Shown here piece after piece: positions 1-48,835 of a stretch of 48,835 nt of DNA. Positions within the stretch are counted from its first letter, which is position 1, and each line of letters opens with the position of its first letter. The notes under the pieces are model-generated. The model searched no databases. It was not told the DNA's origin and saw nothing but the letters and a program-made list of their open reading frames with translations. The stretch is taken from positions 1 to 48,835 of the IMG/VR virus record IMGVR_UViG_3300008119_000478; one strand, given 5' to 3'. This DNA comes from a virus. The translations under genes were made by a program, and so were the position numbers.

Positions 1-180
1 AGCCTAGTACAAGAAGACTTTCATGCTAAATTTCAGGGCTGGGAATTGACTGCTACTCGTGACGAGAAGACTGGTCAAATCGTTAGCAAGGTTGAAATGC
101 CAAGCTATCCAGGATTGGAAAAAGTATTAGAGACAGCTGAAAAGATGTACGCATTTGTCAATGCTGGCGCAAAGAAGTAA
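1..180 (+). CDS. C-terminal end of an unrecognised protein (partial)
   Basis: An open frame runs from base 1 to a TAA at 178-180 and encodes 59 residues ending NAGAKK. It includes a segment with lysines and glutamates (KVLETAEKMYAF) likely to be helical. The start lies outside the window. It is directly followed by a strong hairpin terminator, which supports it being the end of a real plus-strand transcription unit. I do not recognise the family. Confidence 0.6.
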   Translation, partial: SLVQEDFHAKFQGWELTATRDEKTGQIVSKVEMPSYPGLEKVLETAEKMYAFVNAGAKK

Positions 181-198
181 TTTAAAATTACTCAAACA

Positions 199-222
199 AA
201 AGGACTCTTCGGAGTCCTTTTT
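199..222. terminator. Bidirectional rho-independent terminator
   Basis: A 9-bp perfect stem (AAAGGACTC / GAGTCCTTT) closes on a TTCG tetraloop. A T run follows on the plus strand and a TTTTGTTT run follows on the minus strand. It sits between two convergent genes, the plus-strand gene ending at 180 and the minus-strand gene whose stop is at 223, so it can end transcription from both sides. Confidence 0.9.
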
Positions 223-843
223 CTATATTGTTTTTTCAGTATACTCTGCTTTGTTCCAACCTATTAGAAACTTAGCTTTCCAATCATTTTGTTCAAAGCC
301 TTTTAGATGCTGCCACTGGTCTCTGTGTTGCCAAACTTTATTAGCGGCGTCTTTCCAGTCTGTGTGACGCACTATGTGGTCAAAGTGTAACATACGTTTA
401 CTAAAATAATCGTAATCGTAATGATCGTACTCTATGTGTATAACTTCAAATATCTCTCCGTTGTGTACAGCATCTAAGGCAAAATCAAACCCCCATTTTG
501 GTCGAGTTTTAATCAGTAAGTCTGCCTGCGGTGTGTATGTTTTAAAGTGTTTGAGTTGTTCTAGTGCTTGTTGTTCATATCCGCATCTACACAAAAACAT
601 GCTGTGATCTAAAATCAAATTACAATCTTTTGCGGTTAATTCAAACCAAGGTTCTTGCCAGCAGCAGTGATTTAATAATGGATGATTGATAGGATGCCCC
701 ATGGTTGCGTAAAATTTACGCTCGGCTTGATTAAGTTCAAATCCATCCTTGTCATAATAGAAAAAATCCTGTTTATCTAAATCAGCTACAGGTTTAGAAC
801 AAACAGGACTAGACATTAAATGAATGTCATATCTAGTAAACAT
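223..843 (-). CDS. Hypothetical protein, aromatic- and histidine-rich
   Basis: The protein is about 206 residues with many His, Trp, Tyr and Asp residues, for example HIEYDHYDYDYF near the C-terminal half. I chose the ATG at 843, immediately after the stop of the preceding gene (845), over the longer frame starting with GTG at 870. No signal peptide or membrane segment is seen. The His/Asp clusters could bind metal, but there is no recognisable catalytic motif. It is the last gene of a minus-strand run and ends at the bidirectional terminator. Confidence 0.6.
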   Translation of the reverse strand: MFTRYDIHLMSSPVCSKPVADLDKQDFFYYDKDGFELNQAERKFYATMGHPINHPLLNHCCWQEPWFELTAKDCNLILDHSMFLCRCGYEQQALEQLKHFKTYTPQADLLIKTRPKWGFDFALDAVHNGEIFEVIHIEYDHYDYDYFSKRMLHFDHIVRHTDWKDAANKVWQHRDQWQHLKGFEQNDWKAKFLIGWNKAEYTEKTI

Positions 844-844
844 G

Positions 845-1243
845 TTATCTATGCATTCCAAAGTTACCACTCATACGGACCTGTTCGATATCATTCTTTT
901 TAGCATAGTTATCTACACGCATGGCCAATTGAAAATCTAATATTGTTAATCCTTTAACATCAAACGTAGATGTTTTCACAGTAACTTCTGCTACATCCTG
1001 AGTTACTTCTGCAAAGTGATCCATTTTTTCGCATAGTTGATTGACCCAACTAACAAACTCTAGAGCATGTCTATGATCCTTAGCTACATATTTGGCTTGT
1101 AGGTCTTTGTGATCTAACATTTCCCAGTCAGGTAGGTATTTAGATTTAAGGTCATCTAGGGAATCATTACCGGGTTTAAATTCTTCTACGTCATTAGATC
1201 TAAATTGACCTTCTACTATATTAATTAAGTCCCTAATGTTCAT
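845..1243 (-). CDS. Small protein with capsid-targeting-like N-terminus
   Basis: A 132-residue protein of unknown function. It begins MNIRDLINIVEGQ, with Ile9-x-Glu11. This resembles the T4 internal-protein capsid targeting sequence (MKTYQEFIAE) that the gp21 prohead protease cuts after I/L-x-Glu. The rest is mixed charged sequence with no recognised domain. The ATG at 1243 overlaps the stop of the upstream gene and has an AGGATAG ribosome site. The packaging role is inference from the N-terminus only. Confidence 0.65.
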   Translation of the reverse strand: MNIRDLINIVEGQFRSNDVEEFKPGNDSLDDLKSKYLPDWEMLDHKDLQAKYVAKDHRHALEFVSWVNQLCEKMDHFAEVTQDVAEVTVKTSTFDVKGLTILDFQLAMRVDNYAKKNDIEQVRMSGNFGMHR

Positions 1244-1665
1244 TGTGTTCTATCCTTATTGTCTATAGCGCCGCCTGTGACCCATGATGTACATGATCGA
1301 TCGCCGGCACATTTAAAATGTAAAAAATTACAGTAGCCTAGATCTGCTCGGTGTATAGTGGCCATAGCATCAGCTGCTTTCTCATCGCCTTTGATACCAT
1401 CTTCTATACAGGCCCACATCTTATCTGATACATCAAAAGCTGCACAGTTTCCACACTTCATAGTTTTAGCAGTCTTTTCTGTAATGCTCCAACGACGGGC
1501 TGCGTCCTTCCAATATGATTCTGGCTCCTCAGGATTAGCAGGACCGTAGTGATATTCTTCTATGGCCTTCTGACGATTCTTTAAGTTAACGTCAATGTCG
1601 TGTGTGGCGATTGGACAGCCCTTGTTGGCTGCTTCTACTATGCGGATATATTTTCTGTACATCAT
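1240..1665 (-). CDS. Cysteine-containing small protein with capsid-targeting-like N-terminus
   Basis: A 141-residue protein beginning MMYRKYIRIVEAANKG, again with Ile9-Val-Glu11, the position expected for a T4-type prohead protease site. The middle and C-terminal parts carry several cysteines (KCGNCAAF, ACIED, GYCNFLHFKC, DRSCTSW), suggesting a metal-binding or disulfide-linked fold. The first 60 or so residues are duplicated in the broken gene at 4129-4381. The start overlaps the upstream stop in ATGA style. The family is not recognised by name. Confidence 0.7.
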   Translation of the reverse strand: MMYRKYIRIVEAANKGCPIATHDIDVNLKNRQKAIEEYHYGPANPEEPESYWKDAARRWSITEKTAKTMKCGNCAAFDVSDKMWACIEDGIKGDEKAADAMATIHRADLGYCNFLHFKCAGDRSCTSWVTGGAIDNKDRTQ

Positions 1666-3020
1666 CTCTGTTCAATCCAACTTAGACTGGCCACGGCTTT
1701 TTTGTTGGCAGCTTTGGCGGCTATGGCAATAGTTATAGTATCGCTGACTGTGCCCATACTGCCTCGTCCTAACTGTAGATCTGCCTGGTTACTTAGGTCA
1801 ATTCTAACTGCGGCGCCTGATGTGACAAATCCTGAATCAAATTGCGAGCCATCGGTGACAGCGCCTGTTGAAGTGTAGTTGTACTGTGTAAATGCGTTGG
1901 CATCTGGCATATCTGTCCAAGTGCCGTTGAGTGTAGCGTTGCGTAGAACTTTATAATAGATGTCAGTGTTGTCCAGTGTATTGGCCACGAAGTTTGTGAG
2001 AATAATAACTGCTTCTAAGTTAGTGGGTTTCATACGAACGCTGACTACAGGATAGAATGTCAATGCTGTGTCTAATGTGATACCAGTCAATGGAGTTAGT
2101 ATGTTTTCCGGAATACCCTGTTTAACTAGTCGTCCTTCTACTAGTACGCTGTTAGATCCTTGATATAAATGATGTGTGCCCGCGGCACCACCAAAGTTTT
2201 CAATCTCTAATCTAATGGGTAAAAACGGAGTTCTGCTCCACGGAAATAACAGTCTATTGCCAGTGTTGAATGTGTGTATGACACGGGGCAGGCCGTTCAT
2301 AATGTAACTGAATGATATCTGTCCAGCGCCATACCATTCATAATCCATGGATATCATCTGTTGTGCCAAAGGATTTGCGGTGAAGCCACTTGGACCAGCG
2401 CCGTCCAGTTTGTCCCCATTCCAGTTAGCACGAGTTATGCGTTCAGTGACTAAGGATCCAGATGCTGTACTGATTAGTACCACAGCATATTCTGGTTGGC
2501 CGTTAGCATCTAGTGTTCCACTATCTTCAAAATAAAATCCATCGGACCCATCAAACAGGCCAAATCTACGTCGAACTCCTACTACTGGCATTTCTAATCT
2601 AACTGAGAAAGTCAGTGTGTTCATGCGGCCTGCTGTATACCTCATTACACTTCTAGTCTGTCTTACCACTTTAGAACCTAGGGTAGATGTTACCGTCATG
2701 TCAACAAGGCCTTGGTTTGTGAGAAATGTAGCCGATGCTCCGTTGTCAGTAGACTCATCCCATACATCAGTTTCTTTACCGTATTGGAATGTGTTGTAGA
2801 ACAAAGTCTCTAGTGTTTGTACTTTTAGTCGACCTTTGCTGTCGATACTGGAACTAACTCCGGAACCTTCTCCTGATCCTACTAGGTTAACATTGGCACG
2901 AAGCACAGGTTGCCCAATAGCATTGTACTCCATGGTCTTATGCAGATCATTGAGATTAGGTTCTGAACTGTGCTCGTAGCTAGTAGAGTTTACTACACGG
3001 CCGTTAACATCTATTGTCAT
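1662..3020 (-). CDS. Probable virion structural protein, 452 residues
   Basis: A long beta-rich protein with few charged helices and many Thr, Ser, Gly and Asn residues, the composition of phage tail or baseplate-associated proteins. It contains a stretch resembling a laminin-G/lectin-like sandwich (FGLFDGSDGFYFEDSG, then MDYEWYGAGQISFSY) but I cannot prove that fold. It sits directly upstream of the small internal-type proteins and downstream of the PA14-like protein, with only 3 bases to the preceding gene. A virion role is inferred from composition and neighbourhood. Confidence 0.65.
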   Translation of the reverse strand: MTIDVNGRVVNSTSYEHSSEPNLNDLHKTMEYNAIGQPVLRANVNLVGSGEGSGVSSSIDSKGRLKVQTLETLFYNTFQYGKETDVWDESTDNGASATFLTNQGLVDMTVTSTLGSKVVRQTRSVMRYTAGRMNTLTFSVRLEMPVVGVRRRFGLFDGSDGFYFEDSGTLDANGQPEYAVVLISTASGSLVTERITRANWNGDKLDGAGPSGFTANPLAQQMISMDYEWYGAGQISFSYIMNGLPRVIHTFNTGNRLLFPWSRTPFLPIRLEIENFGGAAGTHHLYQGSNSVLVEGRLVKQGIPENILTPLTGITLDTALTFYPVVSVRMKPTNLEAVIILTNFVANTLDNTDIYYKVLRNATLNGTWTDMPDANAFTQYNYTSTGAVTDGSQFDSGFVTSGAAVRIDLSNQADLQLGRGSMGTVSDTITIAIAAKAANKKAVASLSWIEQR

Positions 3021-3023
3021 TGA

Positions 3024-3782
3024 TTAGAATCCGTTAGTTGCTGAGTTATGGAATATTCTACCTGTCCATGTGGATGTTTTGGCAATGGTAGGTGTGGAAA
3101 AACTCACTACCATTGTGCCTGGCCCAGTGTTATTACCAAACATGATCCTAATAGGGTAATAGATATTTTGTACTAGGCTAATAGTACCGCTTTGTTCAGT
3201 GGTACCATGTAGGCCTCCGTTTTGCACCACAGCGTTGGTATGAGTATATCCTTCAATGGCATTGGGACCTATCCACATGTAACTGGCATCGTCTGTGTTA
3301 GTGAAAAAGGTGTATGTTTCTGTTGTTGGAGCAAGGAAATAACCTATCAACAGAATAGAATTGTATTGAGGTTGCGAAGTGATATTTAATGTGACCAAAG
3401 TGCCTTGTGTTTCAGTCACAGGTGCAACCACAGGGTTGTCGAAGAACTCTAGATCATCATTTGTTGGCGTGAAGTCGAGGCCAAAATACCCATTGGCATT
3501 AGTAGTTCCTACTCTGTTGTAGAAATAAATGTCCGGATCGAATGTGATGCCGGCAATGTTGATCCAGGGGCGTCCTTGAACTAACCCGCCAACGTTAGGA
3601 TTGTCAACTACAGTATTACCACTATATTTTGTAGGCAGAGCATCTATGTTGTATGTATTATTCACACGATAATAAGGCTGAGTTATGTTGCCGCCTGCCT
3701 GTCTTCTAGTCTGTGCTAAATCTAATTTGGCTGCTTGTCTTTCTTCTCTAGTTGCTAATTGTGCGATTCCGTTTGCTGACAT
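3024..3782 (-). CDS. PA14/GLEYA-like carbohydrate-binding structural protein
   Basis: A 252-residue protein. Residues from about 130 to 240 read like a PA14/GLEYA sandwich: GYFLAPTTETYTFFTNTDDA, then MWIGPNA, and later YYPIRIMFGNN. In known families this fold binds sugars in adhesins. The N-terminus is a charged helical segment rich in Arg, Lys and Gln (REERQAAKLDLAQTRRQ), which may attach it to the virion. The ATG at 3782 has a good AAGAGGT ribosome site. Most likely a virion protein that touches glycans; the exact place in the particle is unknown. Confidence 0.65.
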   Translation of the reverse strand: MSANGIAQLATREERQAAKLDLAQTRRQAGGNITQPYYRVNNTYNIDALPTKYSGNTVVDNPNVGGLVQGRPWINIAGITFDPDIYFYNRVGTTNANGYFGLDFTPTNDDLEFFDNPVVAPVTETQGTLVTLNITSQPQYNSILLIGYFLAPTTETYTFFTNTDDASYMWIGPNAIEGYTHTNAVVQNGGLHGTTEQSGTISLVQNIYYPIRIMFGNNTGPGTMVVSFSTPTIAKTSTWTGRIFHNSATNGF

Positions 3783-3783
3783 A

Positions 3784-4086
3784 TTAAACCTCTTGTTGAT
3801 TTGGATACATGCTTGGATCTTTTACACGTAGGTCATGTGGGTGTTTAGGGCCGTTTGCGCCACCGCCAGCATCTACTGTGACTGCTGTAATATCTGCTAT
3901 TTTTTCATTAGGACTATTGCTTAATGGGCTCATTTCACCAGGCTGTGTAACAATGCCTGCAATCTGCTTGAAACGTGCTAGATCGTCATCGCAATAGCCC
4001 TGAGGTGTATCGTCAGGTTGATCTGTGGCCTGTCCCGCTTGATCTATAAGGTCCAGGACTGTTCTAATAATCTCGTGTGCTCGCAT
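3784..4086 (-). CDS. Hypothetical 100-residue protein
   Basis: It begins MRAHEIIRTVLDLIDQAGQ, a short amphipathic helix, followed by an acidic, proline-containing and probably disordered part. The start resembles that of the 29607-29882 protein (MRAREF) but lacks the Ile-x-Glu cleavage site. A late-promoter core GCTAAATA lies 18 bases upstream. The gene runs directly into the PA14-like gene and is likely co-transcribed with it. Function unknown. Confidence 0.6.
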   Translation of the reverse strand: MRAHEIIRTVLDLIDQAGQATDQPDDTPQGYCDDDLARFKQIAGIVTQPGEMSPLSNSPNEKIADITAVTVDAGGGANGPKHPHDLRVKDPSMYPNQQEV

Positions 4087-4104
4087 AATATATCCAGTAT
4101 TAGA

Positions 4105-4112
4105 TATTTAGC
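4105..4112 (-). promoter_or_regulatory. Late-promoter-like motif GCTAAATA
   Basis: The minus strand reads GCTAAATA 18 bases upstream of the ATG at 4086. It shares the TAAATA core with the T4 late -10 element (TATAAATA) and the CTAAATA form reported for T4-like cyanophages. The same eight bases recur at a similar place ahead of other minus-strand genes in this window. Confidence 0.55.
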
Positions 4113-4128
4113 CCGTTACTCGCTGCTA

Positions 4129-4381
4129 TTATAAGATCCTGTGTATAGGGAGATTACTTGGTCCCCAAATAATACGTACGGCGCCACCACCTGCACCGCC
4201 TTGGCCGGAGTTTGGCAGCATCCTTCCAGTATGCCTCCGGTTCATCAGGATTGACTGGGCCGTAGTGATAGCTGTCAATAGCCTTCTGACGATTCTTCAA
4301 GTTGACATCAATGTCGTGTGTGGCAATAGGACAACCTTTGTTGGCAGCTTCTACTATGTTGATATATTTTCTATAAATCAT
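4129..4381 (-). pseudogene. Chimeric pseudogene: duplicated N-terminus joined to a tail-protein remnant
   Basis: The first 59 residues from the ATG at 4381 (MIYRKYINIVEAANKG onward) are close to the start of the 1240-1665 protein at both protein and DNA level. After DAAK the match stops. In the next frame the DNA then reads NSGQGGAGGGAVRIIWG and continues to a TAA at 4129. GGAGGGAVRIIWG is a C-terminal signature I associate with glycine-rich tail proteins of marine phages. Two unrelated genes therefore appear fused out of frame, the joint lying near 4200-4210. The capsid-targeting-like N-terminus is intact, so a short 75-residue product ending at 4154 may still be made. Confidence 0.75.
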
Positions 4382-4393
4382 ATTAATGTTTAA

Positions 4394-4401
4394 TATTTAG
4401 C
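4394..4401 (-). promoter_or_regulatory. Late-promoter-like motif GCTAAATA
   Basis: Identical in sequence to the motif at 4105-4112 and placed 12 bases before the ATG at 4381. It overlaps the stop codon of the FkbM remnant immediately upstream. Its preservation suggests that the broken gene is still transcribed or that the promoter was copied with the duplicated gene. Confidence 0.55.
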
Positions 4402-4465
4402 GTTTGACAAAGTGATAATCACCATCTGGCCCGTTGTTGCTGAACAAGCCCTTGCAATCAAACCC
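4397..4465 (-). pseudogene. Detached C-terminal remnant of an FkbM-type methyltransferase
   Basis: Directly after the stop of the 1025-residue glycosyltransferase, another frame reads GFDCKGLFSNNGPDGDYHFV and ends at a TAA at 4397-4399. The short Phe-Asp / GDYHFV pattern matches what is usually seen at the very end of FkbM-like methyltransferases, and the gene just upstream ends abruptly inside such a domain. The simplest reading is an internal deletion with a frame change. Certainty is moderate because the remnant is only 22 residues. Confidence 0.6.
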
Positions 4466-7400
4466 TATAAGTTAAGTGCTTCAGGATTGACGACTTCATT
4501 TTCTCTGTAATAGCTATTGCCGCCGGGATGCCAATCGTTTTGATAAAAATCCACAGTATTGCCAGTTTCATTGCTCAATACACCTATATGATATTTTAAG
4601 CCCTGTTCTTTATACAAAAACTCACTAGAGTCCATAGCTTCAAATGCTACAGTTTCGGCATTGGGCCATATCCTTTGAGACTCATTGGTCCAGTGCAGCA
4701 CACAGGCACCTATATCATAGATAACCTGAGGCTCAAACCCCTGTGCTTTTAATGCAGTCAAGTAGTCAACATGATCCTTTGGAATCAATCGTTGACTGCC
4801 CAACTCTCTAAGTCTTGTTTTGATATCTATTGTCTTAAATTCGGGTGTCGGTATTGCTGTGATGTTATTATCTACTTCAAAAGTAAAACTTCCCGTATGA
4901 TTACACTGTATGGTAGTATCAGCATAAAGTTTAAATCCTTTGTTTAAAGCCTTGCGACAAAAATCTACATCTTCCGAAACTGTATGATTGTGATCCAAGG
5001 CACTGTAATATTTAAATTGAGGATATCCTATAGATTTCAGTACTTCGGATTTGACTAAAACACAACCAAATCCACATCCTGCAATTTCCACTAATCCACG
5101 CCCTTTAATTTTGCCATAAGGAACATTAGACACACCGCCGTGAGCATTATGCTCGTATATTTCTAAAATGTGTTGTCCAGGCTTGCGTTGTATGTATAAG
5201 CCTGACACCACAGGTTTGTCATGCGCTAAAAGTTTGATAAGTGTGTCAGGTGCAAAGCTGATGTCACTGTCCACACTAAACAGATAGTCGTATCCTTTAA
5301 CAGCCCAGTCAGCAATCAAGTTACGCACTTGATCAATATTATAACCGTAGAAGTATTGAAATGTGGTTTGGTAGCCTTCGGGTACTGTTAGGTCGTAAAT
5401 GCTCTTGAACGTCTCGGGCTCTATGTTCTTCGCTGTGGGTATGGCTATTAATATTCTTTTTTTTTCGGTTGACATCTTTACTATTTCTCGTGCGTTTTTA
5501 TTTTGCTCTTGTGTATTGACTTTATAATCGTTCAAAGGATTGACATCATTGTAGTTGTAAACAACATCTTGCAGGCATTTTACCTTGGTAGGATCAGCTG
5601 CTTCAATCAGTGCGTAGAATACTGAACCATCTCCTCCTGCTTTGTACCATTTTCCTTCTGCATCTTTAAATTGTGCATCATCACAACTGTTTAACAAATG
5701 CTTTTTAAATGTTCTTAAATGTGTATAGGGCAAGATCCAATTGAAGTGATGCTGTCTATAAGTTTTGTTCTGTTTGATCGACTCAGGATACGGTTGACTA
5801 ATCAATGGAATATTGTCCGCCATGCTCCAACAGCTTCCGTAGGTAAATTCTGTTGTGCTATCATAGATAGTATTGTAATAGCTGAACACAGTATTGTCGT
5901 TGATCAAACTGTCATCGCCATCTAGCAACATCACAATGGCAGCATCGTCTAATGGCTTAATGTTTTCTATTTGATTACGCACCGCACCTTTATTTTCTTT
6001 GTTGTTGATCAGTAGAAATTTGCCTTTAAGTTCTTCCGGTAAATTACTTAATACTATTTTGACCACATCGGCAGAATCGTCGGTGCTGGCATCGTTGATC
6101 AGGTAATGTAGATAGTTGTCGTAATCTTGTGCAGCTACACTGGCTATACATTTTTCAATATACTTGCTGCAATTGTAAAAAGGACTGATCACCACAATCT
6201 GCTGTTCTTTGCCTACTTTGTAGTTTTCCAACTCAACTGTGTTGTGAAACTTGCGATTGTATATCTTATGCAATCTATGATTGATTTTGCTTGCAGCACG
6301 ATAGTCTTGTTTGTTAAGATAGTGACCTGCCTTTTTATAAAAGTGCTGTTTCCATTGTAGTGCTACACTATTCCAGCCTGCAATGTCTTTAACGATGTTG
6401 CAGTAGTATTGTTTCTGTTGATGTAGATAGGTGTTGTGATATGCTTCCACTGTAGTTTTGACAAACTGTTCAACTTGTTGCGGAACATTTATATCTGCGA
6501 ATAGGCTGTTGGGTTCTATAGCATAGTCGATTAGATAGCAAGCGCCTTCTACTGCAATTTCTTCAAGTGCGCCAAATCGGCAAGTTATGATAGGAGTATT
6601 GTAACACAGACTCTCCATAGAGGAGATGCCATATGTTTCAGGAAACGCTGCTGGATACAGCATAAAGTTTGCTTTGGTCAATATATCAGCAATCTCTCGT
6701 TGACTGATAACACCCGTAAACTCTATGTCCAGTTTGGCTAATTCAGGATCGTTGGCCATAACTCGCCAATCTTTTTCCTGTTGATCCGGCTCTGTATTGG
6801 TGCTGAATCTGTAATAGCCGCCTATGACTTTTAGCCTGGCTTGGGGAATGTGCCGCTTGACATGAGGCCATATCAGTTTAACTAACGGTATCATGCCTTT
6901 GGTAACACTTGCATTGTACACAAACAAGTTTTTGTCTTTGGCAGCAATGTCTACTTCGTTGTGATAAAGTCTAACACCATTGCGTGTTATAAACAGCTTT
7001 TTCTTCAACACTTCAAAGTTACGTCTGCGTCCGTGATTACAGTTGGCAATATAAGTTGTGTGCCAATCACTGAGTGTAAAAATGTCGGTAATGCGATTGT
7101 TTACCGTCAGCTCTTCGATCATGTTGTCGCCAAGACAAAATGTATCGTGCATCCATAGGATTCTCATTTGAGCTTTGCTGACAATTCTATCATAGAGATT
7201 CATTGTAACAAAACGGTTGCTTCTGCCGTCGGACAACTTGACATAGTCTTTTGGATCAGTAAAGGGAATCACAGTTCTTGAACTGATCACTATGTCAAAT
7301 TCATAGTCTTGTGCAAGTGCAGCTAATGGACGGTATGTCACTGTGTCATAAATGCCTGGTTCAGCATGATCCATGTCACAGTTGTTAAAAACTGTAACTT

Positions 7401-7527
7401 CAAATCCAATTTGCGATAGCTCTTTGGCCATTAAGGTAACAGCACTTTCGCTGCCGCCTAGACCTTGTTTATCTACAGTGGTACCATCATAGGGTATACC
7501 GATAATATCAATAATAGCAATCTTCAT
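4465..7527 (-). CDS. Multidomain glycosyltransferase with truncated FkbM domain
   Basis: About 1020 residues. Residues 1 to about 390 form a GT-B enzyme (GT4-like): GGSESAVTLMAKEL near the start and a C-terminal nucleotide-sugar region with PAAFPETYGISSMESL. Residues about 445-640 are a GT2-type GT-A domain (VVISPFYNCSKYIEKCIASV, then LLDGDDSL). Residues about 690-860 are a second GT-A-like domain with DSDISF as the DxD-type metal site. The last 110 residues start an FkbM methyltransferase (YDIGACVLHW) that stops early. I chose the ATG at 7527 (MKIAIIDIIG) over 7542. It likely adds sugars to phage or host surface polymers; the acceptor is unknown. Confidence 0.85.
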   Translation of the reverse strand: MKIAIIDIIGIPYDGTTVDKQGLGGSESAVTLMAKELSQIGFEVTVFNNCDMDHAEPGIYDTVTYRPLAALAQDYEFDIVISSRTVIPFTDPKDYVKLSDGRSNRFVTMNLYDRIVSKAQMRILWMHDTFCLGDNMIEELTVNNRITDIFTLSDWHTTYIANCNHGRRRNFEVLKKKLFITRNGVRLYHNEVDIAAKDKNLFVYNASVTKGMIPLVKLIWPHVKRHIPQARLKVIGGYYRFSTNTEPDQQEKDWRVMANDPELAKLDIEFTGVISQREIADILTKANFMLYPAAFPETYGISSMESLCYNTPIITCRFGALEEIAVEGACYLIDYAIEPNSLFADINVPQQVEQFVKTTVEAYHNTYLHQQKQYYCNIVKDIAGWNSVALQWKQHFYKKAGHYLNKQDYRAASKINHRLHKIYNRKFHNTVELENYKVGKEQQIVVISPFYNCSKYIEKCIASVAAQDYDNYLHYLINDASTDDSADVVKIVLSNLPEELKGKFLLINNKENKGAVRNQIENIKPLDDAAIVMLLDGDDSLINDNTVFSYYNTIYDSTTEFTYGSCWSMADNIPLISQPYPESIKQNKTYRQHHFNWILPYTHLRTFKKHLLNSCDDAQFKDAEGKWYKAGGDGSVFYALIEAADPTKVKCLQDVVYNYNDVNPLNDYKVNTQEQNKNAREIVKMSTEKKRILIAIPTAKNIEPETFKSIYDLTVPEGYQTTFQYFYGYNIDQVRNLIADWAVKGYDYLFSVDSDISFAPDTLIKLLAHDKPVVSGLYIQRKPGQHILEIYEHNAHGGVSNVPYGKIKGRGLVEIAGCGFGCVLVKSEVLKSIGYPQFKYYSALDHNHTVSEDVDFCRKALNKGFKLYADTTIQCNHTGSFTFEVDNNITAIPTPEFKTIDIKTRLRELGSQRLIPKDHVDYLTALKAQGFEPQVIYDIGACVLHWTNESQRIWPNAETVAFEAMDSSEFLYKEQGLKYHIGVLSNETGNTVDFYQNDWHPGGNSYYRENEVVNPEALNL

Positions 7528-7603
7528 GCTATTAATTATCATTTTAAATTTTTGTTATTACTATTATTGAGCCAGCTGTTATCATAGTTCATCACACTTA
7601 ATA

Positions 7604-9181
7604 TTATCCCGCCCATCTTTCTGGAAATGTTAATGGTATTGGATCGGGCACGTTGAAATCTGTGATACTAAAAAAATCTACTGAGTAAAAAACTTTTCCT
7701 GTAAGATCAACACTGCTAGATTGTTGTACAGCATTTTTATATAGATTGTCAGGTGTTAGTATTGTGATACTTAATAAAGTTGAAGTTGAAGTTGAAGAAC
7801 TCAAATCAATCAAGTTATAGTCATTTGCTGACGTGTACTTGATAACTGAATCTTGATTAAAAGAAAATTTAAATTGATTGCCTACATTTAGAACATTAAT
7901 AGTTGTTAAATTCCCAACAGAAGTCAAATTAACAATAGGTAGGTCTCGAAATGTTGAGGTAATAGATTGAGTTTCGTTCAATACAACTAGGCCATATCTA
8001 TTTTCCAGTAAAGAAACTGTTTGTGTAAATCCATTTGATGTTATTGTGAAAGTTTTGTTAGCTGAAGTAGATATTAAAAAACTCACACTAGCCGTTTTGT
8101 TAACGATGGTAAAATTACCAGTTAACGATGCTCCATTGATGTCGCTGGAGTTAACTCCTGTTATTGTATAAGGTACAAGGGTATTATCGGCAGTAGTTGC
8201 AGATGTAAAAGTAATTGTAAGTGTTTCTCCACTGGCAGCTGATTGACTATTGGCCGACAATCCATCAGGCAGGACTGTAGAAGTTATAACAACATAACCA
8301 GCCCCAGTTCTAGTAGCAGCAGTATTTGTTTGATCAGTGCCTGCATTATAAGAACCGCCGCCACCGCCAACAAGCTGACTGGACCAAGTACCGCCACCAC
8401 CGCCTGAATATCCACCACCACCACCGCAAGCTAGACCACCACCACCGCCGCCGCCGCCAAAGCCTCCGTAGATTTCAACGCCGCCCCATGAGAGTGACTT
8501 TCTGCCGCCAACTCCACCGTTAGTAAATGATTTAGCGTTGTCTCCAAGTTGATTTCCACTGAGAGGATCAACAAGACCATTGCCAGTAAATCCTGCTCCG
8601 CCTGGCCCACTTCCGTCACTGCTGCCGCCATCGCCACCGCCACCGCTAGTGCCTCCGGCTTTTCCGCCTTGGCCCGCAACACCATTATTGCCAGCGCTGG
8701 CGCCGAAGCCAGCAGCAGTAGTATATGCGTTTTGTGATGCGCCGCCCCCACCACCTGCAATAGTCAATATTGAAGGTGTAGTATTGTAAGGTGTGCGTAT
8801 TACATATGTGCCGCCACCGCCTGCACCCATTGGCTGACCGTCTTGAGTGTGTGCTCCTGATTGACCTTGTTGGCCAACTAGAATTCTAATTATTTCACCT
8901 TCAGTTAGTGAAAAGGTTCCTTTAATCCTTGCACCAAGACCACCTTGCTGACTTCCAGCATTACCGCCTTGAGCACCATAACAGTCTATAGTGTACAGTC
9001 CCGTTGCAGGCACTGTCCATAGTTGAATACCGTTTGATGTGTTGAAGTATGTAGTATTGTTTTTCCAAGCATCAACTCCTGTGCCAGTTAATCCAGATAC
9101 TGCTTGAGCAAGAGTAGGCCCGTTGCGGCCGCTAGCCGCACCAGGTGTAAATGTAGCATTTGTAAATGAGTATAATGGCAT
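7604..9181 (-). CDS. Glycine-rich tail adhesin (copy A)
   Basis: About 525 residues. After an N-terminal beta segment (MPLYSFTNATFTPG) and a jelly-roll-like part (VPATGLYTIDCYGAQGG), residues about 70-300 are very glycine-rich with runs such as GGGGGGGLACGGGGG. In T4-type phages glycine-rich adhesins of this kind carry receptor-binding loops at fibre tips. The C-terminal part, from about residue 305, is nearly the same as in the neighbouring gene. The ATG at 9181 lies just after the upstream stop; the longer frame starts with TTG and is less likely. Probably a fibre-tip or adhesin protein. Confidence 0.75.
   Translation of the reverse strand: MPLYSFTNATFTPGAASGRNGPTLAQAVSGLTGTGVDAWKNNTTYFNTSNGIQLWTVPATGLYTIDCYGAQGGNAGSQQGGLGARIKGTFSLTEGEIIRILVGQQGQSGAHTQDGQPMGAGGGGTYVIRTPYNTTPSILTIAGGGGGASQNAYTTAAGFGASAGNNGVAGQGGKAGGTSGGGGDGGSSDGSGPGGAGFTGNGLVDPLSGNQLGDNAKSFTNGGVGGRKSLSWGGVEIYGGFGGGGGGGGLACGGGGGYSGGGGGTWSSQLVGGGGGSYNAGTDQTNTAATRTGAGYVVITSTVLPDGLSANSQSAASGETLTITFTSATTADNTLVPYTITGVNSSDINGASLTGNFTIVNKTASVSFLISTSANKTFTITSNGFTQTVSLLENRYGLVVLNETQSITSTFRDLPIVNLTSVGNLTTINVLNVGNQFKFSFNQDSVIKYTSANDYNLIDLSSSTSTSTLLSITILTPDNLYKNAVQQSSSVDLTGKVFYSVDFFSITDFNVPDPIPLTFPERWAG
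7751..8262 (-). repeat. Direct duplication, unit A (C-terminal adhesin module)
   Basis: About 500 bases here match 9342-9844 with scattered substitutions and a few indels. Long stretches, such as the one around 7835-7990, are almost identical. Unit A has an extra GTTGAA-type hexanucleotide expansion near 7782 that adds Ser-Thr pairs to the protein. The high DNA identity points to a recent tandem duplication or ongoing gene conversion. Confidence 0.85.
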
Positions 9182-9189
9182 TACTGTGC

Positions 9190-10692
9190 TTATGCTCCTA
9201 TCCAATATTGTGGAGGATCAAAATCTATAACTTCACTGGTGTTAAATGAAGTTCTGCTGGCAAAGTCAATTGTAATAAAAGATCTAAGCGCAAGAATAAC
9301 ACTGCTAGATTCTGCTAAGTTATATTTTGCTTGTTCACCAGGTGTTAGTATTGTGATACTTAATAAATTTGAAGTTGATGAACTCAAATTAATCAAATTA
9401 TAGTCATTTGCTGACGTGTACTTGATAACTGAATCTTGATTAAAAGAAAATTTAAATTGATTGCCTACATTTAGAACATTAATAGTTGTTAAATTCCCAA
9501 CAGAGGTCAAATTAACAATGGGTAGGTCTCGAAATGTTGAGGTGATGGACGCCGTTTCGTTCAATACAACTAGGCCATATCTATTTTCCAGTAAAGAAAC
9601 TGTTTGTGTAAATCCATTTGATGTCAGTGTAAGAGTCTTTTTAGTTGAAGTAGATATTAAAAAACTCACACTAGCTGTGTTGTTAACAACGGTAAAATTA
9701 CCAGTTAACGATGCTCCATTGACATCACCGGAGTTAACTCCTGTTATTGTATAAGGTACAAGAGTATTATCGGCTACTTCTGTAGTAGTTAATGTGACAG
9801 TAAGTGTTTCTCCGCTACCAACTGATTGACTATTAGCTGACAATCCCGCAGACGGTGTCGTTGTGACAGCCACAGCAGTAATGGTCACATAACCGGGCAA
9901 ACTATAGCCTACTTCACCCGTGTCTACTCTATTTACATCAGTACCTGAAGCATCGACAAAACTGTTTGGACCTGCACTATACAGGCCGTCGTATCCACCT
10001 GCATTACCTTCTGAGTCATCGGATGCACTTCCGCCGCCGAAGCCACCGTATGCAATATATCCACCGTATCCCCCGGCGGCGCCATTAAAGCTCTGACCTT
10101 TAAAACTAGTAAATCCAGCGCCACTAGTACCGTTAGCTGAACTAGACGCAGTCGGTGTAGCTGGCGAAAATCTAGCTTCTCTTGGGCCTTTGCCACCTGC
10201 AGCCATTAACAAACAGTTTGTAATATTAGATAATACAGTTCCGCCTGTGCTAGGAGCCTTAGCCACAACAGTGGCACCACCGCCACCGCCACTACACCAG
10301 TCAGCACCCGTGGCATTGCCATTACTGCCTGATTGTCCTACGGCAATCCAAATAATTTCGCCCTCAGTCAGTGCAAAAGTAGCAGTCAGCTTGGAACCGT
10401 TTCGTCCTGTAGCAGATGTTGGTCCTCCGGGTCCTCCGTGTGCAACAATTCTATATGTACCAGTAGCAGGCACTTGCCACCATTGATATCCGTCAAATGG
10501 GACTTTAAAGTATGTATTGGTAGTTAATAAACTAGCCAATGTAGCATCGTTAGTATTATAGTAGGCTTGTAACTCAGACTGAGTAGGGCCGTACATGATG
10601 GGCAAATTATTATTTCCGCCAGTGTACGTTGGCCCGTTTCGTGGCGATCTAAAGGTAAATGTTGTTCCGTTGTTAATACTGTATAATGGCAT
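9190..10692 (-). CDS. Glycine-rich tail adhesin (copy B)
   Basis: A 500-residue paralogue of the downstream gene. It shares the MPLYS start, the region WWQVPATGTYRIVAHGGPGG and a glycine-rich central part with interspersed Tyr and Ser (GAAGGYGGYIAYGGFGGGSA). Its C-terminal part matches the other copy almost residue by residue, while the central receptor-type region and the last 50 residues differ. This is the pattern expected for duplicated adhesins with diverging specificity. The start is the ATG at 10692. Confidence 0.75.
   Translation of the reverse strand: MPLYSINNGTTFTFRSPRNGPTYTGGNNNLPIMYGPTQSELQAYYNTNDATLASLLTTNTYFKVPFDGYQWWQVPATGTYRIVAHGGPGGPTSATGRNGSKLTATFALTEGEIIWIAVGQSGSNGNATGADWCSGGGGGATVVAKAPSTGGTVLSNITNCLLMAAGGKGPREARFSPATPTASSSANGTSGAGFTSFKGQSFNGAAGGYGGYIAYGGFGGGSASDDSEGNAGGYDGLYSAGPNSFVDASGTDVNRVDTGEVGYSLPGYVTITAVAVTTTPSAGLSANSQSVGSGETLTVTLTTTEVADNTLVPYTITGVNSGDVNGASLTGNFTVVNNTASVSFLISTSTKKTLTLTSNGFTQTVSLLENRYGLVVLNETASITSTFRDLPIVNLTSVGNLTTINVLNVGNQFKFSFNQDSVIKYTSANDYNLINLSSSTSNLLSITILTPGEQAKYNLAESSSVILALRSFITIDFASRTSFNTSEVIDFDPPQYWIGA
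9342..9844 (-). repeat. Direct duplication, unit B (C-terminal adhesin module)
   Basis: Partner of 7751-8262, in the same orientation and about 1.59 kb away. The two units encode the shared segment running from GLSANSQS through ENRYGLVVLNE to LLSITILTP. Identity falls off sharply at both edges, where the proteins become different. Confidence 0.85.
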
Positions 10693-10774
10693 TAGCTGTT
10701 CTATTCCTTATACACACTGATTCATTTTTAAGAAATGTAGGTATGAATTTTTATTTTCGATCAATCAACACAAC

Positions 10775-11848
10775 TTACCTAATTGGAACAGCCAATGTTA
10801 ATCCTCCATACTGAGATGCTCTGTTGGTTCTATCATGACTACAAACAAATTTATAATATCTAGAACTTCCCACATAAAAAGTCTGACCTGTTTCATGATT
10901 TTGTCCACTCAGTATCAATAATCCTTCCATAGTTTGATAGGCATTGCCCTTGATAGGATTACCTATAATGATAGGATACAGTGCTGTGCTTTTTTTGCCG
11001 TCTACGTCAAATCTGTCGAGAAATCCTTGATTACTCAGCGATGAAGGATACAAATTTAAAAAATTGGTAGTGTTAGGCGCGGCAGTACTGTCGCTGCTTA
11101 TTCGTTGGTTGAATGAACTCAGTTGATTGTAGGCGAGGCCGGCTCCACTGTCGTATTTGTGTACGTGTACAGTCAGATCATGTCTAGTCAAACTGGTGCC
11201 AAAATCGCCTAGACCAGTTATTCCCAACATAGGTATAGAAGAAGATGTAGCATACTGATGTATGGGCAGAGCAGTGCCGTCGCCCACAAACCAAAATGTT
11301 CCTTGATCTAAGTTGCCTATAAACATGAATCCTTCTGCGGCTGATATTACAAATCGATCGTTGCTAATAGATCTATTGCTGCTGCTGAGAGTGGAATAGT
11401 CAACGGTGTTGACGAAGTTGGTGGTAAAGTTGAAGTTTAATGGACGGCCAAAGTCAAAATTGGCAAAAGCGGTTTTGTCGGCAGGATTTTGAAATGCTCC
11501 CATGTATCCTTGATAATAATTATTATTTGTTGCAGTCAGTGAGTTCCACTGCAGGGCAAACCCCTTGTGAAAAAATGCTTGATCAGCTTTGCCTATACAT
11601 CTCTGACTCCAGGCCCAATGTTGATTGGGCGTGGAGGAGCTGCTGTCAAAATCACCAGTGGTCTCTCTTCTAGTCCAACCACCAGCATTGGCTGTGCTCC
11701 ATTCGATGTAGTACTGTAGGCCTTGAGCAATAGCAGTAGTTCTCGATGCTGTTGTGCTGGTCAACACATAGTCCAACATGTAGGCAAATGCCCTCAAACC
11801 GGTTCCTGTTGTTGAACCGCTTGCTGTGGTTCTGAATTCTACAAACAT
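10775..11848 (-). CDS. Probable tail structural protein, 357 residues
   Basis: A beta-rich protein with no signal peptide or helix-rich section. It has many Ser, Thr, Asn and aromatic residues, as in phage fibre or head-decoration proteins. It resembles the neighbouring 11849-12940 protein in general layout: a long N-terminal domain with FTS/STA stretches and a final strand set ending in a motif of the type YYKFVCSHD. An excellent ribosome site (GGAGGAG) precedes the ATG at 11848 and overlaps the upstream stop. No enzyme motif is visible. A virion role is inferred from position in the tail module. Confidence 0.6.
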   Translation of the reverse strand: MFVEFRTTASGSTTGTGLRAFAYMLDYVLTSTTASRTTAIAQGLQYYIEWSTANAGGWTRRETTGDFDSSSSTPNQHWAWSQRCIGKADQAFFHKGFALQWNSLTATNNNYYQGYMGAFQNPADKTAFANFDFGRPLNFNFTTNFVNTVDYSTLSSSNRSISNDRFVISAAEGFMFIGNLDQGTFWFVGDGTALPIHQYATSSSIPMLGITGLGDFGTSLTRHDLTVHVHKYDSGAGLAYNQLSSFNQRISSDSTAAPNTTNFLNLYPSSLSNQGFLDRFDVDGKKSTALYPIIIGNPIKGNAYQTMEGLLILSGQNHETGQTFYVGSSRYYKFVCSHDRTNRASQYGGLTLAVPIR

Positions 11849-12940
11849 TTAAACTCCTCCTATCGTTGTAGGCACCATGTAGACAGCAGCATTGAGGTCA
11901 GTAGTGCCTGTGCTGCCACAAGCATGTAATCTTACAAATCTATATTCAGTACCACTAACAGTTGCAGCTTGGCCAGTTTGAGCAGCCATGTCGCTGGTTC
12001 TCCATAGGAATGGTATACGCCCGTTCAACAGTCTTCGACTTGCCGGCACGGTGCTGCTGGTATGGTTTTGTGCATAGAAATACACGGGCATCATGTAGTT
12101 TTGTGTGTCGCCAATGTTGTCTCTTGTGGAGAAAAAAGTTGAAAAAGGATCGGGATACAGCATTGGGTTGCCGCTACCTCTGCTGTAATCGTACACACCT
12201 CGATGCTGAGTACCTGCGTTTGTAAAGGTTCCATCTCCGTTGTACATGAGATTGCTGTGTATCCCTACAATATTTCGTTGTGCGTCAACTTCACTGAATC
12301 TGCTGGTTGATGAGCTTGGCCAACTTCCGCCATGTGAGGTTATAAAAACTTGAGGGCTGTATAGACTGTTGAGTGATCTTGCCCACACATCTTGCCCTGT
12401 GGATTCTACATCATAAATTCCTGCTGTGCCGCCTCGTCCTTGGCCGTCTAAAATGCTCCAAATTACCCAATGACTGCTGATAAAAAATTGCATTTCGCAG
12501 CTCGAGACACCATGAGTAAAATAAATGGCAGAGTTGCTATCATACCACCAATGACTGGTGGTCACCACGGTGGGCGCCATGTTGGTGCCGTTGCTAGACA
12601 GCATTCTAGGTTGCCAGCCCTGGTTGTAGCTTGAGCCCTGGTGAATTCTAAACAAACTTGTAAAGTTGGCGTTTTGACTGTGCGCTTTTGTAAATTGAAA
12701 CCAGTTGTCGTTAATAAATGTTTGCGCGGTGCTGGTTTGGTTGACGCTGCTTTGAACTGTGATTTGACTAGGTAAACTGCCTAATCTCACACAGTTGCTG
12801 ATATCAAATGCTGCTGCTGGCAAGGCACTGACTGCTGTTGTTGCATTGATTGCCTCAATGATCCATTGACTGATTGCTTTTGAGCTTATTAAAGTATTAA
12901 GATGATTGGCGGCGGAGGTGAATTTAAGCCTGAGATACAT
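11849..12940 (-). CDS. Probable tail structural protein, 363 residues
   Basis: Begins MYLRLKFTSAANHLNTLISS, followed by a beta-rich body with many aromatic residues (SHWWYDSNSAIYF, HWVIWSILDG) and ends EYRFVRLHACGSTG then VYMVPTTIGGV. I set the start at the ATG at 12940 because AGGAG lies six to seven bases upstream; a longer frame from 12967 would overlap the preceding gene further. It is paired with the similar-looking next gene, suggesting an old duplication, though identity is low. The family is not recognised. Confidence 0.6.
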   Translation of the reverse strand: MYLRLKFTSAANHLNTLISSKAISQWIIEAINATTAVSALPAAAFDISNCVRLGSLPSQITVQSSVNQTSTAQTFINDNWFQFTKAHSQNANFTSLFRIHQGSSYNQGWQPRMLSSNGTNMAPTVVTTSHWWYDSNSAIYFTHGVSSCEMQFFISSHWVIWSILDGQGRGGTAGIYDVESTGQDVWARSLNSLYSPQVFITSHGGSWPSSSTSRFSEVDAQRNIVGIHSNLMYNGDGTFTNAGTQHRGVYDYSRGSGNPMLYPDPFSTFFSTRDNIGDTQNYMMPVYFYAQNHTSSTVPASRRLLNGRIPFLWRTSDMAAQTGQAATVSGTEYRFVRLHACGSTGTTDLNAAVYMVPTTIGGV

Positions 12941-13208
12941 CTTGGTCTCCTGACGGATCAAATCCATCTTCTAGTAAACAGCCATCCTGTTTTATCACAG
13001 TGTTACCACCGTGTAATGCAAGGCAAATCAATTTACCGGACATTTCAGTTGAAAAAATTTGCCCAGGTCCGTCTATTGACAAATTTATGGGGCCCACACT
13101 GTAGTTCATTTGGTGATAGACAGAATAATTGGCTTGGCCAATTGTGTCCAAATCAATACCAAATGTATTGTTCAACATGTTTTTTTGATCTTCTGTTAAT
13201 GAAGCCAT
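12924..13208 (-). CDS. Hypothetical 94-residue protein of the tail module
   Basis: Begins MASLTEDQKNMLNNTFGIDL, which looks helical, then a short beta segment (YSVGPINLSIDGPG) and an acidic C-terminus (EDGFDPSGDQD). A good AAAGGA ribosome site and a late-promoter-like TATAAGTA sit just upstream. It overlaps the next gene by about 17 bases. It could be a chaperone or small connector for the following tail proteins, but nothing in the sequence proves this. Confidence 0.6.
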   Translation of the reverse strand: MASLTEDQKNMLNNTFGIDLDTIGQANYSVYHQMNYSVGPINLSIDGPGQIFSTEMSGKLICLALHGGNTVIKQDGCLLEDGFDPSGDQDVSQA

Positions 13209-13220
13209 TTTGTTTTCCTT

Positions 13221-13228
13221 TACTTATA
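13221..13228 (-). promoter_or_regulatory. Late-promoter-like motif TATAAGTA
   Basis: One base different from the T4 late element TATAAATA, 12 bases before the ATG at 13208 and overlapping the stop codon of the upstream collagen-like gene. The position is what is expected for a late promoter, but one mismatch in an AT-rich region makes this tentative. Confidence 0.4.
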
Positions 13229-14138
13229 AATTTAAAAATTGATATAAAAATATCACACTTAACCCTGATCCTTGGGTAGTTGCACCTGGCGCACCAGTTG
13301 CAGTAACGTCCACTGTGAGATATTCGTCAGTTGTCATGTCAAATTGACTGGTATTTACTGCCTTGACTTGATTCGCTGCTATATTTATGGTTCTTGTGGC
13401 AACTCCATTTTTATTTATTACAATGGTTGCTATCTGATTTGCTGCCACATCCAATCTAAAAGTTATTTCTTGAATGGTCAAATTAGCAGGTGCATACCAT
13501 CTTACCGAACCTGTTCGAACCACTAATAAACCTTCTTGTATCAAGGCAACACTTCGATTTCCATTAGCTCCTCGGCTACCAGTAAATCCCACATTGCCTA
13601 CATTTCCTGAACTTCCTACAAAACCAGTAGTGCCACGACTGCCAGTAAATCCAATACTACCAGTATAACCTATATTTCCTTGGCTACCGGTATAACCAAT
13701 ATCTCCTTGGCTACCGGTATAACCAATATCTCCTGTTGATCCAACAAATCCAGTATTGCCCTGACTGCCAGTGAATCCTGCACCTTGACTGCCTGTAAAT
13801 CCAGATGACCCAGTATAACCTAGACTGCCAGTATACCCCGGAGTGCCATCGCTACCGCCAACACCATCCAAGCCAGCTGATCCAGTATAACCTATATTTC
13901 CTTGGCTACCGGTATAACCTTGACTACCAGTAAAACCTTTAAAATTTTCAGTATAGGTTGTGATGTTTACCCAAGTTCTCGTGCCGTCTGTGTCACCTAC
14001 AAGTATGGATTCATTTATTGTAGGTAATCCTAGGTCAGGTTCAGCGTTGGCTAGATCTAGAAATTCATACCTGTCTTCACTGAGCTGAGGACCAGTAATT
14101 TTTTTTATTTTGCCGCTGGTTAATCTACTTTTACTCAT
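13224..14138 (-). CDS. Collagen-like tail fibre protein, short
   Basis: 304 residues. Residues 1-65 form a non-repetitive N-terminus that likely attaches to the fibre or baseplate (TINESILVGDTDGTRTWV). Residues about 66-190 are Gly-X-Y triplets of the type GYT-GSQ-GNI. The C-terminal 110 residues (from about RSVALIQEG) form a beta-rich head domain with WYAPANLTIQEITF, as in trimeric fibre knobs. It overlaps the upstream gene by 8 bases. Triple-helical trimer formation is known for phage collagen-like proteins and is inferred here. Confidence 0.8.
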   Translation of the reverse strand: MSKSRLTSGKIKKITGPQLSEDRYEFLDLANAEPDLGLPTINESILVGDTDGTRTWVNITTYTENFKGFTGSQGYTGSQGNIGYTGSAGLDGVGGSDGTPGYTGSLGYTGSSGFTGSQGAGFTGSQGNTGFVGSTGDIGYTGSQGDIGYTGSQGNIGYTGSIGFTGSRGTTGFVGSSGNVGNVGFTGSRGANGNRSVALIQEGLLVVRTGSVRWYAPANLTIQEITFRLDVAANQIATIVINKNGVATRTINIAANQVKAVNTSQFDMTTDEYLTVDVTATGAPGATTQGSGLSVIFLYQFLNL

Positions 14139-14469
14139 TGCTTGTTTCTAATATGCTTAATACCAAGTTCACTGCGTTGTTGGCGCTAACCACTGCTTTT
14201 ACAGAACTGCCTTCTTCGATTACCAATTTGCCTGTGGTCACTTCTGCTGCATCATTAGGCGGAATCACAAACTCTTTTAACATGATAAAGTCTATGGCAT
14301 TTTTAACCAATGTAAATGTAATGGTCACTGCTGCGTTGCTGATGTTGCTGGCCTGTGCTCCCAACACAATAGTGGTCAAGTCGGTAGGAGTAGTATAAAT
14401 TGTTTGATTGGCTGTGGTAAGCTGAAATGCTTTAGTTCTAAACGTGTTTAATGGTAATGCGGTTGCCAT
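14131..14469 (-). CDS. Small beta-rich structural protein, 112 residues
   Basis: Reads as one beta domain: alternating hydrophobic and Thr/Ser residues (FQLTTANQTIYTTP, then VTITFTLVKNAIDFIMLKEF) with no helix-rich part. It is preceded by a GGAG ribosome site and lies between two collagen-containing fibre genes. This type of short protein is common between fibre genes of aquatic T4-like phages, so a virion or fibre-joint role is likely, but I know no specific name for it. Confidence 0.65.
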   Translation of the reverse strand: MATALPLNTFRTKAFQLTTANQTIYTTPTDLTTIVLGAQASNISNAAVTITFTLVKNAIDFIMLKEFVIPPNDAAEVTTGKLVIEEGSSVKAVVSANNAVNLVLSILETSNE

Positions 14470-14472
14470 CGA

Positions 14473-16719
14473 TTAATCTCCAATTGCTAATATATAGGGT
14501 GTCATAACAGCAAATAAACTTTTAGTAAATGTTCTACCTGAAATTGTTCCAGTGTTTTGATTAATCACAAAGTCTTCACCGATTCTAAAGTCTCCACGTT
14601 GGTCAGTACCTGTGAAATAAACTTTTCCACCGTTAGTCGTTACCACCTGATTTTCTGTTATGGGTACCCCGCCTAAATAAGGCAATGCTGTATTTACATT
14701 GGTACCAGATCCTACAAATTCAAATGTGTGGCCCGATGCAGTTATTAGACTATATTGGTGGAATGTAACTACTGTGTTGTCAGCAATGTTAGGAGCAGAT
14801 TCTTCCAGAGTAATTATGCTGGTATAGGCATTTTCAATAATGTTGACCACTATGTCAAACAACTGTGTTACTAACAATGCTTCCGCAGACGAAGCAGCCG
14901 TAATAGCTGTATTTTGTGTTATTGTGATGTTAAGTGCTGTAACTACGGTATTAGTAACACATGCGCTGGCCACTGATTTAATATAATTAAATGTGGCTAT
15001 GGTTGCTGTTTTTTCAGACGTTTCAATTTGTAAAGTTCCTGAACTATAATATTCGTCGGCAGCATCGGCAGTTTGACTATTTCCATTGTATAAAACATCG
15101 TATGTAACAGCATCAACAATAAAAGAAATGTCTTGTCTACACTTGGTTTGATTGTAAGTTAATCCTGCAAAATTTGCTGTGATGTATGCAATACCTTCTT
15201 CTATCAAGAAATTTTTGTTTGCCTGTAAAATGTCAGCAGCGTTGGCAATGTTGGCAGTTACTCCAGTAGGATCATTAAAAACAAGTGTAGTCGCTGTGTT
15301 GTTTAATCCTGCAATCACTATGTTAAAGTTAGCTGCAGTTCTAGTATACTCTACGTCAGTAACAGCATAGTTAACTGCTAAAATTGCTAGTATTTTTGTT
15401 TTTACAAAATTGATTGCGGCAATAGTTTCGGTTAACTGATCATCTATAACCACACTGGCTGTGGCTCTTTGATAACTGATGCCAGCTAGACGAGATTTAT
15501 AGTTGGTGTTTAACACTAGATCATCTGCAACTGCATCAATAATATATCCCACATCTCTACTACATTTGAATTGATTAAAATCTAAATTTACATAAGTTTC
15601 ATTTAAAAAATCTATTGTGTCGACTTGTAATTTGCTTTTAGAATCTAAAATTATATTCCTAGCATTTTTTAATCCTGAAGCTTCTTGACTAAAACTGGGA
15701 TATGTGATATTAGTGGCTCCTGTTGTGAATGCGGATGATGTGGCCACTGTGTAATAATCTGCAAATCCTGTAAACTTGACTGCATCACCTACATTGGGCT
15801 TGACTACCAGGTTGTCCACAGTAAATGTTCGTCCGGCTGTTGTTCCGTTAACTGTTCCTTGATATAATGCAGTGCTTACACCGTCTGCTTTTAATCCAAA
15901 ATTACCAAAGCTGCTGTTACTGTTGGTAATTGAACAGAATCCTCCAGATTCACATAAAAAGGCTATGTCAGTACAGATTGTAAACACTGAAACCAATTGT
16001 GTGTTTCCTCTATTCAACATATGTATGCCGATACCGCCTTGATTATATTGTGTAAATGCATCTACAACCATGCTCTTTAATCCCAACGCATGATTTCCGT
16101 TGACTCTCATACCAGTACCTGTAGTAGTCATACTGGTGCAATTCTGTACATAAGGACTGGTATGAATAACTCCTGCGGAGCCATCTGTAGGAAATGCCAC
16201 GGCTGCGGCCGGAGCTTCGTGATCTTTAAATGTCATTTGTTCTAGATAACATGCAGATTTTACCCAAAACAAGTCTTGTGTGATGTTTGCTGGTCTAACA
16301 GTAACTGTTCTTAAATTGTCTCCTACTATCGACACACCTTCAGGAACTAATAACGGATTGTCTTCAGTGTAATCTCCACTTTTTACAAAAATTGTAGTTC
16401 CGTAAGTGGCTATTTCAACTGCTGCTTTGATAGTAAGTTTACTAGTGTTCAGTGCTAAACCATTATTGAGATCATTACCGCTTTTACTAACATAGAGTAC
16501 ATTGGCTACGATCATACTGCCTATACTTCCAGTAAAACCTGTACTGCCTACATATCCTCTTAAACCGCCATAGGGCAAAAGATTCCAGGTACTGACACCA
16601 TTACCAATCTTAAAAAGATTAGTATCTGTTTCTATACACATTTCTGCAAGTGCAAGCACAGGATTAACTGTACTCCACTCTTGAGCTGTGCCTCTTCTCA
16701 GTTGAATATTAATAGCCAT
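14473..16719 (-). CDS. Beta-helix tail fibre/spike protein
   Basis: 748 residues. The N-terminus MAINIQLRRGTAQEWSTVNP with KIGNGVSTWNLLPYGG is the common phage fibre attachment module. A short collagen-like bit (GYVGSTGFTGSIGS) follows. Residues about 75-330 look like a right-handed parallel beta-helix (VSKSGNDLNNGLALNT, IFVKSGDYTEDNP, VPEGVSIVGDN), the fold of pectate-lyase-like tailspikes. Two internal copies of a helical motif with Lys-Cys and DAV (near residues 376 and 523: FKCSRDVGYIIDAV and TKCRQDISFIVDAV) show an internal duplication. No catalytic residues can be assigned. Late promoter AATAAATA lies upstream. Confidence 0.8.
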   Translation of the reverse strand: MAINIQLRRGTAQEWSTVNPVLALAEMCIETDTNLFKIGNGVSTWNLLPYGGLRGYVGSTGFTGSIGSMIVANVLYVSKSGNDLNNGLALNTSKLTIKAAVEIATYGTTIFVKSGDYTEDNPLLVPEGVSIVGDNLRTVTVRPANITQDLFWVKSACYLEQMTFKDHEAPAAAVAFPTDGSAGVIHTSPYVQNCTSMTTTGTGMRVNGNHALGLKSMVVDAFTQYNQGGIGIHMLNRGNTQLVSVFTICTDIAFLCESGGFCSITNSNSSFGNFGLKADGVSTALYQGTVNGTTAGRTFTVDNLVVKPNVGDAVKFTGFADYYTVATSSAFTTGATNITYPSFSQEASGLKNARNIILDSKSKLQVDTIDFLNETYVNLDFNQFKCSRDVGYIIDAVADDLVLNTNYKSRLAGISYQRATASVVIDDQLTETIAAINFVKTKILAILAVNYAVTDVEYTRTAANFNIVIAGLNNTATTLVFNDPTGVTANIANAADILQANKNFLIEEGIAYITANFAGLTYNQTKCRQDISFIVDAVTYDVLYNGNSQTADAADEYYSSGTLQIETSEKTATIATFNYIKSVASACVTNTVVTALNITITQNTAITAASSAEALLVTQLFDIVVNIIENAYTSIITLEESAPNIADNTVVTFHQYSLITASGHTFEFVGSGTNVNTALPYLGGVPITENQVVTTNGGKVYFTGTDQRGDFRIGEDFVINQNTGTISGRTFTKSLFAVMTPYILAIGD

Positions 16720-16746
16720 AATTATATCAATTTACTTTGTGTTCTA

Positions 16747-16752
16747 TATTTA

Positions 16753-16754
<2 letters not shown>
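16747..16754 (-). promoter_or_regulatory. Late-promoter-like motif AATAAATA
   Basis: The minus strand reads AATAAATA 27 bases before the ATG at 16719, overlapping the stop of the giant upstream gene. It matches the T4 late element at seven of eight bases. It would give the beta-helix gene and its followers their own late transcript, separate from the 10.5-kb gene. Confidence 0.5.
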
Positions 16755-27246
<10,492 letters not shown>

Positions 27247-27270
27247 GGTATTGTATTTACCCTATCAAAT

Positions 27271-29589
27271 TTATGAAGATCTTACAGTCAAATCTAGAAT
27301 ATCAAAGTATCCAAGGCCTGTGTCATAACAAATGTATATAGAAGCATTGACATCGTCATAATAATAATCTCCAGGTTTTAGATCGCTCAAACTTAATCCG
27401 TTAGCTGCATCTGCATTTGTGTACATTTTAGAAGCAGCTGATGTTTGTAAAGAACCATCTGGAAACACAAGTCCGGTAATACTAGTTCCATCTGTATAGG
27501 CAGGCATGCCCACACTTCCTATATAGAAATTCTTTGCTCTAACAGGTATAGGATCTCCTGCAGAGTCAGTTATATCTAAACTACCGTCGACATTTATTGA
27601 AATTACGTTGCCGCCGAGATAAATGCTATTACCACTTAAATAAATTTCGCCCCATGCAGCAGTAGGAGAACCTAAACTTTGTAATCCGTCAGTTAACGGA
27701 ACAATACTGTATCCAGTTCCGATAGTAATCGTATTACTACCATCACTTACCATTCCTGGCACAGCACTACCAGTATAACCTATGTCACCTTGTGATCCAG
27801 TATAACCTATGTCACCCTGACTACCTGTATAACCAATATCTCCTTGTGATCCAGTATAACCTATGTCACCTTGTGATCCAGTATAACCTATGTCACCCTG
27901 ACTACCTGTATAACCAATACTGCCAACAAATCCAGTACTACCTGTAAAACCTCGACTGCCAGTAAATCCAATACTGCCAGTGAATCCCCTGCTACCAGTA
28001 AATCCCGTGACACCTTGTACTCCTTGTTCTCCTTGGATGCCAGTTAACCCAACGGCTCCGGACAAATCTGTCACATAGCTGTACGCAGTTCCATTCCATA
28101 GATATAATCTTGAATTTTCAGGATCATCGTTATTGCCAGTTTCAATTATAGCAAATTCACCGGCTACTATACCGCTAGGATTAATATCAGCTTCTAGAGC
28201 TGCTACACTCAAATAAATTTTAGCAATCTGGAAGCCCATACCAGTGTCGCCCTGACTACCGGTGTAACCAATATCTCCGTGTGATCCTGTATAACCAGTA
28301 TCCCCAAGTGATCCAGTATAACCTATATCTCCTTGACTACCTGTAAATCCGATATCACCTGTAGATCCAACAAATCCCGTATCTCCTTGACTGCCAGTAA
28401 ATCCAATACTGCCAGTAAATCCAATACTGCCAGTGAATCCCCTGCTACCGGTAAATCCTTGACTGCCAGTGTATCCCCGACTACCAGGTTCACCCACATC
28501 TCCAACACTACCTGTATAACCAATATCTCCTTGACTGCCAGTAAATCCTTGACTGCCAGTAAATCCTTGACTGCCAACAAATCCCCTGCTTCCAGTATAA
28601 CCTATATCTCCAACGCTACCTGTATAACCAGTACCCCCAAGTGATCCTGTATAACCGATGTTACCCTGACTACCTGTAAATCCGATATCACCTGTAGATC
28701 CAACAAATCCCGTATCTCCTTGACTGCCAGTAAATCCAATACTGCCAGTAAATCCAATACTGCCAGTAAATCCAATACTGCCAATGTAGCCAATATCCCC
28801 TTGACTGCCGGTAAATCCAATATTACCTTGACTACCACTAAATCCAATGCTTCCAGTATAGCCAATAGCTGCTGCTTCACCTGGTATGCCCTGACTACCC
28901 GTATAACCTATATCTCCTTGACTGCCAACAAATCCAATGCTTCCAGTATAACCAATACTTCCAGTATAACCAGCATTTCCTCTACTACCTGTATAACCAG
29001 TATCCCCAAGTGATCCAGTATAACCTATATCTCCTTGACTGCCTGTATAACCAATATTTCCTCTACTACCTGTATAACCAGTATCCCCAAGTGATCCAGT
29101 ATAACCTATATCTCCTTGACTGCCTGTATAACCAATATTTCCTCTACTACCTGTAAATCCACTAATAGGAGTTTGGGCTGGACCAATATCAATCCATTGA
29201 GATCCCGACCATATATGAAGGTGAGTATTGTCTATGCTGATAAGTGCATCGCCGTTATCTACATTGTGAGATATTAAATTTAAATCTGCTGCTGTGTTGA
29301 CACTACCTACAAGTTTAAAAGAGCTACCTGATGCAGCATCTACGAATTCTAAAGAATCTTCAGTAGAATTTACAGCTAAAAATTTTCCAGCAGCATTAGC
29401 ATAGGAATTAGGTGTATCTGGCAGTTGAAGAAAAGTATCGGTAGCAATAATTATGCCACCGGGGGTAAGACCGTCTCCTAGTCTAAACTCTCCAGTTTCG
29501 ACATTAAAAAATATCTCGCCCTCACCGCCTACGTATTCTTCGAAACTAGCCTTAACTAAACCTGCCTTTATTTTACGAAAAAATGCCAT
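27271..29589 (-). CDS. Collagen-like tail fibre protein, 772 residues
   Basis: Residues 1-140 are the attachment end (FFNVETGEFRLGDGLTPGG, then LHIWSGSQWIDIG). Residues about 142-450 and 510-606 are collagen-like Gly-X-Y repeats. Between them sits a 60-residue beta insert (RLYLWNGTAYSYV). Residues 606-772 form a C-terminal head with FPDGSLQTSAASKMYTN, and end in YFDILDLTVRSS. The LHIWSGSQW module also occurs near the end of the giant protein, so the two genes share parts. The ATG at 29589 has an AGGAG ribosome site. Confidence 0.8.
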   Translation of the reverse strand: MAFFRKIKAGLVKASFEEYVGGEGEIFFNVETGEFRLGDGLTPGGIIIATDTFLQLPDTPNSYANAAGKFLAVNSTEDSLEFVDAASGSSFKLVGSVNTAADLNLISHNVDNGDALISIDNTHLHIWSGSQWIDIGPAQTPISGFTGSRGNIGYTGSQGDIGYTGSLGDTGYTGSRGNIGYTGSQGDIGYTGSLGDTGYTGSRGNAGYTGSIGYTGSIGFVGSQGDIGYTGSQGIPGEAAAIGYTGSIGFSGSQGNIGFTGSQGDIGYIGSIGFTGSIGFTGSIGFTGSQGDTGFVGSTGDIGFTGSQGNIGYTGSLGGTGYTGSVGDIGYTGSRGFVGSQGFTGSQGFTGSQGDIGYTGSVGDVGEPGSRGYTGSQGFTGSRGFTGSIGFTGSIGFTGSQGDTGFVGSTGDIGFTGSQGDIGYTGSLGDTGYTGSHGDIGYTGSQGDTGMGFQIAKIYLSVAALEADINPSGIVAGEFAIIETGNNDDPENSRLYLWNGTAYSYVTDLSGAVGLTGIQGEQGVQGVTGFTGSRGFTGSIGFTGSRGFTGSTGFVGSIGYTGSQGDIGYTGSQGDIGYTGSQGDIGYTGSQGDIGYTGSQGDIGYTGSAVPGMVSDGSNTITIGTGYSIVPLTDGLQSLGSPTAAWGEIYLSGNSIYLGGNVISINVDGSLDITDSAGDPIPVRAKNFYIGSVGMPAYTDGTSITGLVFPDGSLQTSAASKMYTNADAANGLSLSDLKPGDYYYDDVNASIYICYDTGLGYFDILDLTVRSS
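27770..27931 (-). repeat. 27-base tandem repeat, six copies (GDIGYTGSQ)
   Basis: The unit encoding GDIGYTGSQ repeats six times with a strict 27-base period (for example from 27781 to 27808) and only synonymous or minor changes. It lies in the second collagen segment of the 772-residue fibre. Confidence 0.85.
28979..29160 (-). repeat. 81-base tandem repeat in collagen segment
   Basis: A block of 81 bases (27 residues, three 9-residue units) starts at 28979 and recurs at 29060 and, partly, 29141 with almost identical DNA. The larger period shows that expansion here copied three units at once. Confidence 0.8.
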
Positions 29590-29606
29590 TGTCGCTCCTG
29601 GCTAAA

Positions 29607-29882
29607 TTATCTTCGTGTAAAAAGGTTTCTATTAAGCTGAAGTGGAGGTGTGGGTTCGGCTTCGTCTTGAGTAAGATCTTGAATTATAGGGCTGTCTTTG
29701 CCTGCTTGTGCTTTCTTCAATTCAATATCTTGCTGTAGAGGTGGAACCATTACAGGATTGTCGTCTAGTTCTTGAGGATCTTTAGGTGAATCATTGTCTT
29801 GATCCATGTCAATTTCTGGATCTCCGTCGCCGTTGATCTTGATAGTAATAGGTACGTTGATGACAAATTCTCTAGCTCTCAT
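29607..29882 (-). CDS. Small acidic protein, 91 residues
   Basis: Begins MRAREFVINVPITIKINGDG, then a strongly acidic part (DPEIDMDQDNDSPKDPQE) and a C-terminal helix (LQQDIELKKAQAGKDSP). Probably largely unstructured, with an N-terminal strand pair. It is the first gene of the tail module transcript and has a GGAG ribosome site. The start resembles the 3784-4086 protein. It may be a scaffold or connector in tail assembly; the sequence does not show which. Confidence 0.6.
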   Translation of the reverse strand: MRAREFVINVPITIKINGDGDPEIDMDQDNDSPKDPQELDDNPVMVPPLQQDIELKKAQAGKDSPIIQDLTQDEAEPTPPLQLNRNLFTRR

Positions 29883-29900
29883 TTATTTCTCCGCATGTGA

Positions 29901-29908
29901 TATTTAGC
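29901..29908 (-). promoter_or_regulatory. Late-promoter-like motif GCTAAATA
   Basis: 18 bases upstream of the ATG at 29882, the same distance as the identical motif before 4086. It is placed to start the large minus-strand tail transcript. Immediately beside it the plus strand reads CTTAAATA (29909-29916), just ahead of the ALA synthase start, so the two motifs form an inverted pair. Confidence 0.55.
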
Positions 29909-29921
29909 CTTAAATAGAGCT

Positions 29922-31121
29922 ATGATAGATAAAACACCCTTTGAAACTCTAATAACAGAACTTAAATCTAACGGCAAATATCGTGTGTTTAACGATATCA
30001 TGCGTGAGAACGGCAAGTTCCCCCAGGCTATTTGGTATGGACCATATGCTATAAAGAACATTGTAAACTGGTGTAGCAATGACTACTTAGGCATGGGTCA
30101 GCATAAGGTTGTTATAGATGCTATGCGTACGGCCCTGGACATGACTGGTGCAGGGTCAGGCGGTACTCGCAACATTGCAGGTACCAGTCACTATCACGTG
30201 GCATTGGAACTTGAGTTGGCTAGCCTACATAAGAAAGAACGGGCATTACTGTTTAGTTCAGCGTATGTGGCCAACGAGTGGACCTTAATCGCATTAGCCA
30301 AGATCATTCCCAACATTGAATACATTAGCGACAGCAACAATCATAACTCAATCATTGTGGGTATTCAGCACAGTCGTGCTAACAAACAGGTCTTCCGTCA
30401 TAACGATATGCAGAACTTAGAAGAGTGTCTGCAGGCTGCACAACTCTGCGGTAAGACTCCTTGCATTGTATTTGAGTCAGTGTACTCAATGGACGGTGAT
30501 GTGGGCATGATTAAAGAGATATGTGACCTAGCTGACAAGTATGGTGCTATCACCTACATTGACGAAGTACATGCTGTTGGCCTATATGGAGAAACAGGTG
30601 CAGGCAAAGTTGAGAAGTACGGGCTACAAGATCGTGTTGATATAATCAACGGTACACTTGGTAAGGCGTTTGGAGTACAGGGCGGATACATTGCCTGTGA
30701 CTCAATAGTAGCTGATGCTATACGTAGTATTGCTGCTGGCTTTATCTTTACAACATCTATGAGTCCCGTGACCTGTGCTGGTGCGCTGGCTGCTGTCAAA
30801 TACTTAAAGAGTCACGGGGAACTACGTGAGCAACATCAAGATCGTGCTCGCAAGCTAAAGTATAGATTGATCAAAGCTGGCATACCTGTCATGGAGTGCT
30901 CAACTACACACATTGTACCTGTACTAGTAGGAGATGCTAAACGTGCCAAAGCTATGAGTGATGCACTATTAAATGAACACAACATCTACTGCCAGCCTAT
31001 AAATTCTCCCACAGTAGATGTAGGAACGGAGAGGTTGCGATTTGCTCCCACTCCGTTTCATGATGATGGTATGATCGAGGACCTTGTTCAAGCCCTCGTC
31101 AAAGTGTTTAACACATACTAA
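29922..31121 (+). CDS. hemA: 5-aminolevulinate synthase
   Basis: 399 residues, the length of alphaproteobacterial ALA synthases. It joins glycine and succinyl-CoA to give 5-aminolevulinate, CoA and CO2 in the cytoplasm, the first step of tetrapyrrole synthesis by the Shemin route. Visible motifs: [10 protein letters not shown] (51-60), [13 protein letters not shown] (80-92), NNHNS (139-143), [13 protein letters not shown] (211-223, PLP-binding Asp214 and His217) and NGTLGKAFG (243-251) with the PLP lysine at 248, the same number as in the Rhodobacter enzyme. Arg21, which grips the succinyl carboxylate in that enzyme, also lines up. [10 protein letters not shown] separates it from BioF and KBL relatives. 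No N-terminal heme-regulatory CP motif is seen. It is alone on the plus strand here, typical of an acquired metabolic gene. Confidence 0.93.
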
Positions 31122-31341
31122 GAACTTGTGTAACACCAAATACTAGTGCTGCCCTAAGTTGCAAGTCAGCACCGGCAGCTTCCAGCTTCTCAGTGTTGAT
31201 CAAATCTTCAAGTAAAGCGCGAGCTTCGTCAGGTGTGATTTGATTGTTCTGCAGAGCTTCTGCAATGGTCAATGCATATTGGGCACGTTCAGCTGCCCAA
31301 GGTTGCCCCGAGTTGATAACTTCGTGTAGTACGTTGCTCAT
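31108..31341 (-). CDS. Hypothetical helical protein, 77 residues
   Basis: An all-helical looking small protein ([20 protein letters not shown], then [19 protein letters not shown]). It overlaps the end of hemA by 14 bases in convergent orientation. Start at the ATG at 31341 with an AGGGGA ribosome site. Its stop is one base from no obvious terminator, so transcription into hemA antisense is possible. No family is recognised. Confidence 0.65.
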
Positions 31342-32067
31342 TTATTTGTCCCCTAACTTGCTCAGCTTGGCAATGTAGTTAGCCATCATGTGATCAAACA
31401 CACCAATATACTTTTGCCCTTTTGCTCTGGCTTTCAGTCTACTGCGAGCCATGTCTTTTACCTGTTGCCACGGAGTTAGGTCTCTAAACTCTCCGTAGTA
31501 GTTCATGTACTTGTGTGTGCCATGATGATCAAATCCCATTAACTTAAATGGAACTTTGGTTACATCATCGCAGTTGTTCTGTACTCTATAATGCTCTACT
31601 GTCAAACTCTTAACAAACTCAGTGTTGCCAACTCTAGGTGAACCGAATGTTACTAATGCTGTAACACGATCCTGTATACGACTGGCAGCAATAGTTGCCA
31701 TGGCAGCACCAAGACTGTGTCCAGTTACATAGACATTACCTGGATTGGCTGCAAGTGCAGCAGAGATACTGGGCCATAGCTTGTTGATCTCACCCTTGAA
31801 ACCAACATGAACCTTGCCGCCACAGGCTTCTAGATTCTTACCAGCTTTTAAGTCTGCTAACACATCTGACTTTTGTGTTACTTCAGTGCCTCTAAACGAC
31901 AGCACTGTAATAGTACCATTGGTCAGCAGGTATGCCTGTGCTCCGTCTATGTCAAAGAACTGGACAATAGTATAGCCTAGTGCTTTAAACTTGGCCTTAG
32001 AGTCTTTAGGGTTGTCATAGGTAGTTGCCGCTAGTTTGGCAAACTCTAGTAGTAGTTCTGTTTTCAT
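31342..32067 (-). CDS. Class 3 lipase-like alpha/beta hydrolase
   Basis: 241 residues with the lipase class 3 pattern: SFRGTE forms the oxyanion side, VYVTGHSLGAAMATIAA holds the nucleophile Ser in GHSLG, and ALVTFGSPRVGN follows as in this family. A late Asp and His are available in VTKVPFKL and FDHHGTHKYM. It hydrolyses an ester, probably a membrane or storage lipid. No signal peptide is present. It overlaps the following gene in TAATG style and belongs to the same unit as the lipoprotein and nuclease, so a role in late membrane damage is possible. Confidence 0.85.
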   Translation of the reverse strand: MKTELLLEFAKLAATTYDNPKDSKAKFKALGYTIVQFFDIDGAQAYLLTNGTITVLSFRGTEVTQKSDVLADLKAGKNLEACGGKVHVGFKGEINKLWPSISAALAANPGNVYVTGHSLGAAMATIAASRIQDRVTALVTFGSPRVGNTEFVKSLTVEHYRVQNNCDDVTKVPFKLMGFDHHGTHKYMNYYGEFRDLTPWQQVKDMARSRLKARAKGQKYIGVFDHMMANYIAKLSKLGDK

Positions 32068-32303
32068 TAGAATCTTCCTTGTACTGTTTTAGCAATGATA
32101 TCAGCTTGCTGTATTATCAGCTTACGTTTGATATCACAATAGATAGGACTCACTGGACCTTTATTTGATCTCTCTGCAAATTCTTTAGCAGTGGCTTTCA
32201 TTGTGTCTGTTAGTGCTTGATTAACATCCCACTTACTTGGCCAAGGGCCTAATGCACTGCATCCTGTAAGTGTTAAAACTAATAGTAAAGATGCTAGTTT
32301 CAT
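32067..32303 (-). CDS. Small lipoprotein
   Basis: 78 residues with a signal peptide and lipobox: MKLASLLLVLTLTGCSALGP, where Cys15 would be lipidated. The mature part is charged and partly helical, with one Cys (YCDIKRKLIIQQAD). It lies between the secreted nuclease and the lipase and overlaps both neighbours tightly. A spanin-type lysis role (Rz1-like) is a possibility from size and lipidation only; the usual proline-rich Rz1 feature is absent and no Rz partner is visible. Confidence 0.75.
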   Translation of the reverse strand: MKLASLLLVLTLTGCSALGPWPSKWDVNQALTDTMKATAKEFAERSNKGPVSPIYCDIKRKLIIQQADIIAKTVQGRF

Positions 32304-32738
32304 TTAGTTGCACCAGCTTTGTTTAGCTTCGCCATAGTACTCACGAGCAAAGCCATTAGCAATCAATCCAGCACGTAGGCTTTGGCCATTGATTAGAATA
32401 TCGCCTAATACTCTTCCACCAAACTTGTCCCAACCGTACATGGTAACTTGGAACTTGCCGCCTTGTGCAATTGCCTTCTTAGTGAAGGCACTAGCTGCTT
32501 CTCCGCGTTGTGCTTCGCTTGGGCACATGGCTCTGTGGCCTTTCTCTGGAGTGTCTACACCAAACACACGAATAGCCAATTCTGGCTTAAATGGTGCGGG
32601 TAAGAATGGTGCAGAGATTACAACCGTATCCCCGTCAGTGACACGCAGGATCTGTGCGTCGTAGGTTGCGCCCTGTGGCGTCTTTTGTGCAAATACTAGC
32701 AAGGGTAAGCATAGCAATAATAGTAAAAATTTCTTCAT
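32304..32738 (-). CDS. Secreted staphylococcal-nuclease-like endonuclease
   Basis: 144 residues. An N-terminal signal peptide (MKKFLLLLLCLPLLVFAQ) is followed by an SNase fold. ILRVTDGDTVVI is the first strand pair, RVFGVDTPEKG holds the catalytic Arg and calcium Asp, SEAQRGEAAS provides the catalytic Glu, and GWDKFGGRVLGDI the second Arg. The enzyme would cut nucleic acid in the periplasm or outside the cell. Its position in the lipase unit suggests use near lysis or for host DNA outside the infected cell. The start has a GGAG ribosome site. Confidence 0.9.
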   Translation of the reverse strand: MKKFLLLLLCLPLLVFAQKTPQGATYDAQILRVTDGDTVVISAPFLPAPFKPELAIRVFGVDTPEKGHRAMCPSEAQRGEAASAFTKKAIAQGGKFQVTMYGWDKFGGRVLGDILINGQSLRAGLIANGFAREYYGEAKQSWCN

Positions 32739-32759
32739 ATATACTCCAATAAGTGCTAA

Positions 32760-32767
32760 TATTTAGT
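32760..32767 (-). promoter_or_regulatory. Late-promoter-like motif ACTAAATA
   Basis: 21 bases before the nuclease start at 32738, sharing CTAAATA with the other copies in this window. It would drive the nuclease, lipoprotein and lipase as one late unit. Confidence 0.5.
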
Positions 32768-32798
32768 TATAAAAATAGTATTTTGCAATCCTAGCAAA

Positions 32799-33515
32799 TT
32801 AACCCCAATACTTAGATGAATCTAACTTATCCCAGTAGGCTTTGTTGTTGCGATTAACAAAATTCTTAACTAGGTATTTGGCCATGCCCATATAGCCCAT
32901 CTTCTTAAATCTACGAGAGTCTTGTCCAAAGTGATGTCGTATAATTCTAAACTTTCTTGGGCTGTACTTGCGGGATAAAAAGAAGTCTTCTGATGTTGCA
33001 AACTGCTCCGGAAAGCCACCATACTGTTCAAACTTATCCCTGCGTGTCAGCATGAATGCGCCAACAGCAAAAGGACTAACGTATTTCAATACATGATTAA
33101 TCAAGTTAAATGCTGTGAATCCAATCTTTGCTCGCAAGTCTTTGTCATAACATTTAATGTTTAGGCCGATGAGATCTAAATTCTTAGACTCGATCAAATT
33201 AACAGCATCATGTATTACAGTGTCCTTGAAGAAACGCACATCCGCATCAATGAACAATATGTAAGGAGTAGTGACCAGATGTGCTCCATTGTTCTTGGCT
33301 AGTGAGACAGGGCCGCCGTCAATGATTTCAACACGTAATCCGTAGCTGTTATCTTTAATCACTTGTCTAGTGTTGTCCGTGGAGCAGTCAGCAATGATAA
33401 CTCTAGTATTGCCTATAGCTTGTCCACGTAGTGAATCTAACAAATGATGAATGTAGTTCTCTTCATTCTTGCAAGGAACCACTATGGTAATCTTATCGCT
33501 TATTGTCGTTTGCAT
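32799..33515 (-). CDS. Family 2 glycosyltransferase
   Basis: 238 residues. The GT-A fold is shown by ITIVVPCKNEENYIHHLLDS at the N-terminus, ADCSTDNT as nucleotide-binding part and YILFIDADVRFF carrying the DxD metal site (DAD). GGFPEQFATSEDFFLSRKY matches the acceptor-side ED motif of GT2 enzymes. A membrane segment is not clear. It likely transfers a sugar to an envelope or virion glycan. It stands next to the LpxH-like gene, 21 bases away. Confidence 0.85.
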   Translation of the reverse strand: MQTTISDKITIVVPCKNEENYIHHLLDSLRGQAIGNTRVIIADCSTDNTRQVIKDNSYGLRVEIIDGGPVSLAKNNGAHLVTTPYILFIDADVRFFKDTVIHDAVNLIESKNLDLIGLNIKCYDKDLRAKIGFTAFNLINHVLKYVSPFAVGAFMLTRRDKFEQYGGFPEQFATSEDFFLSRKYSPRKFRIIRHHFGQDSRRFKKMGYMGMAKYLVKNFVNRNNKAYWDKLDSSKYWG

Positions 33516-33536
33516 TGGCCTTCTACCTTAAAATTA

Positions 33537-34418
33537 TTAAACTTTAACTGCCACTTCATTGACGCTAGAGCTAGTTCGCAACTCATCTGGTCCTTGAATG
33601 CCAGTTCTATTCTTCCCGGAACGTCCTGAGGATTGTTCACGTGAACTGCTATCAGTATTAGTATCCACACGGTCTTTCTCCTTGGTCCAAGTTATGATTT
33701 CCCAACGGCCGGTATGATGCTCAACTAACGCAGTACACGATTCAACCCAGTCACCATCATTCATATACATAACACCATTGATCTGTTTAATCTCTGCGTG
33801 ATGTATGTGTCCACATATAACCCCATCAAAGCCACGTTTCTTACAGTAGTTGGCTAGATTTTCTTCAAACTTGAACATAAAGTCTACGGCTTTTTTAACA
33901 CGGTGCTTAAGAAACTTGCTAATGCTAAAGTACCCAAAACCCATGCGATGACGTAGCCAATTGTACTTACTATTGATACTAAGGATGATATCATATGCTT
34001 TATCTCCTAAGAAGGCTAGCCAAGGTGCTAGACGTGTAATGCCGTCAAACAGGTCGCCATGAGTGACTAGGTAGTGCTTGCCGTCTGCACCTATGTGTTC
34101 TATTTGATTGTGTATTTCTACTAGACCAAAACTAAACCCATATGGTATCATTGGTCTTAAGAATTCGTCGTGATTGCCTGCTACATAAACTACACGAGTG
34201 CCACGCTTGGCATGACCTAGCACACGACGAACAACGTTAGTATGACTTTGTTTCCAACGCCACTTGTTTTGTTGTATGCGCCACGCATCTATTATATCGC
34301 CTACTAGATATAATGTGTCGCAAGAGTTGTGTTTGAGAAAATTGTTTAACTTATCCGCTTGACAGTCTTTAGTTCCGAGGTGCACATCACTAACAAAGAT
34401 TGAGCGGTATGTCTTCAT
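33537..34418 (-). CDS. LpxH-like calcineurin phosphoesterase
   Basis: 293 residues. The five metallophosphoesterase blocks are present: FVSDVHLGT, GDIIDAW, AGNHDEF, VTHGDLFDG and CGHIHHAE. The order and the long insert after DAW (RIQQNKWRWKQSH) fit the UDP-2,3-diacylglucosamine diphosphatase group (LpxH), which makes lipid X in lipid A synthesis. The last 45 residues are Ser/Arg/Thr-rich and probably disordered. A phage copy could alter lipid A precursor supply, or act on another nucleotide-sugar diphosphate. Start at ATG 34418, close to a GGTAAATA motif. Confidence 0.8.
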   Translation of the reverse strand: MKTYRSIFVSDVHLGTKDCQADKLNNFLKHNSCDTLYLVGDIIDAWRIQQNKWRWKQSHTNVVRRVLGHAKRGTRVVYVAGNHDEFLRPMIPYGFSFGLVEIHNQIEHIGADGKHYLVTHGDLFDGITRLAPWLAFLGDKAYDIILSINSKYNWLRHRMGFGYFSISKFLKHRVKKAVDFMFKFEENLANYCKKRGFDGVICGHIHHAEIKQINGVMYMNDGDWVESCTALVEHHTGRWEIITWTKEKDRVDTNTDSSSREQSSGRSGKNRTGIQGPDELRTSSSVNEVAVKV

Positions 34419-34461
34419 ATACCATATTTACCGCCCAATCGATTACATAATGATTACAATG

Positions 34462-34881
34462 TTAAAAACTATTGTTGAACCAACCTATTTTGCGGCCTTC
34501 AGCAATGCGGTTATCATATTCGGCAACAGAGCCAGGAAAACGCCAAGCCCAACAAGCGACAAGTCCCATAAAAATTGCGGTACTGATAATTCCAATTGGT
34601 TTAACTCCTGTAAAGAACATGATTAGTAGACTAACACTCATGCTGGCCAGCATAAAGAACTTTAGCTTTAAGGGGAACACACGTTTTTGATTCCAGTTTG
34701 TAATAAACGGTCCAAAGGTCTTGTGATTCATAATCCAGGCATGCATACGTGGACTGCTCTTGGCAAAGCAATAGGCTGCGAATACCACAAACGGGCTATA
34801 GGGAATACCCGGAGTAACAACTCCAATGTAGGCCATACCTAAACTTAAAAATCCTAAACAATTCCAAAACAGTTTTTTCAT
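34462..34881 (-). CDS. DUF454 (YbaN-like) inner membrane protein
   Basis: 139 residues beginning MKKLFWNCLGFLSLGMAYIG. The pattern GIPYSPFVVFAAYCFAKSSP with a following NHKTFGPFITNW is typical of the DUF454/YbaN family of small membrane proteins. Two to four hydrophobic segments are visible (about 4-20, 23-40, and two near 75-110). I took the ATG at 34881, which overlaps the upstream stop as ATGA; a TTG at 34893 is less likely. The family function is unknown. Confidence 0.85.
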   Translation of the reverse strand: MKKLFWNCLGFLSLGMAYIGVVTPGIPYSPFVVFAAYCFAKSSPRMHAWIMNHKTFGPFITNWNQKRVFPLKLKFFMLASMSVSLLIMFFTGVKPIGIISTAIFMGLVACWAWRFPGSVAEYDNRIAEGRKIGWFNNSF

Positions 34882-35747
34882 GCTAATCCCCAACTTCCTT
34901 CGCTCTTACGAGCTTGTAAATCAAATCCATTTTTGCACTGCGATTTAGGACATGCTCTAGGGCCAGTATCTAACGACACAGTCTGTGCAAATATATTTCC
35001 CATAGGAGCATGGCTCTTACACCAGCCTCTCCATACATCGCCAAAGTTATCAATTACAATCTGTGTTACTCCGGCCCAACAAAGATGTCCAAAATAATTG
35101 TTTAAATGATTAACTCTTTTAAACTCTATAGTAGATTCTACTTGTTGCTTATTATATATGTCAATTCCTTGCGCTGTATAATATTCATTCCATTGTTCTT
35201 TAGAATAGTTTAGGTATTTGTTATTGCCTTTGGTAAAATTGTCGTATAAGAACTGTAGTTGAACATTTACATTTTTATGTTTAAGAATGTTATAACATTC
35301 GTGTTGTTTTGCCCAGTTTTCAGGAGTCACTGCAACATAGACTGTAGAGTTTATATGCTTGTTAACAGCGTTCACAACATTTAAAAAATGATCAAAGTCT
35401 TCTGTAGCATGATAGGTAAGAGATAGATCATACAGGTTAGGAGCCATGTGTGTCCACTGCTCTATACTGGCTTGGCCGTTAGATATTAATTTAAACTTAA
35501 TTCTAGAATCTTTGTTAGATAGAATAACGTATTGTAAGGCTAGACTAAGTGTAGGTTCGCCACCATTGACATCTATTCTAACATTAGAGAACGCCTGACT
35601 TTGATCAACTAAGTGAGCAAATGCCAGGCTGAGTTTGTCATGGTCCGGAAATAAGTTATTACCTGCTTTTAATTCCCAACTGCAGTAGGAACAATCTAAG
35701 TTACAACTATTGCCAAGACTCCATTCTATTTGTAGTGTATCCGTCAC
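34878..35747 (-). CDS. Radical SAM enzyme
   Basis: 289 residues. CNLDCSYC (CxxxCxxC) near the N-terminus binds the [4Fe-4S] cluster and SAM, and NGGEPTLS is the usual GGE stretch that contacts SAM. The C-terminal third holds further cysteines (LCWAG, WCKSH, CPKSQCKNG), which may bind a second cluster as in SPASM-type enzymes. The substrate is not evident; peptide or nucleic-acid modification are possibilities. Start is a GTG at 35747 overlapping the HNH stop. The next gene, DUF454, begins inside its stop codon. Confidence 0.85.
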   Translation of the reverse strand: MTDTLQIEWSLGNSCNLDCSYCSWELKAGNNLFPDHDKLSLAFAHLVDQSQAFSNVRIDVNGGEPTLSLALQYVILSNKDSRIKFKLISNGQASIEQWTHMAPNLYDLSLTYHATEDFDHFLNVVNAVNKHINSTVYVAVTPENWAKQHECYNILKHKNVNVQLQFLYDNFTKGNNKYLNYSKEQWNEYYTAQGIDIYNKQQVESTIEFKRVNHLNNYFGHLCWAGVTQIVIDNFGDVWRGWCKSHAPMGNIFAQTVSLDTGPRACPKSQCKNGFDLQARKSEGSWGLA

Positions 35748-36256
35748 CTTAAGTACTCAAGCCATTCACTATGCCTTACTTGAAAAGGCATTGCTTTACG
35801 CTTATTTACTAGTTCGTAGAAGCTGGGCTTGTGTGGCTTAAACTTAGGAACAATCTTTTTATTATTACCTTTGCTGGCATTGCAGGGACCGCAGGCGGTA
35901 ACACAGTTTTCAAATGTAGTCTTACCACCTAGACTGGTTGGTAGTACATGATCTAATGTACAGTGTTTCTTTTCTAGATTGCAGCCACAATAGGCACAGT
36001 GATAGTTGTCACGCAGAAATACATTGCTTTTACTAAATCGAATAGCTATTTTAGGTTTCATGTACTCTTTGAGAATAACAATACTAGGTACAGCAGTTTC
36101 CCAGCGAGCTGATCTTACAATCCAATTATCGTGCCAAGCTAATACTGTGGCTTTATCTAAGACCATGTATTTGATTGCGTCCTGCCAAGTAATTGTACTA
36201 AGCGGCAGAAAGCTGACTGGTGCGCCGGTGGCGTTGAGTAATAGCGTATCTGACAT
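35744..36256 (-). CDS. HNH endonuclease
   Basis: 170 residues. The HNH block reads CAYCGCNLEKKHCTLDHVLP, then GGKTTFENCVTACGPCNASKG: two zinc CxxC pairs, the LDH catalytic His, the Asn and the final Asn-x-x-K. The N-terminal part (LLLNATGAPVSFLPLSTITW) is shared with a common bacterial and phage HNH group. It cuts DNA, either as a free-standing homing-type nuclease or in recombination. Not linked to an intron here. Confidence 0.9.
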   Translation of the reverse strand: MSDTLLLNATGAPVSFLPLSTITWQDAIKYMVLDKATVLAWHDNWIVRSARWETAVPSIVILKEYMKPKIAIRFSKSNVFLRDNYHCAYCGCNLEKKHCTLDHVLPTSLGGKTTFENCVTACGPCNASKGNNKKIVPKFKPHKPSFYELVNKRKAMPFQVRHSEWLEYLR

Positions 36257-36315
36257 TTTGGGTAATCATTTCTTTATTGTACGAAACAGCTTGTATTATA
36301 CAGCCGTTTAGGTAT

Positions 36316-36864
36316 TTACGCAAGTAATTTTTGAACAAATTCCGAACCAGAATGCTCAATAGAGCTAGTCCATTGGTCTGTTCCGTCTAGTCCAAAAACT
36401 CCTTCTTGCGTTGGAGTTGCTGTTAGCCAACTGAACGCATGATTGTAAGGGCTTACACCGTTAAGTTCATTTTCTAGTTGGTCCGGAGTCCATGCACATA
36501 ATCCAACTATGAGTCTCCAGTAGTTTGGACAGTCGCCCATTGCTAGTCTCTGCAATAGATCTGCGTGTGAACTAATACTAAACTGATTATTAATTTGCAT
36601 TGTGTTTTCACAAGCCCATTCTGCACTATGTATCATAGTAAGAGCTTTTACATTAACTGGACCACCTACATACATAAATCCGTCAATGTCGCAATCTACA
36701 TTGCAATTTTGTGCAAACTCTCTAATGGGCATTTTACTAACTTTATTAAGCACTAGCCCCATACTACCGCGGGCATGATTCTCTGTAACATAGATTACAG
36801 TCTTTTGCCAAAAGTTTCCCCTCACACTAGGAGGAGCAATTAAAAGTTTACCAGTTAAATTCAT
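36316..36864 (-). CDS. YqgE/AlgH-like (UPF0301) protein
   Basis: 182 residues. GKLLIAPPSVRGNFWQKTVI and ENHARGSMGLVLNKVSKMP are the typical start of UPF0301, followed by YVGGPVNVKALTMIH and GYCAW-like late motif GLCAWTPDQLENEL. The family is widespread in Gram-negative bacteria, with a disputed regulatory role; one member (AlgH) affects alginate and other traits. A phage copy may mimic the host protein. It overlaps the upstream gene (TAATG). Confidence 0.85.
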   Translation of the reverse strand: MNLTGKLLIAPPSVRGNFWQKTVIYVTENHARGSMGLVLNKVSKMPIREFAQNCNVDCDIDGFMYVGGPVNVKALTMIHSAEWACENTMQINNQFSISSHADLLQRLAMGDCPNYWRLIVGLCAWTPDQLENELNGVSPYNHAFSWLTATPTQEGVFGLDGTDQWTSSIEHSGSEFVQKLLA

Positions 36865-37748
36865 TATGCAAATCTTTGTATAGAACTCTTTACGTCAGCG
36901 ATAGTAATGGATCCATCTTTGTTTTTATCCAAACCTTTATTTTGTTTGTACACCAAATCACTACTTAGGTTTGTTCCCGGTACTTTGCCGCCGCCTTGTT
37001 GTCCTAGTACAAAATCATCAGGATACCCAACAAACTTAGGCATAAACACTGCCATATATAAATCACCTAGATCCATTCCTGGTCTAACACCTACCATTTT
37101 AAAATACTTGTAGACATAGTCTAGTTGTTCAACTGCAGACATTCCTCGTAATGCTTCTACACTAGTTCCTAATGATCTAGCTGTGTCTGGCATAAACTGT
37201 ATAAGTCCTGTAGCTCCTGACTGTTTGTTAACAGCTGCCGGATCAACTCTAGACTCCATTTTCATAATAGCTAATAAATTTTTACTGCTTACACCTAATG
37301 CATCTGCAATCTTATCTAACTTTTTATTAAAATTAGGATCTTGAATTGCACTAGTATCTATACTACTTGCACTAGGTGCTGCTTTAACATCTGCAGGTGT
37401 ACTTTTAATTAGCTTACCAGCAACATCAGGTTTTGATTTTAGAACGTCATTTAATTTAGCAACTGTGGCAGGTCCCGGATCTCCATCAACTGTTAATCCG
37501 TTATCTGTTTGAAACTTCTTAACTGCATCCACAGTCTCCGGGCCACGGATTCCATCAACGCCATGCTTTGGTAGAGGATAACCTAATGCAATCAAAGCTT
37601 TCTGTACATCTGCTACTTCTGTGCCACGACGACCTTTAGGAACATCTACAGTAAATGATCCTAATTTATCTTTAGTTCTAGGAGCACCGGGTTCAGATCC
37701 AGACGGTCCAAACTTTTCATTTATAATTTTAAATTCGTTAAATCTCAT
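36864..37748 (-). CDS. Peptidoglycan-binding lytic transglycosylase with EF-hand and capsid-targeting-like N-terminus
   Basis: 294 residues. Residues 1-11 (MRFNEFKIINE) resemble a T4 capsid targeting sequence with an I-x-E cleavage site. Residues about 42-103 are a PG-binding domain (GTEVADVQKALIALGYP, GVDGIRGPETVDAVKKFQ). Residues about 140-245 are an SLT-type transglycosylase with Glu165 in MKMESRVDP and GATGLIQFMPDTA. Residues 274-285 (DKNKDGSITIAD) are a textbook calcium-binding EF-hand loop. It would cut the glycan strands of the wall. If the N-terminus is truly a packaging tag, the enzyme may be carried in the head and used at DNA entry. Confidence 0.85.
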   Translation of the reverse strand: MRFNEFKIINEKFGPSGSEPGAPRTKDKLGSFTVDVPKGRRGTEVADVQKALIALGYPLPKHGVDGIRGPETVDAVKKFQTDNGLTVDGDPGPATVAKLNDVLKSKPDVAGKLIKSTPADVKAAPSASSIDTSAIQDPNFNKKLDKIADALGVSSKNLLAIMKMESRVDPAAVNKQSGATGLIQFMPDTARSLGTSVEALRGMSAVEQLDYVYKYFKMVGVRPGMDLGDLYMAVFMPKFVGYPDDFVLGQQGGGKVPGTNLSSDLVYKQNKGLDKNKDGSITIADVKSSIQRFA

Positions 37749-38011
37749 TTGCGTGTGCCCCAGTCTGGTATCTTGCCACCATATTTCTTGCCTTTAACTT
37801 TATGTCCGCCCATGGTCATACGACTCTCTGGGCCTTTACCCATTAAGTGACTTTTGTTGCCTTCTCGGCGGCGCAGGCCTTGACTCTTACATGATGCAAG
37901 ATTACTGGCCCCTAAATCATTGTTAGGCTTAGTGCTTAAACATAGCTTTCTACTGGCTTTTTCGTCAATAGCGTCTAGTTCTTCGTCTGTAATAAATTCG
38001 TTAATTAGCAT
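37745..38011 (-). CDS. Small basic conserved-type phage protein, 88 residues
   Basis: Begins MLINEFITDEELDAIDE, then a basic part (ASCKSQGLRRREGNKSHLMG, KVKGKKYGGKIPDW). The combination resembles a short protein I have seen in T4-like cyanophages and pelagiphages, of unknown role. The N-terminus is again like a capsid-targeting tag, though the cleavage site is less regular. The basic tail could bind DNA. It overlaps the transglycosylase gene and is preceded by AATAAATA only 7 bases upstream. Confidence 0.65.
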   Translation of the reverse strand: MLINEFITDEELDAIDEKASRKLCLSTKPNNDLGASNLASCKSQGLRRREGNKSHLMGKGPESRMTMGGHKVKGKKYGGKIPDWGTRK

Positions 38012-38028
38012 AATACGTATTTATTGTA

Positions 38029-38853
38029 TTAGGCTTCAAGGTCGATCCATTCGTATACGTTAAGCCACTTGCGTTTGCCTATTGTAGCTTTTAAGTGTTT
38101 AAGATCTGCACAGGTGCGTTGTCTAAATCGTGGTTTTTCGCTATCGGGCATGGGAATTGTACGTATTTCTACACCTTCTTGTTCTGCAATAGCTTCTGCA
38201 ATATCTAGAAATGAATGCGATAGTCCAGAGCCTACATTCCATATGCCACTGCCCACAACAGTTTTCATAAAGTCTAACTGTAGCTGACAGATATCTCCAA
38301 CCCAAGTCCAATCTCTAAACACATGTTCTGCGTTGTCCCATACTTCAATGTAGCCATCTTTCTTGGCCTGCTGGCGCCATTTGTAGATAGCGTTAGCACG
38401 TCGGCCTCTTAGGTGCATCCACTTGCCGTAGACGTTATGGTATCTAAAACCCTGCACCATAATGTGCTGTTCTTGTTGAAAGACCCACCGATCAAATAGA
38501 TACTTGCTCCATGCGTAGGCTGTTTGTGGATAGCAAGGTGCATACTCACTAGTGTCTTTAGTATTGCCGTAGACGCTGGATGAACTGGCATACTGTAAGT
38601 GTACACTGTGTTTGTTACATTCATTAAATAGACGCTGACTGAACTCTAGATTTTGTTGTAGTACTTTGTCTACATCCGTTTCGGTCATGTCTGCAATAGC
38701 ACCTAGATGTATGACCCAGTTATAGGTTCGAACATCCGGAAACTCGTTAGGATTCCAGTCCCACCCATCTACTTGCCAGTCAGGTTGATGGTTTAAAAAC
38801 GCCATCATGTTCTTGCCAATGAATCCTTCTGAGCCTGTTATTAACACTTTCAT
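38029..38853 (-). CDS. HldD-like NAD(P)-dependent sugar-nucleotide epimerase
   Basis: 274 residues. The Rossmann motif GSEGFIG is at the N-terminus, YASSSSVYGN carries the catalytic Ser/Thr, and YAWSKYLFD is the YxxxK catalytic pair. The C-terminal half (FRDWTWVGDICQLQLDF, GIWNVGSG, then RFRQRTCADL) follows ADP-glycero-manno-heptose 6-epimerase (HldD/RfaD) rather than GalE. The product heptose enters LPS core. The start is ATG 38853 because the longer frame uses GTG; AGAGG precedes the ATG. Its exact substrate is not proven by sequence. Confidence 0.8.
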   Translation of the reverse strand: MKVLITGSEGFIGKNMMAFLNHQPDWQVDGWDWNPNEFPDVRTYNWVIHLGAIADMTETDVDKVLQQNLEFSQRLFNECNKHSVHLQYASSSSVYGNTKDTSEYAPCYPQTAYAWSKYLFDRWVFQQEQHIMVQGFRYHNVYGKWMHLRGRRANAIYKWRQQAKKDGYIEVWDNAEHVFRDWTWVGDICQLQLDFMKTVVGSGIWNVGSGLSHSFLDIAEAIAEQEGVEIRTIPMPDSEKPRFRQRTCADLKHLKATIGKRKWLNVYEWIDLEA

Positions 38854-38871
38854 AAACACCTCTACTGGAGG

Positions 38872-38879
38872 TATTTATA
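38872..38879 (-). promoter_or_regulatory. Exact T4-type late promoter TATAAATA
   Basis: The minus strand reads TATAAATA, a perfect T4 late -10 element, 18 bases before the epimerase ATG. Transcription would begin about 6 bases further on, leaving a short leader with the ribosome site. One of two exact copies noted here. Confidence 0.75.
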
Positions 38880-38887
38880 GATAAGAA

Positions 38888-39358
38888 TTAGCTAAAATAA
38901 GTTTTTAGCATTCCTTGATAGAAGCTGTCAAGTTCTTCTCGATTTGACATATCGCTTTTAAATTGATTTGCTTTTCGACTAACAACTACGTAATTAGACA
39001 GCTCATCTTTGCCGCCATTACTCCTAGCAAGACGATGATCTAATGTAGGTTGATAGAAGCCTTCATCATTGTTTACACTAGGGTTGAACACTCGGTTAAG
39101 TCCTCGGCCATAATCTAACGGAGTTCCGAATACTGGACATACATCAGGACAAACTTTAGCTAGGTCAATTTTGTCACAAGGCCAATCTACTCCATAGGCC
39201 CAAATTAGTTTAAGAAATCTAGTTTGATTTTTACTAGATTTAAATTTCTCAAACAACAACTCAGATCCGTAAGTAGCTTGATCATAGTATGGATGAAACA
39301 CTCTCGAAGAAAGGGCAGTGTGCCCTTCCTCCGTAAGCATGATTAGCTTATTCGGCAT
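38888..39358 (-). CDS. HNH nuclease, endonuclease-VII-like
   Basis: About 156 residues from MPNKLIMLTEEG. The core reads CPVFGTPLDYG, then QPTLDHRLARSNGGKDELSN and VVVSRKANQFKSDM: a single LDH followed by an Asn and a His/Asn, as in HNH and T4 endonuclease VII-type nucleases. The two cysteines (VCPDVCPVF) may bind zinc. The start could also be the ATG at 39340, just after the stop of the upstream gene. A role in DNA recombination or packaging-associated cutting is suggested by family only. Confidence 0.75.
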   Translation of the reverse strand: MPNKLIMLTEEGHTALSSRVFHPYYDQATYGSELLFEKFKSSKNQTRFLKLIWAYGVDWPCDKIDLAKVCPDVCPVFGTPLDYGRGLNRVFNPSVNNDEGFYQPTLDHRLARSNGGKDELSNYVVVSRKANQFKSDMSNREELDSFYQGMLKTYFS

Positions 39359-40871
39359 TGTCAAACTCATCCATTGCCATAGATAAGTTGTCTTCTTCGT
39401 CATCATCTACAGATACTAATGTAGCAAAGTTAGAAGCAACCACAGACTCATTAATTGCACTAGGTTTAAATGTACTGAAGTTCTTAACGCACTCAGTTGA
39501 AGTATAAGGCATATCCATTTCGAACAACTGACCGCCACTGCTGGCAACAGGTTCTAATTTAAGATTAAATCCTTTCTTACGACCAGGTTGTGAACGAATC
39601 CATGCTTCATGATTTTCAATTAATGTTTTAATAGCAGCCGCAATCATCAATCCGCGATTGCCTGTGTTAGTATAACGATGGTCTTTCCATTGTGTATACT
39701 TGCCTTTTTCCTTTTGAGGGAACTGTACTTTTAACTGTGCATTAACTTCTGGCCACACACGTTGTGAACTGGCCCACTTCTCTGCAAGGATCTCTGCAAT
39801 GGCAACCATAGTTGCATCTGTTCTTGCTTTAGAAGCTTGGCTACTAAGCAATTCGATTAGACCCCAGACTGGTGCGTGATCAACACTGCCACCGGGCCAT
39901 GCTTGGCGTACAATCTTTAGAGCCTTTTCAAACACTTCACGGTTCTTGTACTCGTTCTTACAGTAAGTTTTAAAATGCTTTTGGAACTGACTGGTAAGAT
40001 TACTTTCTCCAGGTCCTGGCTCTGCGGCATTTGGAACAAGGGTTACATCGCAATTAGTTAAAATCTTATCTAAGTAATAGCTAGGCTCGTCTTCTTTCTT
40101 TAAAGGAAGACCTGCTGATAACATTTCTTTACCTCGATTAACACGATTCTTATGAATGTCGTAATCGGTAATAGGCAGTACATCGCCGTTACATGCAATG
40201 AACTGATTAAAGTCAATATAGCTGAGTTCTTTAAGCGAGAAGCCTACAGGAGGAGTCATAACACCGTGGAACACTAACGCCACGGTACCGTGATTACCAT
40301 CATTGCCGTAGACTTTGTTTTCTAGACTAGAGAATCGACCTTTTGCACCAAATACTAGACTAGAGTCAAAGTTGCATAACAGTTTAAAGATACGATCCAA
40401 TGCAATCTCTCGTTGTGCTTTCATGTTTAACTTTAAGAAGCGAACATGTACAGGGATACCGCTCATGACAGCTTCGTCAAGATTAAAGGCGCCAAGTTGT
40501 AATCCATACAAAACATTCTTACCTGTTTCTGGATCAATAATTTTTTGAAATGCTCGCAATACTTGTGTAAAGGCTGTAATAAAATCAACAGCACCCATGT
40601 GCTCAAGAATCAATTTACCTTTGTTTACGTGCAGGGCAGGAATCTTAGCACGTTTAATAATGTCCATTTTACGGTCATAGTCTTCTTGGGGAAGTTGGCT
40701 AACTGGAATTCGAAACTCCTTCGGGCCAAAGATAAATGCAAGGTCTTCACCAAATGCATCTGTAATTTCTTCTGGAAAACCGTATTCAATACTAGAACGC
40801 CAAGTGTTAATAACCTGTTGTGCAGTTGTGCCAAGACTAGCTGTTGTAGCCTGTGAAGGGTTAGTTGTCAT
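39348..40871 (-). CDS. Unrecognised 507-residue protein with acidic C-terminal tail
   Basis: A large soluble protein without signal peptide or membrane segment. Features: a long helical central part, many Lys/Arg residues around 330-440 (KEKGKYTQWKDHRYTNTGNR), and a strongly acidic end (VDDDEEDNLSMAMDEFDNAE). Acidic tails are found on phage DNA-binding proteins such as single-stranded DNA-binding proteins, so a nucleic-acid role is a guess. It has a consensus sigma70 promoter and a leader hairpin, unlike its late neighbours, implying early or middle expression. Start ATG 40871 with an AAAGGT site. Confidence 0.75.
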   Translation of the reverse strand: MTTNPSQATTASLGTTAQQVINTWRSSIEYGFPEEITDAFGEDLAFIFGPKEFRIPVSQLPQEDYDRKMDIIKRAKIPALHVNKGKLILEHMGAVDFITAFTQVLRAFQKIIDPETGKNVLYGLQLGAFNLDEAVMSGIPVHVRFLKLNMKAQREIALDRIFKLLCNFDSSLVFGAKGRFSSLENKVYGNDGNHGTVALVFHGVMTPPVGFSLKELSYIDFNQFIACNGDVLPITDYDIHKNRVNRGKEMLSAGLPLKKEDEPSYYLDKILTNCDVTLVPNAAEPGPGESNLTSQFQKHFKTYCKNEYKNREVFEKALKIVRQAWPGGSVDHAPVWGLIELLSSQASKARTDATMVAIAEILAEKWASSQRVWPEVNAQLKVQFPQKEKGKYTQWKDHRYTNTGNRGLMIAAAIKTLIENHEAWIRSQPGRKKGFNLKLEPVASSGGQLFEMDMPYTSTECVKNFSTFKPSAINESVVASNFATLVSVDDDEEDNLSMAMDEFDNAE

Positions 40872-40898
40872 ATATTACCTTTAAGTTTGATTAAAAAC

Positions 40899-40920
40899 GG
40901 GTGGGCACTTTTGCCCACCC
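40899..40920 (-). terminator. Leader hairpin with T-run between promoter and 507-residue gene
   Basis: A 9-bp perfect stem (GGGTGGGCA / TGCCCACCC) with a CTTT loop (AAAG on the minus strand) is followed on the minus strand by GTTTTTAATC. It ends transcription from the FkbM gene, but it also lies inside the leader of the sigma70 transcript that starts about 40958. It may act as attenuator or as mRNA protection. Confidence 0.85.
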
Positions 40921-40965
40921 TACCACGCTAGATTTGTACCGGAGTAACTCTCTCAACGTGCATCT

Positions 40966-40994
40966 AGTATAACACTACAATAATCTAATGTCAA
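40966..40994 (-). promoter_or_regulatory. Consensus sigma70 promoter
   Basis: On the minus strand TTGACA (-35) is separated by exactly 17 bases from TATACT (-10, TATAAT with one change). The start of transcription would be near 40958, upstream of the leader hairpin and the 507-residue gene. Confidence 0.8.
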
Positions 40995-41002
40995 CAACTA
41001 TT

Positions 41003-42049
41003 TTAACCAAAGTCAAACAAACGATCAAATTCGCTGTCTGTTTGTTCCATTGCACCGTAGTCTGTAGCTTCATGTACTTCGCGTGGTACAAACAAACGGT
41101 CCATGTATTTTGGAATTTGCAGATGTTGCATGCCAATATTCTTGCCAAAGAACAGTCCACGTTGTTGCGGATTGGCTGCTCGTCTAACGGCACATACACA
41201 TACATAATCTCTTTGAGCAAAGAAGTCATACAGTGCCTGTGGGGTGTAGCCGTATTGAGAACATTGCTTAGGAACAATCTCTACTTGTACACTAGGACGA
41301 TACTTGTCTATTGTAGCAGTAGCACCTTCTATAACAAACAACTCACTACCTTCTACGTCAATCTTAATAGCATCAACATCTTCAAAGCCATAGCTGTCAA
41401 TAGTTCTGCAAGGCACCTGTACTACATGATCACTCTTTTTAATCTGCTTGTCATCATAGATAGCAAAGTTGTGTCCGCCGTGTTCAGGATGGTCTTGTAT
41501 TCCTATAGTGCCGCTGTCTTTGTTAGTCAAGGCGCACTCGTGAACGGTAATGTTGCCACGAATGTTCATGCTCTGTGGAATACCCTTCCAAGTAAACCAA
41601 CCGCCTTCTTCGTCGGGCTTGCGATTAACTGCACCTACTTCATCAGTGCCTTCCCAATAGACACCGTGTAGGTTGCTACGTTTGGCTATTTCAATATTGG
41701 CTTTGAGCATGGTCAAAGTAGTCGGCGTGGGCTCAAACGATTCTACATGATCTGCCCATTCTGCATAGGCAATAGTGTTGTTACCTACATTGGCTCCAAC
41801 ATCTATAATACGTCTAGCCGTTGGATAGATGGTTCTTATTAGTCTAGAATTGTTGCCTTGATAGTAGACATTGTTACCACTAAATCTAGGACCTTGCAGG
41901 TTATCAATTGCTAATAACCAATAGCATCTGCCAAATTTATTAATAACTAAACGGAATTTATCGTTTTGGTAAAGCCCGCTAGGTTCCGGGAATCCAAAAA
42001 GTTGCTCAAATTCTTGAGAGGTGACGGTGGCTGTAATTTTCTGCGGCAT
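41003..42049 (-). CDS. FkbM-family methyltransferase
   Basis: 348 residues from MPQKITATV. The SAM-binding region reads RIIDVGANVGNNTIAYAEWA, followed by FEPTPTTLTMLKANI; the end has DAIKIDVEGSELFVIEGA, the classical FkbM signature. It probably adds a methyl group to a hydroxyl of a sugar or polyketide-like acceptor, here most likely a surface glycan. I chose ATG 42049 because AAGGAG stands seven bases upstream. The exact late promoter TATAAATA lies upstream. Confidence 0.85.
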   Translation of the reverse strand: MPQKITATVTSQEFEQLFGFPEPSGLYQNDKFRLVINKFGRCYWLLAIDNLQGPRFSGNNVYYQGNNSRLIRTIYPTARRIIDVGANVGNNTIAYAEWADHVESFEPTPTTLTMLKANIEIAKRSNLHGVYWEGTDEVGAVNRKPDEEGGWFTWKGIPQSMNIRGNITVHECALTNKDSGTIGIQDHPEHGGHNFAIYDDKQIKKSDHVVQVPCRTIDSYGFEDVDAIKIDVEGSELFVIEGATATIDKYRPSVQVEIVPKQCSQYGYTPQALYDFFAQRDYVCVCAVRRAANPQQRGLFFGKNIGMQHLQIPKYMDRLFVPREVHEATDYGAMEQTDSEFDRLFDFG

Positions 42050-42083
42050 ACTAGTTCTCCTTCTAATCAATGTTCGCGTAGAA

Positions 42084-42091
42084 TATTTATA
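42084..42091 (-). promoter_or_regulatory. Exact T4-type late promoter TATAAATA
   Basis: A perfect copy on the minus strand, 34 bases before the FkbM start. Together with the plus-strand sigma70 promoter at 42129-42157 it makes a divergent control region: late to the left, early or middle to the right. Confidence 0.75.
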
Positions 42092-42128
42092 TACACTTTA
42101 CTATGCAATAAAATTTCTGTCAAACTAA

Positions 42129-42157
42129 TTGACTTTATCCAAATTATCCTATATAAT
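42129..42157 (+). promoter_or_regulatory. Consensus sigma70 promoter of the right-hand operon
   Basis: TTGACT, a 17-base spacer and a perfect TATAAT. The transcript would start near 42164 and cover the small-gene operon starting at 42190. Confidence 0.85.
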
Positions 42158-42189
42158 AACACATCGTCAACTAAAAGAAAGTTTCCAAA

Positions 42190-42366
42190 ATGCGTTTACT
42201 GTTAGTTCCAGTCCTTTTGGTTCTATATGGTTGTGCAGGCTACCAACCATTATGTCCAGGTACTAGATCCTACGATCCGCAGGTATGCCGCGGAGAAAAG
42301 TTTCAAAGACTACCTAATTTTCAAAACGAAGCAATTATTAGACATCAACGTGGGGAGAGATGGTAA
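42190..42366 (+). CDS. Small lipoprotein
   Basis: 58 residues beginning MRLLLVPVLLVLYGCAGYQP, a signal peptide with lipobox at Cys15. The mature part carries two more cysteines (LCPGTRS, QVCRGE). First gene after a consensus promoter; the stop overlaps the next start (TAATG). A role in the host envelope, such as superinfection exclusion or lysis control, is possible but not shown. Confidence 0.7.
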   Translation: MRLLLVPVLLVLYGCAGYQPLCPGTRSYDPQVCRGEKFQRLPNFQNEAIIRHQRGERW

Positions 42367-42716
42367 TGGAACAGGCATTCAAAGAAATCACCAAATGGGA
42401 TGACGGTGTAACTACTGTTAACCATACCTATCTGTTCAACGGTGACAAGGCAGTTGCCTACATTCGATATGGCACCAGCGAACCATTTTGGTTTAAGAAT
42501 CCAATTAAGATTGACAAGCGTGGTCGCAAGTTTGAACAGGTTAGTAATGATTCATTTGCTCTGTCAATAAATGTCTTTACACCTAATAACATTAAAGAAG
42601 TAACAGGCAGTAATGGTACTAAGTACATTATTAATTTAGATGAGAATACCTGCACATGCCCGGGTTATACATATCGTGGCACTTGCAAACATGTTAAAGA
42701 ATTGGAACCTGCATGA
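42366..42716 (+). CDS. SWIM zinc-finger protein
   Basis: 116 residues. The C-terminal CTCPGYTYRGTCKH is a SWIM motif (CxC...CxH) that binds zinc and usually contacts DNA or protein. The N-terminal part looks like a small beta fold (YIRYGTSEPFWFKNP). I set the start at ATG 42366, which overlaps the upstream stop; 42360 is also possible. Probably a DNA- or protein-binding regulator made early. Confidence 0.8.
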   Translation: MEQAFKEITKWDDGVTTVNHTYLFNGDKAVAYIRYGTSEPFWFKNPIKIDKRGRKFEQVSNDSFALSINVFTPNNIKEVTGSNGTKYIINLDENTCTCPGYTYRGTCKHVKELEPA

Positions 42717-42910
42717 CTTGGACTGTATATTTGTTTTTAGTGTTGGGCAATCAAGTTATAGACATTATGCACATAGACGAACGACATGACTCTAAAACTG
42801 TCTGCGAGTATCATGCCATTACAGCTAAAAACGCTATGGCTACTATGCTTTCAGCCTTAGGTGATCGTGTGCGGGTTGATCAGGTACTTTGGTCTTGTAA
42901 GGGAGAATAA
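42713..42910 (+). CDS. Hypothetical 65-residue protein
   Basis: Starts MTWTVYLFLVLGNQVIDIMH in ATGA overlap with the upstream gene. The protein has a central His/Lys-rich part and a helix (EYHAITAKNAMATMLSALGD). No motif is recognised. Confidence 0.6.
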   Translation: MTWTVYLFLVLGNQVIDIMHIDERHDSKTVCEYHAITAKNAMATMLSALGDRVRVDQVLWSCKGE

Positions 42911-42911
42911 T

Positions 42912-43448
42912 ATGATAGTCAAATCATATGACTATTCTAGTTTAATCACAGACAACGATGAAGAAGATGCTTGCCACATTATTAAAGGCATAATCGACGC
43001 TGGCAATTACTTTACCAACAGTCCTCCGTTTCAAACCAACGAGAATTTGTTTGGTAGGTCTGAAGCAGTTTGGCTAAAGTATCGTATGACATTCCTAACC
43101 AGTGTGTTCCTCTACTTAGGTAAGGAACACAAAGTAGCCAATATGATGGCTTGGTCGTTTATGAGTAATAAAGACTCACAACCAGATCCAGAAAAACTTT
43201 GGCATCATCATGACAAACACGGCATGAAAGGACTAAGTGGTATATTGTATTTGCATGTACCTGACATACACGCAGAGTCCGGAACAGAGATGGCTCCGAA
43301 CGGTCCTAAGGGCGATGGCAAGTTTTTTGTAGGGCCAAACAAACACTCTTGGAATATCTATCCTAGTGAAACTTGGCATAGGCCTGGCCCTATTAGAACT
43401 AACGACTATCGTTATACACTAGCAGTTGATGTAGGGTACTACGAATGA
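42912..43448 (+). CDS. 2OG-Fe(II) oxygenase-like protein
   Basis: 178 residues. WHHHDKHGMKGLSGILYLHV gives the HxD metal pair with the following beta strands, and ETWHRPGPIRTNDYRYTLAV gives the distal His and the Arg that holds 2-oxoglutarate. Phages carry similar enzymes for hydroxylation of protein or nucleic acid. I started at MIVKSYDYSS (42912); an ORF from 42861 runs through the upstream gene. The substrate is unknown. Confidence 0.65.
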   Translation: MIVKSYDYSSLITDNDEEDACHIIKGIIDAGNYFTNSPPFQTNENLFGRSEAVWLKYRMTFLTSVFLYLGKEHKVANMMAWSFMSNKDSQPDPEKLWHHHDKHGMKGLSGILYLHVPDIHAESGTEMAPNGPKGDGKFFVGPNKHSWNIYPSETWHRPGPIRTNDYRYTLAVDVGYYE

Positions 43449-43765
43449 ATATTACTGTTAAAAAAACTGACAAGAGATTCACTGGCTCGGACATATTCCA
43501 TTATGTTGTAGATATTAAAAATGGGTCTTTTCCTGTAATTGCTAATAGATTTAGTAAAGCTCAAAAACTCAAAAAGTTCCAAGAGGTTAGGGATTGGTGC
43601 ATACAAACTTGGGGCATGAGTTGTGAGCGTGAACACTACTTACAACTGCTAGGGGATGAATATGATGTTAATAGTCATTGGTGTTGGCACAGTGAGTTCT
43701 ACGACACTAAGATCTATCTACGCTCGGACAAAGAGGCCAATTGGTTTAAATTGAAATGGCTATGA
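43445..43765 (+). CDS. WFxLRW-array paralogue 1
   Basis: 106 residues. The middle VRDWCIQTWGMSC and the end DKEANWFKLKWL define a motif shared by the next five genes. No domain is known. Start ATG 43445 overlaps the upstream stop in ATGA form. Confidence 0.75.
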   Translation: MNITVKKTDKRFTGSDIFHYVVDIKNGSFPVIANRFSKAQKLKKFQEVRDWCIQTWGMSCEREHYLQLLGDEYDVNSHWCWHSEFYDTKIYLRSDKEANWFKLKWL

Positions 43766-43974
43766 CTATTACTATTGAAGATCGAGACCTAACTGCTATA
43801 CTATGTATAGTTGCAGAACTACGTGCTAGTGGGTTGGTGCAAGGGGTGCATTTTGACTTTGCCTACAATCAACGCCGTTGGGATCCTATGATTGGTGACG
43901 TTAAAGGCTTTACCAATTTTACATTCTACGAAGAAAAGTATTCAACTCTATTTGCATTAAAATATCTGTCATGA
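43762..43974 (+). CDS. WFxLRW-array paralogue 2 (divergent)
   Basis: 70 residues. The end YSTLFALKYLS corresponds to the WFxLRW end, with the Trp positions replaced. The central W-C part is missing. The start is placed at ATG 43762, matching the ATGA overlaps in the rest of the array, rather than 43756. Confidence 0.65.
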   Translation: MTITIEDRDLTAILCIVAELRASGLVQGVHFDFAYNQRRWDPMIGDVKGFTNFTFYEEKYSTLFALKYLS

Positions 43975-44297
43975 CTTTAGAAGAAGCAATATTAGAAGAC
44001 GCGGCACAGAAGATATCTGATGATATTGATAAACAGGTGCTTAAAGGTATGGGTTATGTTTTTGATTACTATCTAGAGCACGGCCGAGGCACAATCTACG
44101 GTCAGGAGTATCTCTCAGTGGCTCCAATAAATGCAGAAGGCATGTGGAGTGACATGATGGCATGGATGATTAAGACATTTGGTCCTACACCCTTTGATAG
44201 TATATGGACACCCGGTCAACGTTGGCATGTAAACAATGCCAAGTTTTGGTTCCGTGATGCTAAAGACCGTGATTGGTTTGTATTGAGGTGGTCATGA
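43971..44297 (+). CDS. WFxLRW-array paralogue 3
   Basis: 108 residues. The acidic N-terminus (TLEEAILEDAAQKISDDIDK) is followed by MMAWMIKTFGPTPFD and the end AKDRDWFVLRWS. The overlap with its neighbours is four bases at each side. Confidence 0.75.
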   Translation: MTLEEAILEDAAQKISDDIDKQVLKGMGYVFDYYLEHGRGTIYGQEYLSVAPINAEGMWSDMMAWMIKTFGPTPFDSIWTPGQRWHVNNAKFWFRDAKDRDWFVLRWS

Positions 44298-44527
44298 TCA
44301 AAGTGGACCCATACCCTTATATCAATACTGCACATTTTTATTGGCAGAATAACATTCCTTGTAATCCCGAGTCTTACCATGAAGGTCACTGGGATAAAGA
44401 TTTTGAGAATTGGTTATGTCCTATATATCGATGCCGAATCAAAGTTAGAAAAAAAGACGGCTCTATAAGATGGTTTGAATTTGATAATGATCAAGATGCC
44501 ATTTGGTTTAAACTGAGGTGGTCATGA
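44294..44527 (+). CDS. WFxLRW-array paralogue 4
   Basis: 77 residues from MIKVDPYPY. Contains FENWLCPIYRCRIKV and ends DQDAIWFKLRWS. The ATG at 44294 overlaps the previous stop (ATGA); the longer frame from 44273 is not needed. Confidence 0.75.
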   Translation: MIKVDPYPYINTAHFYWQNNIPCNPESYHEGHWDKDFENWLCPIYRCRIKVRKKDGSIRWFEFDNDQDAIWFKLRWS

Positions 44528-44805
44528 CGGGATTTGCAAGCAAACGATCAATGTCTGCACAAGCATTTATGCACATGTACAAACAGCCTACTAAGATCAT
44601 TTGGCATCAACTGCCCGGACGCAAGCTCAAAGCCACTTGGTTGCCGCAAGCAAGAGGATTTGAAATGGGATTAAAAGAATCCGATATGGATCCAATCCAA
44701 AAGTGGTGCCAGGATTCAAACTGTGGCAAACGTATTAGTTTTGATATGTTTCAATTCAAAACAGATAAACAGATAACAATGTTCTTATTAAGGTGGAGTT
44801 CCTAA
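44524..44805 (+). CDS. WFxLRW-array paralogue 5
   Basis: 93 residues from MTGFASKRS. Contains DPIQKWCQDSNCGKRISFD and ends TDKQITMFLLRWSS. The basic N-terminal half is longer than in the sisters. Confidence 0.75.
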   Translation: MTGFASKRSMSAQAFMHMYKQPTKIIWHQLPGRKLKATWLPQARGFEMGLKESDMDPIQKWCQDSNCGKRISFDMFQFKTDKQITMFLLRWSS

Positions 44806-45020
44806 TGATTTTAAAAACATGTGAAGTAGGTATGTTTAGACTTCCAGGCATTACTATTGAGGCTGAAGAAGAAGAAACTATTACAGAAGAACAACTTAAA
44901 GAAATGGAAGATTGGTGTAACAGTGAGTTTGGCAAAGGTATGCGTATGACTGAAAGACTGTTCAGCTTCCGAAAAGAAAGTCAAAGGGATTGGTTTATCT
45001 TAAGATGGAGTAAAACATGA
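44805..45020 (+). CDS. WFxLRW-array paralogue 6
   Basis: 71 residues from MILKTCEVG. An acidic helical stretch (EAEEEETITEEQLKEMEDWC), then FGKGMRM and the end SQRDWFILRWSKT. The ATG overlaps the previous TAA (TAATG). Confidence 0.75.
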   Translation: MILKTCEVGMFRLPGITIEAEEEETITEEQLKEMEDWCNSEFGKGMRMTERLFSFRKESQRDWFILRWSKT

Positions 45021-45259
45021 GCAGCCTAGCAGAATACTTTGAAGCTAATAGACCTAAGCCTAAATATCAAGTTGGCGATAGAATTGAAGGTATATATCAA
45101 AAGATTCCCTACGTTGGAACTGTATATACAGACAACATGCGTAGCGAACTAGAAGGACCTATGGTTAGTGTACACTTAGACTTGCCCATGAAGATTGGAA
45201 AGACTTGGCACGAATACATACGTGTTACATATAAAGACATTAAAGGACTACGTAAATGA
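45017..45259 (+). CDS. Hypothetical 80-residue protein, SH3-like reading
   Basis: The sequence YQVGDRIEGIYQKIPYVGTV and VSVHLDLPMKIG looks like a small beta barrel of SH3/KOW type. No further support. ATGA overlap with the upstream gene. Confidence 0.55.
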   Translation: MSSLAEYFEANRPKPKYQVGDRIEGIYQKIPYVGTVYTDNMRSELEGPMVSVHLDLPMKIGKTWHEYIRVTYKDIKGLRK

Positions 45260-45363
45260 ACGGAACACCCTCAAGCTCTAGCCCAGGCATATCAGGCTTT
45301 ATTGAAATATTCGACGGTCGATTGAATAAGATGAAGTTGCACCCGGAGAAAAATTATGATTAA
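45256..45363 (+). CDS. Very small hypothetical protein, 35 residues
   Basis: ATG 45256 overlaps the previous stop (ATGA) and the frame ends at TAA 45361-45363, overlapping the next gene start at 45356. Reads MNGTPSSSSPGISGF then IEIFDGRLNKMKLHPE. The tight overlaps at both ends argue that it is translated. Function unknown. Confidence 0.5.
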   Translation: MNGTPSSSSPGISGFIEIFDGRLNKMKLHPEKNYD

Positions 45364-45751
45364 AGGAATAAACTCAAGCGGACGCTACTTAACTGTATCA
45401 GGAGGAAGCCCTTCTAGTACTTACATCAGTCCAGGTAGTGTTGGTGCGGGAATGTTACGATATAATAGTAATATGACCTGCATTGAAGTCAATGACGGCA
45501 ACATGTGGAAACAATTAGAAACAGGGTATGCAACTGTTGAGTTGAATCCAGAAACAGAGAGTCTATTAGAATGGGCAAGGCTAGAACGTACTAAGCAACG
45601 AGTCCTTGCAGAACGTATTGAACAAAACCCTGCGCTGAAGAAAGCCTATGAAGCAGTACTACGAGCACAGGAAAACTTTGATATCCTAGATACGATTGCA
45701 GGCAATGAAGCTCCTGGCATAGTTGTAGGCTATAACTTTAACACACCATGA
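45356..45751 (+). CDS. Hypothetical 131-residue protein
   Basis: An N-terminal Ser/Gly-rich beta part (GSVGAGMLRYNSNMTC, then EVNDGNMWKQL) followed by a long helix (LLEWARLERTKQRVLAERIE). The N-terminal part is like short beta modules of phage structural proteins. No name is known to me. The start overlaps the previous gene. Confidence 0.6.
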   Translation: MIKGINSSGRYLTVSGGSPSSTYISPGSVGAGMLRYNSNMTCIEVNDGNMWKQLETGYATVELNPETESLLEWARLERTKQRVLAERIEQNPALKKAYEAVLRAQENFDILDTIAGNEAPGIVVGYNFNTP

Positions 45752-46557
45752 AGAAAACACTAGTGGCTATTGCCCTGTATGCCGCGGGCTTTTGTTATGC
45801 TGGAGGTAGCTATGCTCTCTACAACTACGATAGAGAAGAATGGCAAGTAAGCTATAACTCATACGAAGTACGTAGCATTGCCAGCATTACCAAACTGTTT
45901 ACTGCTGTGACTATCCTGCGCAGTGGTGTTGACTTAGACGAAAAGGTCAAGATCACAGGCAGGTCAAGTGGACGCTTCCCACGTGGCATGATGACCACTC
46001 GTATGGACTTAATGAAGGCCATGTTAATCTCTAGCGATAACCTAGCGGCTGAAACACTAGCCAATACCTACCCAGGTGGATTTGATGTCTACTTAGAAGA
46101 TGCTAATCGTTGGATCACCGGTTGGGGATTGATCAATACTCGTGTAGTAGATGCTAGTGGATTACTGGCAGGCAATGTCAGTAACGTAAACGATCTAGTC
46201 AAGTTTCTAGCAAAAATACAGGGCAACAGTGTTATCCGTGATATAACCAAAGAACGTAATACCACAGTGAGTGTGCCAAAAGGCAAGAAGACATTGACTA
46301 TTAATCTCAAGAACACTAACTCAACCTTGTTCCAGTTTGATAACATCCTAATCAGCAAGACTGGCACTACCAATGCCGCAGGCAAGTGTGTGGTTATGAT
46401 AGTAGAGAAAGCTGGAAGTCCTTATGCTGTGGTTATCCTTGGACAAAAGAACTCACAGGAACGAGCCACATTGGCTAGCAATCTAATTACCATTAAACCA
46501 AATCCAAAGCCAGTAGAAGTTGAACCTGTATCAATAGACTTTAAGTTTCCAATATAA
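45748..46557 (+). CDS. D-Ala-D-Ala carboxypeptidase-like (peptidase S11, PBP5 type) protein
   Basis: 269 residues. A likely signal peptide (MKKTLVAIALYAAGFCYAGG) precedes the three penicillin-binding motifs: SITK at 46-49 (nucleophile Ser46), SDN at 96-98, and KTG near 204 within ISKTGTTNAAG. The members of this family cut D-Ala from peptidoglycan stem peptides. A phage version might weaken the wall or change its cross-links before lysis or at superinfection. The C-terminal membrane anchor of PBP5 is absent. Confidence 0.85.
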   Translation: MKKTLVAIALYAAGFCYAGGSYALYNYDREEWQVSYNSYEVRSIASITKLFTAVTILRSGVDLDEKVKITGRSSGRFPRGMMTTRMDLMKAMLISSDNLAAETLANTYPGGFDVYLEDANRWITGWGLINTRVVDASGLLAGNVSNVNDLVKFLAKIQGNSVIRDITKERNTTVSVPKGKKTLTINLKNTNSTLFQFDNILISKTGTTNAAGKCVVMIVEKAGSPYAVVILGQKNSQERATLASNLITIKPNPKPVEVEPVSIDFKFPI

Positions 46558-46928
46558 TGGCAGTATCCGGAATGAACGATAAGGGATTGGATTGGGACAG
46601 TAGGACTGGACCAATAGGTGCTCCACGAGGCAAGATTGATCATGAGGTTATCGTTATAGACAATCAAGCAGTTCGCATATACACAATAACGGCACACACA
46701 TTTAGGATGGGCGATGTTGAAGATCCAATACTCTATGCCGCCCAACCATTATATGAATGGGAGCATAGTGAAGAAGGACAATGGATTATGAAAAATGCAG
46801 TTGAAACACCAGAATGGCATAGACATGCAGATCCATTTAATTATGGATACCAATTTGCTATCACAGCCAAACTCAAAGAACAAGACTATACACATTGGCT
46901 AATAAAGTGGAAGAAGCTGTCCGCTTAA
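46557..46928 (+). CDS. Hypothetical protein related to the WFxLRW array by its end
   Basis: 123 residues. It begins MAVSGMNDKGLDWDSRTGP. Its end EQDYTHWLIKWKKLSA parallels the array motif, and EWEHSEEGQWI sits in the middle. It is probably a distant member separated from the array by four genes. ATG overlaps the stop of the PBP-like gene. Confidence 0.6.
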   Translation: MAVSGMNDKGLDWDSRTGPIGAPRGKIDHEVIVIDNQAVRIYTITAHTFRMGDVEDPILYAAQPLYEWEHSEEGQWIMKNAVETPEWHRHADPFNYGYQFAITAKLKEQDYTHWLIKWKKLSA

Positions 46929-46941
46929 ACTCAAAAAACTA

Positions 46942-46970
46942 TTGACAGGCCGCCCTATTGACTGTATAAT
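46942..46970 (+). promoter_or_regulatory. Consensus sigma70 promoter
   Basis: Perfect TTGACA, 17-base spacer, perfect TATAAT. Transcription would start near 46977 and run into the gene at 47000. Confidence 0.85.
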
Positions 46971-46999
46971 TAACGCATACAGACAACAGAGAGCGTACT

Positions 47000-47428
47000 A
47001 TGGAATATCTAGTTGAAGCAACAACCCCGCAGGTTAGCAAGTTCTTAGACAGCCTAATGCCTTCTATGATTGAGCAATTGGGGTTGACTCGCAGTCGTAG
47101 GGCGGTACTGGTTAAAGTTACAGATGAAATTGAAGAAGGCATGCAAGGTGCTACACTCAATATCGAAATTGCAGACTGTTACCTAGTATTGATTAAACAA
47201 CCAAAACGAGTTACCAAAGCTAGCCTATTAGAAATGGGCACAACATTGGCACACGAAATGGTACACGTTAGACAATTGGCTAAAGGGCAGATGAAGTTCT
47301 TGCCAAATCAAGCAAGGATCTGGATGGGCAAGCGTTATAATAAGCGTACACATTATCTGGATCAACCCTGGGAATTGGATGCATTTGCACGTCAAGAGAT
47401 CTTATTTAGAAAGGCAATTGAATTATGA
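47000..47428 (+). CDS. Putative zinc metallopeptidase (HExxH)
   Basis: 142 residues. TTLAHEMVHVRQLAKGQM holds HEMVH (His85, Glu86, His89). A later PWELDAFARQ with Glu125 may be the third ligand. The layout resembles SprT-like or related phage metalloproteases. The target protein is unknown. Confidence 0.75.
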   Translation: MEYLVEATTPQVSKFLDSLMPSMIEQLGLTRSRRAVLVKVTDEIEEGMQGATLNIEIADCYLVLIKQPKRVTKASLLEMGTTLAHEMVHVRQLAKGQMKFLPNQARIWMGKRYNKRTHYLDQPWELDAFARQEILFRKAIEL

Positions 47429-47946
47429 TTACACTTAAAGAATGGATGGAAGTCACCAACTATCGTATCACTGAGGGCAGTGACTACTATGCCTACGGTG
47501 GAGCCTATGCGCTGTCATCGTGGAGCGGTGATCAAGATGGCTACAGTTTAGAGATCATCTTTGATCAAAAGACGCAAGAAGTCTATGAAGTACAGGCCTG
47601 CGACTACAAACACAACCGTGCCTATCGTTTAATTAACGAAGACTACAAACACAATCCTAGAGACAACGAAGCTTGGGATGATGTCAAATGGATTGATCTA
47701 GAGTGCGACGACGACTGGATCCAAAAGGCTCTGAGCATTGTAGCAGGTGAAGACTACGATACCCGCGTGAGCATACCAATTGACATGCCCGATGCAGAGC
47801 TACTTAAATACATGAAGCTGGCACATGAGCGTGACGTTACCTTTAATCAACTGGTTGAAGAGGCTCTTCGCGAAGCTATCAAGGGCTATGAGCAGGATCC
47901 GGAAGCGGCACGTCAACGAGCACAAGATTGGATAAATCGTGATTGA
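47425..47946 (+). CDS. Hypothetical 173-residue acidic protein
   Basis: Aromatic and acidic N-terminal two thirds (YYAYGGAYALSSWSGDQDGY) and a C-terminal helical part (VTFNQLVEEALREAIKGYEQ) that resembles a ribbon-helix-helix type domain preceded by the strand TRVSIPIDMP. That part could bind DNA. ATGA overlap with the protease gene. Confidence 0.6.
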   Translation: MITLKEWMEVTNYRITEGSDYYAYGGAYALSSWSGDQDGYSLEIIFDQKTQEVYEVQACDYKHNRAYRLINEDYKHNPRDNEAWDDVKWIDLECDDDWIQKALSIVAGEDYDTRVSIPIDMPDAELLKYMKLAHERDVTFNQLVEEALREAIKGYEQDPEAARQRAQDWINRD

Positions 47947-48226
47947 AACACTATTATGCAAAGACTGCAAACACAGCTTTAGATCATGGGGTGACTGGTG
48001 GTTGCCCCCTAGTATTGCCCTACGCTGTCGTCTAAGGCATGTGGAAGCCAAGACTACTGTAGATCCTGTTACAGGACCTAAACACGAAGAGGCCTACTAC
48101 GAACGATGCAGTGTGGCTCGTCAGACGTGGGCCTCTAAGCCTGAAAACTGTGGAGAAGGAGCCCAGTTCTGGCAACCCAAGCACAAGAAGGGCCTATTCA
48201 AATTGATTGCTAAATCTCATGTCTAA
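47939..48226 (+). CDS. Hypothetical Cys-rich protein, 95 residues
   Basis: A GTG start at 47939 overlaps the upstream stop. Reads LLCKDCKHSFRSWGDWWLPP, RCRLRHVEA, then RCSVAR and ENCGEGAQFWQP. CxxC plus two later Cys suggest a zinc ribbon-like fold. Similar small proteins are common in phage genomes. Confidence 0.6.
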   Translation: MIETLLCKDCKHSFRSWGDWWLPPSIALRCRLRHVEAKTTVDPVTGPKHEEAYYERCSVARQTWASKPENCGEGAQFWQPKHKKGLFKLIAKSHV

Positions 48227-48569
48227 GAAACGCACCCAACCCCATACACTGTTGTTAGTTTGGGACTGCCTGGGGCTAGAGTACTCCTGCAATCTAACTG
48301 ACTTTGAGAAGGACATGATGTGGGCGGCACTCAAAGGTGAGAAGCCCTCTGCTCGCATACCCCACTTGGACTTCCTGATACTCAGAGCCAGAGCCAACCC
48401 CCAGCGTAACTATGAGATCTATACAGTACAGGTAGACCCCGACGTGAGCCTAAAGGACATACAAGTCATGTTCAAAGACACGCCCCAGGAGATAGTGGAT
48501 CTAGTACGTGCTAGAGGCCATAAGATCTACTCAGATAGACAGTACAAAGAAGATAGGGTAATCCAGTGA
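48219..48569 (+). CDS. Hypothetical 116-residue protein
   Basis: Start MSKKRTQPHTLLLVWDCLGL (ATG 48219) overlaps the upstream stop. Mixed fold with MFKDTPQEIVDLVRARGHKI. Not recognised. The DNA is richer in GC than most of the window. Confidence 0.6.
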   Translation: MSKKRTQPHTLLLVWDCLGLEYSCNLTDFEKDMMWAALKGEKPSARIPHLDFLILRARANPQRNYEIYTVQVDPDVSLKDIQVMFKDTPQEIVDLVRARGHKIYSDRQYKEDRVIQ

Positions 48570-48757
48570 AGACCCTAGCCTTAGTTGTCATAGCCTCCGT
48601 AATAGCCGTGGCCCTGACCTGGGCGATTTGGTTCATAGCGCCCCGCGAAGAATACAGGGTCTATGACTGCAGCCTAGCCGAATTCCATCCCGATTACCCT
48701 CCAGCTGTACGTGAAGAGTGCAGACGAATTAGAAGTGAACAAAAGAACTACATATGA
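48566..48757 (+). CDS. Small membrane-anchored protein, 63 residues
   Basis: GTG start at 48566, then one hydrophobic segment (TLALVVIASVIAVALTWAIW) and a charged C-terminal part with two Cys. Overlaps the next start. Likely inserted in the host inner membrane. Confidence 0.6.
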   Translation: MKTLALVVIASVIAVALTWAIWFIAPREEYRVYDCSLAEFHPDYPPAVREECRRIRSEQKNYI

Positions 48758-48835
48758 CATTTGAACTAACGTGGCTTGATCTAGGCCTGATTGTGGTATT
48801 GGCCTATGCGTGGGGCCGTTATGCACAGTGGCGTA
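48754..48835 (+). CDS. Start of a small membrane protein (partial)
   Basis: ATG at 48754 overlaps the previous stop (ATGA). The frame reads MTFELTWLDLGLIVVLAYAW and is open to the window edge. Hydrophobic segment visible. Incomplete. Confidence 0.5.
   Translation, partial: MTFELTWLDLGLIVVLAYAWGRYAQWR

Follow-up and report, generated by a model that had tools for sequence, protein, structure and literature searches.

Putative T4-type capsid-targeting tags on unrelated proteins of an uncultured phage and its relatives

In phage T4, the first 10 residues of the internal protein IPIII are enough for packaging; residues 4 and 7 of this tag matter for targeting and residues 8 and 10 for cutting, and the prohead protease gp21 cuts after L/I-x-E (PMC9026906). 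The T4 review that describes this system proposes that the capsid-targeting sequence (CTS) may be a general means of loading varied proteins, and it lists Alt, an ADP-ribosyltransferase, as carried in the head and injected (PMC9026906). IPI and IPIII aid T4 in withstanding the defences of its host (PMC9391042). The ejection proteins of phiKZ and SPN3US are also head cargo, behind propeptides that are cut after Glu by a gp21 relative. In addition, Iyer et al. 2017 (PMC5512222) describe polyvalent proteins, multidomain proteins of phages for which delivery to the host together with the DNA has been proposed. In the open-access literature on phage HiPIP, cyanophage CTS, and signal-bearing injected cargo, we found no such tags beyond T4, P1, and SPN3US.

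Here, we analyzed a window of 48,835 nucleotides (the whole stretch under study, positions 1 to 48,835 of the 50.8-kb IMG/VR record IMGVR_UViG_3300008119_000478) together with related viral contigs. As in T4 IPI, IPII, IPIII, and Alt, tags of 8-12 residues ending in hydrophobic-x-Glu stand before unrelated bodies; relatives of the window phage encode a T4-type head with gp20, gp21, and gp23, and an ADP-ribosyltransferase is among the tagged proteins. Unlike in T4, the body families are far more numerous (about 45 clusters) and the tag length is variable, and the bodies include a pterin-4a-carbinolamine dehydratase (PCD) fold, GH19, GDSL lipase, NUDIX, and nucleotidyltransferase, which are not known among the T4 internal proteins. 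Moreover, multi-module proteins repeat the signal at module borders, and targeting, cleavage, packaging, and injection are here inferred from sequence alone. The comparison with phiKZ and SPN3US differs in that their heads and proteases are highly diverged, whereas our contigs have head genes close to those of T4 and cyanophages and share one short motif as their tag. For polyvalent proteins, the abstract of the source mentions no T4-type targeting tag; our proteins are short chains of modules, each border of which has hydrophobic-x-Glu.

We consider it likely that these N-termini of 8-12 residues act as propeptides that direct proteins to a T4-type capsid. As the prohead assembles, the tag would attach to the internal core and thereby bring the enzyme or small protein that follows it into the head; a gp21-type prohead protease would then cut after hydrophobic-x-Glu, leaving the body loose in the capsid; and the freed body would enter the host along with the DNA. 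The window cargo would consist of a PCD-fold protein, a protein of the Cys-rich "HiPIP" family, an SLT transglycosylase, and the 88-aa protein at 37745-38011, while in relatives the same tag heads multi-module proteins that the protease would probably divide inside the prohead. More tentatively, and at somewhat less than an even chance in our judgment, the swapped tag in a large group of uncultured aquatic T4-like jumbo phages would serve as a general capsid-export signal for dozens of effector families, with the prohead protease cutting multi-module cargo before delivery. Relative to T4, the new elements are the breadth of bodies, the tag swapping in uncultured relatives, and the repetition of the signal at module borders, which we did not find described in the open-access literature. 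If true, the proteins brought into the host by uncultured T4-like phages could be predicted by applying a sequence rule to their DNA, whereas proteins of this first wave are so far known from hardly any phage but T4 (Alt, IPI, which counters restriction, and IPIII). The reading would also mean that the prohead protease processes modular cargo, and would provide a ready set of tags and bodies for the existing protein-packaging system of T4.

The features of the window that bear on this reading are as follows.

845-1243, minus strand: tagged PCD-fold protein, 132 aa (PF01329 and Foldseek; catalytic His pair lost)
1211-1243, minus strand: codons of its tag MNIRDLINIVE, predicted cut before Gly12 (Glu at the junction across PCD ORFs)
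1240-1665, minus strand: tagged Cys-rich protein, 141 aa, homologs named "high potential iron-sulfur protein" (homology to phage DSL-LC01)
1633-1665, minus strand: codons of its tag MMYRKYIRIVE, predicted cut before Ala12 (conserved Glu)
3784-4086, minus strand: weak tag-like start without Glu, MRAHEIIRTVLDLIDQ (from homolog starts)
4154-4381, minus strand: truncated second Cys-rich copy with intact tag MIYRKYINIVE (codons 4349-4381)
29607-29882, minus strand: weak tag-like start without Glu, MRAREFVINVPIT (from homolog starts)
36864-37748, minus strand: tagged PG_binding_1 and SLT transglycosylase, 294 aa (PF01471, E 3e-17; PF01464, E 7e-10)
37716-37748, minus strand: codons of its tag MRFNEFKIINE (tag differs on the homolog in contig G013)
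37745-38011, minus strand: further tagged small protein, 88 aa, MLINEFITDEELDAIDE/KASRKLC... (tag codons 37961-38011)

An earlier, sequence-only reading of this DNA had noted that four ORFs share Ile at residue 9 and Glu at residue 11, and we find all four on the minus strand with both residues in place (MNIRDLINIVE/G, MMYRKYIRIVE/A, MIYRKYINIVE/A, and MRFNEFKIINE/K, where the slash marks the predicted cut). Exactly these four of the 60 genes called in the 50.8-kb record combine I9 and E11, compared with 0.14 expected by composition and about 0.23 expected from how often, on average, IxE falls on a given internal position of the same proteins (0.38%). Since the protein at 1240-1665 and the truncated copy at 4154-4381 belong to one family, these represent three independent cases, not four. 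A fifth tag, MLINEFITDEELDAIDE/K at 37745-38011, had been missed.

The same reading had listed the first two proteins as being of unknown function, a description that no longer applies: the protein at 845-1243 has a PCD fold, and that at 1240-1665 is a relative of HiPIP-named proteins. Residues 36-112 of the former match PF01329, the PCD family (E 1.4e-18), and its AlphaFold model (pLDDT 81) matches PCD structures in Foldseek (2v6t, E 4e-7; 2ebb, TMt 0.91). In the model, the tag forms a low-confidence helix, followed by disordered residues 11-17. The phage protein resembles pterin-4a-carbinolamine dehydratase/DCoH in sequence family and predicted fold, and differs from it by the extra tag and modules and by its catalytic residues: HHP and THD are replaced by DHF and TFD/TSD in the window protein and in 24/24 aligned homologs, with two of the three catalytic His absent. 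Given this replacement, the protein is probably not an active dehydratase.

Glu stands directly before the PCD domain in all 47 complete PCD ORFs, and P3 at this junction is hydrophobic in nearly all of them (Thr, Ala, or Lys in a few). The tags before PCD in viral contigs vary (MRITDIVE, MKIQDVVSE, MRNWINIVE, MRFEDFQE, and others) and always end in Glu directly before G[KQE][FY]R or SRS. In some ORFs, a nucleotidyltransferase domain or Lys/Cys-rich modules come first, so that about 30-330 residues precede PCD, and a tag still opens these ORFs (MRINELFE/AD, MKLNELFE/AP, MRAHELSE/KW, and MKLREIFE/NG).

The Cys-rich protein at 1240-1665 is 46% identical over residues 11-137 to an ORF of phage DSL-LC01. 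The tag Glu of its family is kept in 96% of 70 distinct DNA copies, with Ile or Leu at P3 in about 96%. The tag codons undergo free synonymous change while the peptide holds, which indicates that the peptide is what is kept. Cys17, 71, 74, 86, 112, 119, and 125 are invariant in the family, with no predicted fold in which to place them (pLDDT 39 for 1240-1665). Pfam, NCBIfam, and PDB searches gave no match for this protein, and the HIPIP family of Pfam reached only E 0.06, below the cut-off, in one distant homolog. Given no profile or PDB match and no predicted fold, we do not claim an iron-sulfur (HiPIP) identity; the GenBank name is without support from profile or fold. Homologs occur in the late gene blocks of unrelated phages, namely between the portal and major capsid genes of DSL-LC01 and beside a DNA transfer protein and a transglycosylase in a P22-like phage.

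The first part of the truncated copy at 4154-4381 is 93% identical to a full-length copy elsewhere, followed by a short, unrelated C-terminus; it looks like a duplication remnant of the Cys-rich gene. Two tail-type genes and the small gene 3784-4086 lie between it and the full copy. Five of the six homologs of 3784-4086 keep an MRAxE[IL]I-kind start (one reads MRVTEII), and this gene might, as a weak suggestion from its start, encode a targeted but uncut protein. The homologs of 29607-29882 begin MRALADIIE/K (contig G005) and MRALADIID/K (contig G006).

The proposal that a prohead protease cuts these proteins after I/L-x-E gains support both from the Glu before PCD and from the co-occurrence of PF03420 (gp21, an S77-type protease) with gp20 and gp23 in three PCD-bearing contigs (G006, G017, and G020). 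Of these, G006 (357 kb) holds both PCD and the Cys-rich protein, and G017 is nearly identical to part of G006. PCD contigs that include head genes encode gp20, the gp21 protease, and gp23. The 50.8-kb record of the window, a fragment, has no gene for a protease, capsid, or portal. Head genes are missing as well from the contigs closest to it in synteny (G013, G021, and G001), which do hold T4-type relatives (RIIA, NrdA/B, gp41, and UvsW-like). Therefore, the link to gp21 runs through more distant relatives. As controls, the gp21 profile was positive in T4, KVP40, P-SSM2, S-PM2, and HTVC008M and negative in T5 and SPO1. It detected no gp21 in 42 further, mostly short contigs, an absence that is uninformative, since the head genes are located elsewhere. 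In gp23, the maturation region is ..RRYLAE/SATAGATSAGNVATL. Two of the small tagged proteins, MRLRELIE/TASAGATSAGSVAAV and MKIKELIE/AATAGATSSGSIATV, continue after Glu in nearly the same way as mature gp23, a similarity that links the border of the tag with the site of the capsid protease.

An S78 protease was also considered as the processing enzyme and rejected, as none of the 21 large related contigs that we searched had one and it was found only in T5, SPO1, and DSL-LC01. We likewise rejected the idea that PCD and the Cys-rich protein belong to the T4-like core genes, since they are accessory in gp21-bearing contigs: PCD was found in 3 and the Cys-rich protein in 1 of 13 such IMG/VR contigs, the positives being only those fetched through either protein, and both were found in 0/5 named T4-like phages.

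In multi-module relatives, hydrophobic-x-Glu recurs inside the protein. The PCD domain has a C-terminal Glu in 28/28 ORFs with a downstream module, compared with 4/19 without one. Across every recurrent Lys/Cys-rich module that we mapped, hydrophobic-x-Glu precedes module A (KWSxKYKRSINC..) in 11 of 12 distinct contexts, module B (KDACYxKVKSR..) in 13 of 13, and module C (YGRYWCSTDKKWK..) in 4 of 4, and Glu stands at a fixed distance before module D (NFADGKxPGRKG; 14/14). A further module, ..RRKSFRARHxC, has no Glu directly before the searched motif, which need not mark the start of this module. Module B also occurs in P-SSM2, again after ..VEE. Because hydrophobic-x-Glu stands before each module, the multi-module proteins are probably polyproteins divided by the protease inside the prohead, and the border residues suggest that they would be cargo cut in this way. 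The internal Glu could instead be linker or helix-cap residues, with only the N-terminal tag cut and the multi-module proteins remaining whole. We regard this as doubtful but deserving serious weight: Glu is common in linkers and a few PCD borders have a non-hydrophobic P3, whereas the C-terminal Glu of PCD follows the presence of a downstream module, and modules A-C are preceded by hydrophobic-x-Glu regardless of the upstream sequence.

We next consider what the tagged bodies are. Those named by Pfam comprise PCD, a cytidylyltransferase-like domain, GH19, SLT, DUF6267, a weak NT5C, NUDIX joined to ADP-ribosyltransferase, and GDSL lipase with peptidoglycan binding. The lytic transglycosylase at 36864-37748 has both its SLT catalytic domain and its peptidoglycan-binding domain. 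These identities bear on an alternative that we judge unlikely, namely that the tags are real and cut by gp21 but the cargo is structural, acting as core filler or DNA-associated protein that stays in the head or aids assembly. The PCD-fold protein without its catalytic His residues, the many small, Lys/Cys-rich bodies, and the accessory distribution of PCD and the Cys-rich protein over few gp21 contigs would all fit structural cargo, as would the precedent of T4 gp22, gp67, and gp68, which are cut core proteins without effector roles (PMC9026906). However, enzymes (NUDIX with ADP-ribosyltransferase, GH19, GDSL lipase, nucleotidyltransferase, and SLT) would be hard to explain as filler, and the counterparts known in T4, Alt and IPI/IPIII, exert their effects in the host. 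As a separate observation, the tagged NUDIX and ADP-ribosyltransferase protein is located at L295:18532-19818 (contig G011), within a run of tagged genes.

The reading of the N-termini as targeting propeptides also agrees with the exchange of tags between bodies. One body carries different tags, and one syntenic slot shows the same tag on different enzymes. Specifically, the homologous SLT body in G013 (66% identity) carries MRAREFLRE/A, and the slot occupied by the transglycosylase holds in G021 a GDSL-lipase protein with MRFNEFKILSE/K. Homologs of the 88-aa protein (57-71%) start with MKTTDFINKEELDDLDE and MLIHEFINQQDIDDLDE, and its body is a movable module, which in G001 makes up residues 91-162, at the C-terminus, of a different tagged protein. 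The N-termini in the window and its relatives appear to behave like the capsid-targeting sequences of T4. Bodies behind a conserved start would also be exchanged if the peptide had no function and genes recombined at conserved 5' DNA (ribosome-binding site and first codons), but this is very improbable here, as tag DNA differs between genes of one genome, tag codons change synonymously, and Glu persists at module borders inside the proteins, a long way from any start.

To evaluate the tag across contigs, we used a fixed motif (M[KRN]x2-3[DEQN]hydrophobic...hydrophobic-x-E at 8-12), genes from our own simple caller, and a null in which residues 3-16 were shuffled. The motif was partly shaped after seeing related contigs; nine further contigs, which had played no part in defining it, were scanned with the definition unchanged. 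In these, 42 of 1,164 proteins carry the motif, compared with 9.6 +/- 3.0 in shuffles, and 0/500 shuffles reach 42. The count falls to 34 if six PCD genes, PCD being the reason for fetching these contigs, and two near-duplicates of G017 genes are left out. The motif starts also exceed the shuffles in PCD contigs with gp21 (11 vs 2.0), in other PCD or Cys-rich contigs (26 vs 6.1), and in named gp21 phages (22 vs 10.9), and S-PM2 and HTVC008M, both gp21-bearing, show no excess. Six phages without gp21 show a milder excess (15 vs 7.1 expected, z 3.1, mostly from ICP1), so the motif alone is no proof of a tag in a single protein. Outside the window, a broader tag definition gives only 0.8-2.4-fold odds in the contigs, and hydrophobic-x-E, sought loosely at residues 8-12, is not in genome-wide excess in any contig; the signal appears only with the whole pattern M-[KRN]-x2-3-[DEQN]-hydrophobic...hydrophobic-x-E.

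Tagged genes also adjoin one another, with 10 adjacent pairs compared with 1.7 expected (p < 0.0005), none in the gp21-negative set, and a run of seven at 16250-23593 of G011. Over all contigs, 79 tagged proteins form 45 body clusters; since the contigs are related to each other, these counts are not independent events. The same scan picks up the starts of the T4 internal proteins, gp21, gp22, gp24, and Alt, and in P-SSM2 it finds MKSFSQFLTE/TTATQ on PSSM2_194, a gene annotated as cytidyltransferase. With some 45 body families, an excess over shuffles, and tag swaps, the suggestion that unrelated proteins share T4-type capsid-targeting tags is supported. That MK/MR starts with hydrophobic and acidic residues and an IxE near residue 10 are accidental is strongly disfavored, because, although the excess in gp21-negative phages and the flat loose IxE profile would fit chance, the count in the further contigs, the clustering of tagged genes, the tag swaps, and the Glu at every PCD border would not.

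Several other features were observed in the window and its relatives. At 43445-45020 on the plus strand, a run of small ORFs shares a C-terminal motif (..ANWFKLKWL, ..RDWFVLRWS, ..AIWFKLRWS, ..TMFLLRWSS, and ..RDWFILRWSKT), and a similar run lies at 35920-37650 of G013. In this latter kind of run, a 102-aa ORF (G013:36246-36554, IMGVR_UViG_3300047548_001036) begins gp23-like, VMIPIINKVMPSLIVQEITGVQPM. In T4, it is this region of the capsid protein that sets off the Lit defence, so the ORF could conceivably be a decoy or regulator. The 3497-aa protein at 16753-27246 (minus strand) contains cadherin-like repeats and then many G-[FY]-[TV]-G-S collagen-like repeats, and is probably a very long tail fibre; these repeats are also found in neighboring ORFs and in contig G021. 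Finally, an aminotransferase-like gene of 399 aa at 29922-31121 (plus strand) lies on the strand opposite to its neighbors, is 77% identical in G013, and by eye resembles 5-aminolevulinate or 2-amino-3-ketobutyrate synthase.

Follow-up and report, generated by a model that had tools for sequence, protein, structure and literature searches.

The window analysed here, a stretch of 48,835 nucleotides that forms part of a 50.8-kb IMG/VR virus record, carries towards its end six small genes in a row. The locus raises the question of whether these genes are truly related, how they came to stand in series, and what such a set might do for the phage. A preliminary description, made from the letters alone, had read them as repeated duplicates that overlap by one or four bases and have a C-terminal end in common. 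All six are indeed present on the plus strand with such overlaps (Table 1). ATGA overlaps of four bases join g1 to g2, g2 to g3, g3 to g4 and g4 to g5, and the g5/g6 junction is TAATG, an overlap of one base; four-base overlaps are also found with the preceding gene (which ends at 43448) and with the next gene (which starts at 45017). The common end also stood up, each of the six genes carrying a homologous module, FxF...DAxWFxLRW. The central Trp-Cys segment held only in part, since the literal pair is found in g1, g5 and g6 only, whereas g4 has WLC and g3 has WM.

Table 1. Genes of the array, promoters, putative Shine-Dalgarno sequences and P-loop members. Positions are those of the window, except in the last ten rows, where locus and position are given.
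Feature	Position	Strand	Remark
g1	43445-43765	+	106 aa; end WFKLKWL; 17 homologues in 17 loci
g2	43762-43974	+	70 aa; end LFALKYLS; 30 homologues in 30 loci
g3	43971-44297	+	108 aa; end WFVLRWS
g4	44294-44527	+	77 aa; end WFKLRWS
g5	44524-44805	+	93 aa; end MFLLRWSS
g6	44805-45020	+	71 aa; end WFILRWSKT
g7, outside the array	46557-46928	+	123 aa; end HWLIKWKKLSA; distant seventh member
Candidate sigma70-type promoter, TTGACT-17-TATAAT	42129-42157	+	11/12 consensus match; upstream of the array's operon
Perfect sigma70 promoter, TTGACA-17-TATAAT	46942-46970		Downstream of the array, in front of the gene at 47000-47428
GAGG in the g3 LRW codons	44285-44288	+	Putative Shine-Dalgarno of g4 (start 44294)
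GAGG in the g4 LRW codons	44515-44518	+	Putative Shine-Dalgarno of g5 (start 44524)
AAGGTGGAG in the g5 RW(S) codons	44790-44798	+	Putative Shine-Dalgarno of g6 (start 44805)
P-loop member	L009:328-726
P-loop member	L013:1915-2295
P-loop member	L014:5772-6155
P-loop member	L033:4606-5004
P-loop member	L041:2747-3082
P-loop member	L052:5942-6274
P-loop member	L085:4557-4952
P-loop member	L095:4749-5234
P-loop member	L102:8976-9461
P-loop member	L194:7079-7558

A profile search with the end motif had been proposed together with the duplication idea. On the array strand of 204 related IMG/VR loci the module profile matched 1178 of 6591 open reading frames (ORFs), and none of the 7258 ORFs of the opposite strand gave a match, which places the motif beyond chance; the number of members is a lower bound, because many of the best sub-threshold matches resemble further divergent members. 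In a strict leave-out test, all relatives detectable by phmmer at E<1 were excluded from training and 2000 other ORFs served as background. Under these conditions g1, g4, g5 and g6 ranked first and g3 ranked fourth. The signals of g2 (E 0.019) and g7 (E 0.039) were weak, and these two are joined to the family through a g2-like intermediate (L014:6910-7149, E 3.5e-11) and a g7-like intermediate (L092:1760-2011, E 2.8e-5), respectively. When judged by the pattern FxF...DA-x-x-F-x-L-[RK]-W near the stop, g1 and g3 to g6 thus belong to the family by their own sequence and g2 and g7 by way of the intermediates, so that the gene suggested as a possible seventh is a distant member. Common ancestry, and with it an origin by repeated duplication, is supported by the leave-out tests and the profile matches. 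The module lies at the extreme C-terminus in nearly all members and the N-terminal parts vary; most members are 60-110 aa long, and their tryptophan content is 5.3%, compared with 2.2% in other ORFs. The isoelectric points span 4.5-9.8, and a reading of the proteins as DNA mimics was dropped because of this breadth. Judged by sequence, the array is one instance of a real, hitherto undescribed small-protein family that occurs in very large phages.

The search with g6 matched 18 IMG/VR loci, the g3 profile matched 283 IMG/VR stretches, and the nucleotide pattern TGGTTYNNNYTNAGGTGGNNATGA matched at least 119 stretches. Contigs with the family reach 383 kb, with up to 31, 28 and 22 matches per whole contig, and single 10-kb loci hold 21 and 25 members among the matches listed; arrays of 20 or more family genes are carried by uncultured phages. 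Among cultured phages, Sinorhizobium phage Phosso (PV764938, 469 kb) contains 43 member ORFs at E<=0.01, as found in a first scan with a profile free of Phosso sequence, and 47 after iteration. This is about 6% of Phosso genes (43-47 ORFs against 735 annotated features), yet the family has no name in Pfam, PHROGs or NCBIfam, and all members within the annotated stretches inspected are labelled hypothetical. Gp499-503 and about 40 other Phosso proteins resemble those of the window in their C-terminal module (DAMLFKLRW, DAMLFKLTW), in size and in tandem ATGA overlaps; unlike the window array, they are scattered over about ten clusters on both strands. PA5oct and Paride gave 3-4 matches each and Atu_ph07 about 8, and these matches are weaker, since the threshold was E<=0.1 and Phosso members had been included in the profile. 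Such relatives in named phages emerged only when more typical members and a module consensus were used as queries; tblastn of g1, g3, g7 and a g2-like consensus against named phages gave nothing usable, and no match to named phages was obtained at the DNA level. The g3 profile search found no relative in bacterial genomes. Searches of PHROGs, Pfam, NCBIfam, PADLOC and PDB sequence profiles gave nothing convincing for the family, PADLOC (no match) covering defence and not anti-defence proteins. A description of the family was absent from the literature searched, which falls short of proof of absence as subscription journals lie mostly outside that literature.

The codons of the conserved end have a further property. 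The LRW-S-stop sequence is typically written TTG AGG TGG TCA TGA. In a member set reduced at 60% identity, AGG encodes the arginine of LRW in 68 of the 92 members whose end overlaps a following gene, compared with 2 of 21 non-overlapping ones (Fisher p 6e-8); elsewhere in the same genes AGG accounts for 73 of 1073 arginine codons (7%). With AGG at this position, a GAGG comes to lie at −9 to −6 relative to the overlapping ATG, and Shine-Dalgarno tetramers are concentrated at −9 to −7 relative to this start codon. The AGGTGG form is present at the g3/g4, g4/g5 and g5/g6 junctions, and the g1/g2 (AAATGG) and g2/g3 (AAATAT) junctions are without it. Overlaps of −4 or −1 are found in about 420 of 743 successive member pairs. 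Both elements expected of coupled genes, an overlap of stop and start codons and a Shine-Dalgarno sequence within the last codons of the gene before, can therefore be read at the joints. Shine-Dalgarno tetramers were found in 84 of 169 family ATGA pairs and in 70 of 236 non-family pairs of the same loci, the latter being a control that includes spurious ORFs. Since non-family pairs have them too, the principle is that of ordinary translational coupling, here located in a conserved protein end. Translational coupling at NTGA overlaps has been reviewed (PMC12548453), and the arrays share with it the −4 or −1 overlap and a Shine-Dalgarno sequence inside the upstream gene; they differ from it in that the signal forms part of a conserved protein end, common to every gene of a long array. 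That this end is, as its codons indicate, also a translational joint for the following gene is a new observation. The array would be read from one message, on which ribosomes terminate and then restart at each joint. In Phosso the arginine position is often occupied by Thr or Ala, so that the AGG Shine-Dalgarno is less regular than in arrays of the window type.

A strong AGG bias that appears only where a gene follows might also mean that the shared end is conserved chiefly as a nucleotide sequence, for its Shine-Dalgarno and stop-start signals, and has little bearing on the proteins. However, conservation reaches 20-40 residues further upstream (FxF, DA, W), members without an overlapping gene retain L[RK]W by using other codons, and synonymous positions vary in codon. 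As the whole explanation, a nucleotide signal is thus largely refuted and we consider it very improbable.

A comparison of 154 distinct loci gave many instances of genes that are directly coupled in one phage and stand 1-3 coupled genes apart in another, and many of reversed gene order; these events are not phylogenetically independent of one another. In the window g4 lies between g3 and g5; it is absent from this place in L010, L011 and L025, and has no full-length homologue in the first 97 loci. In L008 and L013, g1 and g2 stand in the opposite order. The clearest example comes from L074 and L083, in which 327 of 352 aligned bases are identical (93%) and a single gap of 188 bp, which opens within TTGAGGTGGT and closes at the second copy of this joint, spans exactly one gene (3n-4 bases). 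From this one-gene gap we infer recombination at the joints, and the alignments indicate that the arrays gain, lose and swap whole genes there. Recombination at near-identical joints would duplicate, delete or reorder genes and leave the translation of their neighbours intact; with the ribosome-binding and start signals of each gene lying in the shared end of the one before it, the genes could behave like cassettes. In integron gene cassettes, and in clustered anti-CRISPR and anti-defence genes, entire small genes are likewise acquired, lost and rearranged at a recurring joint or locus; the likeness is an analogy only, and the array joint differs in being coding and in doubling as a translation signal. 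A ribosome-binding site placed within a conserved protein end would provide a simple route to exchangeable gene sets without breakage of the operon. With the same conserved codons acting as joint, Shine-Dalgarno sequence and start, any cassette could follow any other and be expressed at once. That the C-terminal codons constitute such a cassette system, and that the phages use it to express a fast-changing set of dozens of host-directed effectors, is a possible but doubtful extension of these data.

Diversifying selection had been suggested as the force behind the array, and this was not supported gene-wide. Orthologues gave a pairwise gene-wide dN/dS of about 0.09-0.25 where close comparisons were measurable, and up to 0.44 in distant comparisons, in which dS is near-saturated; the neighbouring genes gave 0.04-0.26. 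On the values from close comparisons, gene-wide diversifying selection is rejected and the orthologues are under purifying selection; from the sequences compared, the diversity stems from deep paralogy together with gene turnover. It could be argued that the arrays play no part in infection and consist for the most part of neutral or selfish duplications; their high turnover, the existence of orphans such as g4 and a copy number that varies from a few to more than 40 would allow this. Purifying selection on the orthologues speaks against such a view, and so does the finding that no frameshifted remnants were seen in the loci read, which makes neutral arrays a most improbable explanation.

Structures were predicted with AlphaFold2 for two of the six proteins. 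The g3 model (mean pLDDT 88.3) has an N-terminal helix (residues 3-26) followed by a beta-beta-alpha-beta-beta-alpha order (strands 34-42 and 45-53, helix 59-70, strands 85-88 and 91-94, helix 97-107), and the g2 model (mean pLDDT 92.4) is beta-alpha-beta-beta-alpha (strand 2-6, helix 10-22, strands 31-36 and 50-55, helix 58-68). Both are small alpha/beta plaits, and in both the shared end forms the last strand and the last helix. The predictions are thus compatible with the proposed kinship for these two proteins: with a strand-helix in common and a motif beyond chance, they do not look like the unrelated folds that would have spoken against it. Among the solved structures compared none was a good match; the g2 model resembles ACT and RRM plaits with Z up to 6.8 (Pes4 RRM4 6.4, others about 5), and with Foldseek its E value was never below 0.39. 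The g3 model is weakly like eIF1/YciH-type domains (Z 3.9-4.8) and a region of gyrase/topoisomerase IV (Z up to 4.9). According to the tool, a Z below 8 may reflect no more than a common arrangement, and even the best value is below the level that separates families. On topoisomerase IV the alignments of the two models cover overlapping residues (about 1240-1320), which is an indirect sign of a common fold. The closest predicted structures, and the only close ones, belong to uncultured Caudovirales phages (e.g. A0A6J5KVW6 and A0A6J5KVQ9; E 6e-7 for g3, E 2e-4 and TM 0.91 for g2); these proteins are uncharacterised and annotated singly, without function or family name.

The main rival reading arises from these models. 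The proteins may be small factors with an RRM-like or eIF1-like plait that bind nucleic acids or the ribosome and tune translation or the turnover of RNA in the infected cell, with paralogues differing in their RNA target. RRM and ACT domains among the best matches of g2, several eIF1/YciH-type domains among those of g3 and the high tryptophan content would fit such factors. Nevertheless, every Z lies below 8, and the range of isoelectric points argues against a uniformly basic surface. The g2 model has the strand order of the ACT/RRM ferredoxin-like plaits but, unlike them, is without the fourth core strand, and its match to them has a low Z and no counterpart in sequence. Binding of RNA or the ribosome is therefore rather unlikely as the common role, in our estimate.

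The position of the module at the extreme C-terminus, behind differing N-terminal parts, would also suit a sorting or packaging tag by which variable cargoes are brought to one place, the virion or the replication site. The 336-aa Phosso protein gp569 (L220:2537-3547) likewise has the module near its end, with a weak match (E 0.002). Most members are, however, so short that the module makes up most of the protein. The record of PA5oct marks proteins detected by ESI-MS/MS, and the family genes have no such flag, though small proteins are easily missed. Callisto, a relative of the same group, is called non-nucleus-forming (PMC11079468), which argues against import into a phage nucleus there. A tag is improbable on balance. 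In Phosso, the nucleotidyl transferase gp498 (L219:6353-7921), encoded directly before gp499-503, ends in FFKSKDSAMIAKLRE, a similar but non-significant match (E 2). The module may be attached to larger enzymes as well.

The array had been thought to follow a consensus early promoter, but the perfect consensus lies downstream of it, and the best candidate upstream is located 1.3 kb before g1. A scan of the window at a lower threshold gave 20 promoter-like sites against 16.5 expected, and a perfect promoter is expected 0.07 times in the window, as estimated by shuffling. In 66 loci perfect sigma70 promoters were found 35 times on the array strand versus twice on the other, and a related 383-kb contig has 36 perfect sites against 1 for a reversed-pattern control. 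Phosso has no perfect sigma70 promoter. Since perfect sites are frequent in related large phages, host-type promoters seem to be used throughout these genomes; as a mark specific to the arrays they were rejected, being genome-wide in these phages and, in perfect form, absent from Phosso. A scan for the T4 late motif TATAAATA was uninformative.

The explanation that we prefer, to which we would give a little less than an even chance in its full form, is that the array belongs to an undescribed family with a C-terminal strand-helix module, arranged in translationally coupled cassettes that are transcribed early by the host enzyme and encode replaceable host-directed effectors. Its parts are of unequal strength, the family, the arrays, the coding Shine-Dalgarno sequences and the cassette turnover being much firmer than the function. 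Among the least certain steps are that host RNA polymerase would transcribe the array early and that the proteins would act in takeover or anti-defence, each reaching its own target mainly through the variable part. The literature searched yielded nothing on the function or the targets of the family, or on when it is expressed. A role in host takeover or anti-defence is plausible and fits the size, the arrangement and the host-type promoters. Effectors would account for the replaceability of members, for orphans such as g4, for the wide range of copy number and for the bias of perfect sigma70 promoters to the array strand. On the other hand, those promoters occur all over these genomes and are missing from Phosso. 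Purifying selection and the retention of the g2, g3 and g6 types across many loci are also unusual for fast-evolving anti-defence genes. Two further points weaken the preferred explanation as a whole: non-family ATGA pairs also use Shine-Dalgarno tetramers, only less often, and the order swaps could stem from independent duplications. Because Phosso grows on Sinorhizobium meliloti, the question of whether such expanded families are anti-defence arsenals is directly testable.

In ten members a short P-loop segment forms the start of the protein and is joined to the usual module (e.g. GGIHPGEMTLYTAGRQTGKS, MTGRGSGKS). Three of them were tested, and two matched parts of a phage replicative helicase (E 3e-4) or, weakly, of a terminase (E 0.04); the segments look like captured fragments, or a nucleotide-binding decoy. 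The genes around the arrays provided some additional observations. The operon before g1 (42360-42716 and 42914-43448) contains a SWIM-like CxC...CxH pattern, seen by eye, and a weak 2OG-Fe(II) oxygenase match, and orthologues of both genes stand before g1 in L025. The gene at 45748-46557 has a signal-peptide-like start and a D-alanyl-D-alanine carboxypeptidase-like sequence, which is unusual for a phage and is found near arrays in several relatives; in a cluster of neighbouring genes from 14 loci, one member matches Peptidase_S11 (E 8e-30). Finally, an open reading frame of 3497 aa occupies 16753-27246 on the minus strand of the window, between tail-fibre-like genes.
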